IMG/VR virus record: IMGVR_UViG_3300046517_000351
Coordinates: 1 to 40,167 of that record
Direction: 5' to 3' (one strand)
Length of the DNA stretch: 40,167 nt
Source: a virus
Shown here one piece after another: positions 1-40,167 of the stretch. Positions within the stretch are counted from its first letter, which is position 1; every line of letters starts with the position of its first letter. The notes under the pieces were generated by a model. The model made no database searches and was not told the DNA's origin. It was given only the letters and a program-made list of their open reading frames with translations. The translations under genes and the position numbers were made by a program.

Positions 1-127
1 GGAAAGTCACGCTAGATGCCGTCGTGACCGCCGACAGTTCGTTCGACAGTGCCGCCTCGATAGCGACGAAATCCGACCGCCCGTGGACGTGGTCCCGGTG
101 CGCCGCCGTGCCCGCAGACCCGGTCGC
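1..127. repeat. left copy of 127-bp terminal direct repeat (circular overlap)
   Basis: These bases are identical to the last 127 bases of the window. The repeat lies inside a coding frame that stays open when the two ends are joined. A length of exactly 127 is what a de Bruijn assembler with k=127 leaves on a circular contig, so it is most likely an assembly overlap and not a phage terminal repeat. Confidence 0.95.
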
Positions 128-1987
128 CGCCGCATCGCCTGAACTCGAAGTCGTCGGGACCGTGCCGTCGAAGATCGCAATCGTCGCGTCCGTCTTCACA
201 TAGGTCGCCGCCGAACCAGCGGAGTTGGACGTGCTGAACGTCAGTCCCGGTGTGCCGCCGACAGGCACGGTTGGACTCGCCGCCATCCCGTGCCGGTGGT
301 CGGTCATTGCCGCGGCTGGTCCGGTCCCGGTCGCCGCCGCGTCCCCGAATGCGATCGTCGTCGGTGTACCCGCGCCCGTGGCGTGGACGTGGTCCGACTT
401 GGACGGTGTCGTCGCAGAGCCGCCCGACGATGCGCCCACCGCCGCCGCCGACGAACCGAACGCGGGCATCCCGTGTTTGTGATCGCGCCGTGCGGCCTTG
501 CCCGCCGAACCCGCCGCCGCCGAGTCGCCCATCGCCTGGGTTACGGGAGCCGTGGCGTCGAACACTGCGATCGTGGCATCCGTGGCGACTAATGTCGTGG
601 CCGCGCCCGCCGAGTTCGTGGTCGAGAACGTCAGCGCCGGGGTGCCTGTCGTCCCGCCGCCGCCGCCCGTACCAGCCGCCCCGGGACCGAACAGCCGCAC
701 GTCTTGGACGACGCCCGCCGGACCGCCGGACAGGAACTGCCCGAACATGCCCGTCGCCGCTGTCGGGTCGCCCACTGCGAGCCCGTCTGTCCCGGAGGCG
801 AACGCGAAATCGCCGCGCCCGACGTGGGCATCGGTCAAGACCTGCGTCACACCCGCCGTCAGGACCGCCGTGTCGTACTGATCCGGGCAGTCCTGCTCGA
901 TGAGATTGCCCAATCCGTCGAAATAGCCCACCACGACGCCGAGCACGTCCGCCTCGTTGAGCGTCGTCGTCGGCTCGACCATGTTCGCGAACCCAAGCGA
1001 GCGGACCAACGTGTTGATCGGGATCGTTGACCCGGTGGAGTTGTAGCCGTGGAAGAGCACCCCCAAGCCCCACCCGTACTGATTGCCCGTTCCGCCATTG
1101 CGCGGGCGGAGGGTGTTCTTAACCTCTTTGACGAGATCGAGGATCGTCCACGTCGAAAGTTGCAGGAACGATGGCGGGGTGCCTCCGCCGACAGTCGAGG
1201 GCGGATTGGCCTCCGTAATCGATGCCCCGGACGTGTGCCCGACGATCAGCGTGTCATCGAGGGTCAGACCCGTCCCGCCGGAGCCCGACGTGCCCACCGT
1301 GACGATCTGCCGGTACTCCCGGTTGGCCCCGGTGTCAATGAGAATCCAGTCGTCTACGTGCCACGTCCCGCCCGTGTACTTGATGACCGACGCGCCGATC
1401 GACGAGTTGGCCGCGAGCGTGTTAGTCTGTGGCGGGTTCGCGGGCGGGACGGGACCGCCGCCCCGGTGTCCGCCGTACTGTGTCCGATAGGTCCCGTAGT
1501 CGCTGCTGTGGATTTGACGCCCGTAATATCCGGCGAGTTCGGAATATCCGGCGAACGCCCGGGGAAACTGATCCGCCGCGCATTCGTCCGGGCGGTTGAC
1601 GTACGCCCCGGAATCCCAATTGCTCGCCGACGCGGACGCATGCATGATGCCGCCGAGCGTATTGCGGGACGTCCGCGACAAAGCGTCCGCATCGCCCATG
1701 TGCCCGCCGCATTCGTGCAACAGCGTGTACTTCAACTGCCGCTTGTTTAGCGACGAGTTCAGGTAGACGTCCCGGGAGTGTGGCGTCGTGAAGCCCCACG
1801 CTGCTTTGCCGCCCGGGATCGTGTAGTGGTTCGCGATCATCTGCGACGGCGAAAAGATGTGCACGGTGACCGTATCGGTCAGGACCGTGTCGATGTCCAC
1901 GGACATGTCGTTGAGCGCTTCGGTCAGGATGGCAATCTGGCCGGTGGACGCCCCCAAGACGTCAACGTACGTGGAGATGAGCGTCAT
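1..1987 (-). CDS. tail fibre/tail-tip protein with N-terminal zincin-like domain (5' part; gene continues at 40040-39757)
   Basis: The ATG overlaps the stop of the upstream tail gene (ATGA). The frame runs off the window at base 1 and resumes in frame at 40040, ending at 39757; the whole protein is 756 aa. Residues about 50-155 look like a metallopeptidase: HECGGH (91-96, matching the HExxGH pattern of dipeptidyl peptidase III), a possible Met-turn GIMH (113-116), and PDECAADQF (133-141), where Glu135 could be the third zinc ligand. From about 445 the protein is low-complexity Gly/Ala/Thr/Ser with two copies of a 60-65 residue module (LTFST-NSAG...TDATIA-FD). It has four D-H-x-H motifs (502, 532, 563, 632), the kind that binds iron in phage fibres and needle tips. 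It is inferred to act at the tail tip in host contact or envelope penetration. Peptidase activity is unproven. Confidence 0.75.
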   Translation of the reverse strand, partial: MTLISTYVDVLGASTGQIAILTEALNDMSVDIDTVLTDTVTVHIFSPSQMIANHYTIPGGKAAWGFTTPHSRDVYLNSSLNKRQLKYTLLHECGGHMGDADALSRTSRNTLGGIMHASASASNWDSGAYVNRPDECAADQFPRAFAGYSELAGYYGRQIHSSDYGTYRTQYGGHRGGGPVPPANPPQTNTLAANSSIGASVIKYTGGTWHVDDWILIDTGANREYRQIVTVGTSGSGGTGLTLDDTLIVGHTSGASITEANPPSTVGGGTPPSFLQLSTWTILDLVKEVKNTLRPRNGGTGNQYGWGLGVLFHGYNSTGSTIPINTLVRSLGFANMVEPTTTLNEADVLGVVVGYFDGLGNLIEQDCPDQYDTAVLTAGVTQVLTDAHVGRGDFAFASGTDGLAVGDPTAATGMFGQFLSGGPAGVVQDVRLFGPGAAGTGGGGGTTGTPALTFSTTNSAGAATTLVATDATIAVFDATAPVTQAMGDSAAAGSAGKAARRDHKHGMPAFGSSAAAVGASSGGSATTPSKSDHVHATGAGTPTTIAFGDAAATGTGPAAAMTDHRHGMAASPTVPVGGTPGLTFSTSNSAGSAATYVKTDATIAIFDGTVPTTSSSGDAAATGSAGTAAHRDHVHGRSDFVAIEAALSNELSAVTTASSVTF

Positions 1988-3936
1988 GCGTTTCGGTAGT
2001 AGCGGAAAGCGACTGTCGAGTCAGCCCCGGGTGCGATGTTGATGGTCACTGTCTGCGACCCGCCGTCCCACTCGTAGTCGGTCGCGTTGAGCACGATGCC
2101 GTCGAGTTTACATTCCGGGACGCCGACGCCGTTCCAGTCGCCGAGCGTGAAGGTCTGGTTGAACCCGTCGCACAATCCGTCTGTCGGCGGAACCCATTGC
2201 GTCTTCCCGGCGAGCGCCTGATTGCTGACCGGGACGCACGTGATCGACGTGTCCGAGTTCGACGAGTAGCGCCGGGTCTGGCCCTCTCCGCCGATGAGCG
2301 GCCCCCGGGTGTTGTCCACGAGTTCAGACCCGCAGAATGACCCGCCGCACTGCCAGTCCGGAGCGATGACAAGGGCGTACGTGTCCGCCGTGAACATGCT
2401 TCGGGGGATAAACACCTGCCACGCCCGGAACGGGTTGATCATCCCGAGCACGGTGTAGTCGTCGATGTCGAGCGGATCGGGCTGTCCGAGCCCCACCTTG
2501 AATGGGTGGTCGTCCGCCGAGCGACAAGCATGCCCGGCCCCGAACGACCCGTCCACTGGGTTCGCGCCCGTCGTGCTCTGGAACAGCACCCCGATGACGT
2601 CGGAGCCGATGCCCGACAGATCAACCTCGTACCACACGGCCTGATCGTGTCGCCCCGTCCAGTAGAAAATGCCCAACCCGGAGCATGGCCAGTCCGGGTC
2701 CGCCTGGGTTACCCAATTCTGGTTGTACGAGCCGACGAGTTTCGTCGTCGGGTTTGAGTAGGCGAACGAATCCGTGCCCGTCCACGGGACGACGATGTGC
2801 TCAGCGGAGCGCGCCGCGATCGAGATGGGCGAGCCGTTGGTCGTGCCGACGTCCCCCGACGTGTTCTGCTTCTTGCTCCGCCGCCGATGGCGCAGTTCCC
2901 ATGGCGACCGCATCGGCAGCGACATGTCTAGCGTCAGCGTCCAGACGCCCGGGGCGACGGTCTGCCACGACACCTGCGAGATGCGCGTCCACGTCGGGGA
3001 GGCGAGTTTGAAGACTTCGCTCTGGACCTGTATGCGCATGCCCGCTTCGATGATCGTCGGGTCGGTGATGTAGGCGAGGTCGCAATGGTACGTCACCCGG
3101 TCTTCCGCCCGGGTCGCGAGCACCGCGTCTCCGTACGCCGTCAGGTCGCCTGTATCGTCGCTGTCCGGGTAGTTCACCGTGTCTTGGTGCACGAGGTCGT
3201 CGGCGTCGTGCCGGGTGATCGACGTGGTGTCTTGGATGATGACCGAGTTGCCCGCAGACCCGATGACTTTCAGATCGTTCGCGAGGTTGTACGGGTCAGA
3301 CTGCCGGGTCGGATTGGATGGCGCGAACGACGTGCTGCCGTCCGGGGAGGAATCGGTGATCGAGATCGAAGCGTTGAACCCGACGTCCTCGTCGAGCCCG
3401 TGATAGTGCAGGTTCCGGCCCTTGTCCACGAACCACGTCTTAGCGGTTTGGTCCATGGCGTCCGCGAACACTTCGTCGAGGGTCGTGTCCTGATAAATCT
3501 TGGCAACCATGCCGATCGTGATCCCGGTCGAGACGTACGACGACGTGTCCACCGCCGGGCAGAACTCGGCCATCGCCGCGAGCACCCGGTCCGTGTCCAA
3601 CTCGTCCGGGCGGTCCCAATACTCGATGCGGATGTGCGACAGGAGCAGGTTGTTGTCCTGCCACGAGTAGTTGTTGCCGCGCTTGATCGCGTCGTCTGTC
3701 GGGCGGGTCTGCCCCTGCGCTCCCAAGAACCCGTCGTGCAATACCGTGCCGTCCGTCGTCAGGGTGATGCGCCGCCCGGAGTAGGTGTCCAGATTGTCGT
3801 CGTCCCGGATGAACACGGAGCCCGTGCCCACCTGTCCGTCGAACGCCATGGCGACCGGGCGGAGTTGATTGCGGTCGTACGACGGGAGGTCGATCGGGTC
3901 GAGGTCTACCCCCGCGACGGTGAGAACGTCGCTCAT
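1984..3936 (-). CDS. minor tail / baseplate-hub-like protein
   Basis: This 650-aa protein lies directly downstream of the tape measure gene (ATGA overlap at 3933-3936), where siphoviruses encode distal-tail and hub proteins. The first 350 residues are beta-rich and resemble tail-hub proteins. They include an SVFIRDDDN-like loop, a stretch around YWDRPDELDTDRVLAAM, and a TWFVDKGRNLHYH segment of the type seen in gp27/gpD-like hubs. Residues about 365-380 are a basic, charged linker. The C-terminal 60 residues (FTLGDWN...LDGIVLNATDYEWDGG) match the small beta-sandwich that closes many phage fibre proteins. It probably forms the tail tip together with the next gene. The hub assignment comes from context and general resemblance. 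Confidence 0.75.
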   Translation of the reverse strand: MSDVLTVAGVDLDPIDLPSYDRNQLRPVAMAFDGQVGTGSVFIRDDDNLDTYSGRRITLTTDGTVLHDGFLGAQGQTRPTDDAIKRGNNYSWQDNNLLLSHIRIEYWDRPDELDTDRVLAAMAEFCPAVDTSSYVSTGITIGMVAKIYQDTTLDEVFADAMDQTAKTWFVDKGRNLHYHGLDEDVGFNASISITDSSPDGSTSFAPSNPTRQSDPYNLANDLKVIGSAGNSVIIQDTTSITRHDADDLVHQDTVNYPDSDDTGDLTAYGDAVLATRAEDRVTYHCDLAYITDPTIIEAGMRIQVQSEVFKLASPTWTRISQVSWQTVAPGVWTLTLDMSLPMRSPWELRHRRRSKKQNTSGDVGTTNGSPISIAARSAEHIVVPWTGTDSFAYSNPTTKLVGSYNQNWVTQADPDWPCSGLGIFYWTGRHDQAVWYEVDLSGIGSDVIGVLFQSTTGANPVDGSFGAGHACRSADDHPFKVGLGQPDPLDIDDYTVLGMINPFRAWQVFIPRSMFTADTYALVIAPDWQCGGSFCGSELVDNTRGPLIGGEGQTRRYSSNSDTSITCVPVSNQALAGKTQWVPPTDGLCDGFNQTFTLGDWNGVGVPECKLDGIVLNATDYEWDGGSQTVTINIAPGADSTVAFRYYRNA

Positions 3937-6900
3937 CCGCCGGTCCCCGGGTACGGCCCCTCTGGGCTCGTGTACACGCTGTATCGGGCGGTCTGTTCTT
4001 GGGTCAACGCCTGAGCGACCTGCTGCCCGTTGATGTTGATGTACACGGGCGACGGCTGGATCGTGATGTACACCGGCATCGCCTTAGACAACAGACCCTT
4101 CAAGCGGTCGCCCGGCTGTGCGGGCGGGGGTGCAGCGGGAGGTCCAGACGGCGACCCGGGCTGCGCGGGCGGGGCGACCGGTTGGCCATTGTTCCCGGTC
4201 GTCGTGGACGCCCCGCCGCCGAACTTCCGGAACCCGACGAACCTGATCTTGCCGTCCGGCCCGACTTGGTACACGGGCTCGTCCTTGGGCGGTCCGGAGG
4301 AATCGAGCGTGGACTGGATGCGGTTGAAGGCGTCCATGATGTCCTGCGACGTCAGGTTCGTCCCGCGCGCCATCGCTTGCGCCGCTTCCATCGTCATTTG
4401 GTAGCCCTTGGGCAGTTTGGCCACGATCTTGTCGGCCTCTGTCGCGTGGGCTTGCATCGTCTGCCACGCCTTGGTAATCGCCGCCGCGCCCTTGCCCGTG
4501 ATGCCCTCTAGGTTCTTCAACGCTGCCGCCGTCATCTTGAACCCGTCCGGCAGACCTGCGAGGATGGCCTTGAACCCGGACAGGATGCCCGACGCCGCCT
4601 TGTTCACCCCGGCGTTGAGTTGGCTGAACGCTTGCATGATCTGGTCCGCCGAGACTTTGGTCCCGTGCGCCAGAGCCTGTGCCGCTTCCGCCGTCATGTT
4701 GAAGTCTTTGGGCAACTGCTTGACGATGTTCGACGCCTCGGACATGTGCTCTTTTAGCGTCGTCCAAGCCTTGCCGATGCGATCCGCCGAAACGCCCGCG
4801 AGTTTGGCCATCTGCTCCATCGCGGACTTACTCATGTTGAACTTCTCAGGCAGCGACGACAGGAGCGCGTCGATCCGCTGCTGGACGGTCATCCCGCCCC
4901 CGCCACTCGAACCCGCCCCGCCGGGAGCGGACGGGATTTTGAACCTCTTCGGGTTGACGGGCGTGAACTGCGACGACGACGTCGAACCGACGTCCGCCCC
5001 GGTGTACCCCGGCGTGTTGTGCAGGATTTTGTTGATCTGCTTGGTTGTCAGGGTATCCTTCGTGTCCCGGTTCGCCGCCGGAGCGGAGCCCGGCCCGGGG
5101 GCGGTCCCCGCCGGGTGGTTGATTGTGTCCCCGACACCGTTCCACGTCGGGTCGCCCGGGACCTGCGACTGGATCATCACCCGAATCTTTAGGTTCGCGA
5201 GGTCCTGCCCGATAGTGTTCGCAGCGTCAGTCCAGCCGCGCGAGATGGCGAGCGCCTGAGCCGCCGACAGGTCCGCGATCGCTTGCTGCGTCTGGTTCGC
5301 GTCGAGATGCCCGCCAGACAGGATCGCTGAACTCAGGTTGACCAGCGCGTCCGAACTCTGCTTGGCCCCAAACGTGTTGGTAACCAACGACTCCCAAATG
5401 CCCTGATTACCGAGCACCTGATTGAGGTTCGCGAGGTTGCCCAACGCCTGGGTCGCGGTCTGCTGCGCCGCCCCGTCCGCTTGCGCTTGGAGGCTCGTCT
5501 GTGCTTGGTCCCGGGTGTTCATGAAGTCGAACCCGGTCTTGACTGCCTCGCCCACCGCGACGATCGCGCCCCAAATCGGCCCGCCCATCATCACTGCCCC
5601 GGCGATGGTTGCCAGCGGCCCGGCGAACGACTGGACGTCGCCCATCTTCCCGCCGCCGAACATGCCCATCTGAGTTGCGAGCCCCCCGGCGATTAGCCCG
5701 CCGCCGAGCAGTTTCGTCAGCATACCGCCGCCGCCGAGCATGCCGAGCGGTCCGCCCCCGCCGACGCCGCCCTCTTGGACCGTGAACATCGGGTTCGCCG
5801 GGGAGCCACGCCCGAGCAGTCCGCCCATGAGCGATGCGCCCACTTGCCGCGCCATGCCTTGGAACACGTCCCCGGCCACCGACTCGATCGACACACCGAA
5901 CAGGAACTTTACCGTCTTGTCGGCGACGAACCCCTTGACGAGCAGGTCACGGAGCCCCGCTGGAAGGCTGTTCCAGAAACCCATGATCGTGCTAGCGAGC
6001 CCTTGGATCGTAGGCAGCACTTCGTCTTTGAAGAACCCGACGGCGTTCTCGCCGAACGTCATAAGGTTGGCGACCCACTCGTGGATCATCGCCCGGTTCT
6101 GCGGGCTAGCGAACCACTGCGTCAGCCCCTGCGTGACCTTGGTCAACTCCGGGAGCAACTGCGCGCCGACGGTCACCTTCAACGCTTCGAGCGTGGTGTT
6201 GAAGTCGCGCTGCGCCGCCGCGTTCTGTTGGGCGATGGCCACGAGGTCCTGCTGGCCCAAGCCTAGCCGCTGCGCCTCGTCCGCCGCGTCCCCCATGCCC
6301 TTCGATCCGGCTTGCAGCATGGGCAGGAGCGTCTGCCACTGCCGCCCGAGCAGCGCGGTCATCGCCGCGTCCTTCTGGATGGCCGGGATCGACCCGTCGT
6401 TCATGTAGTCGCCGAGCCGCTGCAACATCGATTGCTGGTCGAGCAGATGCCCGGTGCTGTCCGTGATCGACAACCCGTACTGGTCTTGGAACTTCTTGGC
6501 GTCCTGCATCGTCTTGCCGTGCGCCATCATGTTCTTTGCCAGCATGCCCAACACCTTGACCGCCGAGCCCGTATCGACGTTGAAGTGCTGCATCGTCGCG
6601 AGTAACAACTGCGACTGCTGATTTGTCTGCCCTGTTACAGTGGCGATCTGGCCCGCCGTGATGCCGAACTGTTCCGCCGCGTCGATGCTGTCCTTGAACC
6701 CACGAAACACGGCATACGCGCCGCCCGCCAGACCCGCCAGACCCGCGACCCCGGCGACCTGCCCGATCTGCGACCGTAGATGGGTGAGCGCGTTGCCAAA
6801 CCCGGACGTCACCTTGGACGCGCTGAACATGCCCGAACTCGCCCGGGCGGTCTGGTTGTTCAGTCCGGTGAGTTCGCCCTTGACCCGGGCGATGGTAGCG

Positions 6901-6947
6901 GAGGCTTCATCCTTCGCTTGGAGGACGATTGCGACGTCTTCGTTCAA
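3933..6947 (-). CDS. tail tape measure protein
   Basis: At 1004 aa this is the longest gene in the window. It lies between the tail chaperones and the tail-tip genes, as expected for the protein that sets tail length and is ejected with DNA. The N-terminus (VAIVLQAKDEASATIARVKG) is the typical phage minor-tail/TMP start, followed by a helical region and Ala/Gly-rich hydrophobic stretches around 65-85 and 400-460. Residues about 690-890 hold four tandem 44-50 residue repeats built on LP..F.MT..A...A......I..A. The end is Pro-rich and then has a beta segment. The start is TTG, overlapping the stop of the upstream gene (TTGA). Recognition of the class is secure; the start rests on the overlap pattern. 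Confidence 0.9.
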   Translation of the reverse strand: MNEDVAIVLQAKDEASATIARVKGELTGLNNQTARASSGMFSASKVTSGFGNALTHLRSQIGQVAGVAGLAGLAGGAYAVFRGFKDSIDAAEQFGITAGQIATVTGQTNQQSQLLLATMQHFNVDTGSAVKVLGMLAKNMMAHGKTMQDAKKFQDQYGLSITDSTGHLLDQQSMLQRLGDYMNDGSIPAIQKDAAMTALLGRQWQTLLPMLQAGSKGMGDAADEAQRLGLGQQDLVAIAQQNAAAQRDFNTTLEALKVTVGAQLLPELTKVTQGLTQWFASPQNRAMIHEWVANLMTFGENAVGFFKDEVLPTIQGLASTIMGFWNSLPAGLRDLLVKGFVADKTVKFLFGVSIESVAGDVFQGMARQVGASLMGGLLGRGSPANPMFTVQEGGVGGGGPLGMLGGGGMLTKLLGGGLIAGGLATQMGMFGGGKMGDVQSFAGPLATIAGAVMMGGPIWGAIVAVGEAVKTGFDFMNTRDQAQTSLQAQADGAAQQTATQALGNLANLNQVLGNQGIWESLVTNTFGAKQSSDALVNLSSAILSGGHLDANQTQQAIADLSAAQALAISRGWTDAANTIGQDLANLKIRVMIQSQVPGDPTWNGVGDTINHPAGTAPGPGSAPAANRDTKDTLTTKQINKILHNTPGYTGADVGSTSSSQFTPVNPKRFKIPSAPGGAGSSGGGGMTVQQRIDALLSSLPEKFNMSKSAMEQMAKLAGVSADRIGKAWTTLKEHMSEASNIVKQLPKDFNMTAEAAQALAHGTKVSADQIMQAFSQLNAGVNKAASGILSGFKAILAGLPDGFKMTAAALKNLEGITGKGAAAITKAWQTMQAHATEADKIVAKLPKGYQMTMEAAQAMARGTNLTSQDIMDAFNRIQSTLDSSGPPKDEPVYQVGPDGKIRFVGFRKFGGGASTTTGNNGQPVAPPAQPGSPSGPPAAPPPAQPGDRLKGLLSKAMPVYITIQPSPVYININGQQVAQALTQEQTARYSVYTSPEGPYPGTGG
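4305..4875 (-). repeat. four tandem protein repeats inside the tape measure gene
   Basis: Four consecutive units of roughly 44-50 codons share the pattern [IL]-x3-LP-x2-[FY]-x-M-[ST] followed by Ala-rich helix and I-x2-A. DNA identity between units is only partial, so these are old, diverged repeats and not a recent tandem duplication. Confidence 0.75.
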
Positions 6948-7189
6948 TCGTCACCGCCGAACAGGTACTCGTCGATGGCATCGCGCATGTCCGCGACCTC
7001 TGCCCGGTCGAGCACGGCACGAGCCCGGTCGCCCGGGTTAAGCCCCTGCGGGATCGGGTGTGAAGATGCCTCGTCGAGCCGCTCCGCGATCCGGGCGACC
7101 CGCTGCGCGTCGAGTACCCACATGATCCGGACGACGTCTCCCGTGTCTGCGCTATCGAGTTGTTGGCGTGTCCACCCGGTGGACAGCAT
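6944..7189 (-). CDS. tail assembly chaperone, C-terminal frameshift part (T-like)
   Basis: This 81-codon frame between the upstream chaperone and the tape measure matches lambda T in position and size. It is in the -1 frame relative to the upstream gene. It can be reached without a stop by a slip at CGA_AAG (7210-7215), giving a fused product of about 224 aa. Its own ATG at 7189 has no clear ribosome site, so it is probably made mainly as the fusion extension. The protein is charged and helical and ends RDAIDEYLFGGDD. The stop overlaps the TTG of the tape measure gene (TTGA). In known phages the G and GT chaperones coat the tape measure and recruit tail tube subunits; that role is inferred here. 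Confidence 0.7.
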   Translation of the reverse strand: MLSTGWTRQQLDSADTGDVVRIMWVLDAQRVARIAERLDEASSHPIPQGLNPGDRARAVLDRAEVADMRDAIDEYLFGGDD

Positions 7190-7191
7190 GA

Positions 7192-7617
7192 TTACCGCGT
7201 CGCGGTCTTCTTTCGCGAGGTTTTGGACGCCGAGCCGTCCACGTGCCCATTGCCCAAGTGCTCGGCGGGAGGGTTTGGGGGTTGCATCGTCAGGATGACG
7301 TCACCCGCCCGGACGTCGGACAGGAGCGCCATTTTCTGAGTCGCCGACAACCGGTTTACGTTGTACTCCGAGACGGGCAGCGGGACGAGCGTTCCCTCCT
7401 TCTCGCCCCGGGTCACGAGATTCCACCCCGTGATGCCGTCGCCTACCAGCCGGAGCAGGAACTCGCCCTCGCCCACGGCAGTCGCCGCTAAGACCGACAT
7501 GCTCGCGTAGTCGTGCCGGTCCCGGACTTCGGCGGTGTCCCGCTCGTGCGGCTGTGTCGGGCAGTCACACTCGCCGAGATCGACGGGGTGACTGCCGATT
7601 ACATCGTCTCTGCTCAT
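7192..7617 (-). CDS. tail assembly chaperone (G-like)
   Basis: This 141-aa protein lies immediately downstream of the major tail protein (ATGA overlap at 7614-7617) and upstream of the tape measure, the standard position of the first tail chaperone. The N-terminus has two cysteines (ECDCP) in a charged segment. The middle (VGEGEFLLRLVGDGITGW) is beta-like and the C-terminus is basic (SKTSRKKTATR). The last codons contain CGA AAG in frame, and the following gene is in -1, as in other chaperone pairs. The earlier in-frame stretch above the ATG is shadow of the tail-tube gene. The call rests on position, size and the frameshift arrangement, since chaperone sequences are poorly conserved. Confidence 0.72.
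   Translation of the reverse strand: MSRDDVIGSHPVDLGECDCPTQPHERDTAEVRDRHDYASMSVLAATAVGEGEFLLRLVGDGITGWNLVTRGEKEGTLVPLPVSEYNVNRLSATQKMALLSDVRAGDVILTMQPPNPPAEHLGNGHVDGSASKTSRKKTATR
7210..7215 (-). other. candidate -1 ribosomal frameshift site CGA_AAG
   Basis: In the zero frame of the upstream chaperone the codons are CGA AAG AAG. CGA_AAG is a known -1 slip hexamer (used for example by IS1222). After the slip the reading continues GAA GAC CGC ... through the downstream frame with no stop. The site is 6 codons before the upstream stop. Confidence 0.6.
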
Positions 7618-8981
7618 GCGGCATCCGGTAGATCGGAGATTTTGTTGACGACGACAATCTCCGCGATGGAACTCAGGTCGTCGTCCTTGACGTACTGCCC
7701 GGTCATCGCGTAGCGGGTCGCCCCGTCCGACTCCTGAACCGGAACGCTCGTCACTTCGACTGTGCCGTCCATCGTGATCGACTTCTCCGCCGCCGTCGTG
7801 CCCGGGGTTGCCGTGGTCACTGCCGACGCCGGAGCGGTGCCGCCCGTGAAGGAGTCTGTCGTGGTCATCTCTGCCACGTCCTGATAGCCCAACGAGTTGA
7901 CGAACGTCACGATCCACGGCCCGCCATTCGGCCCGGTGACGACGACGTTGCCGTAACCGATGGACAGGAGCGACTGCAATGCCGCCTGAACTGCGCCCGC
8001 CGACGCGCCCGGAACGATCGGCCCCGTCGTGTCCGCACCGAACGTCGCGGTGAATGAACCGCCCGATGGCGAACCCGTGATCGTGATGTGCTGGACCTCG
8101 TTCGTGCCGCCCACCGGGGAGCCCGATACCATCCAGCGCATGCGCCGGTCCGGGACCACCGGGTTGACCGCGTCCTGCTCGAAGACGTCCCACACCTGCT
8201 CTTTGGTCGCCTCGATTGACTCGACGAGCGCCGTGTAGGTGATCGACACCTTGCCGCGTCCGTGGCCGTCTGGCCTGTCGTCCGTGCCGCCCTGCTTGCG
8301 GAGCAGAACGCCTGTCTCGATCGTGATGTCGAGCGACACGAGCGAATGGACCAACTGTGGCAGGTCGTCGAACGCCGTGGATACCGGACCGTAGTACAGG
8401 CGCGTCAGATGCCCCATTGCAGTCTCGGGTGCGTCCTGCACCGTCGGGTCTGCGGTGAATGCGCCGATGGACGCCTTGTCGTAGCCGACGACTGTCGCCT
8501 CGATGGACCACGGGCTCGCGTTCCCGGGCTTCAATGCCGAGTACGACAAGCGGAGCCGGGTGCACAGCGCCCCGGGCACCTGATACACCGTCAGGTTATC
8601 GCCGACCTCGATCGACTTGGACACCAGCGTGTCGGCGTCGTTGTCAATCACGTAGTCCCACGTGTACAGCCCGTCGCCGTCTGGACCGGATGGCGAAACG
8701 CCGCCCGCGACTGCCCACTCCAACATCGAGATGACGTCTTCGTAGCGCATCTCGGAGCGGAGCGTCATGGACGACTCGCGGACGCCGAACGTGGACCGCC
8801 CGGGGTGCGCGTTGGCCAACTCGCCGTAATCCTCGTTCGGCGTGTTCGGTGCCCGGTTGAGGTCTGGCTCGCTTGCCGACTCCGCCGGATACAGGAAAAT
8901 CGCCGGGGTTGGTATGCCTTCCGTCGCTTCGGCCCCTAGTTGGACCTTGTGGAAGGCTCGCTCGCCAGTGTTCAACGGCAT
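7614..8981 (-). CDS. major tail (tube) protein with inserted Ig-like domain
   Basis: This 455-aa protein has a clear ribosome site (GAGGG) before the ATG and lies between the head-tail completion genes and the tail chaperones. The N-terminal 290 residues have the two-layer beta pattern of siphoviral tube proteins (KVQLGAEATEGIPTPAIFLYP, SSMTLRSEMRYEDV). Residues about 300-400 look like a separate inserted module (EVQHITITGSPSGGSFTATF ... AVQAALQSL ... GNVVVTGPNGGPW). Similar modules are found decorating many phage and bacterial surface proteins. The last 50 residues return to the core (ATRYAMTGQYVKDDD). The insert probably projects from the tail surface and may bind carbohydrates. Confidence 0.82.
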   Translation of the reverse strand: MPLNTGERAFHKVQLGAEATEGIPTPAIFLYPAESASEPDLNRAPNTPNEDYGELANAHPGRSTFGVRESSMTLRSEMRYEDVISMLEWAVAGGVSPSGPDGDGLYTWDYVIDNDADTLVSKSIEVGDNLTVYQVPGALCTRLRLSYSALKPGNASPWSIEATVVGYDKASIGAFTADPTVQDAPETAMGHLTRLYYGPVSTAFDDLPQLVHSLVSLDITIETGVLLRKQGGTDDRPDGHGRGKVSITYTALVESIEATKEQVWDVFEQDAVNPVVPDRRMRWMVSGSPVGGTNEVQHITITGSPSGGSFTATFGADTTGPIVPGASAGAVQAALQSLLSIGYGNVVVTGPNGGPWIVTFVNSLGYQDVAEMTTTDSFTGGTAPASAVTTATPGTTAAEKSITMDGTVEVTSVPVQESDGATRYAMTGQYVKDDDLSSIAEIVVVNKISDLPDAA

Positions 8982-8984
8982 TTG

Positions 8985-9362
8985 CTATTCCCTCTCGTAC
9001 AGCCCGCTCGCGGCGAGCCGCGACACGAAGTCATTATACTCGGCCTTGAAACCCTTCGCTCCGGGTTTGATCCGCTTGCGCACGTACACCAGCCGCTTCA
9101 AATCCGCCTCTGTAAGGTCCCGCGCCGGGACGCCCTGCTTGTGTGCGCGCTTGCTCCGGTCAAACCGGAGGACGACCGCAGACGACGCCACGGGAGCGCC
9201 TTCCGGGGCGGGGACGGGCACGGATGGCTCTGCCGCCGCAGACGGGCTCTCTTGGCCGTCGTCGGGGCTTCCCGTGGACGCGGGCGGGTCTACACCCATC
9301 GCGGCCCCGGCTGGTTGTTCAGATTGAGCCTCTCCCACGCGCTCACTTGCACTCTCAGCCAT
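8985..9362 (-). CDS. small head/tail-region protein of unknown function
   Basis: This 125-aa protein starts at an ATG with a very good ribosome site (GAGG seven bases upstream), although that gives an unusual 73-bp overlap with the upstream gene. A later ATG at 9299 would shorten the overlap to 10 bp but has no better site. The first 75 residues are low-complexity Ala/Pro/Ser/Glu. The last 50 are a compact basic domain (ARDLTEADLKRLVYVRKRIK) ending SRLAASGLYERE. That ending closely resembles the last residues of the portal (SRLHPSGLYERS). The position between tail-completion and tube genes suggests a structural or assembly role. No family was recognised. Confidence 0.7.
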   Translation of the reverse strand: MAESASERVGEAQSEQPAGAAMGVDPPASTGSPDDGQESPSAAAEPSVPVPAPEGAPVASSAVVLRFDRSKRAHKQGVPARDLTEADLKRLVYVRKRIKPGAKGFKAEYNDFVSRLAASGLYERE

Positions 9363-9775
9363 ACCTTTTCCTCGTCTCCTTCGACTGCGAACCCTTTGAT
9401 GAGCGCACTGTTACACGTGCCCCCGAGCATGCTGTTGTTGTGGATGGCGGTGAGCAGACGCCCATAGAACGGGCTCGCGTCGATTTGCGCCTGGGCCACG
9501 TCTGCCCGGTCAAGGTACAGCCGACAGGTAAGATTCCAGTCGATCTCGGTGACCGTCGCGCTGCCGTCCCGGACGATGGGAGCGCCGGGCATCTCGACCG
9601 TCCACGTGAAAGGCTCGAGCCTTCCGCCCGCCGGGATCGGGGCGATGACCACGCCGCCCGGGAACGTGATCCCGGACGTGCCACACCCGAACGCCATCTC
9701 GATTCCCTCGACTGCGGACAGTCCGAGATAGGCCAGAGCATCGACGATCTTCTCGGGAGTAAAGACATCGGTCAT
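9290..9775 (-). CDS. putative tail completion / minor tail protein
   Basis: This 161-aa protein is chosen to start at the ATG overlapping the upstream stop (ATGA at 9772-9775). It follows the HK97 gp10-like gene and precedes the tail tube gene, the place of tail terminator proteins. The N-terminus (TDVFTPEKIVDALAYLG) is helical. The body is beta-rich, with a GGVVIAP segment, a RLYLDRADVAQAQIDASPF stretch and WLRVQVSAWERLNL near the end. This layout fits the Neck1/tail-terminator family, but sequence alone does not prove it. Expected role: capping the tail and joining it to the head. Confidence 0.65.
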   Translation of the reverse strand: MTDVFTPEKIVDALAYLGLSAVEGIEMAFGCGTSGITFPGGVVIAPIPAGGRLEPFTWTVEMPGAPIVRDGSATVTEIDWNLTCRLYLDRADVAQAQIDASPFYGRLLTAIHNNSMLGGTCNSALIKGFAVEGDEEKVWLRVQVSAWERLNLNNQPGPRWV

Positions 9776-10365
9776 TCCGCCCGCCATTTGAGCGCCCGGA
9801 GCATCGTCGCCTCGACCTGCGAGCGCGACTGCTGGTAGGCGTTCTCAAAGACGCGCAGCGGGGGAGTCTTGGACGAATACCCGCGCTTGCCGATGGCCCG
9901 GGCGATGAGGAATGCGAGCGACCGGACGCGCGACTCCTGCGACACCGCCGACAGAGTGCCCGTCGTGCGCCGCTGCCCCGCCGCGTTGTAGCCGATGTTC
10001 GACGACACGGACGACCCGATCTCGGGCTTGCGCGCGATCCATCGGGCGATAGCGTCGATCGGGGGCTGCTTGCCAGACATCGACGCCCATCCGTACGACA
10101 GCGGGCGAGCCTCCGGGACCTCTGCCGAGTTGACGCCGATGCGGGCGGTCTGGTTCAGCCCCGAGCCCGTGACCTCGACGTGTATCTGCTGCTCGAAGTG
10201 GCCGGTGAAGTGGTGCGGGCGGACGATCTCGCGCGCCTTGGCCGCGATGATCTGGCCGGACTTGGAAAGCCCCGTGTGCAGTCCCGCTTCGAGGTTGGCC
10301 GGGTCGAGTTGCTTCAAGAGCGCCGTCAACTGCGCGCTGTTCACATTCACCCTGATCAGCGTCAT
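9772..10365 (-). CDS. HK97 gp10-like tail component
   Basis: This 197-aa protein starts at the ATG that overlaps the upstream stop (ATGA at 10362-10365). It has the layout of the HK97 gp10 family: LTALLKQLDPANLEAGL, then a helix SKSGQIIAAKAREIVRP, a short beta segment, and a C-terminal helix (ENAYQQSRSQVEATMLRAL). The central YGWASMSGKQPP with a downstream Ser/Gly-rich loop is typical of variants from GC-rich phages. In HK97 the protein belongs to the head-tail joining apparatus. The neighbours on both sides are connector genes, which supports this. Confidence 0.75.
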   Translation of the reverse strand: MTLIRVNVNSAQLTALLKQLDPANLEAGLHTGLSKSGQIIAAKAREIVRPHHFTGHFEQQIHVEVTGSGLNQTARIGVNSAEVPEARPLSYGWASMSGKQPPIDAIARWIARKPEIGSSVSSNIGYNAAGQRRTTGTLSAVSQESRVRSLAFLIARAIGKRGYSSKTPPLRVFENAYQQSRSQVEATMLRALKWRAE

Positions 10366-10973
10366 CGGAGGAACCCGCCGCCCATCGAGTAGTCGGTGCA
10401 CAGTTGCTTCACCTTGGACGTGAACGCCCGGGCGACTGTGACCGAGCCGAACGGGGTGAGCCCCAAGCGGTCGTCGTTGCCCACCCGGTCCGCGAGGTAC
10501 GACCGGATGACCTCGATGATGGTCGCTTCGCGGGCGTCCACCGGGACGGCGACTCCGTACCCCCACTTGGCCGTAACCGCGACGAGTTGGCCCGCCGCCC
10601 ACGGCCCCTGCCGGGAGGTTAGCCCGATGATGGGCAGTCCGGACAGCGGTTCGAGCAGATAGTCCCCCGGGGCGGTGAGCACGTCCTGTTCCGCGCCGTC
10701 CAGATTGAGCAGCGCAACCCGGGTGATCTCGATGCAGTCGTCGATCGGGAGGAACACGCCGCCCCTCCCGACAGACTGCCGGACCGACGCCATCGTGTCC
10801 GCGACGAACGACCAATCGCCCCGGATGCCGCGCCCGATCTTGACCATCCGCTCGATGTCGGCGGAGATTTCGGTGACCTTGGCCGCGATGACAGCGTCGA
10901 ACGAATCGGACATCTTGGGGACGTCGCCCCCGAGCCGAGTCTTGACTTCGTCTGCCGTCGCGAGGTCGGTCAT
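10362..10973 (-). CDS. head-tail connector (adaptor) protein
   Basis: This 203-aa protein starts at an ATG overlapping the upstream stop (ATGA at 10970-10973). The N-terminus (LATADEVKTRLGGDVP...FDAVIAAKVTEISADIERM) is the helical start typical of gp6/YqbG-like adaptors that sit under the portal ring. It is followed by beta segments (VFLPIDDCIEITRVALLN, WGYGVAVPVDAREATIIEV) and a final helix (ARAFTSKVKQLCTDYSMGG). The position after the capsid and before the gp10-like gene agrees. Expected role: binding the portal and continuing the DNA channel. Confidence 0.78.
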   Translation of the reverse strand: MTDLATADEVKTRLGGDVPKMSDSFDAVIAAKVTEISADIERMVKIGRGIRGDWSFVADTMASVRQSVGRGGVFLPIDDCIEITRVALLNLDGAEQDVLTAPGDYLLEPLSGLPIIGLTSRQGPWAAGQLVAVTAKWGYGVAVPVDAREATIIEVIRSYLADRVGNDDRLGLTPFGSVTVARAFTSKVKQLCTDYSMGGGFLR

Positions 10974-11260
10974 TCTGCGGGTTCGGGCTCCGTGTCGTCC
11001 ACTTCGTCGGCGTCGTCACCGGGCTCGTCCGACTCGTCGCCGCCGAGCGCCGCGATCAACGCCTCTTTGCTCTGATTGGCCGGGATGCCCGCCGCCTTCG
11101 CTGCGGCTTGCAGATCGGCATACGAGACGTCCTCTCCGAGCCCCGACGATGCCCCTTCCTTGCCGTTTGCGTCGTCAGACGTATCCGTGGGGGTATTCGC
11201 GTCTTCGTCGTCCTCTTCGGTCGCCGGGAGTTCGCTCCCGTACCATCGATTGATTGCCAC
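10970..11260 (-). CDS. acidic head protein with HeH/SAP-like motif
   Basis: This 96-aa protein is first in line after the capsid gene. Its ends are strongly acidic (TEEDDEDAN, GDESDEPGDDADEVDD), surrounding one short helical motif, SYADLQAAAKAAGIPANQSK. That motif matches the helix-extended-loop-helix (HeH/LEM, Rho-N-like) pattern often found in small phage proteins beside the capsid. HeH motifs usually bind nucleic acid. The acidic tails make a link to the neck or scaffold equally plausible. Its stop overlaps the start of the connector gene. A hairpin separates it from the capsid gene. Confidence 0.7.
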   Translation of the reverse strand: MAINRWYGSELPATEEDDEDANTPTDTSDDANGKEGASSGLGEDVSYADLQAAAKAAGIPANQSKEALIAALGGDESDEPGDDADEVDDTEPEPAE

Positions 11261-11283
11261 CTGCGTGACCTCCTGCTAAGTGT

Positions 11284-11329
11284 AGAGCGGACCGGGCAGG
11301 GAACCCAACTAGCCCACCCGGTCCGCTCT
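11284..11329 (-). terminator. hairpin after the capsid gene (terminator or attenuator)
   Basis: A perfect 13-bp inverted repeat (AGAGCGGACCGGG and its complement) surrounds a 20-base loop, between the capsid stop and the next gene. No T-run follows on the minus strand, so it may act as a partial terminator or mRNA-stabilising structure that raises capsid expression over the genes beyond it. Confidence 0.6.
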
Positions 11330-11360
11330 GTGTTGCCCGACGTCTGGGGCTACGCCGAGA

Positions 11361-12887
11361 CTAGGAAGCGACCCCGTCGCGGATGCCGACAATCGTGCCG
11401 CATCCAGCCGGGAAATACGCCTTCAAGCAACCCGCTGCGTACACGCCGAACTCGAACTTTCGGGCGACCTGCGCCCAATCGTACTGCGTGTACTCCCGAC
11501 GCATGTCGATCTCGAACGGGTTCGGGACGTTCGTGCGCGGGAACGGCAGACGCTCTGAAATCGCGATGATCGTGCCCGGGGCGAGATACGGGTGAATCTC
11601 GATCGGGATGATCCGGGGAGCGGTGAACTTGTTGCGGTAGGAGTCCGCCACGAGTCCGCCCGTGACAGTGCCGTCCGCATTCACCTGCTGAACCCAACGG
11701 GTCGTGCCAGCAGCGTTGCCGCCCTGAACGATGGCCGTCGCGATGTTCTGTGCTTCCTGTGCGTTGACGATCAGAGCCGTTGGCCCGATGCGCCAGTGGT
11801 CCCACAGGTAGCGCAGCATGGCGTCGATCTCGGGGACGCCGTTGGCGTTGTCCGACGAGAGTTGAGCGCCCTGCATGTCGTGGAAATAGGCACCGTTGCC
11901 GGTGTACTGCGAGATCGCCGACGCCTCGATCTGCGGAATCAGCCCGTCGTATGACAGGGCGTCTGCCGTCTGATCTGCGAGGTTCGGGGTGTGGCCCGAG
12001 CCCGGCAGCGCCGCGAGCACCGTCGAGTCGATGATGATCGACGTCTGTGCCGTGGTGAACGCGTAGTACAGCGTCCCGGAGTGTGTGCCGATGAACACGT
12101 TGTACGCGACCGCGCCGCGAACCGCGCCCCACGACAGGACAACCGACGTCTTGCCGGAGCCCGTGGTGAACGTGGTCAGGGTGCGACCGTCTGTCTCGTC
12201 CGAAGCATCGACGCCGCCCGTGCGACCTGTGGCCGCGTTGAGGTAGCCGTACGACGTCAGAGCCGAAACCGCGAAATCGTACGCCGTGGATGCCGTGAAC
12301 GGACCTGCCGCGCTGCTGTCCGCCGCGCCGTATGGCGTGGTCATGGCTGCTGGCTTGCCGATCGCTTGGACGTTGCCGCCGAGGATGATCTTCTCTTCCT
12401 CGACCATGGTCGCCGCGAGCAGGTTGGCCGTGGCCTCTGCCCGGATGTCCATGAAGCCCGCCGCCGCATCGACCGCGTCGAACGTCACGAAGTCGTCCAG
12501 TCCGAACGTCTTGTACGCCTGTGAATGATCGACCTCTGCCGTCGAAACGACCGAGTTGCGGTTGCCTTCCGCGACCCCGGCCTTGATAGCCGTGGTGTTG
12601 ATGCCCGTGATGGCGCGCCACTGGACCGCCGTCGAACCCGTCGCAGCGCCCTTCCGGGGAAACCGGTTGCGCAGCGGGGACAGGACGGGGAACAGGTTCT
12701 TCGCTGGTGCTTCGAGGTTGATACCGACGAGTCCCGTGGCCGTCGAAATGCCTTGGGTCGTCGCCTTGGCCAGCGGCAGATCAGCCGGGACCACGCCCTT
12801 GCTGAATGCGCGCTGGATGGCCTGAATGGTCTGTGCCGAACGCGGATCGTCCGACGCTCCCTGTGGGAGCACGAGTTGTCTAGCCAA
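11361..12887 (-). CDS. major capsid protein (HK97 fold) with inserted fibronectin/Ig-like domain
   Basis: This 508-aa protein follows the protease/scaffold gene and precedes the connectors. The N-terminal 130 residues are helical with an E-loop-like segment (AVQWRAITGINTT). The C-terminal 190 residues fit the P and A domains (AMLRYLWDHWRIGPTALIVN, AAGTTRWVQQVNADG, PLPFPRTN region). Residues about 240-300 look like an inserted beta-sandwich (SVVLSWGAVRGAVAYNVFIG ... SIIIDSTV) of fibronectin-III type, likely exposed on the capsid surface. The start is TTG, 8 bases after a GGAAGGT ribosome site; no ATG is available nearby. The HK97 fold is inferred from layout and order. Confidence 0.85.
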   Translation of the reverse strand: MARQLVLPQGASDDPRSAQTIQAIQRAFSKGVVPADLPLAKATTQGISTATGLVGINLEAPAKNLFPVLSPLRNRFPRKGAATGSTAVQWRAITGINTTAIKAGVAEGNRNSVVSTAEVDHSQAYKTFGLDDFVTFDAVDAAAGFMDIRAEATANLLAATMVEEEKIILGGNVQAIGKPAAMTTPYGAADSSAAGPFTASTAYDFAVSALTSYGYLNAATGRTGGVDASDETDGRTLTTFTTGSGKTSVVLSWGAVRGAVAYNVFIGTHSGTLYYAFTTAQTSIIIDSTVLAALPGSGHTPNLADQTADALSYDGLIPQIEASAISQYTGNGAYFHDMQGAQLSSDNANGVPEIDAMLRYLWDHWRIGPTALIVNAQEAQNIATAIVQGGNAAGTTRWVQQVNADGTVTGGLVADSYRNKFTAPRIIPIEIHPYLAPGTIIAISERLPFPRTNVPNPFEIDMRREYTQYDWAQVARKFEFGVYAAGCLKAYFPAGCGTIVGIRDGVAS

Positions 12888-12893
12888 TTGAGG

Positions 12894-14378
12894 CTACCTT
12901 CCCTGCTGCTGTTGCCTAATGGACTCGGCAGCGGCGAACTTCCCGAGCGCTTCTTTTGCGATCGGGTCGCTCATACCCTGAACCGCCTTCGCGAGGATGG
13001 CGTCTTGGGTCATGTCAGCCGCATCGCTGCCAAAGCGACTGAGATCGGGGACTGCCAGTGGACCACCGCTCATCGGCTGCGCCGCAATCGTCTTTGCGAG
13101 GTCCTCCTTTGCAGCGCTGAGCGCTTCGAGAACCTCCGCCTTCACGAGTACGAGATCAGCCTGGGTGACCGTTCCGCCCACCTTGGCCATGAGATCGTCA
13201 ATAGCCCCTGCCGCCTTTTCCAGAGGATCAACTCCGGCAGCGTCAGGAGGGACCACCGCCGGAGTCTTATCGGCGAGCGCCGCGACCTTTGCCAGCGTCT
13301 TCCGGTTAAACCGGGCTCGCTTCTGCAACTTGGTCACTTTGCGCTGCACCTTGCGCGCCTCCGCCTTGCGGAGCGACTTGATCTGCGCCGCCATCTCGAC
13401 GAGGTCGCTGTCCGACGCGTCGGCGTCCATGAGCGGCTCGGGCTCCATCTCGCCGTCCTCTTCATCGTCGGCGGGTTCGCCTTCTGCGGCCTCTGCGGAC
13501 ATCACCTTCATGGCGGTGTTGAGCAGACCTTGGAGGTCGCCCACGCCTTCGGTGTCGCCCTCTTCGGCCTCTTCCGCGATGGCGCACGTGATCTCTTCAA
13601 TCGCGGCGAGTAGATGCTTGACGGTCTTATTGCCGCCCTTCGCGAGCGTGTCCATCTTGGCAAGGACCGCGCCCATCCGCTTTTTCGCGGACTTGGCCGA
13701 TTTCTTGGCCTTGGACGTCTTGTTCCCGGGCGGGAATGGCGGTCCGCCCGCTGCCTGATCCTGTGCTTCGCCCTGCTGCTTCTCCGGGTTGTCGCCCGTG
13801 TCGTCGTCGCCCTTCGGCGGGAACGGGTTGTCGGCCTTGGCAATCGGCTCGACCGCTGTCTTCTCGGACTTTGCCACCGGTTCGGTCTCCTTCTGCGGCT
13901 CGTCCGCTGTGTAGTCGCGCTTGGCCAGAGTGAATACGGCCTCCGGGTTGGACGGTCGATCGACGTACGACGTCTCGCCCCACCACAGTTTCGTTAGACG
14001 ACGGACCGATTTGCCGCCCTGCTTCTCCATGTTCCACGCGAGTTTCCGCCCGCCGATGGAGTAGCCCTTGTACACGCCCGTCAGGATTTTCTTGACCACG
14101 CCTGGGTCAACCGCATGGGACCGCCCGACGATCCGCTTGTTGTCGTCGTCAAAGTCGAGGTTCAGCATCGTGCCCGACGCGGTGTGCGGGTCGTGCATCT
14201 CGCGCATGTTGGCGAACTGCATGTAGTCGGTGGATGCGGCCTTGATCGCCTCGTAGTCCACGACCTCGTCTTCGGTGTCTACGGCCTCCGACGTGACCGG
14301 ACCTTCGACGATGACTGTCCCGTCGGCCTGTGATTCTACCTTGGCAAACGGGACGAAATAGCGGAACTCGTCAGACAC
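12894..14378 (-). CDS. prohead serine protease (XkdF-like) fused to scaffold region
   Basis: This 494-aa protein starts at GTG. Residues 1-150 look like an XkdF/HK97-type prohead protease: GTVIVEGPVTSEAVDTEDEV at the front, MHDP (catalytic His about 62), and GYSIGG (catalytic Ser about 107). Residues 160-230 are a Lys/Pro/Glu-rich linker. The rest is charged and helical (about 330-370 rich in Lys/Arg, acidic block at 295-320), with a long coiled-coil tendency, as expected of an internal scaffold. It ends Gln-rich. The combined protein would guide capsid assembly and then cleave the scaffold. It lies 6 bases upstream of the capsid gene and overlaps the small membrane gene before it by 8 bases. 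Confidence 0.85.
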   Translation of the reverse strand: MSDEFRYFVPFAKVESQADGTVIVEGPVTSEAVDTEDEVVDYEAIKAASTDYMQFANMREMHDPHTASGTMLNLDFDDDNKRIVGRSHAVDPGVVKKILTGVYKGYSIGGRKLAWNMEKQGGKSVRRLTKLWWGETSYVDRPSNPEAVFTLAKRDYTADEPQKETEPVAKSEKTAVEPIAKADNPFPPKGDDDTGDNPEKQQGEAQDQAAGGPPFPPGNKTSKAKKSAKSAKKRMGAVLAKMDTLAKGGNKTVKHLLAAIEEITCAIAEEAEEGDTEGVGDLQGLLNTAMKVMSAEAAEGEPADDEEDGEMEPEPLMDADASDSDLVEMAAQIKSLRKAEARKVQRKVTKLQKRARFNRKTLAKVAALADKTPAVVPPDAAGVDPLEKAAGAIDDLMAKVGGTVTQADLVLVKAEVLEALSAAKEDLAKTIAAQPMSGGPLAVPDLSRFGSDAADMTQDAILAKAVQGMSDPIAKEALGKFAAAESIRQQQQGR

Positions 14379-14535
14379 GGACGACGCCTAACACGATCAG
14401 CAGGACGAGCGCGATGGACAGGACGAACACCACCCACGCGACGAGGTTCTGGCCCTTCGACTGCATGAGGAAATAGCCCGACACGACCGCGAGCACGAAA
14501 CCCGCGAGCACCGCGACGAGGTTGGCTGTGCTCAT
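14371..14535 (-). CDS. small two-helix membrane protein (holin candidate)
   Basis: This 54-aa protein is almost entirely hydrophobic. It has two predicted membrane helices (about 5-24 and 31-51) separated by a short polar turn (MQSKGQN) and ends VVRV. Its ATG overlaps the stop of the preceding membrane protein gene (ATGA at 14532-14535), and its end overlaps the protease start. Two adjacent small membrane proteins are a common lysis arrangement, but no endolysin is next to them. A holin role is therefore a guess from size and topology. Confidence 0.6.
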   Translation of the reverse strand: MSTANLVAVLAGFVLAVVSGYFLMQSKGQNLVAWVVFVLSIALVLLIVLGVVRV

Positions 14536-14753
14536 TGTTTGGGAGCGCTAGCCGAAACCGTCGCGGGTGAGTAGACGAACTGCCGGATGACTAGGCCCGC
14601 GATCACCGGGGTGACGCTAATCACGAGGTTTAGCAGGTTGAGCCCGCCCGCGCTCGTGACGATGCCCGATGCCAACACCTGCTGTGCGACGAGTACGACG
14701 ATTGTCGCGATCAGCCCGATGATAGCCGCCGGTTCTTTCTGGAACGCGCCCAT
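14532..14753 (-). CDS. small membrane protein, actinophage-holin-like
   Basis: This 73-aa protein has two hydrophobic helices (about 10-30 and 38-58) and a polar tail ending ASAPKQ. The start KEPAAIIGLIAT and the end of helix two, VIRQFVYSP, follow a pattern I associate with small holins of actinobacteriophages (an EPA motif at the front, an R..V.SP motif at the end). It is first in the capsid operon, with a strong ribosome site (GGGAGGTATGA before ATG) and a promoter about 30 bases upstream. Lambda-type late timing of lysis would fit. Function is inferred. Confidence 0.68.
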   Translation of the reverse strand: MGAFQKEPAAIIGLIATIVVLVAQQVLASGIVTSAGGLNLLNLVISVTPVIAGLVIRQFVYSPATVSASAPKQ

Positions 14754-14778
14754 TCATACCTCCCTCTTGGTGGGACGC

Positions 14779-14808
14779 AGTCTAACACAGGCTGATATGC
14801 CGCTGCAA
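14779..14808 (-). promoter_or_regulatory. putative promoter of the capsid/tail operon
   Basis: On the minus strand TTGCAG (14808-14803) and TAGACT (14784-14779) are separated by 18 bases. The pair lies directly after a terminator hairpin and 25 bases before the first gene of the capsid operon. It is weaker than the early promoters and lacks their leader repeat, which fits a different (late) control. Confidence 0.5.
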
Positions 14809-14815
14809 GATACAG

Positions 14816-14850
14816 CGACACCCGGGCGATCCTCCTACGCCCGGGTGTCG
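14816..14850 (-). terminator. transcription terminator hairpin
   Basis: A perfect 13-bp stem (CGACACCCGGGCG and its complement) with a 9-base loop begins 4 bases after the stop of the gene ending at 14854. The stem is very GC-rich. No long T-run follows, only CTGTATCTT. Confidence 0.75.
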
Positions 14851-14853
14851 TGC

Positions 14854-15114
14854 TTAGCGGTTATTCTGGATGTGAGAGATGATCGACGGGTCGAACCGCT
14901 CCTGCACCTTGACGACGACCTCGTAGCCGCCCTCCATCGGCTCGGCGAACATGACGTCCCCGAACTGCCGAGTTGGGTACAGCCGCTTCGCGAGCAGGGG
15001 AGCGACGATGAGCGCTACCTCTTCGTCGTCCGTGACCACGAGGACGGACACCGCCTCCGGCGTCTCGTCGTGCGTGGGCATCTGCTGCTGGACGGCTTGC
15101 TGAATGTCAGTCAT
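14854..15114 (-). CDS. hypothetical protein
   Basis: This 86-aa protein overlaps the previous gene by 8 bases (ATGACTGA) and is followed directly by a strong terminator, so the two form a small separate operon. The N-terminus is Gln-rich (IQQAVQQQM). The middle is a hydrophobic strand (EAVSVLVVTDDEEVALIVAP), then FGDVMFAEPMEGGYEVVVKV, a compact alpha/beta layout without cysteines. I recognise no family. Because its promoter resembles the early-gene promoters, it may be expressed early despite lying among late genes. Confidence 0.65.
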   Translation of the reverse strand: MTDIQQAVQQQMPTHDETPEAVSVLVVTDDEEVALIVAPLLAKRLYPTRQFGDVMFAEPMEGGYEVVVKVQERFDPSIISHIQNNR

Positions 15115-15409
15115 TGGAGTGGTCGCCCGAGTGCAGGAGCGGGAACGTGCAGCGGTCGCCGGTCCAGCCGGAGCCGCAATCGGTGGACCAGTGCCAGACC
15201 GTCGCGGCCTCGCGCTGCTCGGCTGCCTCGACGCACTCCTTGCGCGATGCCAACTGATCGACCACGATGCGACCGTCGCCGTATGCAGCGGACGTGTACA
15301 GGTCCCAATCGCGCCCGGCGAACCCGGCCTCGTTGCGGATTGCCTCGTAAGCCACGCCCTTGACGTTGAACTCGTACTGGCCGCTTGCGTTCTTCTTGAA
15401 GTTCGTCAT
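15107..15409 (-). CDS. hypothetical protein under an early-type promoter
   Basis: This 100-aa protein starts at an ATG with a GGAG ribosome site 8 bases upstream; longer in-frame starts would run through the promoter and are rejected. It contains YEFNVKGVAYEAIRNEAG, a DLYTSAAYGDGRIVVDQLA segment and a Cys/Trp/His-rich end (ATVWHWSTDCGSGWTGDRC, then LLHSGDHSND). Three cysteines and several histidines near the end could bind metal. It is the only gene outside the early block that carries the complete early promoter and leader module. Function unknown. Confidence 0.7.
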   Translation of the reverse strand: MTNFKKNASGQYEFNVKGVAYEAIRNEAGFAGRDWDLYTSAAYGDGRIVVDQLASRKECVEAAEQREAATVWHWSTDCGSGWTGDRCTFPLLHSGDHSND

Positions 15410-15432
15410 TTCTCGTTCTCCTTCGTCAGCCG

Positions 15433-15487
15433 GGGGACCGCCCCGATCTGTTGACACTATTAAATCACGCCGGGAACGTGCTGTCAA
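15433..15487 (-). promoter_or_regulatory. early-type promoter and leader module (copy near 15.4 kb)
   Basis: TTGACA (15487-15482), a 17-bp spacer and TTTAAT (15464-15459) preceded by TGA give a consensus promoter with an extended -10. The GC-rich leader motif GGGGCGGTCCCC follows at 15445-15433. The same layout occurs upstream of six early genes between 32 and 37 kb. Confidence 0.85.
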
Positions 15488-15538
15488 TATATCGCGTTGA
15501 ATCCGCGCACCACCGCAGACGAGCCCCGGGGAGGCGAC

Positions 15539-15560
15539 CCGTGCGGGCGGACGCCCACGG
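15539..15560 (-). terminator. possible terminator hairpin at the end of the head operon
   Basis: CCGTGGGCG pairs with CGCCC-CGCACGG through a 9-bp stem with a small bulge and a 2-3 base loop, 17 bases after the stop at 15577. It is imperfect and lacks a T-run, but it lies where the upstream head transcript should end. Confidence 0.4.
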
Positions 15561-15576
15561 ATAGCGGTTCGGGCGT

Positions 15577-15777
15577 CTATGCCCCTTCCCGGGCGTCGTC
15601 TGCGCTTCCCGTGGACAGGTAGTACACCCGCGCCGGGGCTGCTTCGACCCGGGGGCAGAACCAGCACATCCGGGTTCGGTACTCAGCCCACACGCCGGGC
15701 TTGACCCGGACGCCGAGCACCTTCTTTTCCTGCATCCACGTGTGCCAGCCGAGCCGACACTTAATCCTGTGGAGCAT
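15577..15777 (-). CDS. small Cys-containing hypothetical protein
   Basis: This 66-aa protein starts at the ATG (15777) inside the end of the preceding gene (17-bp overlap). It is basic at the front ([20 protein letters not shown]) and contains [10 protein letters not shown], a CxxC pair that with Cys7 and His12 could form a small zinc site. It ends with an acidic tail. It is the last gene before the operon break at 15.5 kb. No family was recognised. Confidence 0.6.
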
Positions 15778-15994
15778 CGAAGACCTCCTGCGCGTACGCC
15801 GCCGCGTCGTCGTCCTCCGGGGCGAACTGGACTCCTTGATCGCCCTCGTGCGGCTGTCGGTGGTCGAACTCGCTCGACAGGATGTCGTCGGGGATGCCCA
15901 CCGGGAACGCGTCACATGTCAGCGGTGACGCCGTGATCGGCCCTTTGTGGAAGTGCGCACAGAACATGCACATCGGGGCAATGGTCGTGGTCAT
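15761..15994 (-). CDS. small Cys-rich phage protein next to MuF
   Basis: This 77-aa protein has CMFCAHF and a third cysteine at [11 protein letters not shown], then [12 protein letters not shown] and [10 protein letters not shown]. The combination CxxC ... C-D-A-F-P-x-GIP ... DHR ... GD-GV-F is a recurrent small protein found beside portal or MuF genes in many phages and prophages, of unknown function and probably zinc-binding. It lies 21 bases downstream of the MuF stop with only a weak ribosome site (GGTGAGAG). The C-terminus is acidic. The family resemblance is from memory of the pattern. Confidence 0.68.
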
Positions 15995-16015
15995 GCTCTC
16001 ACCCTAACAGACGGG

Positions 16016-17383
16016 TCAAGGCGTGAGCGCCATTCGCCGTATGCCGCCCGTGGCCTCCTTTTCGAGGACCGCTTGCACGTCGCGCGCCGCTTGGGTGTCC
16101 ATGCCCGATGCCCACTCCGCGAAAGCCTCCGCCCATCGCTCGCTGAGTTTCGTAGCGCCATACCGCGTGGCGACCGAGACGCGATCCCCAAGGAACGTAA
16201 ACCCGCCGTACGGATCGAGCCACCTGTCCATGACGTGGCCGTACTCGTGGACGAAGATCGACTGCCGGGGAGTCAGCCCGGGCAGGTCAGAGTGCCATCC
16301 GCTGCGGACGTCCCGCGCCCACTGCGTCTCCAACTTGCTACCGCTGAACTTGCCGAACCAGCCGTTGCCGAGCGTCATCCTCGATTGCGCCGTGGCACTG
16401 TACCCCCCGTTCACGTAGGCGTACGTGCCCTTGCCGACGACGTTCTGCGTCTCGACGTTGATGCTTTCCAGCGATGGCGGTTTGATGCCCATGTCGAACA
16501 GTTTCTGGTTGACCCCGTTCACCGCATCGACGATACCCTGCTGGTCGTCCACCTTCATCCGGTCAAAGTTCAGGACCTGATTTGCGAGGTTGTCCAGCGA
16601 TAGCGGCTCGTACACCGGGGCGGGCGGTGCCTCTTCGGGTGCTGGTTCGGGCGGTGCCTCTTCCGGCCCGGGTGCCTCGTCCGGCGTCACGCTGTCCGGG
16701 CTGTCAACCTCCGACGGATCAACGTCTTCGTCCGCCATCTCGTCGAACGACCGCCCACAGTTCGGGTGCTCGATGCTGTTCGCGTCGGCGTCGTCCACCG
16801 TCCAAATCTGCCCGTCCGCCGCCGCGCACTCGTCGTCGTAGTCGGTCCCGTCGTGGACCATGACATAGTGCGTGTCGTTCGCCCGGTACGCCGCGAGGTT
16901 GCCCGCATTCGCCGCGAGCGCAGACTCGGTCCGGGCAATCGTGTCGGCCCGGCCCTCGTACGTCTGCGTCACGTAGGCGGCGATGTCCGAGCGGAATGCC
17001 GCAGACGTGTACGTGTCGAACCCGGGACCGTCCACCGTCCGGGCGATAAACGAGTTCAGCCGGTCGCGTGTCGTGTCGTCGATCCCGGTAACCAGCGCCG
17101 CCCCCCGCGCCATGACGTAGTCGTACGCTTGCGGATTGGCCAGCGACCAAGCCTGGGAACGGACGTCCGCCCGCTGCCACATCAAGCCGGTCTGAGCAAA
17201 CGACGCCTTCTCGGCCTTCGGTCGCACCCGTCCTTGGAACGCCGCATCGAACACGGTGGCCAGTGCGTCCCGGAACTGCTCAAACCATGCGTCGTCGGCC
17301 CGTCCCCACACGTAGTCGAAGTGGCCCGAACTGTTGATCGCCGCTGCGAGGTCCTGAGCCTGTTGCCGGGCTCGTTGGGCTAT
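16016..17383 (-). CDS. MuF-like head protein fused to a zincin metallopeptidase domain
   Basis: The frame contains a MuF domain (RADTIARTESALAANAGN, DGTDYDDECAAADGQIW, HPNCGRSF), a Pro/Glu-rich linker, and a C-terminal zincin: HEYGH (379-383 from the start used here) with the third ligand helix ERWAEAFAEW (about 415-424). MuF proteins are minor capsid proteins bound at the portal and injected or placed inside the head; MuF-linked toxin and enzyme domains are known. No ATG, GTG or TTG lies near the portal stop. The coordinate given uses an ATA forming ATAG with that stop; the first GTG is at 17311. The frame is -1 to the portal and open far upstream, so it is most likely expressed by frameshift at 17425-17431 as a fusion with the portal. 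Confidence 0.8.
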   Translation of the reverse strand: MAQRARQQAQDLAAAINSSGHFDYVWGRADDAWFEQFRDALATVFDAAFQGRVRPKAEKASFAQTGLMWQRADVRSQAWSLANPQAYDYVMARGAALVTGIDDTTRDRLNSFIARTVDGPGFDTYTSAAFRSDIAAYVTQTYEGRADTIARTESALAANAGNLAAYRANDTHYVMVHDGTDYDDECAAADGQIWTVDDADANSIEHPNCGRSFDEMADEDVDPSEVDSPDSVTPDEAPGPEEAPPEPAPEEAPPAPVYEPLSLDNLANQVLNFDRMKVDDQQGIVDAVNGVNQKLFDMGIKPPSLESINVETQNVVGKGTYAYVNGGYSATAQSRMTLGNGWFGKFSGSKLETQWARDVRSGWHSDLPGLTPRQSIFVHEYGHVMDRWLDPYGGFTFLGDRVSVATRYGATKLSERWAEAFAEWASGMDTQAARDVQAVLEKEATGGIRRMALTP

Positions 17384-19590
17384 GAGCGCTCGTAAAGCCC
17401 GGACGGATGAAGCCTTGACTCGACGAAAGGGATGGCGGATGCACCCGCTTTCGCGAACGCTTCCCGGACCTCTTCGGCGTTCGCGGCCTTGGCCAACTCG
17501 ACACCGGGCAGGTCGAACTCCGACTCGAACCGGACGTCCGGCGACTTGCCCGCCCGCAGTGCCGCGAGCGACTTGCGCTGCCACTTGGCCAACTCGGTGT
17601 GAATCGCCTTGCGGTACTGCAACGACTGCATCTCGCGATCCCACGGCCCGGTCGCGTCGGCCACCTGCCCGATGTACGCCGGGATGAACTCCTTGCCCGC
17701 GTGTCGCGCCGCGAGCGAGCGATGCCAGCCGTCCGCGATCTTGTACTTGTTCGCCCCGGGGACTTGGACGAGCACGATCGGCACGACGAGGTCCGACTCG
17801 TCGATCTCGTCCTCGATCCTGTCCACGTTCTGCATGTCCCGCCCGCCCGGACGTCGTGCCATGTCAATCCCCGACAGTAGCACGTGTGGGTCGTAGCGCC
17901 ACGCCGCGTCCTTGACCCAACCGAGCAACTCGGTGGGGTATTGCCGTTCGAGCGAGCGGAGGATGAGCCGATCGAGCCGCGCCTTGTTCACCTGCGACTG
18001 GCCCGGCATGGCACTCGGCCCGTCCGGTGTCGCGCTAGGCTTGCCCGCGTCGATCTGGGTCTGATCCTGCCCCCGGGGTTGAGCGTCGGGGGGGACGACC
18101 CCCGGAGGCAGGACCATGGGTGCGGGCGTCGGATTCGTGATCTCGGACACCGGTACGACCGACTGGCCCGACACGACGGTTGGACCGAGCCCCGGAGGAT
18201 CGATGTCGAGGATGTCTTCCGCGATGTAGTCGCTGGACATGACGCCCATCTGCCAATACTGGAAAGCGCGCTGCGCCTGGGTGAGGCTGTCTTCGGCCTC
18301 TTCCATCTCCGGGAACCCGATCTCCAACTCGGGCTGCTTCAACGGCCCGGCGATGATCTTGTTGAGCACACCCTCCACGTGACGCACGAGCGCCTCGTTC
18401 CGCTCGTCGGACGTCTTGGCTTGGTTGTCGGCGAAGCCCTTCCCGCCGAGTCCGGACGACTTGATCGTGAACCCGAGTTCCATCGGGCTGACGCCGTACG
18501 CGCCACACGCGACCATCATCAACCACTCTTCGACTTCGGGCTTGGGCTCGGGGTTGATCTGCATGAGTTGCGAGCCCTGCCCGCCCGGGACGAACCGGAG
18601 CGACTGCCGCTGTGCGTCGTTACCCGCGAGGATACCGTCGAACACCTTCTGCAACTCGGCGATCTGCTGGTTGCCCCACGACTCCGGGACCGCATACAGC
18701 GTGGACGCCGGGATAGACCCGTCGGTGAAGTACGCCATGTCGAGCGTCTGTCGGCGGAGCGCCCGGTTCGTCGCGAGCAGGATACGCTCTGTCGGCGGGT
18801 GTCCGTAGGGCGAGCCAGCGTACGTCCAGAACGGGTCATACGACATCTGCGTGGTGGAGAACGCGGTGTTGTTGTCCGCCGTGACGAGCCGCTGGAAGAA
18901 CGTCCACGGCATGCCCTTGATGATCTGCCGGTACGCGGCCATCGGCGGTTGCGGGATGCGCCCCCACAGGTCGATCAGCGGGAGGATCGTCGTGCCGTCG
19001 ATGACTTCGACACCGTACAGGTCGCCGCCCTTGGTGAAGCGCAGATACAGCGTCGGCGTGTCGTACATAAACACTTGGTCAAGGTAGGCGTAAATCCACG
19101 AGCCCCACTGCCGCTCCTGATCCGGGGACTCGAAGAAACCGGTCAACTTGTTCGCGGGTTCGGCCAGTCGCTCTTGCCGGGTCAGACGGTCTGCGCGCTT
19201 CTCACCCTCGACCTTGCGCGGGCGGATGACCCACTCCAAGCGGCGAAAGTCGTCGATCCGCTTCTCCCGGGCGAGATTGGCTACATCGTAGTTGCGGCCC
19301 AACGCGTCGAGTGTGGCGAACGTGATGGGCTCGTAGCCCCGGGGACGGGTTTGGACATTGTACCCGACGGGGTAGTCCCACCGCCGGGGCTCGACCTCTT
19401 CCGGGTGCTGTGGTCCGATGGGCAGTCCGGGACCAAGCGACGACACGACGTTCGGCCCGCCGAGCGCCGCCGTCAGTTCGGACAGGTCGGTAACCCGCGC
19501 CGCCTCCCCGAACCCGCCCGGCATAAGTGCGCCGGGCGGAGCAAACGACGACGGGGCGAGCGCCTTAGCGAGCCTCTCCCGGACTCCCAC
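17380..19590 (-). CDS. portal protein with C-terminal ParB/sulfiredoxin-like domain
   Basis: This 736-aa protein starts at GTG right after the previous stop (TGAGTG). Residues 70-480 have portal features: FATLDALGRNYDVANLAREKRIDD..EW at the front, YDTPTLYLRF, a GMPWTFFQRLV helix, and MMVACGAYGVSPMELGF, the well-conserved portal segment. After a Pro-rich linker (about 490-530), residues 551-643 form an extra domain with PIVLVQVPGANKYKIADGWHR (DGWHR at 620-624) and IPAYIG, the ParB N-terminal/sulfiredoxin-like fold. The last 90 residues are helical and end SGLYERS. The portal forms the DNA channel; the extra domain may bind or cut DNA or nucleotides. An in-frame C_CCU_UUC near codon 720 may send some ribosomes into the MuF frame. 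Confidence 0.88.
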   Translation of the reverse strand: MGVRERLAKALAPSSFAPPGALMPGGFGEAARVTDLSELTAALGGPNVVSSLGPGLPIGPQHPEEVEPRRWDYPVGYNVQTRPRGYEPITFATLDALGRNYDVANLAREKRIDDFRRLEWVIRPRKVEGEKRADRLTRQERLAEPANKLTGFFESPDQERQWGSWIYAYLDQVFMYDTPTLYLRFTKGGDLYGVEVIDGTTILPLIDLWGRIPQPPMAAYRQIIKGMPWTFFQRLVTADNNTAFSTTQMSYDPFWTYAGSPYGHPPTERILLATNRALRRQTLDMAYFTDGSIPASTLYAVPESWGNQQIAELQKVFDGILAGNDAQRQSLRFVPGGQGSQLMQINPEPKPEVEEWLMMVACGAYGVSPMELGFTIKSSGLGGKGFADNQAKTSDERNEALVRHVEGVLNKIIAGPLKQPELEIGFPEMEEAEDSLTQAQRAFQYWQMGVMSSDYIAEDILDIDPPGLGPTVVSGQSVVPVSEITNPTPAPMVLPPGVVPPDAQPRGQDQTQIDAGKPSATPDGPSAMPGQSQVNKARLDRLILRSLERQYPTELLGWVKDAAWRYDPHVLLSGIDMARRPGGRDMQNVDRIEDEIDESDLVVPIVLVQVPGANKYKIADGWHRSLAARHAGKEFIPAYIGQVADATGPWDREMQSLQYRKAIHTELAKWQRKSLAALRAGKSPDVRFESEFDLPGVELAKAANAEEVREAFAKAGASAIPFVESRLHPSGLYERS
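17425..17431 (-). other. candidate -1 frameshift heptamer C_CCU_UUC joining portal and MuF
   Basis: The portal codons read ATC CCT TTC, so the X_XXY_YYZ pattern C_CCT_TTC is exactly in frame. After a -1 slip the ribosome reads CGT CGA GTC AAG and continues through the MuF-zincin frame with no stop. The product would be about 1,190 aa (722 portal plus 469 MuF-zincin residues). Confidence 0.55.
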
Positions 19591-20109
19591 TCAATCGCCG
19601 TCGAGGATCAGACCGAACGCGATAAGCGACGTCCGCAGCGCGTTGAAATCGGCGACCGACACCGTGGTGACCTGCGTCGGGATAGCCGCCCGGTCCGCCG
19701 GGGCGAGCCCGTCACCGTCGTACACCGAGCCTGAGCCTGAGCCGCCGATGCTCCACCCGCCGCCTGTCTCGGCGATCTGGACGGCAGCGGCTGTGACGGT
19801 GAAGTTGCCACTCACACTGCTTGCGAAATCCGCGTCTGTTTCGAGGGCGATGCCCGCGTCGGCGGGAGCAACGAACCCGGACAGATCGAGATCGTGGGCG
19901 TGGTCGCTCCGGGACACGTCCGTCGCTTCGCCCGGCGTCTTGACGCCAGATGCCACGTCCGCCGGGTCGGAGTCCGAGAGGGTCGCCTCCCCTGCCACCC
20001 GGTCGGACAGCGCCGTCAGGTTCTCAGGGGCGGACAGACCCGTATCGACCAGCAGCGCCGCGATCTCGTCAGCCGATAGCGGGTCGCTGCCCTTCGGCAG
20101 TACGCTCAT
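19591..20109 (-). CDS. structural protein with DHxH fibre motif
   Basis: This 172-aa protein starts at an ATG overlapping the upstream stop (ATGA at 20106-20109). The N-terminus (LSADEIAALLVDTGLSAPEN) is helical, followed by TPGEATDVSRSDHAHDLDL. That is the same R-x-D-H-x-H motif seen four times in the tail-tip protein and common in phage fibres. The rest is Ala/Gly/Ser-rich (GGWSIGGSGSGSVYDGDG), ending with a helix (VADFNALRTSLIAFGLILDG) that could trimerise. It lies between the decoration-like gene and the portal. A short head fibre or collar fibre is the likeliest role. Confidence 0.65.
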   Translation of the reverse strand: MSVLPKGSDPLSADEIAALLVDTGLSAPENLTALSDRVAGEATLSDSDPADVASGVKTPGEATDVSRSDHAHDLDLSGFVAPADAGIALETDADFASSVSGNFTVTAAAVQIAETGGGWSIGGSGSGSVYDGDGLAPADRAAIPTQVTTVSVADFNALRTSLIAFGLILDGD

Positions 20110-20531
20110 GACTGCTTCGCCCAAGTGCCGATGATGGCGGTGATCATCCAACCATCGACGCCGTTGGACTGGACGCGGACCATGTCGCCGATGCGGTCAG
20201 ACGCGCCCGAGTTGATGAGGTCCTTGTCCGCCGTCGCGGTGAGCCCGTTGCCCCGGATGAAGTCGCTCGCGTCCGGCGACACCGACAGGCCCGTGCCCGA
20301 CGAGGGAACGCCGCACTCGAAGTCGTACCACACCCCGTCGTTCGCCAGTGCTACGTCCGGGAGGGTGAACACGGCATCGACCACGCCGACGAATCGCTCG
20401 CCCGACTGATCTGCCGTTAGCGTCTGCGTCTCCTGCGACCGGTTGACCTTCTGCTTGCCCCGGGCGAACACGCCCGCCTCGGTCATCCCCGTGGCCGCGT
20501 CCTTGCGGTAGAACCCTGTCTCACCTGACAT
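20106..20531 (-). CDS. putative head decoration / head fibre protein
   Basis: This 141-aa protein has the pattern of a widespread small phage structural protein: QTLTADQSGERFVGVVDAV-TLP (tandem strands), a DGVWYDFECG strand, DFIRGNGLTAT, then SDRIGDMVRVQSNGVDGW and a final IGTWAKQ. Such proteins are found as head decoration or fibre-base proteins. It is 4 bases downstream of the large terminase and shares an ATGA overlap with the DHxH protein that follows, suggesting the two work together on the capsid surface. Confidence 0.68.
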   Translation of the reverse strand: MSGETGFYRKDAATGMTEAGVFARGKQKVNRSQETQTLTADQSGERFVGVVDAVFTLPDVALANDGVWYDFECGVPSSGTGLSVSPDASDFIRGNGLTATADKDLINSGASDRIGDMVRVQSNGVDGWMITAIIGTWAKQS

Positions 20532-20535
20532 ACGT

Positions 20536-21867
20536 CTATTCCTCTTTCGCGGCTGCTGCTGCTCGGTAGTAGTCTAACACACCGGCCCCCTGTGTGACTA
20601 GTAGTTCTGACAGCGCCCACACGAGAGCGTCCATCCGGTCCGGCGACTTCGCGTCCCCCGGCATGAAGGAGCACATCTGGTCCTCCAACTCCGGGAACGT
20701 ACCGACGTGATGCACCCGGCCCTGCTCGTACAACGCCGCGACGGGTTCGGCCCGGGCTCGCTTGCCCCGGGATGCGTGGACCGCCTTGTACGACACGTCC
20801 CGATCGACCATGCGCAGTGTCGCCTCCACGAGGTCGCCGCCGTTGTTGACCTCGCCGATGACCCGGTCTGCGTTGCGGTCCTTGTATGCCCCGATTGCCC
20901 GCCTCGCCCACGCGATCGGTTTGACCCGGGCGGACTTGTCGTCCAGAACGTACGCCTCGTCCAGAGCGTCGATCCCGGCGACGATGATGCCCGACTCGTC
21001 GCTGTCCTCTTCGCTGGTAACCGCCGGGTCGATGGCGACCACGATCCGGACCAACTCCGGGGCTACGTCCCGCCGGGAGTCCTCGATCGACGCCCGCGTC
21101 CACAGTGCGCCCTCTAGGTCCTCCATGATCTCGGCGTTCAACTCCTGCCGCCCGAGTGCCGTCCCGCCGTACGTCTTGTAGAACGATTCGCGCCGCTCCA
21201 CCGGGAGATTTGGGTTGTCGTCGGTCGCCGCCTTGGTGACGGTACAGGTCGCGTCTTTGAGCAGCAACTTCAATCGCTTACGGGGCTTGGGTGTCGTGGT
21301 CAAAACGCGCCTGGGATGCGGTCCAAGCCGGAGCCCGAGATCGAGCATCTGCCACGCCTCGTCGAGTTTCCTGCTTGCCGCGAACTCGTCCCACCAAATG
21401 AAACAGTGCTGCGGACCACGGAACCGCTCGACATCCTCCGGCCCGAAGCACCCGAACCCGTTCGCCACTGCGCCGTTAGGCCACGTCAACTCGGAATACA
21501 GCCGCGAGCCCGGGCGGTACTTGACCTCCGGGTTGAGCGACAACAGACCCGTCTCCCCGTTGATGCACGTGTCCACCACGTCATCGCCAGTCGGAGCGAC
21601 AACGGCCATGCGGTGTGGCGTCTTTCCTTTGAGGCACGGCTCGCCCCGGGCGTGTTTGTCCATCGCGTTCGCCCCGGCAGCGGTCTTCCCGGCCCCACGG
21701 CCTCCGAGCAGCAACCACGTCGTCCAGTCGCCGGGCGGGGGCTCTTGGTACGGCAGCGCGGTCCAACCCGCCTCGATGTGCGACCGTCGAGCGGCCATGG
21801 CCAACGCCGTGATGACCAGCGCCCGGTGTGCGGCCTCCGGGTTTACCTTGGCAAGCGGGCTAGGCAA
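20536..21867 (-). CDS. terminase large subunit
   Basis: This 443-aa packaging motor and nuclease has Walker A GGRGAGKT (55-62), Walker B FIWWDE (156-161) and a coupling motif TTTP (190-193). Its RNase-H-type nuclease carries acidic residues at AIDPAV (Asp280), GEVNNGGD (Glu339 region) and SPDRMDALVW (Asp410/Asp413). The length is a little short for the family but all motifs are present. The start is TTG directly after the small-terminase stop (TAGTTG). It binds the portal and cuts and pumps concatemeric DNA. Its relatives with this Walker A are common in siphoviruses of GC-rich hosts. Confidence 0.95.
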   Translation of the reverse strand: MPSPLAKVNPEAAHRALVITALAMAARRSHIEAGWTALPYQEPPPGDWTTWLLLGGRGAGKTAAGANAMDKHARGEPCLKGKTPHRMAVVAPTGDDVVDTCINGETGLLSLNPEVKYRPGSRLYSELTWPNGAVANGFGCFGPEDVERFRGPQHCFIWWDEFAASRKLDEAWQMLDLGLRLGPHPRRVLTTTPKPRKRLKLLLKDATCTVTKAATDDNPNLPVERRESFYKTYGGTALGRQELNAEIMEDLEGALWTRASIEDSRRDVAPELVRIVVAIDPAVTSEEDSDESGIIVAGIDALDEAYVLDDKSARVKPIAWARRAIGAYKDRNADRVIGEVNNGGDLVEATLRMVDRDVSYKAVHASRGKRARAEPVAALYEQGRVHHVGTFPELEDQMCSFMPGDAKSPDRMDALVWALSELLVTQGAGVLDYYRAAAAAKEE

Positions 21868-22269
21868 CTACTCGCCTTGTTTGCCCTGTACCAGCGACTC
21901 GGCCTCCGCGAGCAGCGCCTCCGGGTCGAGCCCGTACTGCGCCGCGAGCCGGGTGGCCTCGTCCCGGAGCGAAATATCGATGGCGACCCGACGCCCGTAC
22001 TTGTCCGGATGCCGCCGCTCCAACCACCACGCCGCCGCTTGCCACTCTTTCGGCATGGCGTTTCGAATGTACCCGATGGCCACGGCCTCTGCGTAGTCTT
22101 CCGCTTCTTTACAGGCGTTGTCGAACGTTGCCGATCGCTGCGTCATCTTCCACAGCGTGATTCGATGGATGCCAGCGTAACCCGCCGCCGCTTCCCGGGT
22201 ACAACCACCCCGCAGAGCCTCGATGATGGCCCGCTCCTTCGGCCCCCACGGGAGATCGTCGTCGCTCAC
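21868..22269 (-). CDS. terminase small subunit
   Basis: This 133-aa protein starts at GTG forming GTGA with the preceding stop; an alternative GTG at 22320 would add 17 residues. It has an N-terminal helix-turn-helix (EALRGGCTREAAAGYAGIHR, then TLWKM), a central helix (DNACKEAEDYAEAVAIGYI) and the hallmark AAAWWLERRHPDKYGRR. It recognises phage DNA and starts packaging. It lies directly upstream of the large subunit, as is usual. Confidence 0.88.
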   Translation of the reverse strand: MSDDDLPWGPKERAIIEALRGGCTREAAAGYAGIHRITLWKMTQRSATFDNACKEAEDYAEAVAIGYIRNAMPKEWQAAAWWLERRHPDKYGRRVAIDISLRDEATRLAAQYGLDPEALLAEAESLVQGKQGE

Positions 22270-22403
22270 CGGAGCCGCCGCTTGATCCGCTCGACTAGAC
22301 CCGGGGGCTCGGGTTGCCACGTCATCGCCCGGTCGTCCCGTAGCCGCACGATCAACAGACCGAGATGCGCCCGGAGCAACAGCAGCGACAGGTCCTCATT
22401 CAC
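22266..22403 (-). CDS. short basic hypothetical protein
   Basis: This 45-codon frame lies between two GTGA overlaps: its GTG sits on the stop of the peptidase-like gene, and its TGA sits on the small-terminase start. The sequence is a hydrophobic helix (LSLLLLRAHLGLLIVRLR) followed by a basic tail (VERIKRRLR). The double overlap supports real translation by coupling. It may be a small membrane-associated peptide; nothing more can be said. Confidence 0.55.
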   Translation of the reverse strand: MNEDLSLLLLRAHLGLLIVRLRDDRAMTWQPEPPGLVERIKRRLR

Positions 22404-23023
22404 GGGATCGCGGAGCCCTTCACGCCGTACACGCACTTGATCAAGCCGGACGACGCCTTCTCCAACGCCGGGTACACGTCGTCCACATTGACCCACTCGC
22501 CCGCGAATCCCTTAGACGTGTCTGCCATCATGTCCATCCACCACCACTGGACGATGCCGTCCGGGGCGATCTGCTTGCCGCCTAGGGCGAACGCGTGGCC
22601 GTCCTTGTACGACATGCCGCACCAGCGCCGCAGATGGTCGGACAGATCGGTCATGTGGGGCACCGCGACAGCGAACACCGCGTGGTTCCGGTTCTTCTTG
22701 CCGGGTTGCGGGAGCAGGTCCGTGATGCCCTGTGCGTCGAACGGAGCGCCGTGCTCGATCGGGGCAGTCGGGAATAGCGCTGTCAATCCGCTAACCAACT
22801 CCGGAAAGTTGATGCCCTGCGGGTGTCCCAAGTGGTCGTTGACCGGGACGCCGGTCGCCGTGCGGATCGTCTTGCCGTAGTTCGCCGGGACGTCGTACGC
22901 CATCCAGCGCAGCACCGAGCAGGATGCGTACGGCATGCAGTTGACGTACGGTCTGCCGTCCACGGTTTCGGGGTACAGCGTGATCGCCGCCGGGCGTTTG
23001 ATGGGCAGCGCGTTTACTGCCAC
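22400..23023 (-). CDS. papain-fold (C39-like) cysteine peptidase candidate; possible lysin
   Basis: This 207-aa protein (GTG start) begins its core with VNCMPYASCSVLRWMAYDVP (Cys29 or Cys35 as nucleophile), then TATGVP, GINFPELVSGLTALFP, and DGHAFALGG (His143) with PDG (Asp155). The order Cys, LR..TG, G-x-N-x-x-L, His and Asp is that of peptidase-C39/papain-like phage proteins. No other gene in the genome looks like an endolysin, so this is the best lysin candidate. A head-maturation or unknown role is also possible. It is the second gene of the late operon, overlapping the acidic peptide before it by 10 bases. Confidence 0.6.
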   Translation of the reverse strand: MAVNALPIKRPAAITLYPETVDGRPYVNCMPYASCSVLRWMAYDVPANYGKTIRTATGVPVNDHLGHPQGINFPELVSGLTALFPTAPIEHGAPFDAQGITDLLPQPGKKNRNHAVFAVAVPHMTDLSDHLRRWCGMSYKDGHAFALGGKQIAPDGIVQWWWMDMMADTSKGFAGEWVNVDDVYPALEKASSGLIKCVYGVKGSAIP

Positions 23024-23151
23024 GGAGCACTCGCGGGCTCAGTCGATTCCGGGTCGTCGGTCGGATCGGGGACGCCGTTCGGATCGCTGTCCTCTAGGTC
23101 CTGATCGTCCTCGTCCGGGTCGTTGACGTCGTCGTGCTGTTCGTCTGTCAT
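23014..23151 (-). CDS. small highly acidic peptide
   Basis: This 45-aa protein starts at an ATG 5 bases after a GGAGG ribosome site and just downstream of an extended -10 promoter. About 40 percent of residues are Asp or Glu (HDDVNDPDEDDQDLEDSD), with DPNGVPDPTDD resembling a calcium-binding thrombospondin-3-type loop. Possible roles are a DNA-mimic inhibitor or a metal-binding peptide, but both are guesses. It is the first gene of the operon that continues into terminase and portal. Confidence 0.6.
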   Translation of the reverse strand: MTDEQHDDVNDPDEDDQDLEDSDPNGVPDPTDDPESTEPASAPWQ

Positions 23152-23168
23152 GCGGTCCTCCTGTGCTG

Positions 23169-23177
23169 ATTGTACCA
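23169..23177 (-). promoter_or_regulatory. extended -10 promoter of the terminase/portal operon
   Basis: TGG-TACAAT on the minus strand matches TGn plus a near-consensus -10, 17 bases upstream of the start at 23151. No good -35 is present, as is usual for extended -10 promoters. A sister element (TGG-TAGAAT) lies at 27843-27835. Confidence 0.5.
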
Positions 23178-23184
23178 TAGCCGT

Positions 23185-23424
23185 CTAGCCTGTGACGAAC
23201 CGGTCGTACGCCGCTTGCCAGACACAGTCGTCCTTGTGACCGGTCTTCAACCCACACGCCACACACCGCCCGCCGTCCGGGGTGGTCGCCTCGACGAGTG
23301 CCCGTCCGACGATGTGATCGAGACGCCGCTCCACTGCCGAGTCAACCAGCATGTCCGACAGACGCAACCGGTCCGATTTGAGCGCTTCGACTTTGACAAC
23401 CAGCCGCTCCAACTCGCCGCTCAT
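23185..23424 (-). CDS. small zinc-finger-like protein
   Basis: This 79-aa protein is the last gene of the nucleotide-metabolism operon (ATGA overlap at 23421-23424). The N-terminal half is a charged helix (ELERLVVKVEALKSDRLRL). The C-terminal half holds CVACGLKTGHKDDC, a C-x2-C-x6-H-x3-C arrangement able to bind one zinc. The layout suggests a small DNA- or protein-binding protein. No family was recognised. Confidence 0.65.
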   Translation of the reverse strand: MSGELERLVVKVEALKSDRLRLSDMLVDSAVERRLDHIVGRALVEATTPDGGRCVACGLKTGHKDDCVWQAAYDRFVTG

Positions 23425-23735
23425 TTCACGGCCTCGGTGGATGAGAGGGCGGCCTTACCACGGGCGACAATGCCGTCGTCGTCCTCGCCGTCATCGGCCC
23501 ATTGAACGAACTCAGTGAGTGCCGTCCGCAACCTCTCGACCTCGGCAGCGTCGGAGTGGCGGGCTTCGGCTTCGATGTTCGCGATGTGTTCGGAGATAGC
23601 GCGGTGGTACTTGGCGTCCCAGTGCGGGTCTTTCGATGCGTCCGCGCGCCAGCCCGCTACTCGGTCAAGCAGGCTCTTGCCCGCTTTCGTAGTCGGTGCA
23701 GCCACGGCATCCTCTGTCACTTTGCCCTCAGTCAT
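23421..23735 (-). CDS. hypothetical protein
   Basis: This 104-aa protein is predicted mostly helical and acidic. It includes AGKSLLDRVAGWRADA, HWDAKYHRAISEHIANIEAE and RLRTALTEFVQWADDGEDDD. It starts at an ATG overlapping the stop of the dUTPase fusion gene (ATGA at 23732-23735) and ends on the start of the zinc-finger gene. The position in a nucleotide-metabolism operon is suggestive. I do not see the ExxE/ExxD pattern of MazG-type pyrophosphohydrolases, nor an HD motif, so no enzyme can be assigned. Confidence 0.65.
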   Translation of the reverse strand: MTEGKVTEDAVAAPTTKAGKSLLDRVAGWRADASKDPHWDAKYHRAISEHIANIEAEARHSDAAEVERLRTALTEFVQWADDGEDDDGIVARGKAALSSTEAVK

Positions 23736-24706
23736 ATCGAGCGCAGAGCCCCCTGTAATGACAACATGAAAGCGATGGCTTGCTTGAAAGACTCGACCTC
23801 GACAACGCCCGCCCGCCGGAGCGACTGCGCGAACAGCCCGTCCCCGAGATTGCCGACGATGACCATCGCGCCGCCGACGAGGAACCGGCCCCAAATCTCG
23901 ACCGGGGTGCCGAACGACACTTGCACCCGGGCGTCGTACTCGAACACTGCCCAATCCCGTGACATGCACTCGACCATGTTCCGAGCGATCGTCTCGTCGG
24001 GTGTCTCGTCGAACCGCTTGCGGCATGCCGGGCAGTACACGTCGAAGAACGGGTGCGGGTCGGACATCTGGCCCGCCACGATGAACCGGCGATGTCTGTC
24101 CTCGGGGTTCTTGTCCACGTAGTCGATCGGACCGCCCAAGTACACCGTCGCGGAGGTCACGGGGAGCCCCGACGAGGTATCTCCTTGCCCGTTTGTATTC
24201 TCGGACGTATCCGTGTGGGTATCGGGCTCTTCCGGGGCTTCCGTGGGCTTCGGCTGATAGGCCGTGTCCAGCACCCACTCGCGATGTCCAGTCGAGCCGA
24301 ACCCCTTCGCGCCCCGGTCGGACGACGCGACCTCCGAAACCTCGACGATCTCGGCCCGGAGCACAGGCGCGAGGATCAACTGCGCGAGTCGTGTGCCGTG
24401 CTCGATGTGGATGTCGTGCCCGTTGCGATTGGTCACGTAGATGAACAACTCGCCGCGATAGCCCTGATCGATGACGCCCTCGTTGACGAACAGTCCCCGC
24501 TTGCGCAGTGTCGAACTCCGGCCCGTGATCCGGCCCCACACGCCCTCCGGCAGTTGGACCTTCAAGCCTGTGGGCAGGTCGATCGACGCGCCCGGGGCGA
24601 TGACCCACTCGTTGACCACCGCGAGGTCCATGCCCGCGTCCCCCGGGTAGCCGTAAGCGGGAATCTCCGCATCGATCAACTCGCGCTGAACCATGATCTC
24701 AACCAT
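23732..24706 (-). CDS. dut: dUTPase fused to nucleoside 2-deoxyribosyltransferase-like domain
   Basis: This 324-aa fusion is counted from the ATG that overlaps the kinase stop by 8 bases. Residues 1-142 are a trimeric dUTPase with all five motifs: PGDAGMDL (21-28), GRSSTLRKRGL (62-72), GVIDQGYRGEL (78-88, catalytic Asp80), GTRLAQLIL (104-112) and RGAKGFGSTG (131-140). A Thr/Glu/Pro linker (150-183) leads to residues 187-324, an N-deoxyribosyltransferase-like fold: VYLGGPID (188-195), SRDWAVFEYD (249-258) and SFGTPVEIW (264-272), with Glu270 as candidate nucleophile. The first domain hydrolyses dUTP to dUMP. The second probably cleaves or exchanges bases on deoxynucleosides or deoxynucleotides. 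It sits with the kinase and PurZ-like genes, so a shared dNTP-remodelling pathway is likely. Confidence 0.88.
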   Translation of the reverse strand: MVEIMVQRELIDAEIPAYGYPGDAGMDLAVVNEWVIAPGASIDLPTGLKVQLPEGVWGRITGRSSTLRKRGLFVNEGVIDQGYRGELFIYVTNRNGHDIHIEHGTRLAQLILAPVLRAEIVEVSEVASSDRGAKGFGSTGHREWVLDTAYQPKPTEAPEEPDTHTDTSENTNGQGDTSSGLPVTSATVYLGGPIDYVDKNPEDRHRRFIVAGQMSDPHPFFDVYCPACRKRFDETPDETIARNMVECMSRDWAVFEYDARVQVSFGTPVEIWGRFLVGGAMVIVGNLGDGLFAQSLRRAGVVEVESFKQAIAFMLSLQGALRSI

Positions 24707-25229
24707 CGAACGCTTGCCCCTTCTCACCGATCAGGTACCGGTACACGCTGCGCGCTACGTCCTGTCGGGTGCGATACGTCGTGTTGATCGCGCCCTCCCA
24801 CCCGACGAACTTGAACACCCACCCTCCGGCGATGTCGATCTGCAACAGGTCGCCCTGCTCGCGGATGCGTTTCTCGGCGAACTGGTCGTCCTCCCGGCCC
24901 CGCCGGTACAGTCGGTCCCGGGCGATGTCCGGGCGACACGTCAACAGGATCGTCTTCGTGTCGTCGGGGAGCAGCAATGACTGCGGCTGATTGCGCGGCC
25001 AACCATCGAGGATGAACTCCCGGTCCGACCACTCCGCCATCGCCGCGACGAACGCAGCGCGCATCGTCGCTTCGTCTGCCAAGTCACCTCGGGCGAGCGC
25101 GCCTGGGTCAAGCGCCCGGGCTAGGTCTCCCGCCGTGAACACTGGCCGATGGAGCCGCTCCGACAGGTCCGCCGCGAGGGTCGTCTTGCCCGAGCCCGGG
25201 ATGCCGATTAGGGCGATTACTCGGTTCAT
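24699..25229 (-). CDS. adenylate-kinase-like (d)NMP kinase
   Basis: This 176-aa P-loop kinase starts at an ATG overlapping the stop of the PurZ-like gene (ATGA at 25226-25229). It shows GIPGSGKTT (9-17), an NMP-binding-type TAGDLAR (32-38), the adenylate-kinase signature FILDGWPRNQPQ (72-83), and CRPDIARDRLYRRGREDDQ (98-116), corresponding to the arginines of the lid region. Residues beyond 130 (GGWVFKFVGWEG) differ from ordinary adenylate kinases. Its likely substrate is a deoxynucleoside monophosphate. Next to a PurZ homologue it could phosphorylate 2-aminodeoxyadenylate or dAMP; the substrate is inferred, not visible. Confidence 0.82.
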   Translation of the reverse strand: MNRVIALIGIPGSGKTTLAADLSERLHRPVFTAGDLARALDPGALARGDLADEATMRAAFVAAMAEWSDREFILDGWPRNQPQSLLLPDDTKTILLTCRPDIARDRLYRRGREDDQFAEKRIREQGDLLQIDIAGGWVFKFVGWEGAINTTYRTRQDVARSVYRYLIGEKGQAFDG

Positions 25230-26275
25230 GTCCAGTAGTCTCCGTGTGCGCACCGACTGCTTGCCGTCGCGACCTGCCACGCCCCGTCTGCCCGGGGACC
25301 GGTACCGAACCCGAGCACGGGTGCGCCGCTCGTTTCCTCGATGTAGTCCACGAGGTCGCGGATTTCTGGTTTGAGCATGAACGGCCCATAATCCGTCGTC
25401 CCGCGCAACTCCGGTGCGAGGTAGTCGGCGAACGTCAGGAACGTGCCACACGGCCCGTTGATTGCCGCCGCCCGGCGATACAGCGCGTCGTCCCAAAAGC
25501 CTACCCGCCGGACGCGATTAGTAACCGTGGTCCGCTCTTCTTCCTGCCCGAGTTCAGACCACGTCGTCTCGCGCGCCATCGGCCCCGAGTTGCCAGCGAC
25601 CCGGATCGGGAACGTCCGGGCGACGAGGTACGTGTGCCGGAGGAACCGGGGAGCGACGCCCGCATCGGCGAGCAACTGCGCCACATTGGTGTCAGCCGAC
25701 GTGCAGTATGGCCAGTCGCCGTGATGCAGCGATAGCGCCGCGCCCTGCGTACCCTCGAGCATTACCTCTTGATCGTCCACGAGCGCCTGATACAACAGGT
25801 CCGCCGTGTGCGCCTCCGGATGGATGCGGTCCCACGGGTCGCCCGCTTTCCACTCGACGTCCTGCACCAGCGGGTGCCCCGTCCGGAGGATTTTGGCAAT
25901 GCGCGCCGCGCCCACGCCCTCCTGCGTCGAACCGATGGCCTCCCACATGCCTTTCTCGGCTGCTTGCATCTCGTGGTTGACGACGACCGCTTGGGTGTCC
26001 ACGATGACCTCCACCCCGGGCAGGTCGCGCAACTCGGACGCGAGCAGTTCGAGATCGACCACCGCCCCGGCCCCGATGACCAGCCGACATTCCGGGTTGA
26101 TCCAAGCGCACGGGACGCCGCGCATCTTGTACACCCGCCCGTCGTGCCACAGGCTGTGTCCGGCGTTCGGTCCCCCGGTACGGACTGCCACGTCGAACCG
26201 CCCGGCGATTGCCGCCGCGATGACGCCCTTGCCCTCCGAACCGTGCTGCGCCCCAATAAGTGCTGTTGCTGTCAC
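25226..26275 (-). CDS. purZ: adenylosuccinate synthetase homologue of PurZ type
   Basis: This 349-aa enzyme (GTG start, GTGA overlap with the nuclease gene) keeps the PurA/PurZ framework: GAQHGSEGKG (8-17), GGPNAGH (34-40), STQEGVGAARIAKI (116-129), EGTQGAALSLHHG (174-186), CTSADTN (191-197), NRVRRVGFWD (253-262) and GFGTGP (322-327). The catalytic Asp of PurA (in GDEGKG) is Ser13 here. That change marks PurZ, which uses dGMP and aspartate to make the precursor of 2-aminoadenine (Z). The phage may therefore replace adenine by Z in its DNA. No DatZ, MazZ or DpoZ gene is recognisable, so the extent of replacement is open. Function from family knowledge plus the diagnostic residue. Confidence 0.88.
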   Translation of the reverse strand: MTATALIGAQHGSEGKGVIAAAIAGRFDVAVRTGGPNAGHSLWHDGRVYKMRGVPCAWINPECRLVIGAGAVVDLELLASELRDLPGVEVIVDTQAVVVNHEMQAAEKGMWEAIGSTQEGVGAARIAKILRTGHPLVQDVEWKAGDPWDRIHPEAHTADLLYQALVDDQEVMLEGTQGAALSLHHGDWPYCTSADTNVAQLLADAGVAPRFLRHTYLVARTFPIRVAGNSGPMARETTWSELGQEEERTTVTNRVRRVGFWDDALYRRAAAINGPCGTFLTFADYLAPELRGTTDYGPFMLKPEIRDLVDYIEETSGAPVLGFGTGPRADGAWQVATASSRCAHGDYWT

Positions 26276-26559
26276 TCCAACTCCTTCTCAATCGACCGCC
26301 GATCGGACGGACGCCACACCCCGGCGTCGGCCCCCGCCCTTGTCAGTCTATTCAACCACGCCGACTGCGCCCCCGTCAAGACGCCGCCTTCGGTCTTCAC
26401 TTCACGGAACAGCACCCGCTCCCGGACGAGCACCAGATCGGGGAACCCGGGGTTCGACCGTCTGCTGTCGTAGGTGTGGTAGATCGCCCATCGCCGGATG
26501 CCCGCTAGGTCGATGATCCACGCCTGGAAATCGGCCTCAGATTCTCGAACAGAAAGCAC
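26272..26559 (-). CDS. VRR-NUC family nuclease
   Basis: This 95-aa protein is taken from the GTG at 26559, the first start that leaves only the compact VRR-NUC domain (longer in-frame extensions are shadow of the upstream gene). It begins ESEADFQAWIIDLA and contains HTYDSRRSNPGFPDLVLV (the PD of the active site), FREVKTEGG (the ExK), GAQSAWLNRLTRAG and VWRPSD, all standard for stand-alone phage VRR-NUC enzymes, thought to resolve branched DNA. It lies upstream of and overlaps the PurZ-like gene by 4 bases. Confidence 0.88.
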   Translation of the reverse strand: MLSVRESEADFQAWIIDLAGIRRWAIYHTYDSRRSNPGFPDLVLVRERVLFREVKTEGGVLTGAQSAWLNRLTRAGADAGVWRPSDRRSIEKELE

Positions 26560-26749
26560 AGAGGACGCGATGTGGCGGGATGCGGGTGAGACAGCGCGGC
26601 CCCGGGCAAGGACGGCTGTAAATGAACGGCTCGCGGGGGAGCGGATCGTACGGGACGCCATGCGCCCTGAACATACCCCGCTCCGTCAGGCGATATGGGC
26701 TCTGCGGGTGCTGCTGCCGCTGCATCACTGGCCCGGTGCGAGCCGCCAT
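26537..26749 (-). CDS. small zinc-ribbon-like protein
   Basis: This 70-aa basic protein (TGATG junction with the gene before it) ends with CPGPRC and, after 14 residues, CAFC, a possible four-cysteine zinc site. The rest (QRQQHPQSPYRLTERGMFRAHG) has no recognisable fold. Its last 23 bases overlap the nuclease start. Codon use resembles its neighbours, supporting a real gene, but the assignment is weaker than for the genes around it. Confidence 0.55.
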   Translation of the reverse strand: MAARTGPVMQRQQHPQSPYRLTERGMFRAHGVPYDPLPREPFIYSRPCPGPRCLTRIPPHRVLCAFCSRI

Positions 26750-27015
26750 CACGTCGGCTCGACTTCGACAAGGAACGCTGTCGTCGGCGGGCGGAGCCGC
26801 ACGTCGGGTGCGTTCTTCGGCTCGATGAACCGAGCGATCTCGTGGGAACACCCGTCGCATAGTTCTCTGTGGCGATCTATCCCGTCCGTGTCCACCGGCC
26901 CTAGTGGAATCTGGACGACCGACGTCCAACCCCGGGGGGATGCACCCTCGACCTCGACGAGTTCGGACTTTTCGCACCGGTCGCAGACGAACTGCTGCAC
27001 CTTCCGACGAGTCAT
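26749..27015 (-). CDS. zinc-ribbon protein
   Basis: This 88-aa protein starts at an ATG overlapping the previous stop (ATGA at 27012-27015). Two CxxC pairs, FVCDRCEKSE (Cys11, Cys14) and ELCDGCSHE (Cys53, Cys56), enclose a beta segment (GWTSVVQIPLGP), a typical zinc ribbon seen in many phage proteins. The C-terminus (PTTAFLVEVEPT) is beta-like. A role in nucleic-acid or protein binding is likely. Confidence 0.72.
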   Translation of the reverse strand: MTRRKVQQFVCDRCEKSELVEVEGASPRGWTSVVQIPLGPVDTDGIDRHRELCDGCSHEIARFIEPKNAPDVRLRPPTTAFLVEVEPT

Positions 27016-27683
27016 GAGACGTCCGACACGACTACGGAATCGACGACCGCCCACTTGACGCCGCCGTTGAGCCCCGGGAACAGGATCGTCGTGTTGCCGC
27101 CGTTGTGCTTAACGACCGTGCCCCGGAGGGTGACCGTCTCGCCCGGTTTAAACGCCTTCAACGTCGCGGCGAGTTCGACCCGCTCGTCAACCGTCGATGG
27201 CTCTTCGAGGAACGCGTCCATCGTAATCGTCTGCATGTCGAACATCGTCGGTTGCGCCCACTCCGGGAGCCGTGCCGGATCGACCCGGTAGAATGTCCCG
27301 GCATTGCCCATCGACACTCGTTCGATCAGTTCGCCCTCGATGGCGTCGGCCTTGAACAGGAGCGGCAGATCGTACAGCGCGATCCACCACGGGTTGCCGT
27401 CGGGGAGTTGCCCGACTTGGGCGAGCCAGTAGTGGAAACCGTCGGGCGGATTCTTCGCTGCGTCGAGTTCCTTCGGAGCCGCCGTCAACCAGAACATGAA
27501 CCGCCGGGCGTTGAGGTCGCCCGTGTACTTGACGAGGATCGCGTGGTGCTCGCCGTCTGCGTCACCGCTGAATCGTGGGTAGCGGTTGCTGCCGCTGATC
27601 TCCAACTGTCTGCACCCGAGCGCCGCCTGAAATCGGGGCTGCTCGATGAGCGCCTGTCGGATGGCCCTGATCTTGTCGTCCAC
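27012..27683 (-). CDS. hypothetical protein heading the nucleotide-metabolism operon
   Basis: This 223-aa protein starts at GTG 5 bases after a perfect GGAGG. It has an N-terminal helix (DKIRAIRQALIEQPRFQAAL), a beta-rich middle (AILVKYTGDLNARRFMFWL, PWWIALYDLPLLFKADA) and a C-terminal segment with OB-like look (GETVTLRGTVVKHNGGNTTI, VKWAVVDSVVV). I do not recognise the family. As first gene of the operon containing VRR-NUC, the PurZ-like enzyme, kinase and dUTPase, it may be involved in DNA replication or modification. Confidence 0.7.
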   Translation of the reverse strand: MDDKIRAIRQALIEQPRFQAALGCRQLEISGSNRYPRFSGDADGEHHAILVKYTGDLNARRFMFWLTAAPKELDAAKNPPDGFHYWLAQVGQLPDGNPWWIALYDLPLLFKADAIEGELIERVSMGNAGTFYRVDPARLPEWAQPTMFDMQTITMDAFLEEPSTVDERVELAATLKAFKPGETVTLRGTVVKHNGGNTTILFPGLNGGVKWAVVDSVVVSDVS

Positions 27684-27843
27684 TGTAACCTCCTAAGATT
27701 GACTAGAATGACCGGGCTGCTGCGGGCGGTCCAAACGGGTGCAAGGAGAGCGCTGCCGGTCACACTCGGCGCGCTGCTTCACACCCGGACGGTGGTCCTT
27801 TCGGTTGGCACACCGCCAGCCCCGGTCTTGACGCATTCTACCA
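27684..27843 (-). promoter_or_regulatory. 160-base leader with extended -10 promoter
   Basis: TGG-TAGAAT at 27843-27835 lacks a clear -35. It would start a transcript with a leader of about 145 bases before the GTG at 27683. The leader is GC-rich, with short inverted repeats (GACCGG ... CCGGTC) and an inverse match to the GGGCGGTCC core of the early leader motif. A 47-codon frame in it starts inside the -10 and is not credited. The length leaves room for regulation by RNA structure. Confidence 0.45.
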
Positions 27844-27852
27844 CGCCGCCGT

Positions 27853-28368
27853 CTACTCTGCTATCTTTCGCCCCGCTTTCTTGCCTTCTAAGATCGACGG
27901 ATCGACCCCGGCGTCCACCAACGCCTGTTTCGGGTCTAACCTCTCCGGCACTCGTGCGCTAGCACCCGCGTCGTCCGTGGGTATCGTCCGTGTCGTTTCG
28001 TGTCCCACTGTGGGAGTCTGTGGGAGTCTGTGGGAGCGCTTGCCCGCCATGTACCCCCGCTTGTACTCCGGGCTGTCACTCGGACCACGCGCGACGGGTT
28101 GATGCTCGCCATATCTCCGGATGCCGATCTGCGGCCCGTCGTCTTCGGCGTCGAGCATGTGCCGCATCTGCGCCACAGCCTTCTCCGGATCGGTCACGCC
28201 CTCCTTGCGGAGCAACCGAATCAGTTCGCCCTCCGTTTGGAACGGCACCCCATCGCGAGCCGCTTGCAGGAGGTACGCCTTGATCCACGCCGCTTGCACC
28301 GCCTCCGGCATCAGCGACCAGCCCTCGTCGTCCAGTAGCCCGACGTCGAGCCTAATCCACTTACCCAT
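27853..28368 (-). CDS. possible replication protein (replisome-organiser-like N-terminus)
   Basis: This 171-aa protein is taken from the second ATG (28368), which has GAGAG 7 bases upstream; the first ATG at 28374 is too close to it. The N-terminus (KWIRLDVGLLDDEGWSLMPE, then VQAAWIKAYLLQAARDG) with a following LIRLLRKEG and a histidine-rich turn resembles the N-terminal winged-helix region of phage replication organisers. The second half is polar and Pro/Thr-rich and carries the 10-bp DNA repeats. No helicase or primase gene is present, so this could recruit host replication proteins. The assignment is tentative. Confidence 0.5.
   Translation of the reverse strand: MGKWIRLDVGLLDDEGWSLMPEAVQAAWIKAYLLQAARDGVPFQTEGELIRLLRKEGVTDPEKAVAQMRHMLDAEDDGPQIGIRRYGEHQPVARGPSDSPEYKRGYMAGKRSHRLPQTPTVGHETTRTIPTDDAGASARVPERLDPKQALVDAGVDPSILEGKKAGRKIAE
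28003..28036. repeat. 10-bp tandem repeats with adjoining palindrome (origin candidate)
   Basis: TGGGAGTCTG occurs twice in tandem (28011-28020, 28021-28030) with a partial third copy (TGGGAG at 28031). The first unit overlaps a palindrome TCCCACtGTGGGA (28003-28015). A further direct repeat TCGTCCGTG is at 27971 and 27984. Iterons inside a replication gene recall the lambda origin in gene O. Confidence 0.4.
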
Positions 28369-28675
28369 TGACATCTCTCAGGTACTTGCGCTGCAAAGCG
28401 AGCGCATGCTTCGACGTCCCCCACCCGTCGAGATGGTGATGCGAACACAGGATCAACAGGTGCGCCCGGTCCGTGATCCGCCGCCCGCCCGCCTCTTTGA
28501 CGTGCTGCCGGGTGATGACCCCGGAGCACTGATCGATCGGGTGGCAGCGGGCTTCGAGGTACGGGGCGACACACCCGCCGTCCCGCTCTAGGACGAAGTC
28601 GTACTCGGCTCGCTCGCTTGGGGTGACGCGGTGTGCTCGTCGCCGGGGAGTTCGCCCGTCAGGAGTGCATGCCAT
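28361..28675 (-). CDS. HNH endonuclease-like protein
   Basis: This 104-aa protein starts at an ATG with AGAGG 9 bases upstream; this makes an 88-bp overlap with the gene before it, but no later start keeps the domain. It contains GGCVAPYLEARCHPIDQC (metal-binding cysteines), TRQHVKEAGG, then DRAHLLILCSHHHLDGW, giving the His-Asn/His-His arrangement of HNH nucleases. In phages such small HNH proteins often assist DNA packaging or act in recombination. Here it sits with the recombination genes rather than terminase. Confidence 0.78.
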   Translation of the reverse strand: MACTPDGRTPRRRAHRVTPSERAEYDFVLERDGGCVAPYLEARCHPIDQCSGVITRQHVKEAGGRRITDRAHLLILCSHHHLDGWGTSKHALALQRKYLRDVNG

Positions 28676-29466
28676 AGTTGCTGCCTCTGCTCGTCTGTCA
28701 ACTGCCGGAGCGTGTGCCCCTCGCCGAACATCGTCCGGCCCGTCTTGGTGATCGTCGCGGACGGGATGAACTTCTCCCGGGCGAGTTCGATCAGGACCTC
28801 GTACGTCATCGCCCGGATTTGCTCGTCGGTCTTGCCGTCCAGACTGCGCGGGACAGTGGTCGTAGCGTCCACGGGGAGCGCAGACGATGCCCCTTCTTTG
28901 GCCGCGACGGGCGGGGGGGCATCTGTGGGCGTATCCGCGTCCGGCTGGTCTTCCGTGGGCTCGTCTGCGGTCTGCTTGCTACGAATCTCGTCCGCCGTCG
29001 CGATGCCGCCCCGAGTAGCCAGCCCGACTGCCGCGATTGCCCGGCCCCAAGCGGACGTCTCGGCGTTCTCCAACTCGGAGCCGAGAGTGTACGGCGTCTG
29101 GCCGGGCAGGACCATCCACGAATGACCGACTCCCGGTAATGGGTCGTCCGGCGTCCGGAATGCCATCCCCTCGACCACGATCAGCCCGATGGCGACCGGG
29201 ATGTCCTTGACCTTGGTGTTGCCCCGTTGGTCGCGGGTCTGCCGCTGTTGGACCTCGAACCCGTCAATCTGCGAGAGTTTGTGGATGCGCGACGACAGCC
29301 GCCCGTCCGGATACTTGGCGTAGAACTCTTGTATCCGCTTGTCAACCTCGACGTAATCGCCCCGGTCGTCGCTCTTCCGTTGGAACGACCGCCCGTGTGT
29401 CTGCTGCCCCCGGTTTGGGTTACCGCCGAACTGTGGCGGTTCGTCGTAACCGTCGTATCCGCTCAT
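28588..29466 (-). CDS. ERF/RecT-like single-strand annealing protein
   Basis: This 292-aa protein starts at an ATG overlapping the exonuclease stop (ATGA at 29463-29466). Residues 30-165 show YVEVDKRIQEFYAKYPDGRL, an IPVAIGLIVVEGMAF strand, and the signature TLGSELENAETSAWGRAIAA with GLATRGGIATADEIRSKQ, the pattern of ERF-superfamily annealing proteins encoded beside exonucleases. Then comes an acidic Pro/Thr-rich linker and a C-terminal helical domain (EVLIELAREKFIPSATI, RQLTDEQRQQLWHALL). Together with the exonuclease it would form a strand-annealing recombination pair, as lambda Exo and Beta do. Confidence 0.75.
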   Translation of the reverse strand: MSGYDGYDEPPQFGGNPNRGQQTHGRSFQRKSDDRGDYVEVDKRIQEFYAKYPDGRLSSRIHKLSQIDGFEVQQRQTRDQRGNTKVKDIPVAIGLIVVEGMAFRTPDDPLPGVGHSWMVLPGQTPYTLGSELENAETSAWGRAIAAVGLATRGGIATADEIRSKQTADEPTEDQPDADTPTDAPPPVAAKEGASSALPVDATTTVPRSLDGKTDEQIRAMTYEVLIELAREKFIPSATITKTGRTMFGEGHTLRQLTDEQRQQLWHALLTGELPGDEHTASPQASEPSTTSS

Positions 29467-30494
29467 TTGGTCTCCTTCCGCTTGACTAGAAACGGTCGCG
29501 CTGCCGCGCCCTGCATAGTGTACAACGACACCACGGTGTCGAAAAGACCCGGGTCTAGGTGTGCCGCTGCTGGACCGTCGCGCCAGTCCGGGTACAGCCG
29601 CCGGACGACCGCGAGCGTGTTCCACAGTGTGGTCGCCACGGCCTCCCATCCGACTTTCTCGGGAGCCTTGGACAGACGCCAATGTACAGTCCAGTCGGGA
29701 GCGTCTGCCCCGGCGTGTTCGCCGATGACCATCTTGGCCTGATTGATCGAGACGCCCAACTCGCCCTCCAACTCGGCGAGCGTCTCCTTGGTGCCGAGAA
29801 TCTCGTGGACGATGCGGTCCAGAGCCGTGTCCGGGGCGACCACTAGCCGCGACTCGGGCTCATGCTGCCGGGGGAACACGAGGTCAGGACGATCGCGGCC
29901 TTCGGGCGGGACCTGCCCCGTCAGGACGTACCGCTGCCAGAAATCGACGACCCGCTCTTCGAGGTCGATCTGGTAACCGAGATCGGACTCCATCCGGTAC
30001 GTCCGGAAATCGCCGCCGGGGAGCAGGACCGACACGTCGCACCACGGCAACCCGGTGATCGCGAGGTACTGCTGGACTTGGGGGATGTAGTGCTCCGGGA
30101 CGCCCGCCTCCCAAACCGCCGGGTCTTGGGCGGTCTTACCCTCCCACAATCCCGCGATGCCCACCGGGGTGAACACGAAGCGGTCCGGGGTGCCGAACTG
30201 GATGCCGTTCTCGTGCCACAGTCGGCCCGGCGATTGCTCGACCTTGACCCGGGCTGTCCGCTCGTACTCCATCGCGACCAGCGGTTCGAGCAGGATGCCC
30301 CACCGCATCGCCGCAGTCTGCGCCCGGGGTGCCCACCCGGGGTGATGTGTCTTCTCCTGCCAGACGTCCAGACGGTCGCGCCATGGCGACACGCCCAAGA
30401 TCGCCGCCGCGTCCGAGCCGCCTACTCCCTGATCACGCCCATCCTTTACCCCCGTTGCACTCTCGACGCGGGGGGATGTCGGGGAGCCACTCAT
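29463..30494 (-). CDS. YqaJ-like viral recombinase exonuclease
   Basis: This 343-aa protein (start ATG 30494, overlapping the upstream gene by 62 bases) has the YqaJ/lambda-exonuclease fold. GGSDAAAILGVSPW is followed by AAMRWGILLEPLVAMEYE (first catalytic Glu), GTPDRFVFTP (catalytic Asp), GLWEGKTAQD (ExK) and HYIPQVQQYLAITG (Gln motif). The C-terminal 100 residues are helical (DRIVHEILGTKETLAELEGE). It digests 5' ends to create single strands for the annealing protein that follows. Longer upstream reading in this frame is low-complexity shadow of the preceding gene. Confidence 0.88.
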   Translation of the reverse strand: MSGSPTSPRVESATGVKDGRDQGVGGSDAAAILGVSPWRDRLDVWQEKTHHPGWAPRAQTAAMRWGILLEPLVAMEYERTARVKVEQSPGRLWHENGIQFGTPDRFVFTPVGIAGLWEGKTAQDPAVWEAGVPEHYIPQVQQYLAITGLPWCDVSVLLPGGDFRTYRMESDLGYQIDLEERVVDFWQRYVLTGQVPPEGRDRPDLVFPRQHEPESRLVVAPDTALDRIVHEILGTKETLAELEGELGVSINQAKMVIGEHAGADAPDWTVHWRLSKAPEKVGWEAVATTLWNTLAVVRRLYPDWRDGPAAAHLDPGLFDTVVSLYTMQGAAARPFLVKRKETK

Positions 30495-30783
30495 ACGCTC
30501 CGCCGAACTGGATGAGTTCGCCGCCGTAGGCTCGACAGGTTCGACCGCAGACGTGGTGCCACTCTCGACGGCAGGACCAGCAGACTCGGGTGGCGTCGGC
30601 GGTGACCATTCCGCAGTAACAGCCGCAGTCGCACGGGACCGGGACGGCCTTGTGGCTCTTGGCACTAGACTTCTCCTGAACAGTCGTCGGCGTCACCCAC
30701 TGTGTCGCTTCCCACAGATAATCGGGAGACGCATCGACGGCGACCCGGAGTTTTAGTCCAGACCGCCGTCGAGGGATCGGCAT
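30433..30783 (-). CDS. Cys-rich hypothetical protein
   Basis: This 116-aa protein begins in a TAATG junction with the gene before it. A basic start (PRRRSGLKLRV) and an aromatic stretch (DYLWEATQWV) precede CDCGCYCGMV (51-60), VCWSCRREWHHVC (67-79) and RTCRAY, eight cysteines and two histidines in 40 residues, enough for two zinc sites. The C-x-C-x-C core recalls the GHDA module of its neighbours, without the PGHDA part. Function unknown. Confidence 0.65.
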   Translation of the reverse strand: MPIPRRRSGLKLRVAVDASPDYLWEATQWVTPTTVQEKSSAKSHKAVPVPCDCGCYCGMVTADATRVCWSCRREWHHVCGRTCRAYGGELIQFGGAYEWLPDIPPRRECNGGKGWA

Positions 30784-31238
30784 TACGCCTGGGCTGCTTC
30801 CGCTGCCTTGGCTCGCTCTGCCGCGTGGAATCGTGCGTCGTGACCGGGGAGGAACCGTCCGCCCTTAGTCGTGCCGCCGCATCCGCAACCGCAGTCCTGT
30901 CCGGCCTTCGCCTTTCGCACTGCCTTCGGCTTGGCAACCGCTGCCTCTGCCGCCTTGTCCGATGCCGTGTCGGTCTTACCCGCCGCTTGCATCTTCTTGA
31001 TCTGCGCCGCCGTCAAACCGACTGCGGCTGGTGCATCCTTGGCCACTGCTGCGTAGCCCTCCTGTACTTGGCCCCGATCGTAAAACATCGGGGAGGGTTC
31101 TCTTGGCCCCGCCGGGTGCGTCTTCGGCAGTCCGACGTGACCGCTGTTGGGACAGTATAACTGAGCGGTCCCCTTTAAGTCAAGGAGCAACCCGCCATCA
31201 ACCGGGCAGAGCGGCCCCCATTCTCGCGCTGCTGCCAT
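30783..31238 (-). CDS. GHDA-module protein (copy 1)
   Basis: This 151-aa protein starts at an ATG 7 bases after GGAGG. The N-terminus has a possible zinc pair (LCPVDGGLL, YCPNSGHVG). An Ala/Lys-rich helical middle (60-112) leads to CGCGCGGTTKGGRFLPGHDA (116-135) and a basic end. The same block, CxCGCGG-x3-6-RF[LV]PGHDA, appears in the proteins at 34267-35004 and 35978-36778. The three may bind the same partner or nucleic acid. The Cys and His residues suggest a zinc fold. Function unknown. Confidence 0.72.
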   Translation of the reverse strand: MAAAREWGPLCPVDGGLLLDLKGTAQLYCPNSGHVGLPKTHPAGPREPSPMFYDRGQVQEGYAAVAKDAPAAVGLTAAQIKKMQAAGKTDTASDKAAEAAVAKPKAVRKAKAGQDCGCGCGGTTKGGRFLPGHDARFHAAERAKAAEAAQA

Positions 31239-31240
31239 CG

Positions 31241-31387
31241 TCAGTCCTCCCATAGGTCGAACGTGATCGACCGCTTCGAGCGAGGGTACCGGACGACCAG
31301 CCAGAGCGACGTCATCAGCAGCGCCCACCCGGACCGGACGCCCTGTGACGCCGGGACCGTGATTGACGCCGTGACTTTGTGCGCCAT
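31241..31387 (-). CDS. small hypothetical protein with hydrophobic segment
   Basis: This 48-aa protein lies between two real genes with 4 and 2 base gaps. It carries a hydrophobic run (GWALLMTSLWLVVRY) flanked by polar and basic residues (PRSKRSITFDLWED). The ribosome site is weak (AGGG very near the ATG). The spacing and the length of open frame support a gene, but confidence is moderate. Confidence 0.5.
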   Translation of the reverse strand: MAHKVTASITVPASQGVRSGWALLMTSLWLVVRYPRSKRSITFDLWED

Positions 31388-31391
31388 GGCC

Positions 31392-32099
31392 CTATTCTTT
31401 GCTGACTGCATCGACCTTCTCCTGCGCTTCCGCCACGAGGTCTGCCGTCCAATCGGACAGATCGGGCTTGCAGTCTTCGCAGTCTTCCCGGGCTTGGTCG
31501 ATGTCGCTGGCCGACACCTGATCCGGCTCGTCGCCGACCATGTCGTCGGTGTGCTTCTCGCACCACGCCTCTGTCTCGTCCGGGTCGTCGTAGTCGCCCG
31601 CTTCCCAATCCATGATCTCGGAGTCTTGGAGCGTCTGCGCCCATTCTGCGAATTGCGCCCCGGCCCCACTGTCGCCGCCCATCGACTCCGCAGCGTCTTC
31701 GTACTGCGAGGCGACAGACTCGATCGCGTCCCGGACCTCCTGCAAGATGTCGTTGACCTGCTCCTTGACGTCATCCGCCGAGTCGCTGCCGTTCCACGTG
31801 AAACCGCCCAACGTGTCGCCCGCCGACTCCTGCGCCCCTAGGACCTCGGAGTAAAGCGAACTGTCCATCTCGGACGGGCGGGGGTGATGCTGCATGCACC
31901 CGATCGTCTTCCGGGCTCGGAACCCGGGGGCGAACCATAGGTATTGCTGGCCCTTCTCGATGTAGTCACCGCGTCGGCACACCAGCACGAGCCGGGGACC
32001 GTCGCCGTGTGTCGGGTCGTCTGGACCGCCCACGGTCTTGACCGGGAGTCGGGTCTTGCCCGCCCGCCCAACGAACCTGCTGTAATGAACTCTGGCCAT
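31392..32099 (-). CDS. early hypothetical protein, MARVHY-type with coiled coil
   Basis: This 235-aa protein starts at an ATG after GGAGG and directly downstream of an early promoter module. MARVHYSRFVGRAGKTR, CRRGDYIEKGQQYLWFAPGF, then CMQHHPRPSEMDSSLYS followed by a long acidic helical region (DDVKEQVNDILQEVRDAIES ... EWAQTLQDSEIMDW) is a layout I have seen in unrelated phage genomes, without known function. The tail contains REDCEDCKPDLSDW. A coiled-coil adaptor protein is plausible. It heads an operon that continues through the GHDA protein and the recombination genes. Confidence 0.7.
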   Translation of the reverse strand: MARVHYSRFVGRAGKTRLPVKTVGGPDDPTHGDGPRLVLVCRRGDYIEKGQQYLWFAPGFRARKTIGCMQHHPRPSEMDSSLYSEVLGAQESAGDTLGGFTWNGSDSADDVKEQVNDILQEVRDAIESVASQYEDAAESMGGDSGAGAQFAEWAQTLQDSEIMDWEAGDYDDPDETEAWCEKHTDDMVGDEPDQVSASDIDQAREDCEDCKPDLSDWTADLVAEAQEKVDAVSKE

Positions 32100-32116
32100 C
32101 TGGCCCTCCTTCCGTG

Positions 32117-32170
32117 CCGGGACCGCCCCGGACCTGCGAGTATTAAACCACACCGTCTCCGGTTCGTCAA
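32117..32170 (-). promoter_or_regulatory. early promoter and leader module (for the gene at 31392-32099)
   Basis: TTGACG (32170-32165), 17 bp, TGG-TTTAAT (-10 at 32147-32142), then the inverted repeat CCGGGGCGGTCCCGG (32131-32117) and a GAAGGAGG ribosome site. Confidence 0.9.
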
Positions 32171-32175
32171 GTATT

Positions 32176-32210
32176 CGGCCCGGGTCACCCTTTCACGATT
32201 ACCCGGGCCG
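32176..32210 (-). terminator. terminator hairpin
   Basis: A perfect 10-bp stem CGGCCCGGGT ... ACCCGGGCCG with a 15-base loop follows the stop at 32222 by 11 bases and precedes the next early promoter, separating the two transcription units. Confidence 0.7.
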
Positions 32211-32221
32211 ATTTCCGACGA

Positions 32222-33154
32222 TCAGTCTACCAAACGTACCTCCTGCTTCGGGGTGCCGCCCCGGACGCCCGGGCGAACACCGATCTGACGACCTGCGTCC
32301 TGTCCAGCGCGGTACGCGTCGATGTCTCGACTCGCCCACTTTCGCTGCTCTGCTCGCGCCTGAGCGTCCCAATATTTCTGGTTCGCCCGGGCTGCGGCAT
32401 CCCGCTGCCGCTTGGTGAGAGGCTTGACCGTGACCGTCTCGGTTGAGATCGGGCTGCGAGCCGCCATGTACTCGTCCCACGTCGCGTACCCGGCTTGCTG
32501 TGCTTGCCAGTCCCGGATCGCGGCCTTCTTGTCGAGCACCAGCGCATTCACCGCCGGGGCTGACTCGCGGTCGCGCTTGGCCGACCACAGAGCCGACACC
32601 ACCTGCTCGATCGCGCCCTCGACCCATGACTGCTTCGCCCGGAGCGGATGCCGCCCGTCTGCGCTGAAATCGCGCTCGGCGTCGTGCGTGGACATCGCCC
32701 ACTGCTTGGCGTACGCCTTCAACTCGGCCCACCGGGTCTTGCCGAACTCGTCCTGCAAGCGCTCGATCTCCCGGGCGAGGAACTCGAAGATGTATGTCGC
32801 CATCTCGACGTCGTCCTTGCGACCGATGTACCGGCCCGTTGAGTCAGACCAGCCGCTGCCGCTCGACGCGTAGACCAAGCAGTCTGACGTCTGGCCGCAC
32901 GCCACGAACAGGTCGTATTTCCAGCCGCCCGGCTTGCCGCGCTTGCGGAGCGTCGTGCGCTCCTGCTCGACGATGCCAGCACCGGTCCGCTTGTCCACCT
33001 TCAACGACTCGATGTCGCCGGTGGTCAACTGGTACTCGATCATCATGGCTTGGGCCTTGGCCGCTGCCGCTGCCGCCTCGTGCTCGTTCGGGTTGTTGCC
33101 CGCGAGCGCTAGCAGTTTCATCACCTTCTCGGCGATTGTCTCGTTGACCGCCAT
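32222..33154 (-). CDS. DUF2786-type protein
   Basis: This 310-aa protein starts at an ATG with GGAGG upstream, downstream of an early promoter. The first 50 residues (AEKVMKLLALAGNNPNEHEA then KAQAMMIEYQLTTGDI) match the DUF2786 N-terminal domain, which occurs in phages and plasmids and has no known role. The middle (KYDLFVACGQTSDCLVYAS, GRKDDVEMATYIFEFLAREI) continues the related C-terminal part. The rest is charged helix with several aromatic pairs (RQRDAAARANQKYWDAQARA). It ends GGTPKQEVRLVD. Early expression and strong promoter suggest a host-takeover function. Confidence 0.8.
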   Translation of the reverse strand: MAVNETIAEKVMKLLALAGNNPNEHEAAAAAAKAQAMMIEYQLTTGDIESLKVDKRTGAGIVEQERTTLRKRGKPGGWKYDLFVACGQTSDCLVYASSGSGWSDSTGRYIGRKDDVEMATYIFEFLAREIERLQDEFGKTRWAELKAYAKQWAMSTHDAERDFSADGRHPLRAKQSWVEGAIEQVVSALWSAKRDRESAPAVNALVLDKKAAIRDWQAQQAGYATWDEYMAARSPISTETVTVKPLTKRQRDAAARANQKYWDAQARAEQRKWASRDIDAYRAGQDAGRQIGVRPGVRGGTPKQEVRLVD

Positions 33155-33172
33155 TTCTGGCCTCCTTTCGAT

Positions 33173-33226
33173 CGGGCGACCGCCGCCCGCTGCAAGGATT
33201 AAAGCACACCACGTCGGGCGTGTCAA
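33173..33226 (-). promoter_or_regulatory. early promoter and leader module (for the gene at 32222-33154)
   Basis: TTGACA (33226-33221), 17 bp, TGC-TTTAAT (-10 at 33203-33198), then the variant inverted repeat CGGGCGGCGGTCGCCCG (33189-33173) and GAAAGGAGG. The -35 begins 3 bases after the previous stop. Confidence 0.92.
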
Positions 33227-33229
33227 GTA

Positions 33230-33643
33230 TTAGTCTTCCCGTTCCTCCCACGAGCCGTCTGACATGAGCACCCGCCGCTTCCATGGTTGAGGCGACCGTG
33301 CCTCGCCGACGCCGCGATGCGCCCGACTAGTGCTCACCGCCGATACATTGATGGCATTCCGCCCGGCGACCTCGTGTGCTTCGTGGCTGGGCAAGAAACC
33401 GCTGCTCTTGTGCCCATTAGCGCGCGCCTTCGCCGACGCCTCCCTCTGCCTCTTGTTCCGGCATAGGTGACATTCCAGGGCGTGTTTGCCCTTGAACCCG
33501 CCACACGCGCAGATGATGCTCCCGGTCGCCCTCGGTTGAGACGCGATTACGTGGCGGGCTTTCCCGGTCGCCCCGGGGAGGATCGCCGCGACCTCTGCCG
33601 ACAGTGCCATATCGTCGTGGTTGCGTGTTCGTTTGACGCTCAT
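33230..33643 (-). CDS. small Cys/His-containing hypothetical protein
   Basis: This 137-aa protein starts at an ATG overlapping the stop of the membrane peptide (ATGA at 33640-33643). It contains CACGGFKGKHALECHLC (C-x-C ... C-x-x-C), likely one zinc site, preceded by ATGKARHVIASQPRATGS and followed by a basic KRQREASAKARANGHKS segment, giving it the look of a small DNA-binding protein. It ends with RRVLMSDGSWEERED. It is the third gene of a small early operon. Function unknown. Confidence 0.65.
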   Translation of the reverse strand: MSVKRTRNHDDMALSAEVAAILPGATGKARHVIASQPRATGSIICACGGFKGKHALECHLCRNKRQREASAKARANGHKSSGFLPSHEAHEVAGRNAINVSAVSTSRAHRGVGEARSPQPWKRRVLMSDGSWEERED

Positions 33644-33732
33644 TTGGACACCCACAGGTACAGGACCATTAGGACCGCGTACAGGACGACGACCGCCGCG
33701 ATGACGATCTCAATCCACGACAGGACGTTCAT
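33640..33732 (-). CDS. single-span membrane peptide
   Basis: This 30-aa peptide (MNVLSWIEIVIAAVVVLYAV plus LMVLYLWVSK) is one long hydrophobic helix with a short polar start and a lysine end. It is translationally coupled on both sides (ATGA overlaps at 33729-33732 and 33640-33643). Tiny membrane peptides of this kind in early phage operons can disturb or remodel the host membrane or exclude other phages. Confidence 0.6.
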   Translation of the reverse strand: MNVLSWIEIVIAAVVVLYAVLMVLYLWVSK

Positions 33733-34163
33733 TCCGGGGCTGGTCCGTAGCCGACGCACCCGCGTTCGTCCTCGCGCCCGTCGCCGGGCTGGACGCCCCC
33801 GGATACCTCTGCGCCTGTCTCGTGCAAGGACGGGGCATCGTCGGGGCTCCCCGTGGACTCCGGCATGTACGCCGGGACGATCATGTTGTCGCCGTCCAGA
33901 TAGTAAGCGACCAGATCGTCGAGCGACATCGCGCTGATCTTGTCCCACTCCGCCCGGTCGTCCTCGTCCGTCGGGTCGTCGCGCATGTACGACAGGTCGT
34001 CGAGGATGTGGGCTCGGAGGTCGTCGTCGTTGCGGATGAAGAACACGCCGTCCTCCGGCCCCTGCCGATCTAGAATCGCTGCCGGGTAGTCGAACCACCC
34101 GAACCGGCCCTGCGGTGTCACGTCCGCCGGGAAATCGCGGTGATCTCCTGCCATGTCTGCCAT
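33729..34163 (-). CDS. acidic early hypothetical protein
   Basis: This 144-aa protein starts at an ATG 8 bases after AAGGAG. The first half is compact (GRFGWFDYPAAILDRQGPED, GVFFIRNDDDLRAHILDDL, YMRDDPTDEDDRAEWDKISA), very acidic with many aromatic residues; the last third is Gly/Pro/Glu-rich. A strongly acidic early phage protein may mimic DNA or bind a host enzyme, but no family is recognisable. It starts a three-gene coupled operon. Confidence 0.65.
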   Translation of the reverse strand: MADMAGDHRDFPADVTPQGRFGWFDYPAAILDRQGPEDGVFFIRNDDDLRAHILDDLSYMRDDPTDEDDRAEWDKISAMSLDDLVAYYLDGDNMIVPAYMPESTGSPDDAPSLHETGAEVSGGVQPGDGREDERGCVGYGPAPE

Positions 34164-34266
34164 CTCGATTGCTCCTTCTCCCGGGGACCGTCCCGGGCTT
34201 ACCGGGCGGGACGTCGTGCCCGCCCGTGCTGCTATTAGACCACCCCGGGCAATCCCCGGGTGTGGG
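34164..34266 (-). promoter_or_regulatory. leader with short-spacer promoter variant and two hairpins
   Basis: TCTAAT (34239-34234) lies 7 bases after TTGCCC (34252-34247), 10 bases closer than in the standard module. A perfect CGGGCGGG ... CCCGCCCG hairpin lies in the leader, then the leader motif in the form CCGGGACGGTCCCCGG before the ribosome site. CACCCGGG ... CCCGGGGTG at 34243-34262 probably terminates the gene ending at 34267. Confidence 0.55.
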
Positions 34267-35004
34267 TTAGAACCGGAAGAACTCTGCGAGCGCCTTCGGC
34301 CCGGGGAGTGTGTTGGCATGTCGGCCCTTATGACCGGCTGGCTTGATGCATTTGCTGGTTGGCCCGGTTGACCGGGTGCGGAACTGGACGCCGCAGTCGG
34401 TCTTGACGCCCGGCAGGACCGCTGGCTTGATCGCCTTCGCGTTGTGCCCGGCGATGACTGCGGCGGCATCGTGGTCGCCGACCGGGTGTTCGCCCCGGTT
34501 CTGCGCTTCAATCTCCCCGCGCAGCGCCTTGACGACGGACGCGGCCTTCGCGTCGTGGCCCGGGAGGAACCGGCTCTTCTTGCCCTTCGGCGAGCCGCCG
34601 CAACCGCACTGGCAGCGCTTGATGCCCGCCTCGTTCAGCCCCGCCGCGACCGCCTGTCCGACCAGCGCGTCCGCGATGTACGGGCGGGAGTGCCCACCGA
34701 ACTCGTCCATGTTGACCTGAACTGCCTTCATGAGCGTGTTCATGCAGGGGGCTTGGTGCATGTTGCCCCACGTCCAGCACCCGTTCTCGTAGGCGGACTC
34801 GCTGTACGGGTCTTTGACGCCGAACGCTGACGCCCACTCGGTGTCGAGCGCCACGAGCGCGTCGATGATCGTCTCGCCCTCGAACGTCTCGACGAACACG
34901 TCCCCGAGCCGCTTCTGCTGCTTGGCGATGTCCGCGCACCCGGCCTTGTGGAACTCCGGGTCGCCGTTCTCGTTCTTGTTGATGACCGTGATCTTGACTG
35001 CCAT
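34267..35004 (-). CDS. GHDA-module protein (copy 2)
   Basis: This 245-aa protein is preceded by a complete early promoter and GAAAGGAG. The N-terminal half is unlike copy 1 (ITVINKNENGDPEFHKAGC, DVFVETFEGETIIDALVALD, then TWGNMHQAPCMNTLMKAVQV). Residues 131-155 hold the module CQCGCGG-x7-RFLPGHDA. The C-terminal part has two more cysteines and KCIKPAGHKGRHANTLPG, another possible metal site. It could act in DNA or RNA binding; no known domain was recognised. Confidence 0.72.
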   Translation of the reverse strand: MAVKITVINKNENGDPEFHKAGCADIAKQQKRLGDVFVETFEGETIIDALVALDTEWASAFGVKDPYSESAYENGCWTWGNMHQAPCMNTLMKAVQVNMDEFGGHSRPYIADALVGQAVAAGLNEAGIKRCQCGCGGSPKGKKSRFLPGHDAKAASVVKALRGEIEAQNRGEHPVGDHDAAAVIAGHNAKAIKPAVLPGVKTDCGVQFRTRSTGPTSKCIKPAGHKGRHANTLPGPKALAEFFRF

Positions 35005-35022
35005 TTCGGGCTCCTTTCGCTG

Positions 35023-35075
35023 TCGGGACCGCCCCGATCTACACGTATTAAAGCAGATCGAGGACGTCCTGTCAA
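35023..35075 (-). promoter_or_regulatory. early promoter and leader module (for the gene at 34267-35004)
   Basis: TTGACA (35075-35070), 17 bp, TGC-TTTAAT (-10 at 35052-35047), then TCGGGGCGGTCCCGA (35037-35023) and GAAAGGAG. Confidence 0.92.
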
Positions 35076-35087
35076 GTATTGACGTTG

Positions 35088-35798
35088 CTACTCCGCACCG
35101 AACCCCCGCTCGACGCTCAACTTGCCGAAGCAGATCGGGCCGATGCCCCGGGCGATCGACTGCTCGTCGGTGAGGGTCGCCCCGCACACGACGCAGACGC
35201 CGTACAACTGCCCCATCTCCATCGCTTGCTCCGCCGTCAGCCGCCGCTCCGGGGTGCACTCGCGGACCAGACCCGGGACGTACTCCCACGACCCGTGCCC
35301 GTCCTCGATGTTCAGCCGCTTCGCGTAGGGCTTGCCCGAGCCGTGGACGGCCATCTGGACCTTAACCACGACGCCGTCAACCATGTACCAGCCGTCCGTC
35401 GCCTCGACGACCGGGGCTGCGACCGGGGCTGCGACCGGGGGCTTGGGCTTCGCGTCCTCGCGAGCCTTGCAGTTGAGGATGACCTCGATCACGCGATCCG
35501 TGAATCGCAACTTGCCCTCGGACATCTCGCCCTTCAACGTCAGCATGAACTGCCACGTGCCCTGATACCCGGCGAGGAACTCGATCGCCTCGCGCATGCC
35601 CGGGTTCACCGGCTTCGGCTCGCCCGTGCCCTTGGGCAGTTCGGAGTCGCTCACCGCGACCGTCGTCGTGTCCCGCGCTACCGGGGCAGCGAACCCGCCC
35701 GCCGCGCCCTTGCAGGTGTAGCACCCGGGGCACACCGCGTAATGGGCTGCCTTCATGCGCTCGACGCTGTCGTTCAGGACGTCTGCTCGTGTCGTCAT
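35088..35798 (-). CDS. DUF6011-like Cys-rich protein
   Basis: This 236-aa protein (ATG with GAAAGGAG) begins with CPGCYTCKG (23-31), a zinc-type cluster. A charged helical part follows (GMREAIEFLAGYQGTWQFML), then a Pro/Ala repeat (PPVAAPVAAPVV), a beta segment (GWYMVDGVVVKVQMAV), and finally VCVVCGATLTDEQSIARGIG with PICFGK. The Cys pair, LTDxxSI and GIGPxC arrangement is that of DUF6011, a small zinc domain often appended to phage proteins. It is unknown what it binds. It has its own early promoter. Confidence 0.78.
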   Translation of the reverse strand: MTTRADVLNDSVERMKAAHYAVCPGCYTCKGAAGGFAAPVARDTTTVAVSDSELPKGTGEPKPVNPGMREAIEFLAGYQGTWQFMLTLKGEMSEGKLRFTDRVIEVILNCKAREDAKPKPPVAAPVAAPVVEATDGWYMVDGVVVKVQMAVHGSGKPYAKRLNIEDGHGSWEYVPGLVRECTPERRLTAEQAMEMGQLYGVCVVCGATLTDEQSIARGIGPICFGKLSVERGFGAE

Positions 35799-35799
35799 T

Positions 35800-35869
35800 T
35801 CCACTCCTTTCGGCCCCAACCGCCGGGACCATCTGCGAGTATTAAAGCACACCACGTCGGGGCTGTCAA
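35800..35869 (-). promoter_or_regulatory. early promoter and leader module (for the gene at 35088-35798)
   Basis: TTGACA (35869-35864), 17 bp, TGC-TTTAAT (-10 at 35846-35841). The leader repeat is rearranged here to GGTCCCGGCGGTTGGGGCC, still an inverted repeat, followed by GAAAGGAG. Confidence 0.92.
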
Positions 35870-35887
35870 GTATTACCCGGACACGGG

Positions 35888-35922
35888 ACGACCCCCGACT
35901 GCCTCCCGGAGTCGAGGGTCGT
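35888..35922 (-). terminator. terminator hairpin
   Basis: ACGACCCcCGACT and AGTCGaGGGTCGT pair with one mismatch around a 9-base loop, and further GGGAC/GTCCC pairing extends the stem. It lies after the stop at 35978 and before the next early promoter. Confidence 0.6.
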
Positions 35923-35977
35923 TGGTCCCGCTGCCCGAACCGCCAGAGTACCACCCGGTGGAATCCCCGGCGTCGGG

Positions 35978-36778
35978 TTAGAACGGCAGGGCTGCGTCCG
36001 CTGCCTTGGCTGCTGCCTTGTCCGACTGCAACTGCGCATGCTGCTCCTTGGAGTCCCGCGACTGCGCCTTCACCTGCGCCGCTTGCGCCTTCGCTGCGGC
36101 ATGCTCGGCGACCGTCGCGAACCCGGCCTTGATGGCCGCGTGGTAGCGGGCGTCGTGACCCGGGACGAACCGACGAAGCGTCAGCCCGCCGCAACCGCAC
36201 GTGCACGGCTTGGGCGTCAGCATGACCGGACGAGCCGCCTTGATCGCGACCTTCGCGGCCTTGGTGTCGCCCGCTGCGATGGCGTCGATCATCGCCGAGA
36301 TGAACATCGCCCCGCCGATGGCGTGGTTGTCGCCACCGCACCGGCAGTCGCACGGGCTGTCTGGCGATGCGAACATGCACTCCCCGACACACGGGGTGAG
36401 CGACACGAGCCGCGTCCCCGCCCACGTCGGACCGGGCGTCCGCTCGTCTGTCTCGTCGTTGACGTCGAACTCGCCGAACACGCCCCGGAGGGCAGTCAGC
36501 GCGTCCGCGATCTGTGGCCGCTCGACCTTGACCGACGTCGGCTCCGGCGTGGGTTCCTGCTCGATCAGGTACGCCTTGATCTTGTCGAGCAGGTCGGTGA
36601 CTGCTGCCAGTCGGGACGTGCCCTTGCCCACGATTTCCAGCGGATCGGTCAGGGTCTCGACGACCACTAGCGCCGTCTGGCCTTTGCCCCCGCCGCCAAA
36701 GATCACGCCGTCCTGCGGGATGTCCGTCAGGTCGGTGATCTCGTTGAGCACGAGCCCGATGTTGTACTCCTGTGCCAT
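35978..36778 (-). CDS. GHDA-module protein (copy 3, double Cys cluster)
   Basis: This 266-aa protein has its own early promoter and GAAAGGAGG. The first 75 residues are a compact alpha/beta domain (IFGGGGKGQTALVVVETL). Cysteines at 130-149 (TPCVGECMF, SPCDCRCGGDNHAIGGAM) form a first cluster, followed by a helix, then PCTCGCGGLTLRRFVPGHDA (191-210) and a long Ala/Lys/Gln helical tail ending AADAALPF. Of the three copies it has the most complete module, with a second CxCxCGG upstream. A zinc-binding nucleic-acid- or host-factor-binding role is likely. Confidence 0.74.
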   Translation of the reverse strand: MAQEYNIGLVLNEITDLTDIPQDGVIFGGGGKGQTALVVVETLTDPLEIVGKGTSRLAAVTDLLDKIKAYLIEQEPTPEPTSVKVERPQIADALTALRGVFGEFDVNDETDERTPGPTWAGTRLVSLTPCVGECMFASPDSPCDCRCGGDNHAIGGAMFISAMIDAIAAGDTKAAKVAIKAARPVMLTPKPCTCGCGGLTLRRFVPGHDARYHAAIKAGFATVAEHAAAKAQAAQVKAQSRDSKEQHAQLQSDKAAAKAADAALPF

Positions 36779-36796
36779 CTCTGGCCTCCTTTCGAA

Positions 36797-36849
36797 CCGG
36801 GACCGCCCCGGATTGATGCCATTAAAGCACAGCGGGGAGAGGCTGTCAA
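36797..36849 (-). promoter_or_regulatory. early promoter and leader module (for the gene at 35978-36778)
   Basis: TTGACA (36849-36844), 17 bp, TGC-TTTAAT (-10 at 36826-36821), then CCGGGGCGGTCCCGG (36811-36797) and GAAAGGAGG. Confidence 0.92.
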
Positions 36850-36866
36850 TCCCCCCCGCCGGAACC

Positions 36867-37124
36867 TCAGGCGACCTCGCCCCACGCCGCGTCGAACGCG
36901 GCATCGACCAGATCATCGGCCACGTCGAGCGGCCCAAACCCGGGGCACTCGCACGGGACCTCCAAGCAATCGAACGGGGCAGACCACCGATGATCGGGGT
37001 TCGCATGCCCACACCCGGGGCAAGCCAACAGCCGCGACTCACCGAAATCGCGCCCGGCAGACCGGAGCGCGGCAACATGAGCGTCAAACCCGAGACGCAC
37101 CTGAACGTCGCGAAGAGAATCCAC
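36867..37124 (-). CDS. small Cys-rich early protein
   Basis: This 85-aa protein starts at GTG after AAAGGAGG, under its own promoter. RDVQVRLGFDAHVAALRSAG at the front is helical. ACPGCGHANPDHRW and DCLEVPCECPGFG give at least five cysteines and two histidines, consistent with a zinc ribbon. The C-terminus is acidic (DVADDLVDAAFDAAWGEVA). It is an early protein of unknown function. Confidence 0.68.
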   Translation of the reverse strand: MDSLRDVQVRLGFDAHVAALRSAGRDFGESRLLACPGCGHANPDHRWSAPFDCLEVPCECPGFGPLDVADDLVDAAFDAAWGEVA

Positions 37125-37142
37125 GACAAACCTCCTTTACCG

Positions 37143-37196
37143 CCGGGACCGCCCCGGCACGGGTCTATTAAACCACACGTCCGGGGCGGGTGTCAA
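37143..37196 (-). promoter_or_regulatory. early promoter and leader module (for the gene at 36867-37124)
   Basis: TTGACA (37196-37191), 18 bp, TGG-TTTAAT (-10 at 37172-37167), then CCGGGGCGGTCCCGG (37157-37143) and AAAGGAGG. The -35 begins 3 bases after the previous stop. Confidence 0.9.
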
Positions 37197-37199
37197 GGA

Positions 37200-37460
37200 T
37201 TACCGGCGAACGATCAGCAGATAGTCGCCGATGTCGTCAGTGCCCAACTGCGTGTCCAGATGCCAACCCGTCCGCCGGACCAGCCGCCGGACCAGCGCGT
37301 GTGCCCCGGTCATCGCCCGCCGTCGCTCGATGTGGTGGTCGAGCCCGGGTAGCGGGACGTCGGCCACGCCCACCTGTTCGAGGTTGCGCCCGATCTCCTT
37401 GGCTGTGGGTTCCAGACCCCGGAACGGGTCGCCCGGGATCGCTGATCGTCCGCTCGTCAT
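37200..37460 (-). CDS. first early gene, small hypothetical protein
   Basis: This 86-aa protein (ATG with AAGGAGG) is the first gene after the end of the late operon, so it is probably among the first made after infection. Sequence features: ELEPTAKEIGRNL-like helix, VPLPGLDHHIERRRAMTGAH (three histidines) and LVRRLVRRTGWHLDTQL, ending DDIGDYLLIVRR. It is basic and has no cysteines. No family was recognised; a DNA- or polymerase-binding role would fit its basic helix. Confidence 0.65.
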   Translation of the reverse strand: MTSGRSAIPGDPFRGLEPTAKEIGRNLEQVGVADVPLPGLDHHIERRRAMTGAHALVRRLVRRTGWHLDTQLGTDDIGDYLLIVRR

Positions 37461-37521
37461 GCGAGCCTCCTTACTATGTCCCGGACCGCCCGGGTTACAC
37501 CCATTGAAACACCCCCGTCAA
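37461..37521 (-). promoter_or_regulatory. leader with short-spacer promoter variant (first early gene)
   Basis: TTGACG (37521-37516) and TTCAAT (37508-37503) are separated by only 7 bases, as in the copy near 34.2 kb. The leader motif appears as CCCGGGCGGTCCGGG and is followed by AAGGAGG. Confidence 0.55.
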
Positions 37522-37533
37522 TCCCCCTGCCGT

Positions 37534-37576
37534 CGCGTGTCACGGGAGCCCCGACGATGGCCCTCCGTGACACGCG
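37534..37576 (-). terminator. hairpin between the end of the late operon and the early genes
   Basis: CGCGTGTCACGG (37534-37545) and CCGTGACACGCG (37565-37576) form a perfect 12-bp stem around a 19-base loop, 26 bases after the last late stop at 37603. It is probably the late terminator; an operator or DNA-processing site is possible because the stem is long and symmetric. Confidence 0.65.
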
Positions 37577-37602
37577 GGATGGCGGGGCGGTGTCCGTGTG
37601 CC

Positions 37603-37974
37603 CTACGGCGTCTCGGTTGGCTCTCCGGGCGTCGTCGGCGGTTTGGGATGTCGGGTGTTCCACCAGTGGTCGAGTAGGATGCCGACGCCCACCCCGAGAC
37701 AGAATACCAGCCACAGGAACCACGCGCCGATCAGCCGCCCGAGATGGCCGTCCTGCTCAACCAGCGCCTCGCCCGTCCGCCCGGCGTAATACAGCGTCCC
37801 GAGGAACCCAAGGAACGCGACCGTGACGATGGTACGGATCGATGCCAGACGCCATGTCAGGAGCGGCTTTTGGGGTTGCGCCAGAACGAGCCCCCCGAGC
37901 ACCCCGCCGAGTACGGCCACCGACACCCCGCCCAATGTCCACACGGACAGAAAATCATTCCCGAAGGTGTCCAT
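37603..37974 (-). CDS. membrane protein at the end of the tail operon
   Basis: This 123-aa protein has three hydrophobic helices (about 14-32, 45-63, 78-101) and a short Pro-rich cytoplasmic-type tail (HPKPPTTPGEPTETP). Its ATG forms TGATG with the preceding stop. It follows a small membrane/coiled-coil protein, and the pair may be a lysis unit (holin plus partner). No holin family is recognisable and a membrane role in entry is also possible. Confidence 0.65.
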   Translation of the reverse strand: MDTFGNDFLSVWTLGGVSVAVLGGVLGGLVLAQPQKPLLTWRLASIRTIVTVAFLGFLGTLYYAGRTGEALVEQDGHLGRLIGAWFLWLVFCLGVGVGILLDHWWNTRHPKPPTTPGEPTETP

Positions 37975-38309
37975 CAGGACCTCCTTCCCCCCGTGTTCGG
38001 ACGCGGCCTGTTCCCGGTCAGGCGATACAACTCGACGAGTTCGGCATGCGTCCTGTTGACTTGCGCTTCGAGTTCGTCGTTGCGCTTTTCCGCTGCTTCG
38101 AGCCTGGGTTGGCACGACTCCAACTCCGTGACCCGGGCAGACAGTATGTCGATCCGGCCCTTTTGGGCGGTGATCAATGCCGCCTGTTCTGTCTCGACCG
38201 AGCGAGCCAGCCCGGGCAACCCGAACTTCCGGGAGGCGAACGCCCCGACGATGTACGTCAAGATCGTGGCCGTGGCCCCGATAAACGCTGCCCACTCGAC
38301 CTCTGTCAT
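37974..38309 (-). CDS. membrane-anchored coiled-coil protein
   Basis: This 111-aa protein has one N-terminal membrane helix (WAAFIGATATILTYIVGAF), then a long charged coiled coil (RIDILSARVTELESCQPRLE, AEKRNDELEAQVNRTHAELV) and a basic end (RPRPNTGGRRS). The topology resembles small lysis proteins with an attached coiled coil (spanin- or XhlA-like). Its ATG overlaps the stop of the adhesin gene (ATGA at 38306-38309). It is probably a partner of the membrane protein that follows. Confidence 0.68.
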   Translation of the reverse strand: MTEVEWAAFIGATATILTYIVGAFASRKFGLPGLARSVETEQAALITAQKGRIDILSARVTELESCQPRLEAAEKRNDELEAQVNRTHAELVELYRLTGNRPRPNTGGRRS

Positions 38310-39760
38310 TTTGCGACACGGGCGATTACCATGCCGTCAGCGCCATCGCCGCCCTTGGGAGCCGTGCCCGAGCCGTTCCACGCCGCGCCGCCGCCGCCGC
38401 TCCCGGAGTTCGCCGTCGCATTGTTGCCCGCGCTGTTCGTCTGCGCGCCGCCCGCCCCTGAGCCGTTGTTGCCGGTACCCGCGCCGCCCGGAGTCGCACG
38501 AGCGCCGCCGCCGCCGCCGCCGCACATGCCGCCCGTCGAGACGCCGTACGTCGGAGGAACCCACGACGCGAACGCCGTGGTGCCCGTGCCGCCATTGCCC
38601 GTGCCGTCGCCATTGACGCCCGCCCCCGCGTACCCGCCGCCCCCGCCGCCCTTGCCGGTGCCCGCTGTGTTCGGGGTGTACGAATGCGCGCCCGCGTTGC
38701 CGACGCCCGACGACGAGCCGCCCGCGATGTTTGGACGTCCGCCGCCGCCGCCGCCCGATCCAGTTGCAGAGCCGCCCGTCAGACCCGCGCCGCCGCCATG
38801 CCCGCCGCCATGCGCCGTGGTCCCGGAGATGGAACTGTCGCCGCCGTCTGTGCCGCTTTGGGGAGATGCGGACGCGATGCCGCCCGGACCGAACGCGCCG
38901 ACTGTGACCGCGAGCGTCGTGGACACGCTAACCCCCATCGCCGTGACCGCTTCGCCCGCCCCTCCGCCGCCGCCCGCCTGATTGCCGCCGCCGCCCCCCG
39001 CGCCGATCAACAGGAAATCCGCCGTGAGCGGAGTCGCGACGGTCAAGGTGTTCGAGCCGGAGGTCGTGAACGCGCAGTAGTAGAAATCGTCGTCCTCGTA
39101 GGCAGTACCACCCGACAGCGGGTTCGAACCGTAGGAACGCACGATCGACACTGTGACCGCGCGCCAGAGCGCCGACTGGCCAGTCTGGTTCGAGGTTGGA
39201 GTCGCGCCGTCGCCCGTCCACCAATCGCCGCCCGCGTTGCCGCTCGATCGCGTGGTGTAGGACGTGACGGTCTGACTTTTGGTCGTGGTCCCGGTGTTGA
39301 CCCAATCGAACCCGACTGCCGTCGAACCGATCGAGATGCCCGGCACGGTTGACACGCCAGACGAGGCGCCGCTAAGTGGCGTTGCCGCTCGATATCCCGC
39401 GTTGCGATAGACGGTGACCCCGACGCGCTGTGCGTTTGACCACGTGCCGGACGACGTGTCCCCGGATTGAAGGTAGCGATATCCGAGTTTTGCCGGAGCG
39501 CCCGCGATGTCAGTCGTCGGGATTGTCGTCCAGCCCGCCGGGGTGGTGATCGCCGACGTCGAGCCGATCGCGAACACGAACGCGAGGTCGCCGGGGAGAG
39601 TGCCCGCCGGGAGGTTGACGTTGTTCGCGGAACCGGAGTTCGACGCCGAACCGACGAACGACGTGACGGGCGGGAACCGGTACGGGTTGATCTGAAAGTA
39701 CGAGATGAACGCCGGGGCGAGCGACCACGCGAGCAGCAGTGCGAGAATGACTTGGATCAC
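38306..39760 (-). CDS. glycine-rich tail adhesin-like protein
   Basis: This 484-aa protein begins with a hydrophobic helix (VILALLLAWSLAPAFISYF). Residues 30-230 are beta-rich and Thr/Ser-rich (SFVGSASNSGSANNVNLPAG, TVTSYTTRSSGNAGGDW). From about 250 it is dominated by Gly runs (LIGAGGGGGNQAGGGGGAGE, then many GGGGGG blocks up to the C-terminus at DGADGMVIARVAK), the pattern of polyglycine-sandwich adhesins and Gly_rich_2 domains at phage tail tips. It likely recognises the host surface. It lies directly after the tail-tip zincin gene (ATGA overlap at 39757-39760). Confidence 0.75.
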   Translation of the reverse strand: MIQVILALLLAWSLAPAFISYFQINPYRFPPVTSFVGSASNSGSANNVNLPAGTLPGDLAFVFAIGSTSAITTPAGWTTIPTTDIAGAPAKLGYRYLQSGDTSSGTWSNAQRVGVTVYRNAGYRAATPLSGASSGVSTVPGISIGSTAVGFDWVNTGTTTKSQTVTSYTTRSSGNAGGDWWTGDGATPTSNQTGQSALWRAVTVSIVRSYGSNPLSGGTAYEDDDFYYCAFTTSGSNTLTVATPLTADFLLIGAGGGGGNQAGGGGGAGEAVTAMGVSVSTTLAVTVGAFGPGGIASASPQSGTDGGDSSISGTTAHGGGHGGGAGLTGGSATGSGGGGGGRPNIAGGSSSGVGNAGAHSYTPNTAGTGKGGGGGGYAGAGVNGDGTGNGGTGTTAFASWVPPTYGVSTGGMCGGGGGGARATPGGAGTGNNGSGAGGAQTNSAGNNATANSGSGGGGAAWNGSGTAPKGGDGADGMVIARVAK

Positions 39761-40167
39761 GGCTTGGTGCCGAGCAGGGTCGCCTTCAAGCCGATCGCCG
39801 TGCCGTCGCCGATCTGGGTGCAGGTTATGAGGATCACATCGTCGTCGGCGAACGCGCTAACCGAGATCACCGGGGGAGTCGCTGCCGTGACACTTGTGAG
39901 TTCGGTGTTGTCAATCGTGATCGTCGTGGACAGGACCGTCGTGCCGTTCTTCCGGACATCGACGGTGAGGATCGACCCGGTCGCCTGTGCGGTCTTTAGG
40001 CTTGCGCGAACTCCCGTCAGGGTGAACGCGCATGGAGCGCGGAAAGTCACGCTAGATGCCGTCGTGACCGCCGACAGTTCGTTCGACAGTGCCGCCTCGA
40101 TAGCGACGAAATCCGACCGCCCGTGGACGTGGTCCCGGTGCGCCGCCGTGCCCGCAGACCCGGTCGC
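39757..40167 (-). CDS. C-terminal part of the tail fibre/zincin protein (continues from 1-1987)
   Basis: This is the end of the gene cut by the window. From 40040 the frame encodes RAPCAFTLTGVRASLKTAQA and a beta-rich end (TVLSTTITIDNTELTSVTAA, ISVSAFADDDVILITCTQIG) finishing at LLGTKP. Bases 40041-40167 repeat the left edge and are counted once in the circle. The last 97 residues resemble a compact beta domain of a fibre tip (hydrogen-bonded strands with ITCTQIGDG), a plausible trimerisation or receptor-binding head. Confidence 0.85.
   Translation of the reverse strand, partial: ATGSAGTAAHRDHVHGRSDFVAIEAALSNELSAVTTASSVTFRAPCAFTLTGVRASLKTAQATGSILTVDVRKNGTTVLSTTITIDNTELTSVTAATPPVISVSAFADDDVILITCTQIGDGTAIGLKATLLGTKP
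40041..40167. repeat. right copy of 127-bp terminal direct repeat
   Basis: These bases are identical to 1-127. Removing one copy gives a circle of 40,040 bp with an intact 757-codon tail gene across the join. Confidence 0.95.

Follow-up and report, generated by a model that had tools for sequence, protein, structure and literature searches.

Our analysis of the window, i.e. the whole 40167-base record IMGVR_UViG_3300046517_000351 (IMG/VR) from an uncultivated virus of bacteria, suggests that a complete tailed-phage genome encodes a module for synthesis of the Z base (2-aminoadenine), in which purZ, an NMP kinase gene and a dutZ-dmtZ fusion follow each other as overlapping minus-strand genes and the host replicase would insert Z. 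We put the probability of this reading at roughly three in four. It builds on enzymes identified from their homology, clade and pocket residues and from the order of their genes, as well as on genome completeness; from these we infer the activities, the kinase substrate, the use of a host polymerase and the presence, full or partial, of Z in the DNA. As for completeness, a repeat search found an exact 127-base direct repeat at both record ends (1..127 and 40041..40167), consistent with assembly overlap of a circular map and without further copy inside the window, and a 756-aa tail ORF runs on across the joined ends. The record therefore covers the complete circular map of a tailed phage, 40040 bases (~40.04 kb) in length. 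Its GC content is ~65% along the whole length and the called genes lie on the minus strand, with tail, tape measure, head, portal and terminase genes followed by a small early region. A DNA-level search among cultured phages returned no close relative of the window, and PADLOC gave nothing useful on it.

The purZ-type gene (25226..26275, minus strand; 349 aa) has a GTG start, an AGGAG-type ribosome-binding site and its stop at 25226, and the plus strand of the same span is interrupted. The motifs GAQHGSEGKG, TGGPNAGH, CTSADTN and RRVGFWD can be read in its product, in agreement with the initial annotation, which had placed the ORF here and named the GSEGKG loop together with GGPNAGH, TSADTN and RRVGFWD. 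The protein matches PF00709 (E 1.9e-46), its best PHROG is annotated '2-aminooxy adenylosuccinate synthetase' (6e-68) and its best PDB match (4.6e-50) is 7VF6, the PurZ0 of Gordonia phage Archimedes (PMC12884076); against the NCBIfam PurZ model it scores 246 bits (4.7e-73), which is under the formal cut-off of 300. Judged by this homology, the ORF encodes a real adenylosuccinate-synthetase homologue and is not a chance reading frame.

To map the pocket, the dGMP- and donor-site residues listed for S-2L PurZ (PMC8342488) were transferred by alignment of the window protein with its counterparts from S-2L, phiVC8, Archimedes, P. horikoshii and E. coli. In the P-loop GSEGKG (residues 12-17; 26225..26242, minus strand), Ser13 replaces the catalytic Asp of PurA, and Ser116 and Thr249 stand where PurA has Thr and Gly; all three residues match PurZ/PurZ0, as do Val226 and the PurZ-type insertion that follows (AGNSGPM). 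At the donor-base position the window has Asp284 (codon 25424..25426, minus strand), an Asp shared with PurA and PurZ0, whereas PurZ carries Asn/Gln (Q308 in S-2L); the structural meaning of this residue comes from PMC8342488 and known PurA structures. Since the guanine-binding residue is retained as Asp284, we predict GTP as the donor, in line with PurZ0 and unlike ATP-using PurZ; pocket and donor site together predict an enzyme that would convert dGMP and aspartate to dSMP at the expense of GTP. In this context, the wording of section 24 of PMC12884076, with its 'respectively', assigns a preference for ATP to PurZ0 and for GTP to PurZ, while the donor-site residues seen here suggest the reverse.

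We built two PurA/PurZ trees, a quick one with 69 sequences and a careful one with 49. PurA falls outside in both, and the viral Ser-type proteins form a group (support 99 and 93/97 in the quick and careful trees, respectively) that holds PurZ (100/100), PurZ0 (100/99) and a third clade including the window (100/99), the branching order of the three not being settled by the tree. This third clade has 13-15 members, namely the window, its sister L007 (IMGVR_UViG_3300042484_002499) and other uncultivated viral contigs, with no cultured phage in the set. A 2022 NCBI survey covering 147 sequences from phages distinguished no groups other than PurZ and PurZ0 (PMC12884076). On tree placement, the window protein would thus represent a third PurZ-type clade, a member of neither PurZ nor PurZ0 and made up, here, of uncultivated viruses only. 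From canonical PurZ it differs in having no Asn/Gln at the donor-base position, despite its Ser, and in lying outside the PurZ clade; with PurZ0 it shares the Ser P-loop and the GTP-site Asp but not the clade. Trees and alignment gave neither a catalytic Asp13 nor placement in the PurA clade. The initial annotation had asked for such a tree and had named a position inside cellular PurA with IMP-specific residues as evidence against its proposal. The tree puts the protein outside PurA and with the viral PurZ group, with Ser13, Ser116 and Thr249 as in PurZ, yet the protein sits in neither of the two known phage groups. A role as PurA in stepping up normal adenine synthesis during infection, although compatible with the shared fold and family and with the retained GTP-site Asp, seems highly improbable to us: the catalytic Asp13 has become Ser, Ser116 and Thr249 are those of PurZ, the protein lies outside the PurA clade with full support, and pairing with a gene set predicted to destroy dATP would be self-defeating for adenine synthesis.

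The view of the initial annotation that the Asp-to-Ser exchange is a signature of phage PurZ did not survive a wider search. Scanning 84,980 prokaryote genomes with a pattern favouring GSE, and hence Ser-biased, produced 244 relatives, and the Ser is found in 78 of the 79 chromosomal loci retrieved in this way. Full-length canonical PurA was also present in all ten of these Ser-type genomes that were checked. We therefore rejected Ser13 as sole proof of PurZ: with Ser common in bacterial chromosomal paralogues the signature alone misleads, P-loop Ser alone should not serve to call Z phages, and it is clade and context that decide. For the window, clade, pocket residues and gene neighbourhood do support the PurZ-type enzyme that had been proposed. 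Many of the chromosomal loci (L102-L178, e.g. L103, L108, L110, L120, L121) encode an N-terminal P-loop kinase fused to the Ser-type PurZ-like domain in a conserved operon, with a Peptidase_M78 (ImmA/IrrE-like) and a Macro protein upstream (up to 39 of 79 loci) and DUF7002 downstream (65/79), which resembles an undescribed nucleotide-based system, perhaps of defence. Loss of the inter-subunit Arg131 was rejected as a mark of these fusions, as the Arg is merely shifted by one residue. A second chromosomal group comprises short Ser-type PurZ-like proteins (L147 from Lokiarchaeota, L155 from Thalassolituus, L167 from a haloarchaeon, and L139, L151, L165, L166, L172, L177), whose genes adjoin a gene of one shared family; the three of these neighbours that were scanned have a DCD/dUTPase-like domain, making this a cellular purZ-dut-like pair.

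Could the window protein be a Ser-type paralogue of this kind with another, non-DNA function? That such proteins are common in bacterial chromosomes without known Z-DNA, and that they have a kinase partner and Ser P-loop there too (e.g. L103, L108, L120), speaks for it. We nevertheless consider it unlikely: the chromosomal fusions form a clade of their own (100/100), carry the kinase fused at the N-terminus, adjoin Peptidase_M78/Macro and DUF7002 genes and show no DutZ/DmtZ, while the window protein groups with phage PurZ and neighbours dutZ/dmtZ-type genes.

These neighbours, a kinase and a fusion of Dut and deoxyribosyltransferase domains directly downstream of purZ, had been overlooked in the initial annotation, and they bear on its remark that the pathway may be different here. 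Recent work on PurZ0 phages (PMC12884076) has shown that two other enzymes take the place of DatZ and MazZ there: DutZ has the dUTPase fold and cleaves dATP and dGTP, and DmtZ has the deoxyribosyltransferase fold, degrades dAMP and is able to form dZMP from the Z base. The window appears to follow this DutZ/DmtZ route and not that of DatZ/MazZ, with a dutZ in the genome (on a small comparison set) and a dmtZ-family (NDT) domain fused to it. The fusion gene (23732..24706, minus strand; 324 aa) shares 8 bases with the kinase gene and was assigned from domain searches, a structure model and trees. Its N-terminal part (24272..24706) is a dUTPase domain (E 7e-31). Among phages, those with PurZ0 match it best (45-49% identity); the other phages sampled further down the hit list reach at most 38%. 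In a Dut tree it falls inside the PurZ-phage Dut group (100/98), apart from 11 other dUTPases (ten from phages plus E. coli Dut), in a small comparison set with long branches. Its motif GRSSTLRK follows the pattern GRSSxLRK common to many PurZ-phage Duts, which we regard as a lead only. An Asp-to-Gly change in Dut motif 3 was rejected as a DutZ mark; it occurs in some ordinary dUTPases as well. The window domain itself could be a plain dUTPase.

The C-terminal domain of the fusion (23735..24166; VYLGGPID ... GTPVEIW) had no match in a Pfam search. A profile made from the window and L007 NDT copies alone found 36 NDT-type ORFs in phage purZ loci, among them L007's own, the others with E-values down to ~1e-8. 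An AlphaFold2 model (pLDDT 82) gave purine 2'-deoxyribosyltransferase, MilB and DNPH1 as best fold matches, the same folds as reported for DmtZ (PMC12884076). The catalytic Tyr, Asp and Glu are kept and the Asn is displaced by one residue; the match to DmtZ is remote (12-24% identity). Window NDT and DmtZ families also matched profile to profile (E 5e-52), but the two profiles had taken up the same members; we set this result aside as circular and rely on the non-circular profile search and the fold matches. From sequence and model, we thus regard the protein as a DutZ-clade dUTPase domain joined to a DmtZ-like deoxyribosyltransferase domain, both with predicted activities.

Between purZ and the fusion, and overlapping both, sits the gene for an adenylate-kinase-like P-loop NMP kinase (24699..25229, minus strand; 176 aa; 4-base overlap with the purZ stop). 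According to domain searches adenylate kinases are its closest family, although the structure model is poor (pLDDT 66). The only other holder among the viral relatives fetched is L007, which has it in the same place; cultured phages gave a single weak match, a Bacillus phage adenylate kinase (E 1e-5). We propose that this candidate dZMP (or dGMP) kinase may phosphorylate dZMP. That bacteria have Ser-type PurA proteins fused to a kinase domain supports a functional tie between the two, not the exact substrate. If the proposal holds, the phage would bring its own enzyme for the step from dZMP to dZTP, which has so far been attributed to the host.

As the initial annotation had said of DatZ, MazZ and DpoZ, none is visible: DatZ and MazZ/DUF550 had no six-frame match in the window and none in Pfam scans, and the Z-type DNA polymerase I (DpoZ-1) that marks PurZ0 phages was not found in it either. 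Searches of the complete genome for DNA polymerase families A, B and C-alpha and for PrimPol were negative, which means DpoZ is truly absent. The largest early genes encode up to ~325 aa, too small for anything beyond a small primase. A circular relative, G002 (43.2 kb, 127-base overlap), and the record of L023 likewise yielded no polymerase, so its absence is a real trait of some members and not a gap; eight other third-clade records do have Pol A. In L009 (11025-13466), DNA polymerase A directly follows purZ and carries a fused N-terminal uracil-DNA glycosylase domain plus 3'-5' exonuclease. A DUF5664/dGTP-PPase-type gene was sought in the window and not found, and the window has no phage PurB (adenylosuccinate lyase). 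Domain searches did detect, on the minus strand, a VRR-NUC nuclease/Holliday-junction-resolvase-like gene directly upstream of purZ (26272..26661) and a recombination pair (28588..30308) made up of a phrog_23738 protein (28588-29466), whose homologue lies upstream of purZ in L007, and a YqaJ/RecE-like exonuclease (29463-30308). Position and sequence appearance suggest that a small early protein without family match (27853..28368, minus strand) may be a replication organiser. The RecE-like exonuclease and VRR-NUC genes would fit replication by host machinery.

The following working may be envisaged for the Z module. The DutZ domain would cut dATP to dAMP and dGTP to dGMP, which would deplete the dATP of the cell and supply PurZ with substrate. 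PurZ would join dGMP to aspartate using GTP to give dSMP. Host adenylosuccinate lyase would release dZMP, and the adjacent kinase, or host guanylate kinase, would raise it towards dZTP. The DmtZ domain would destroy dAMP and could move its deoxyribose phosphate onto free Z base. With no phage polymerase at hand, the host replicase would put Z opposite T because dATP is low. On this gene content Z is likely to occur in virion DNA, and the window would work like a PurZ0-type Z module from outside the PurZ0 clade and without DpoZ. Several points speak against it: the PurZ score below the NCBIfam cut-off, the missing Pol I in contrast to PurZ0 phages, the displaced Asn and remote match of the DmtZ-like domain, and the poor kinase model.

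How far Z would replace A is a related matter. As a sub-case of the Z-module reading, dZTP may be made but Z take only a small part of A, the host replicase accepting both without phage selection. We see this as possible, if somewhat short of an even chance. The complete genome holds no DpoZ or other polymerase, and E. coli expressing a Z-cluster without Z-polymerase incorporates Z into its own DNA alongside A (PMC8342488). Yet in S-2L, whose PrimPol does not discriminate (PMC8342488), removal of dATP brings about full replacement (PMC8342488, PMC8065100), and an equivalent gene set for dATP depletion is present in the window. A decayed pathway, or Z nucleotides that only disturb the host or its defences while phage DNA keeps normal A, could be suspected from the lack of a polymerase and the one displaced catalytic residue. 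To our minds it is even a little less probable than the paralogue scenario above, as the three genes, which overlap, are all intact and have been conserved in L007, and the pocket residues are kept. Going further, the window may stand for a third, previously unrecognised phage PurZ lineage with a self-contained purZ/dedicated dZMP kinase/DutZ-DmtZ cassette, where the host replicase builds Z-DNA through the nucleotide pool alone; we offer this tentatively, leaning slightly against it. If true, neither a Z-selective polymerase nor even one encoded by the phage is needed for a Z genome, and this is the question still facing the engineering of Z-DNA in cells. With only three genes, the cassette would also be a very compact candidate for transferring Z synthesis to a laboratory bacterium.

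Among known systems, PurZ0-type phages (Gordonia Ghobes/Archimedes, Arthrobacter Wayne/Glenn; PMC12884076) resemble the window in Ser P-loop, GTP-site Asp, dutZ and dmtZ-type genes near purZ and a genome of ~40-45 kb. In contrast to them, the window PurZ forms a separate clade (100/99), the fusion runs Dut-NDT and not NDT-Dut as in Wayne and Glenn, and there is an extra NMP kinase but no DUF5664, phage PurB or Pol I, whereas a Z-type Pol I is present in the PurZ0 phages covered by our analysis and by PMC12884076. Canonical PurZ phages (phiVC8, S-2L, SH-Ab 15497; PMC8342488) share the Ser P-loop, dGMP pocket and dATP-depletion logic, but the window has Asp284 in place of Asn/Gln (hence GTP and not ATP as predicted donor) and neither DatZ nor MazZ. 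S-2L, too, is without Pol I but has a PrimPol, which was not detected in the window. L007 has the same purZ-kinase-dut-ndt order (identities ~50%, 35%, 47% and 32%, respectively), a phrog_23738 gene and no Pol A, B, C or PrimPol that could be found; unlike the window it is a 33.3-kb fragment with separate dut and ndt genes and a purB. A gene family without Pfam match (Parvaparticeps 4436-5338, Hiyaa 68, Ghobes 51), which adjoins purZ in most relatives (e.g. L003, L005, L006, L008, L010 and many viral contigs), was sought in the window and not found; it is absent from L007 as well. Elsewhere in the window, the portal protein (17380-19590, minus strand) has a ParB_N-like domain at its C-terminus, and three minus-strand early genes (30783-31088, 34267-35004, 35978-36778) have in common a short motif, CxCGCGG...RFLPGHDA, which is likewise present in Ghobes and Glenn genes.
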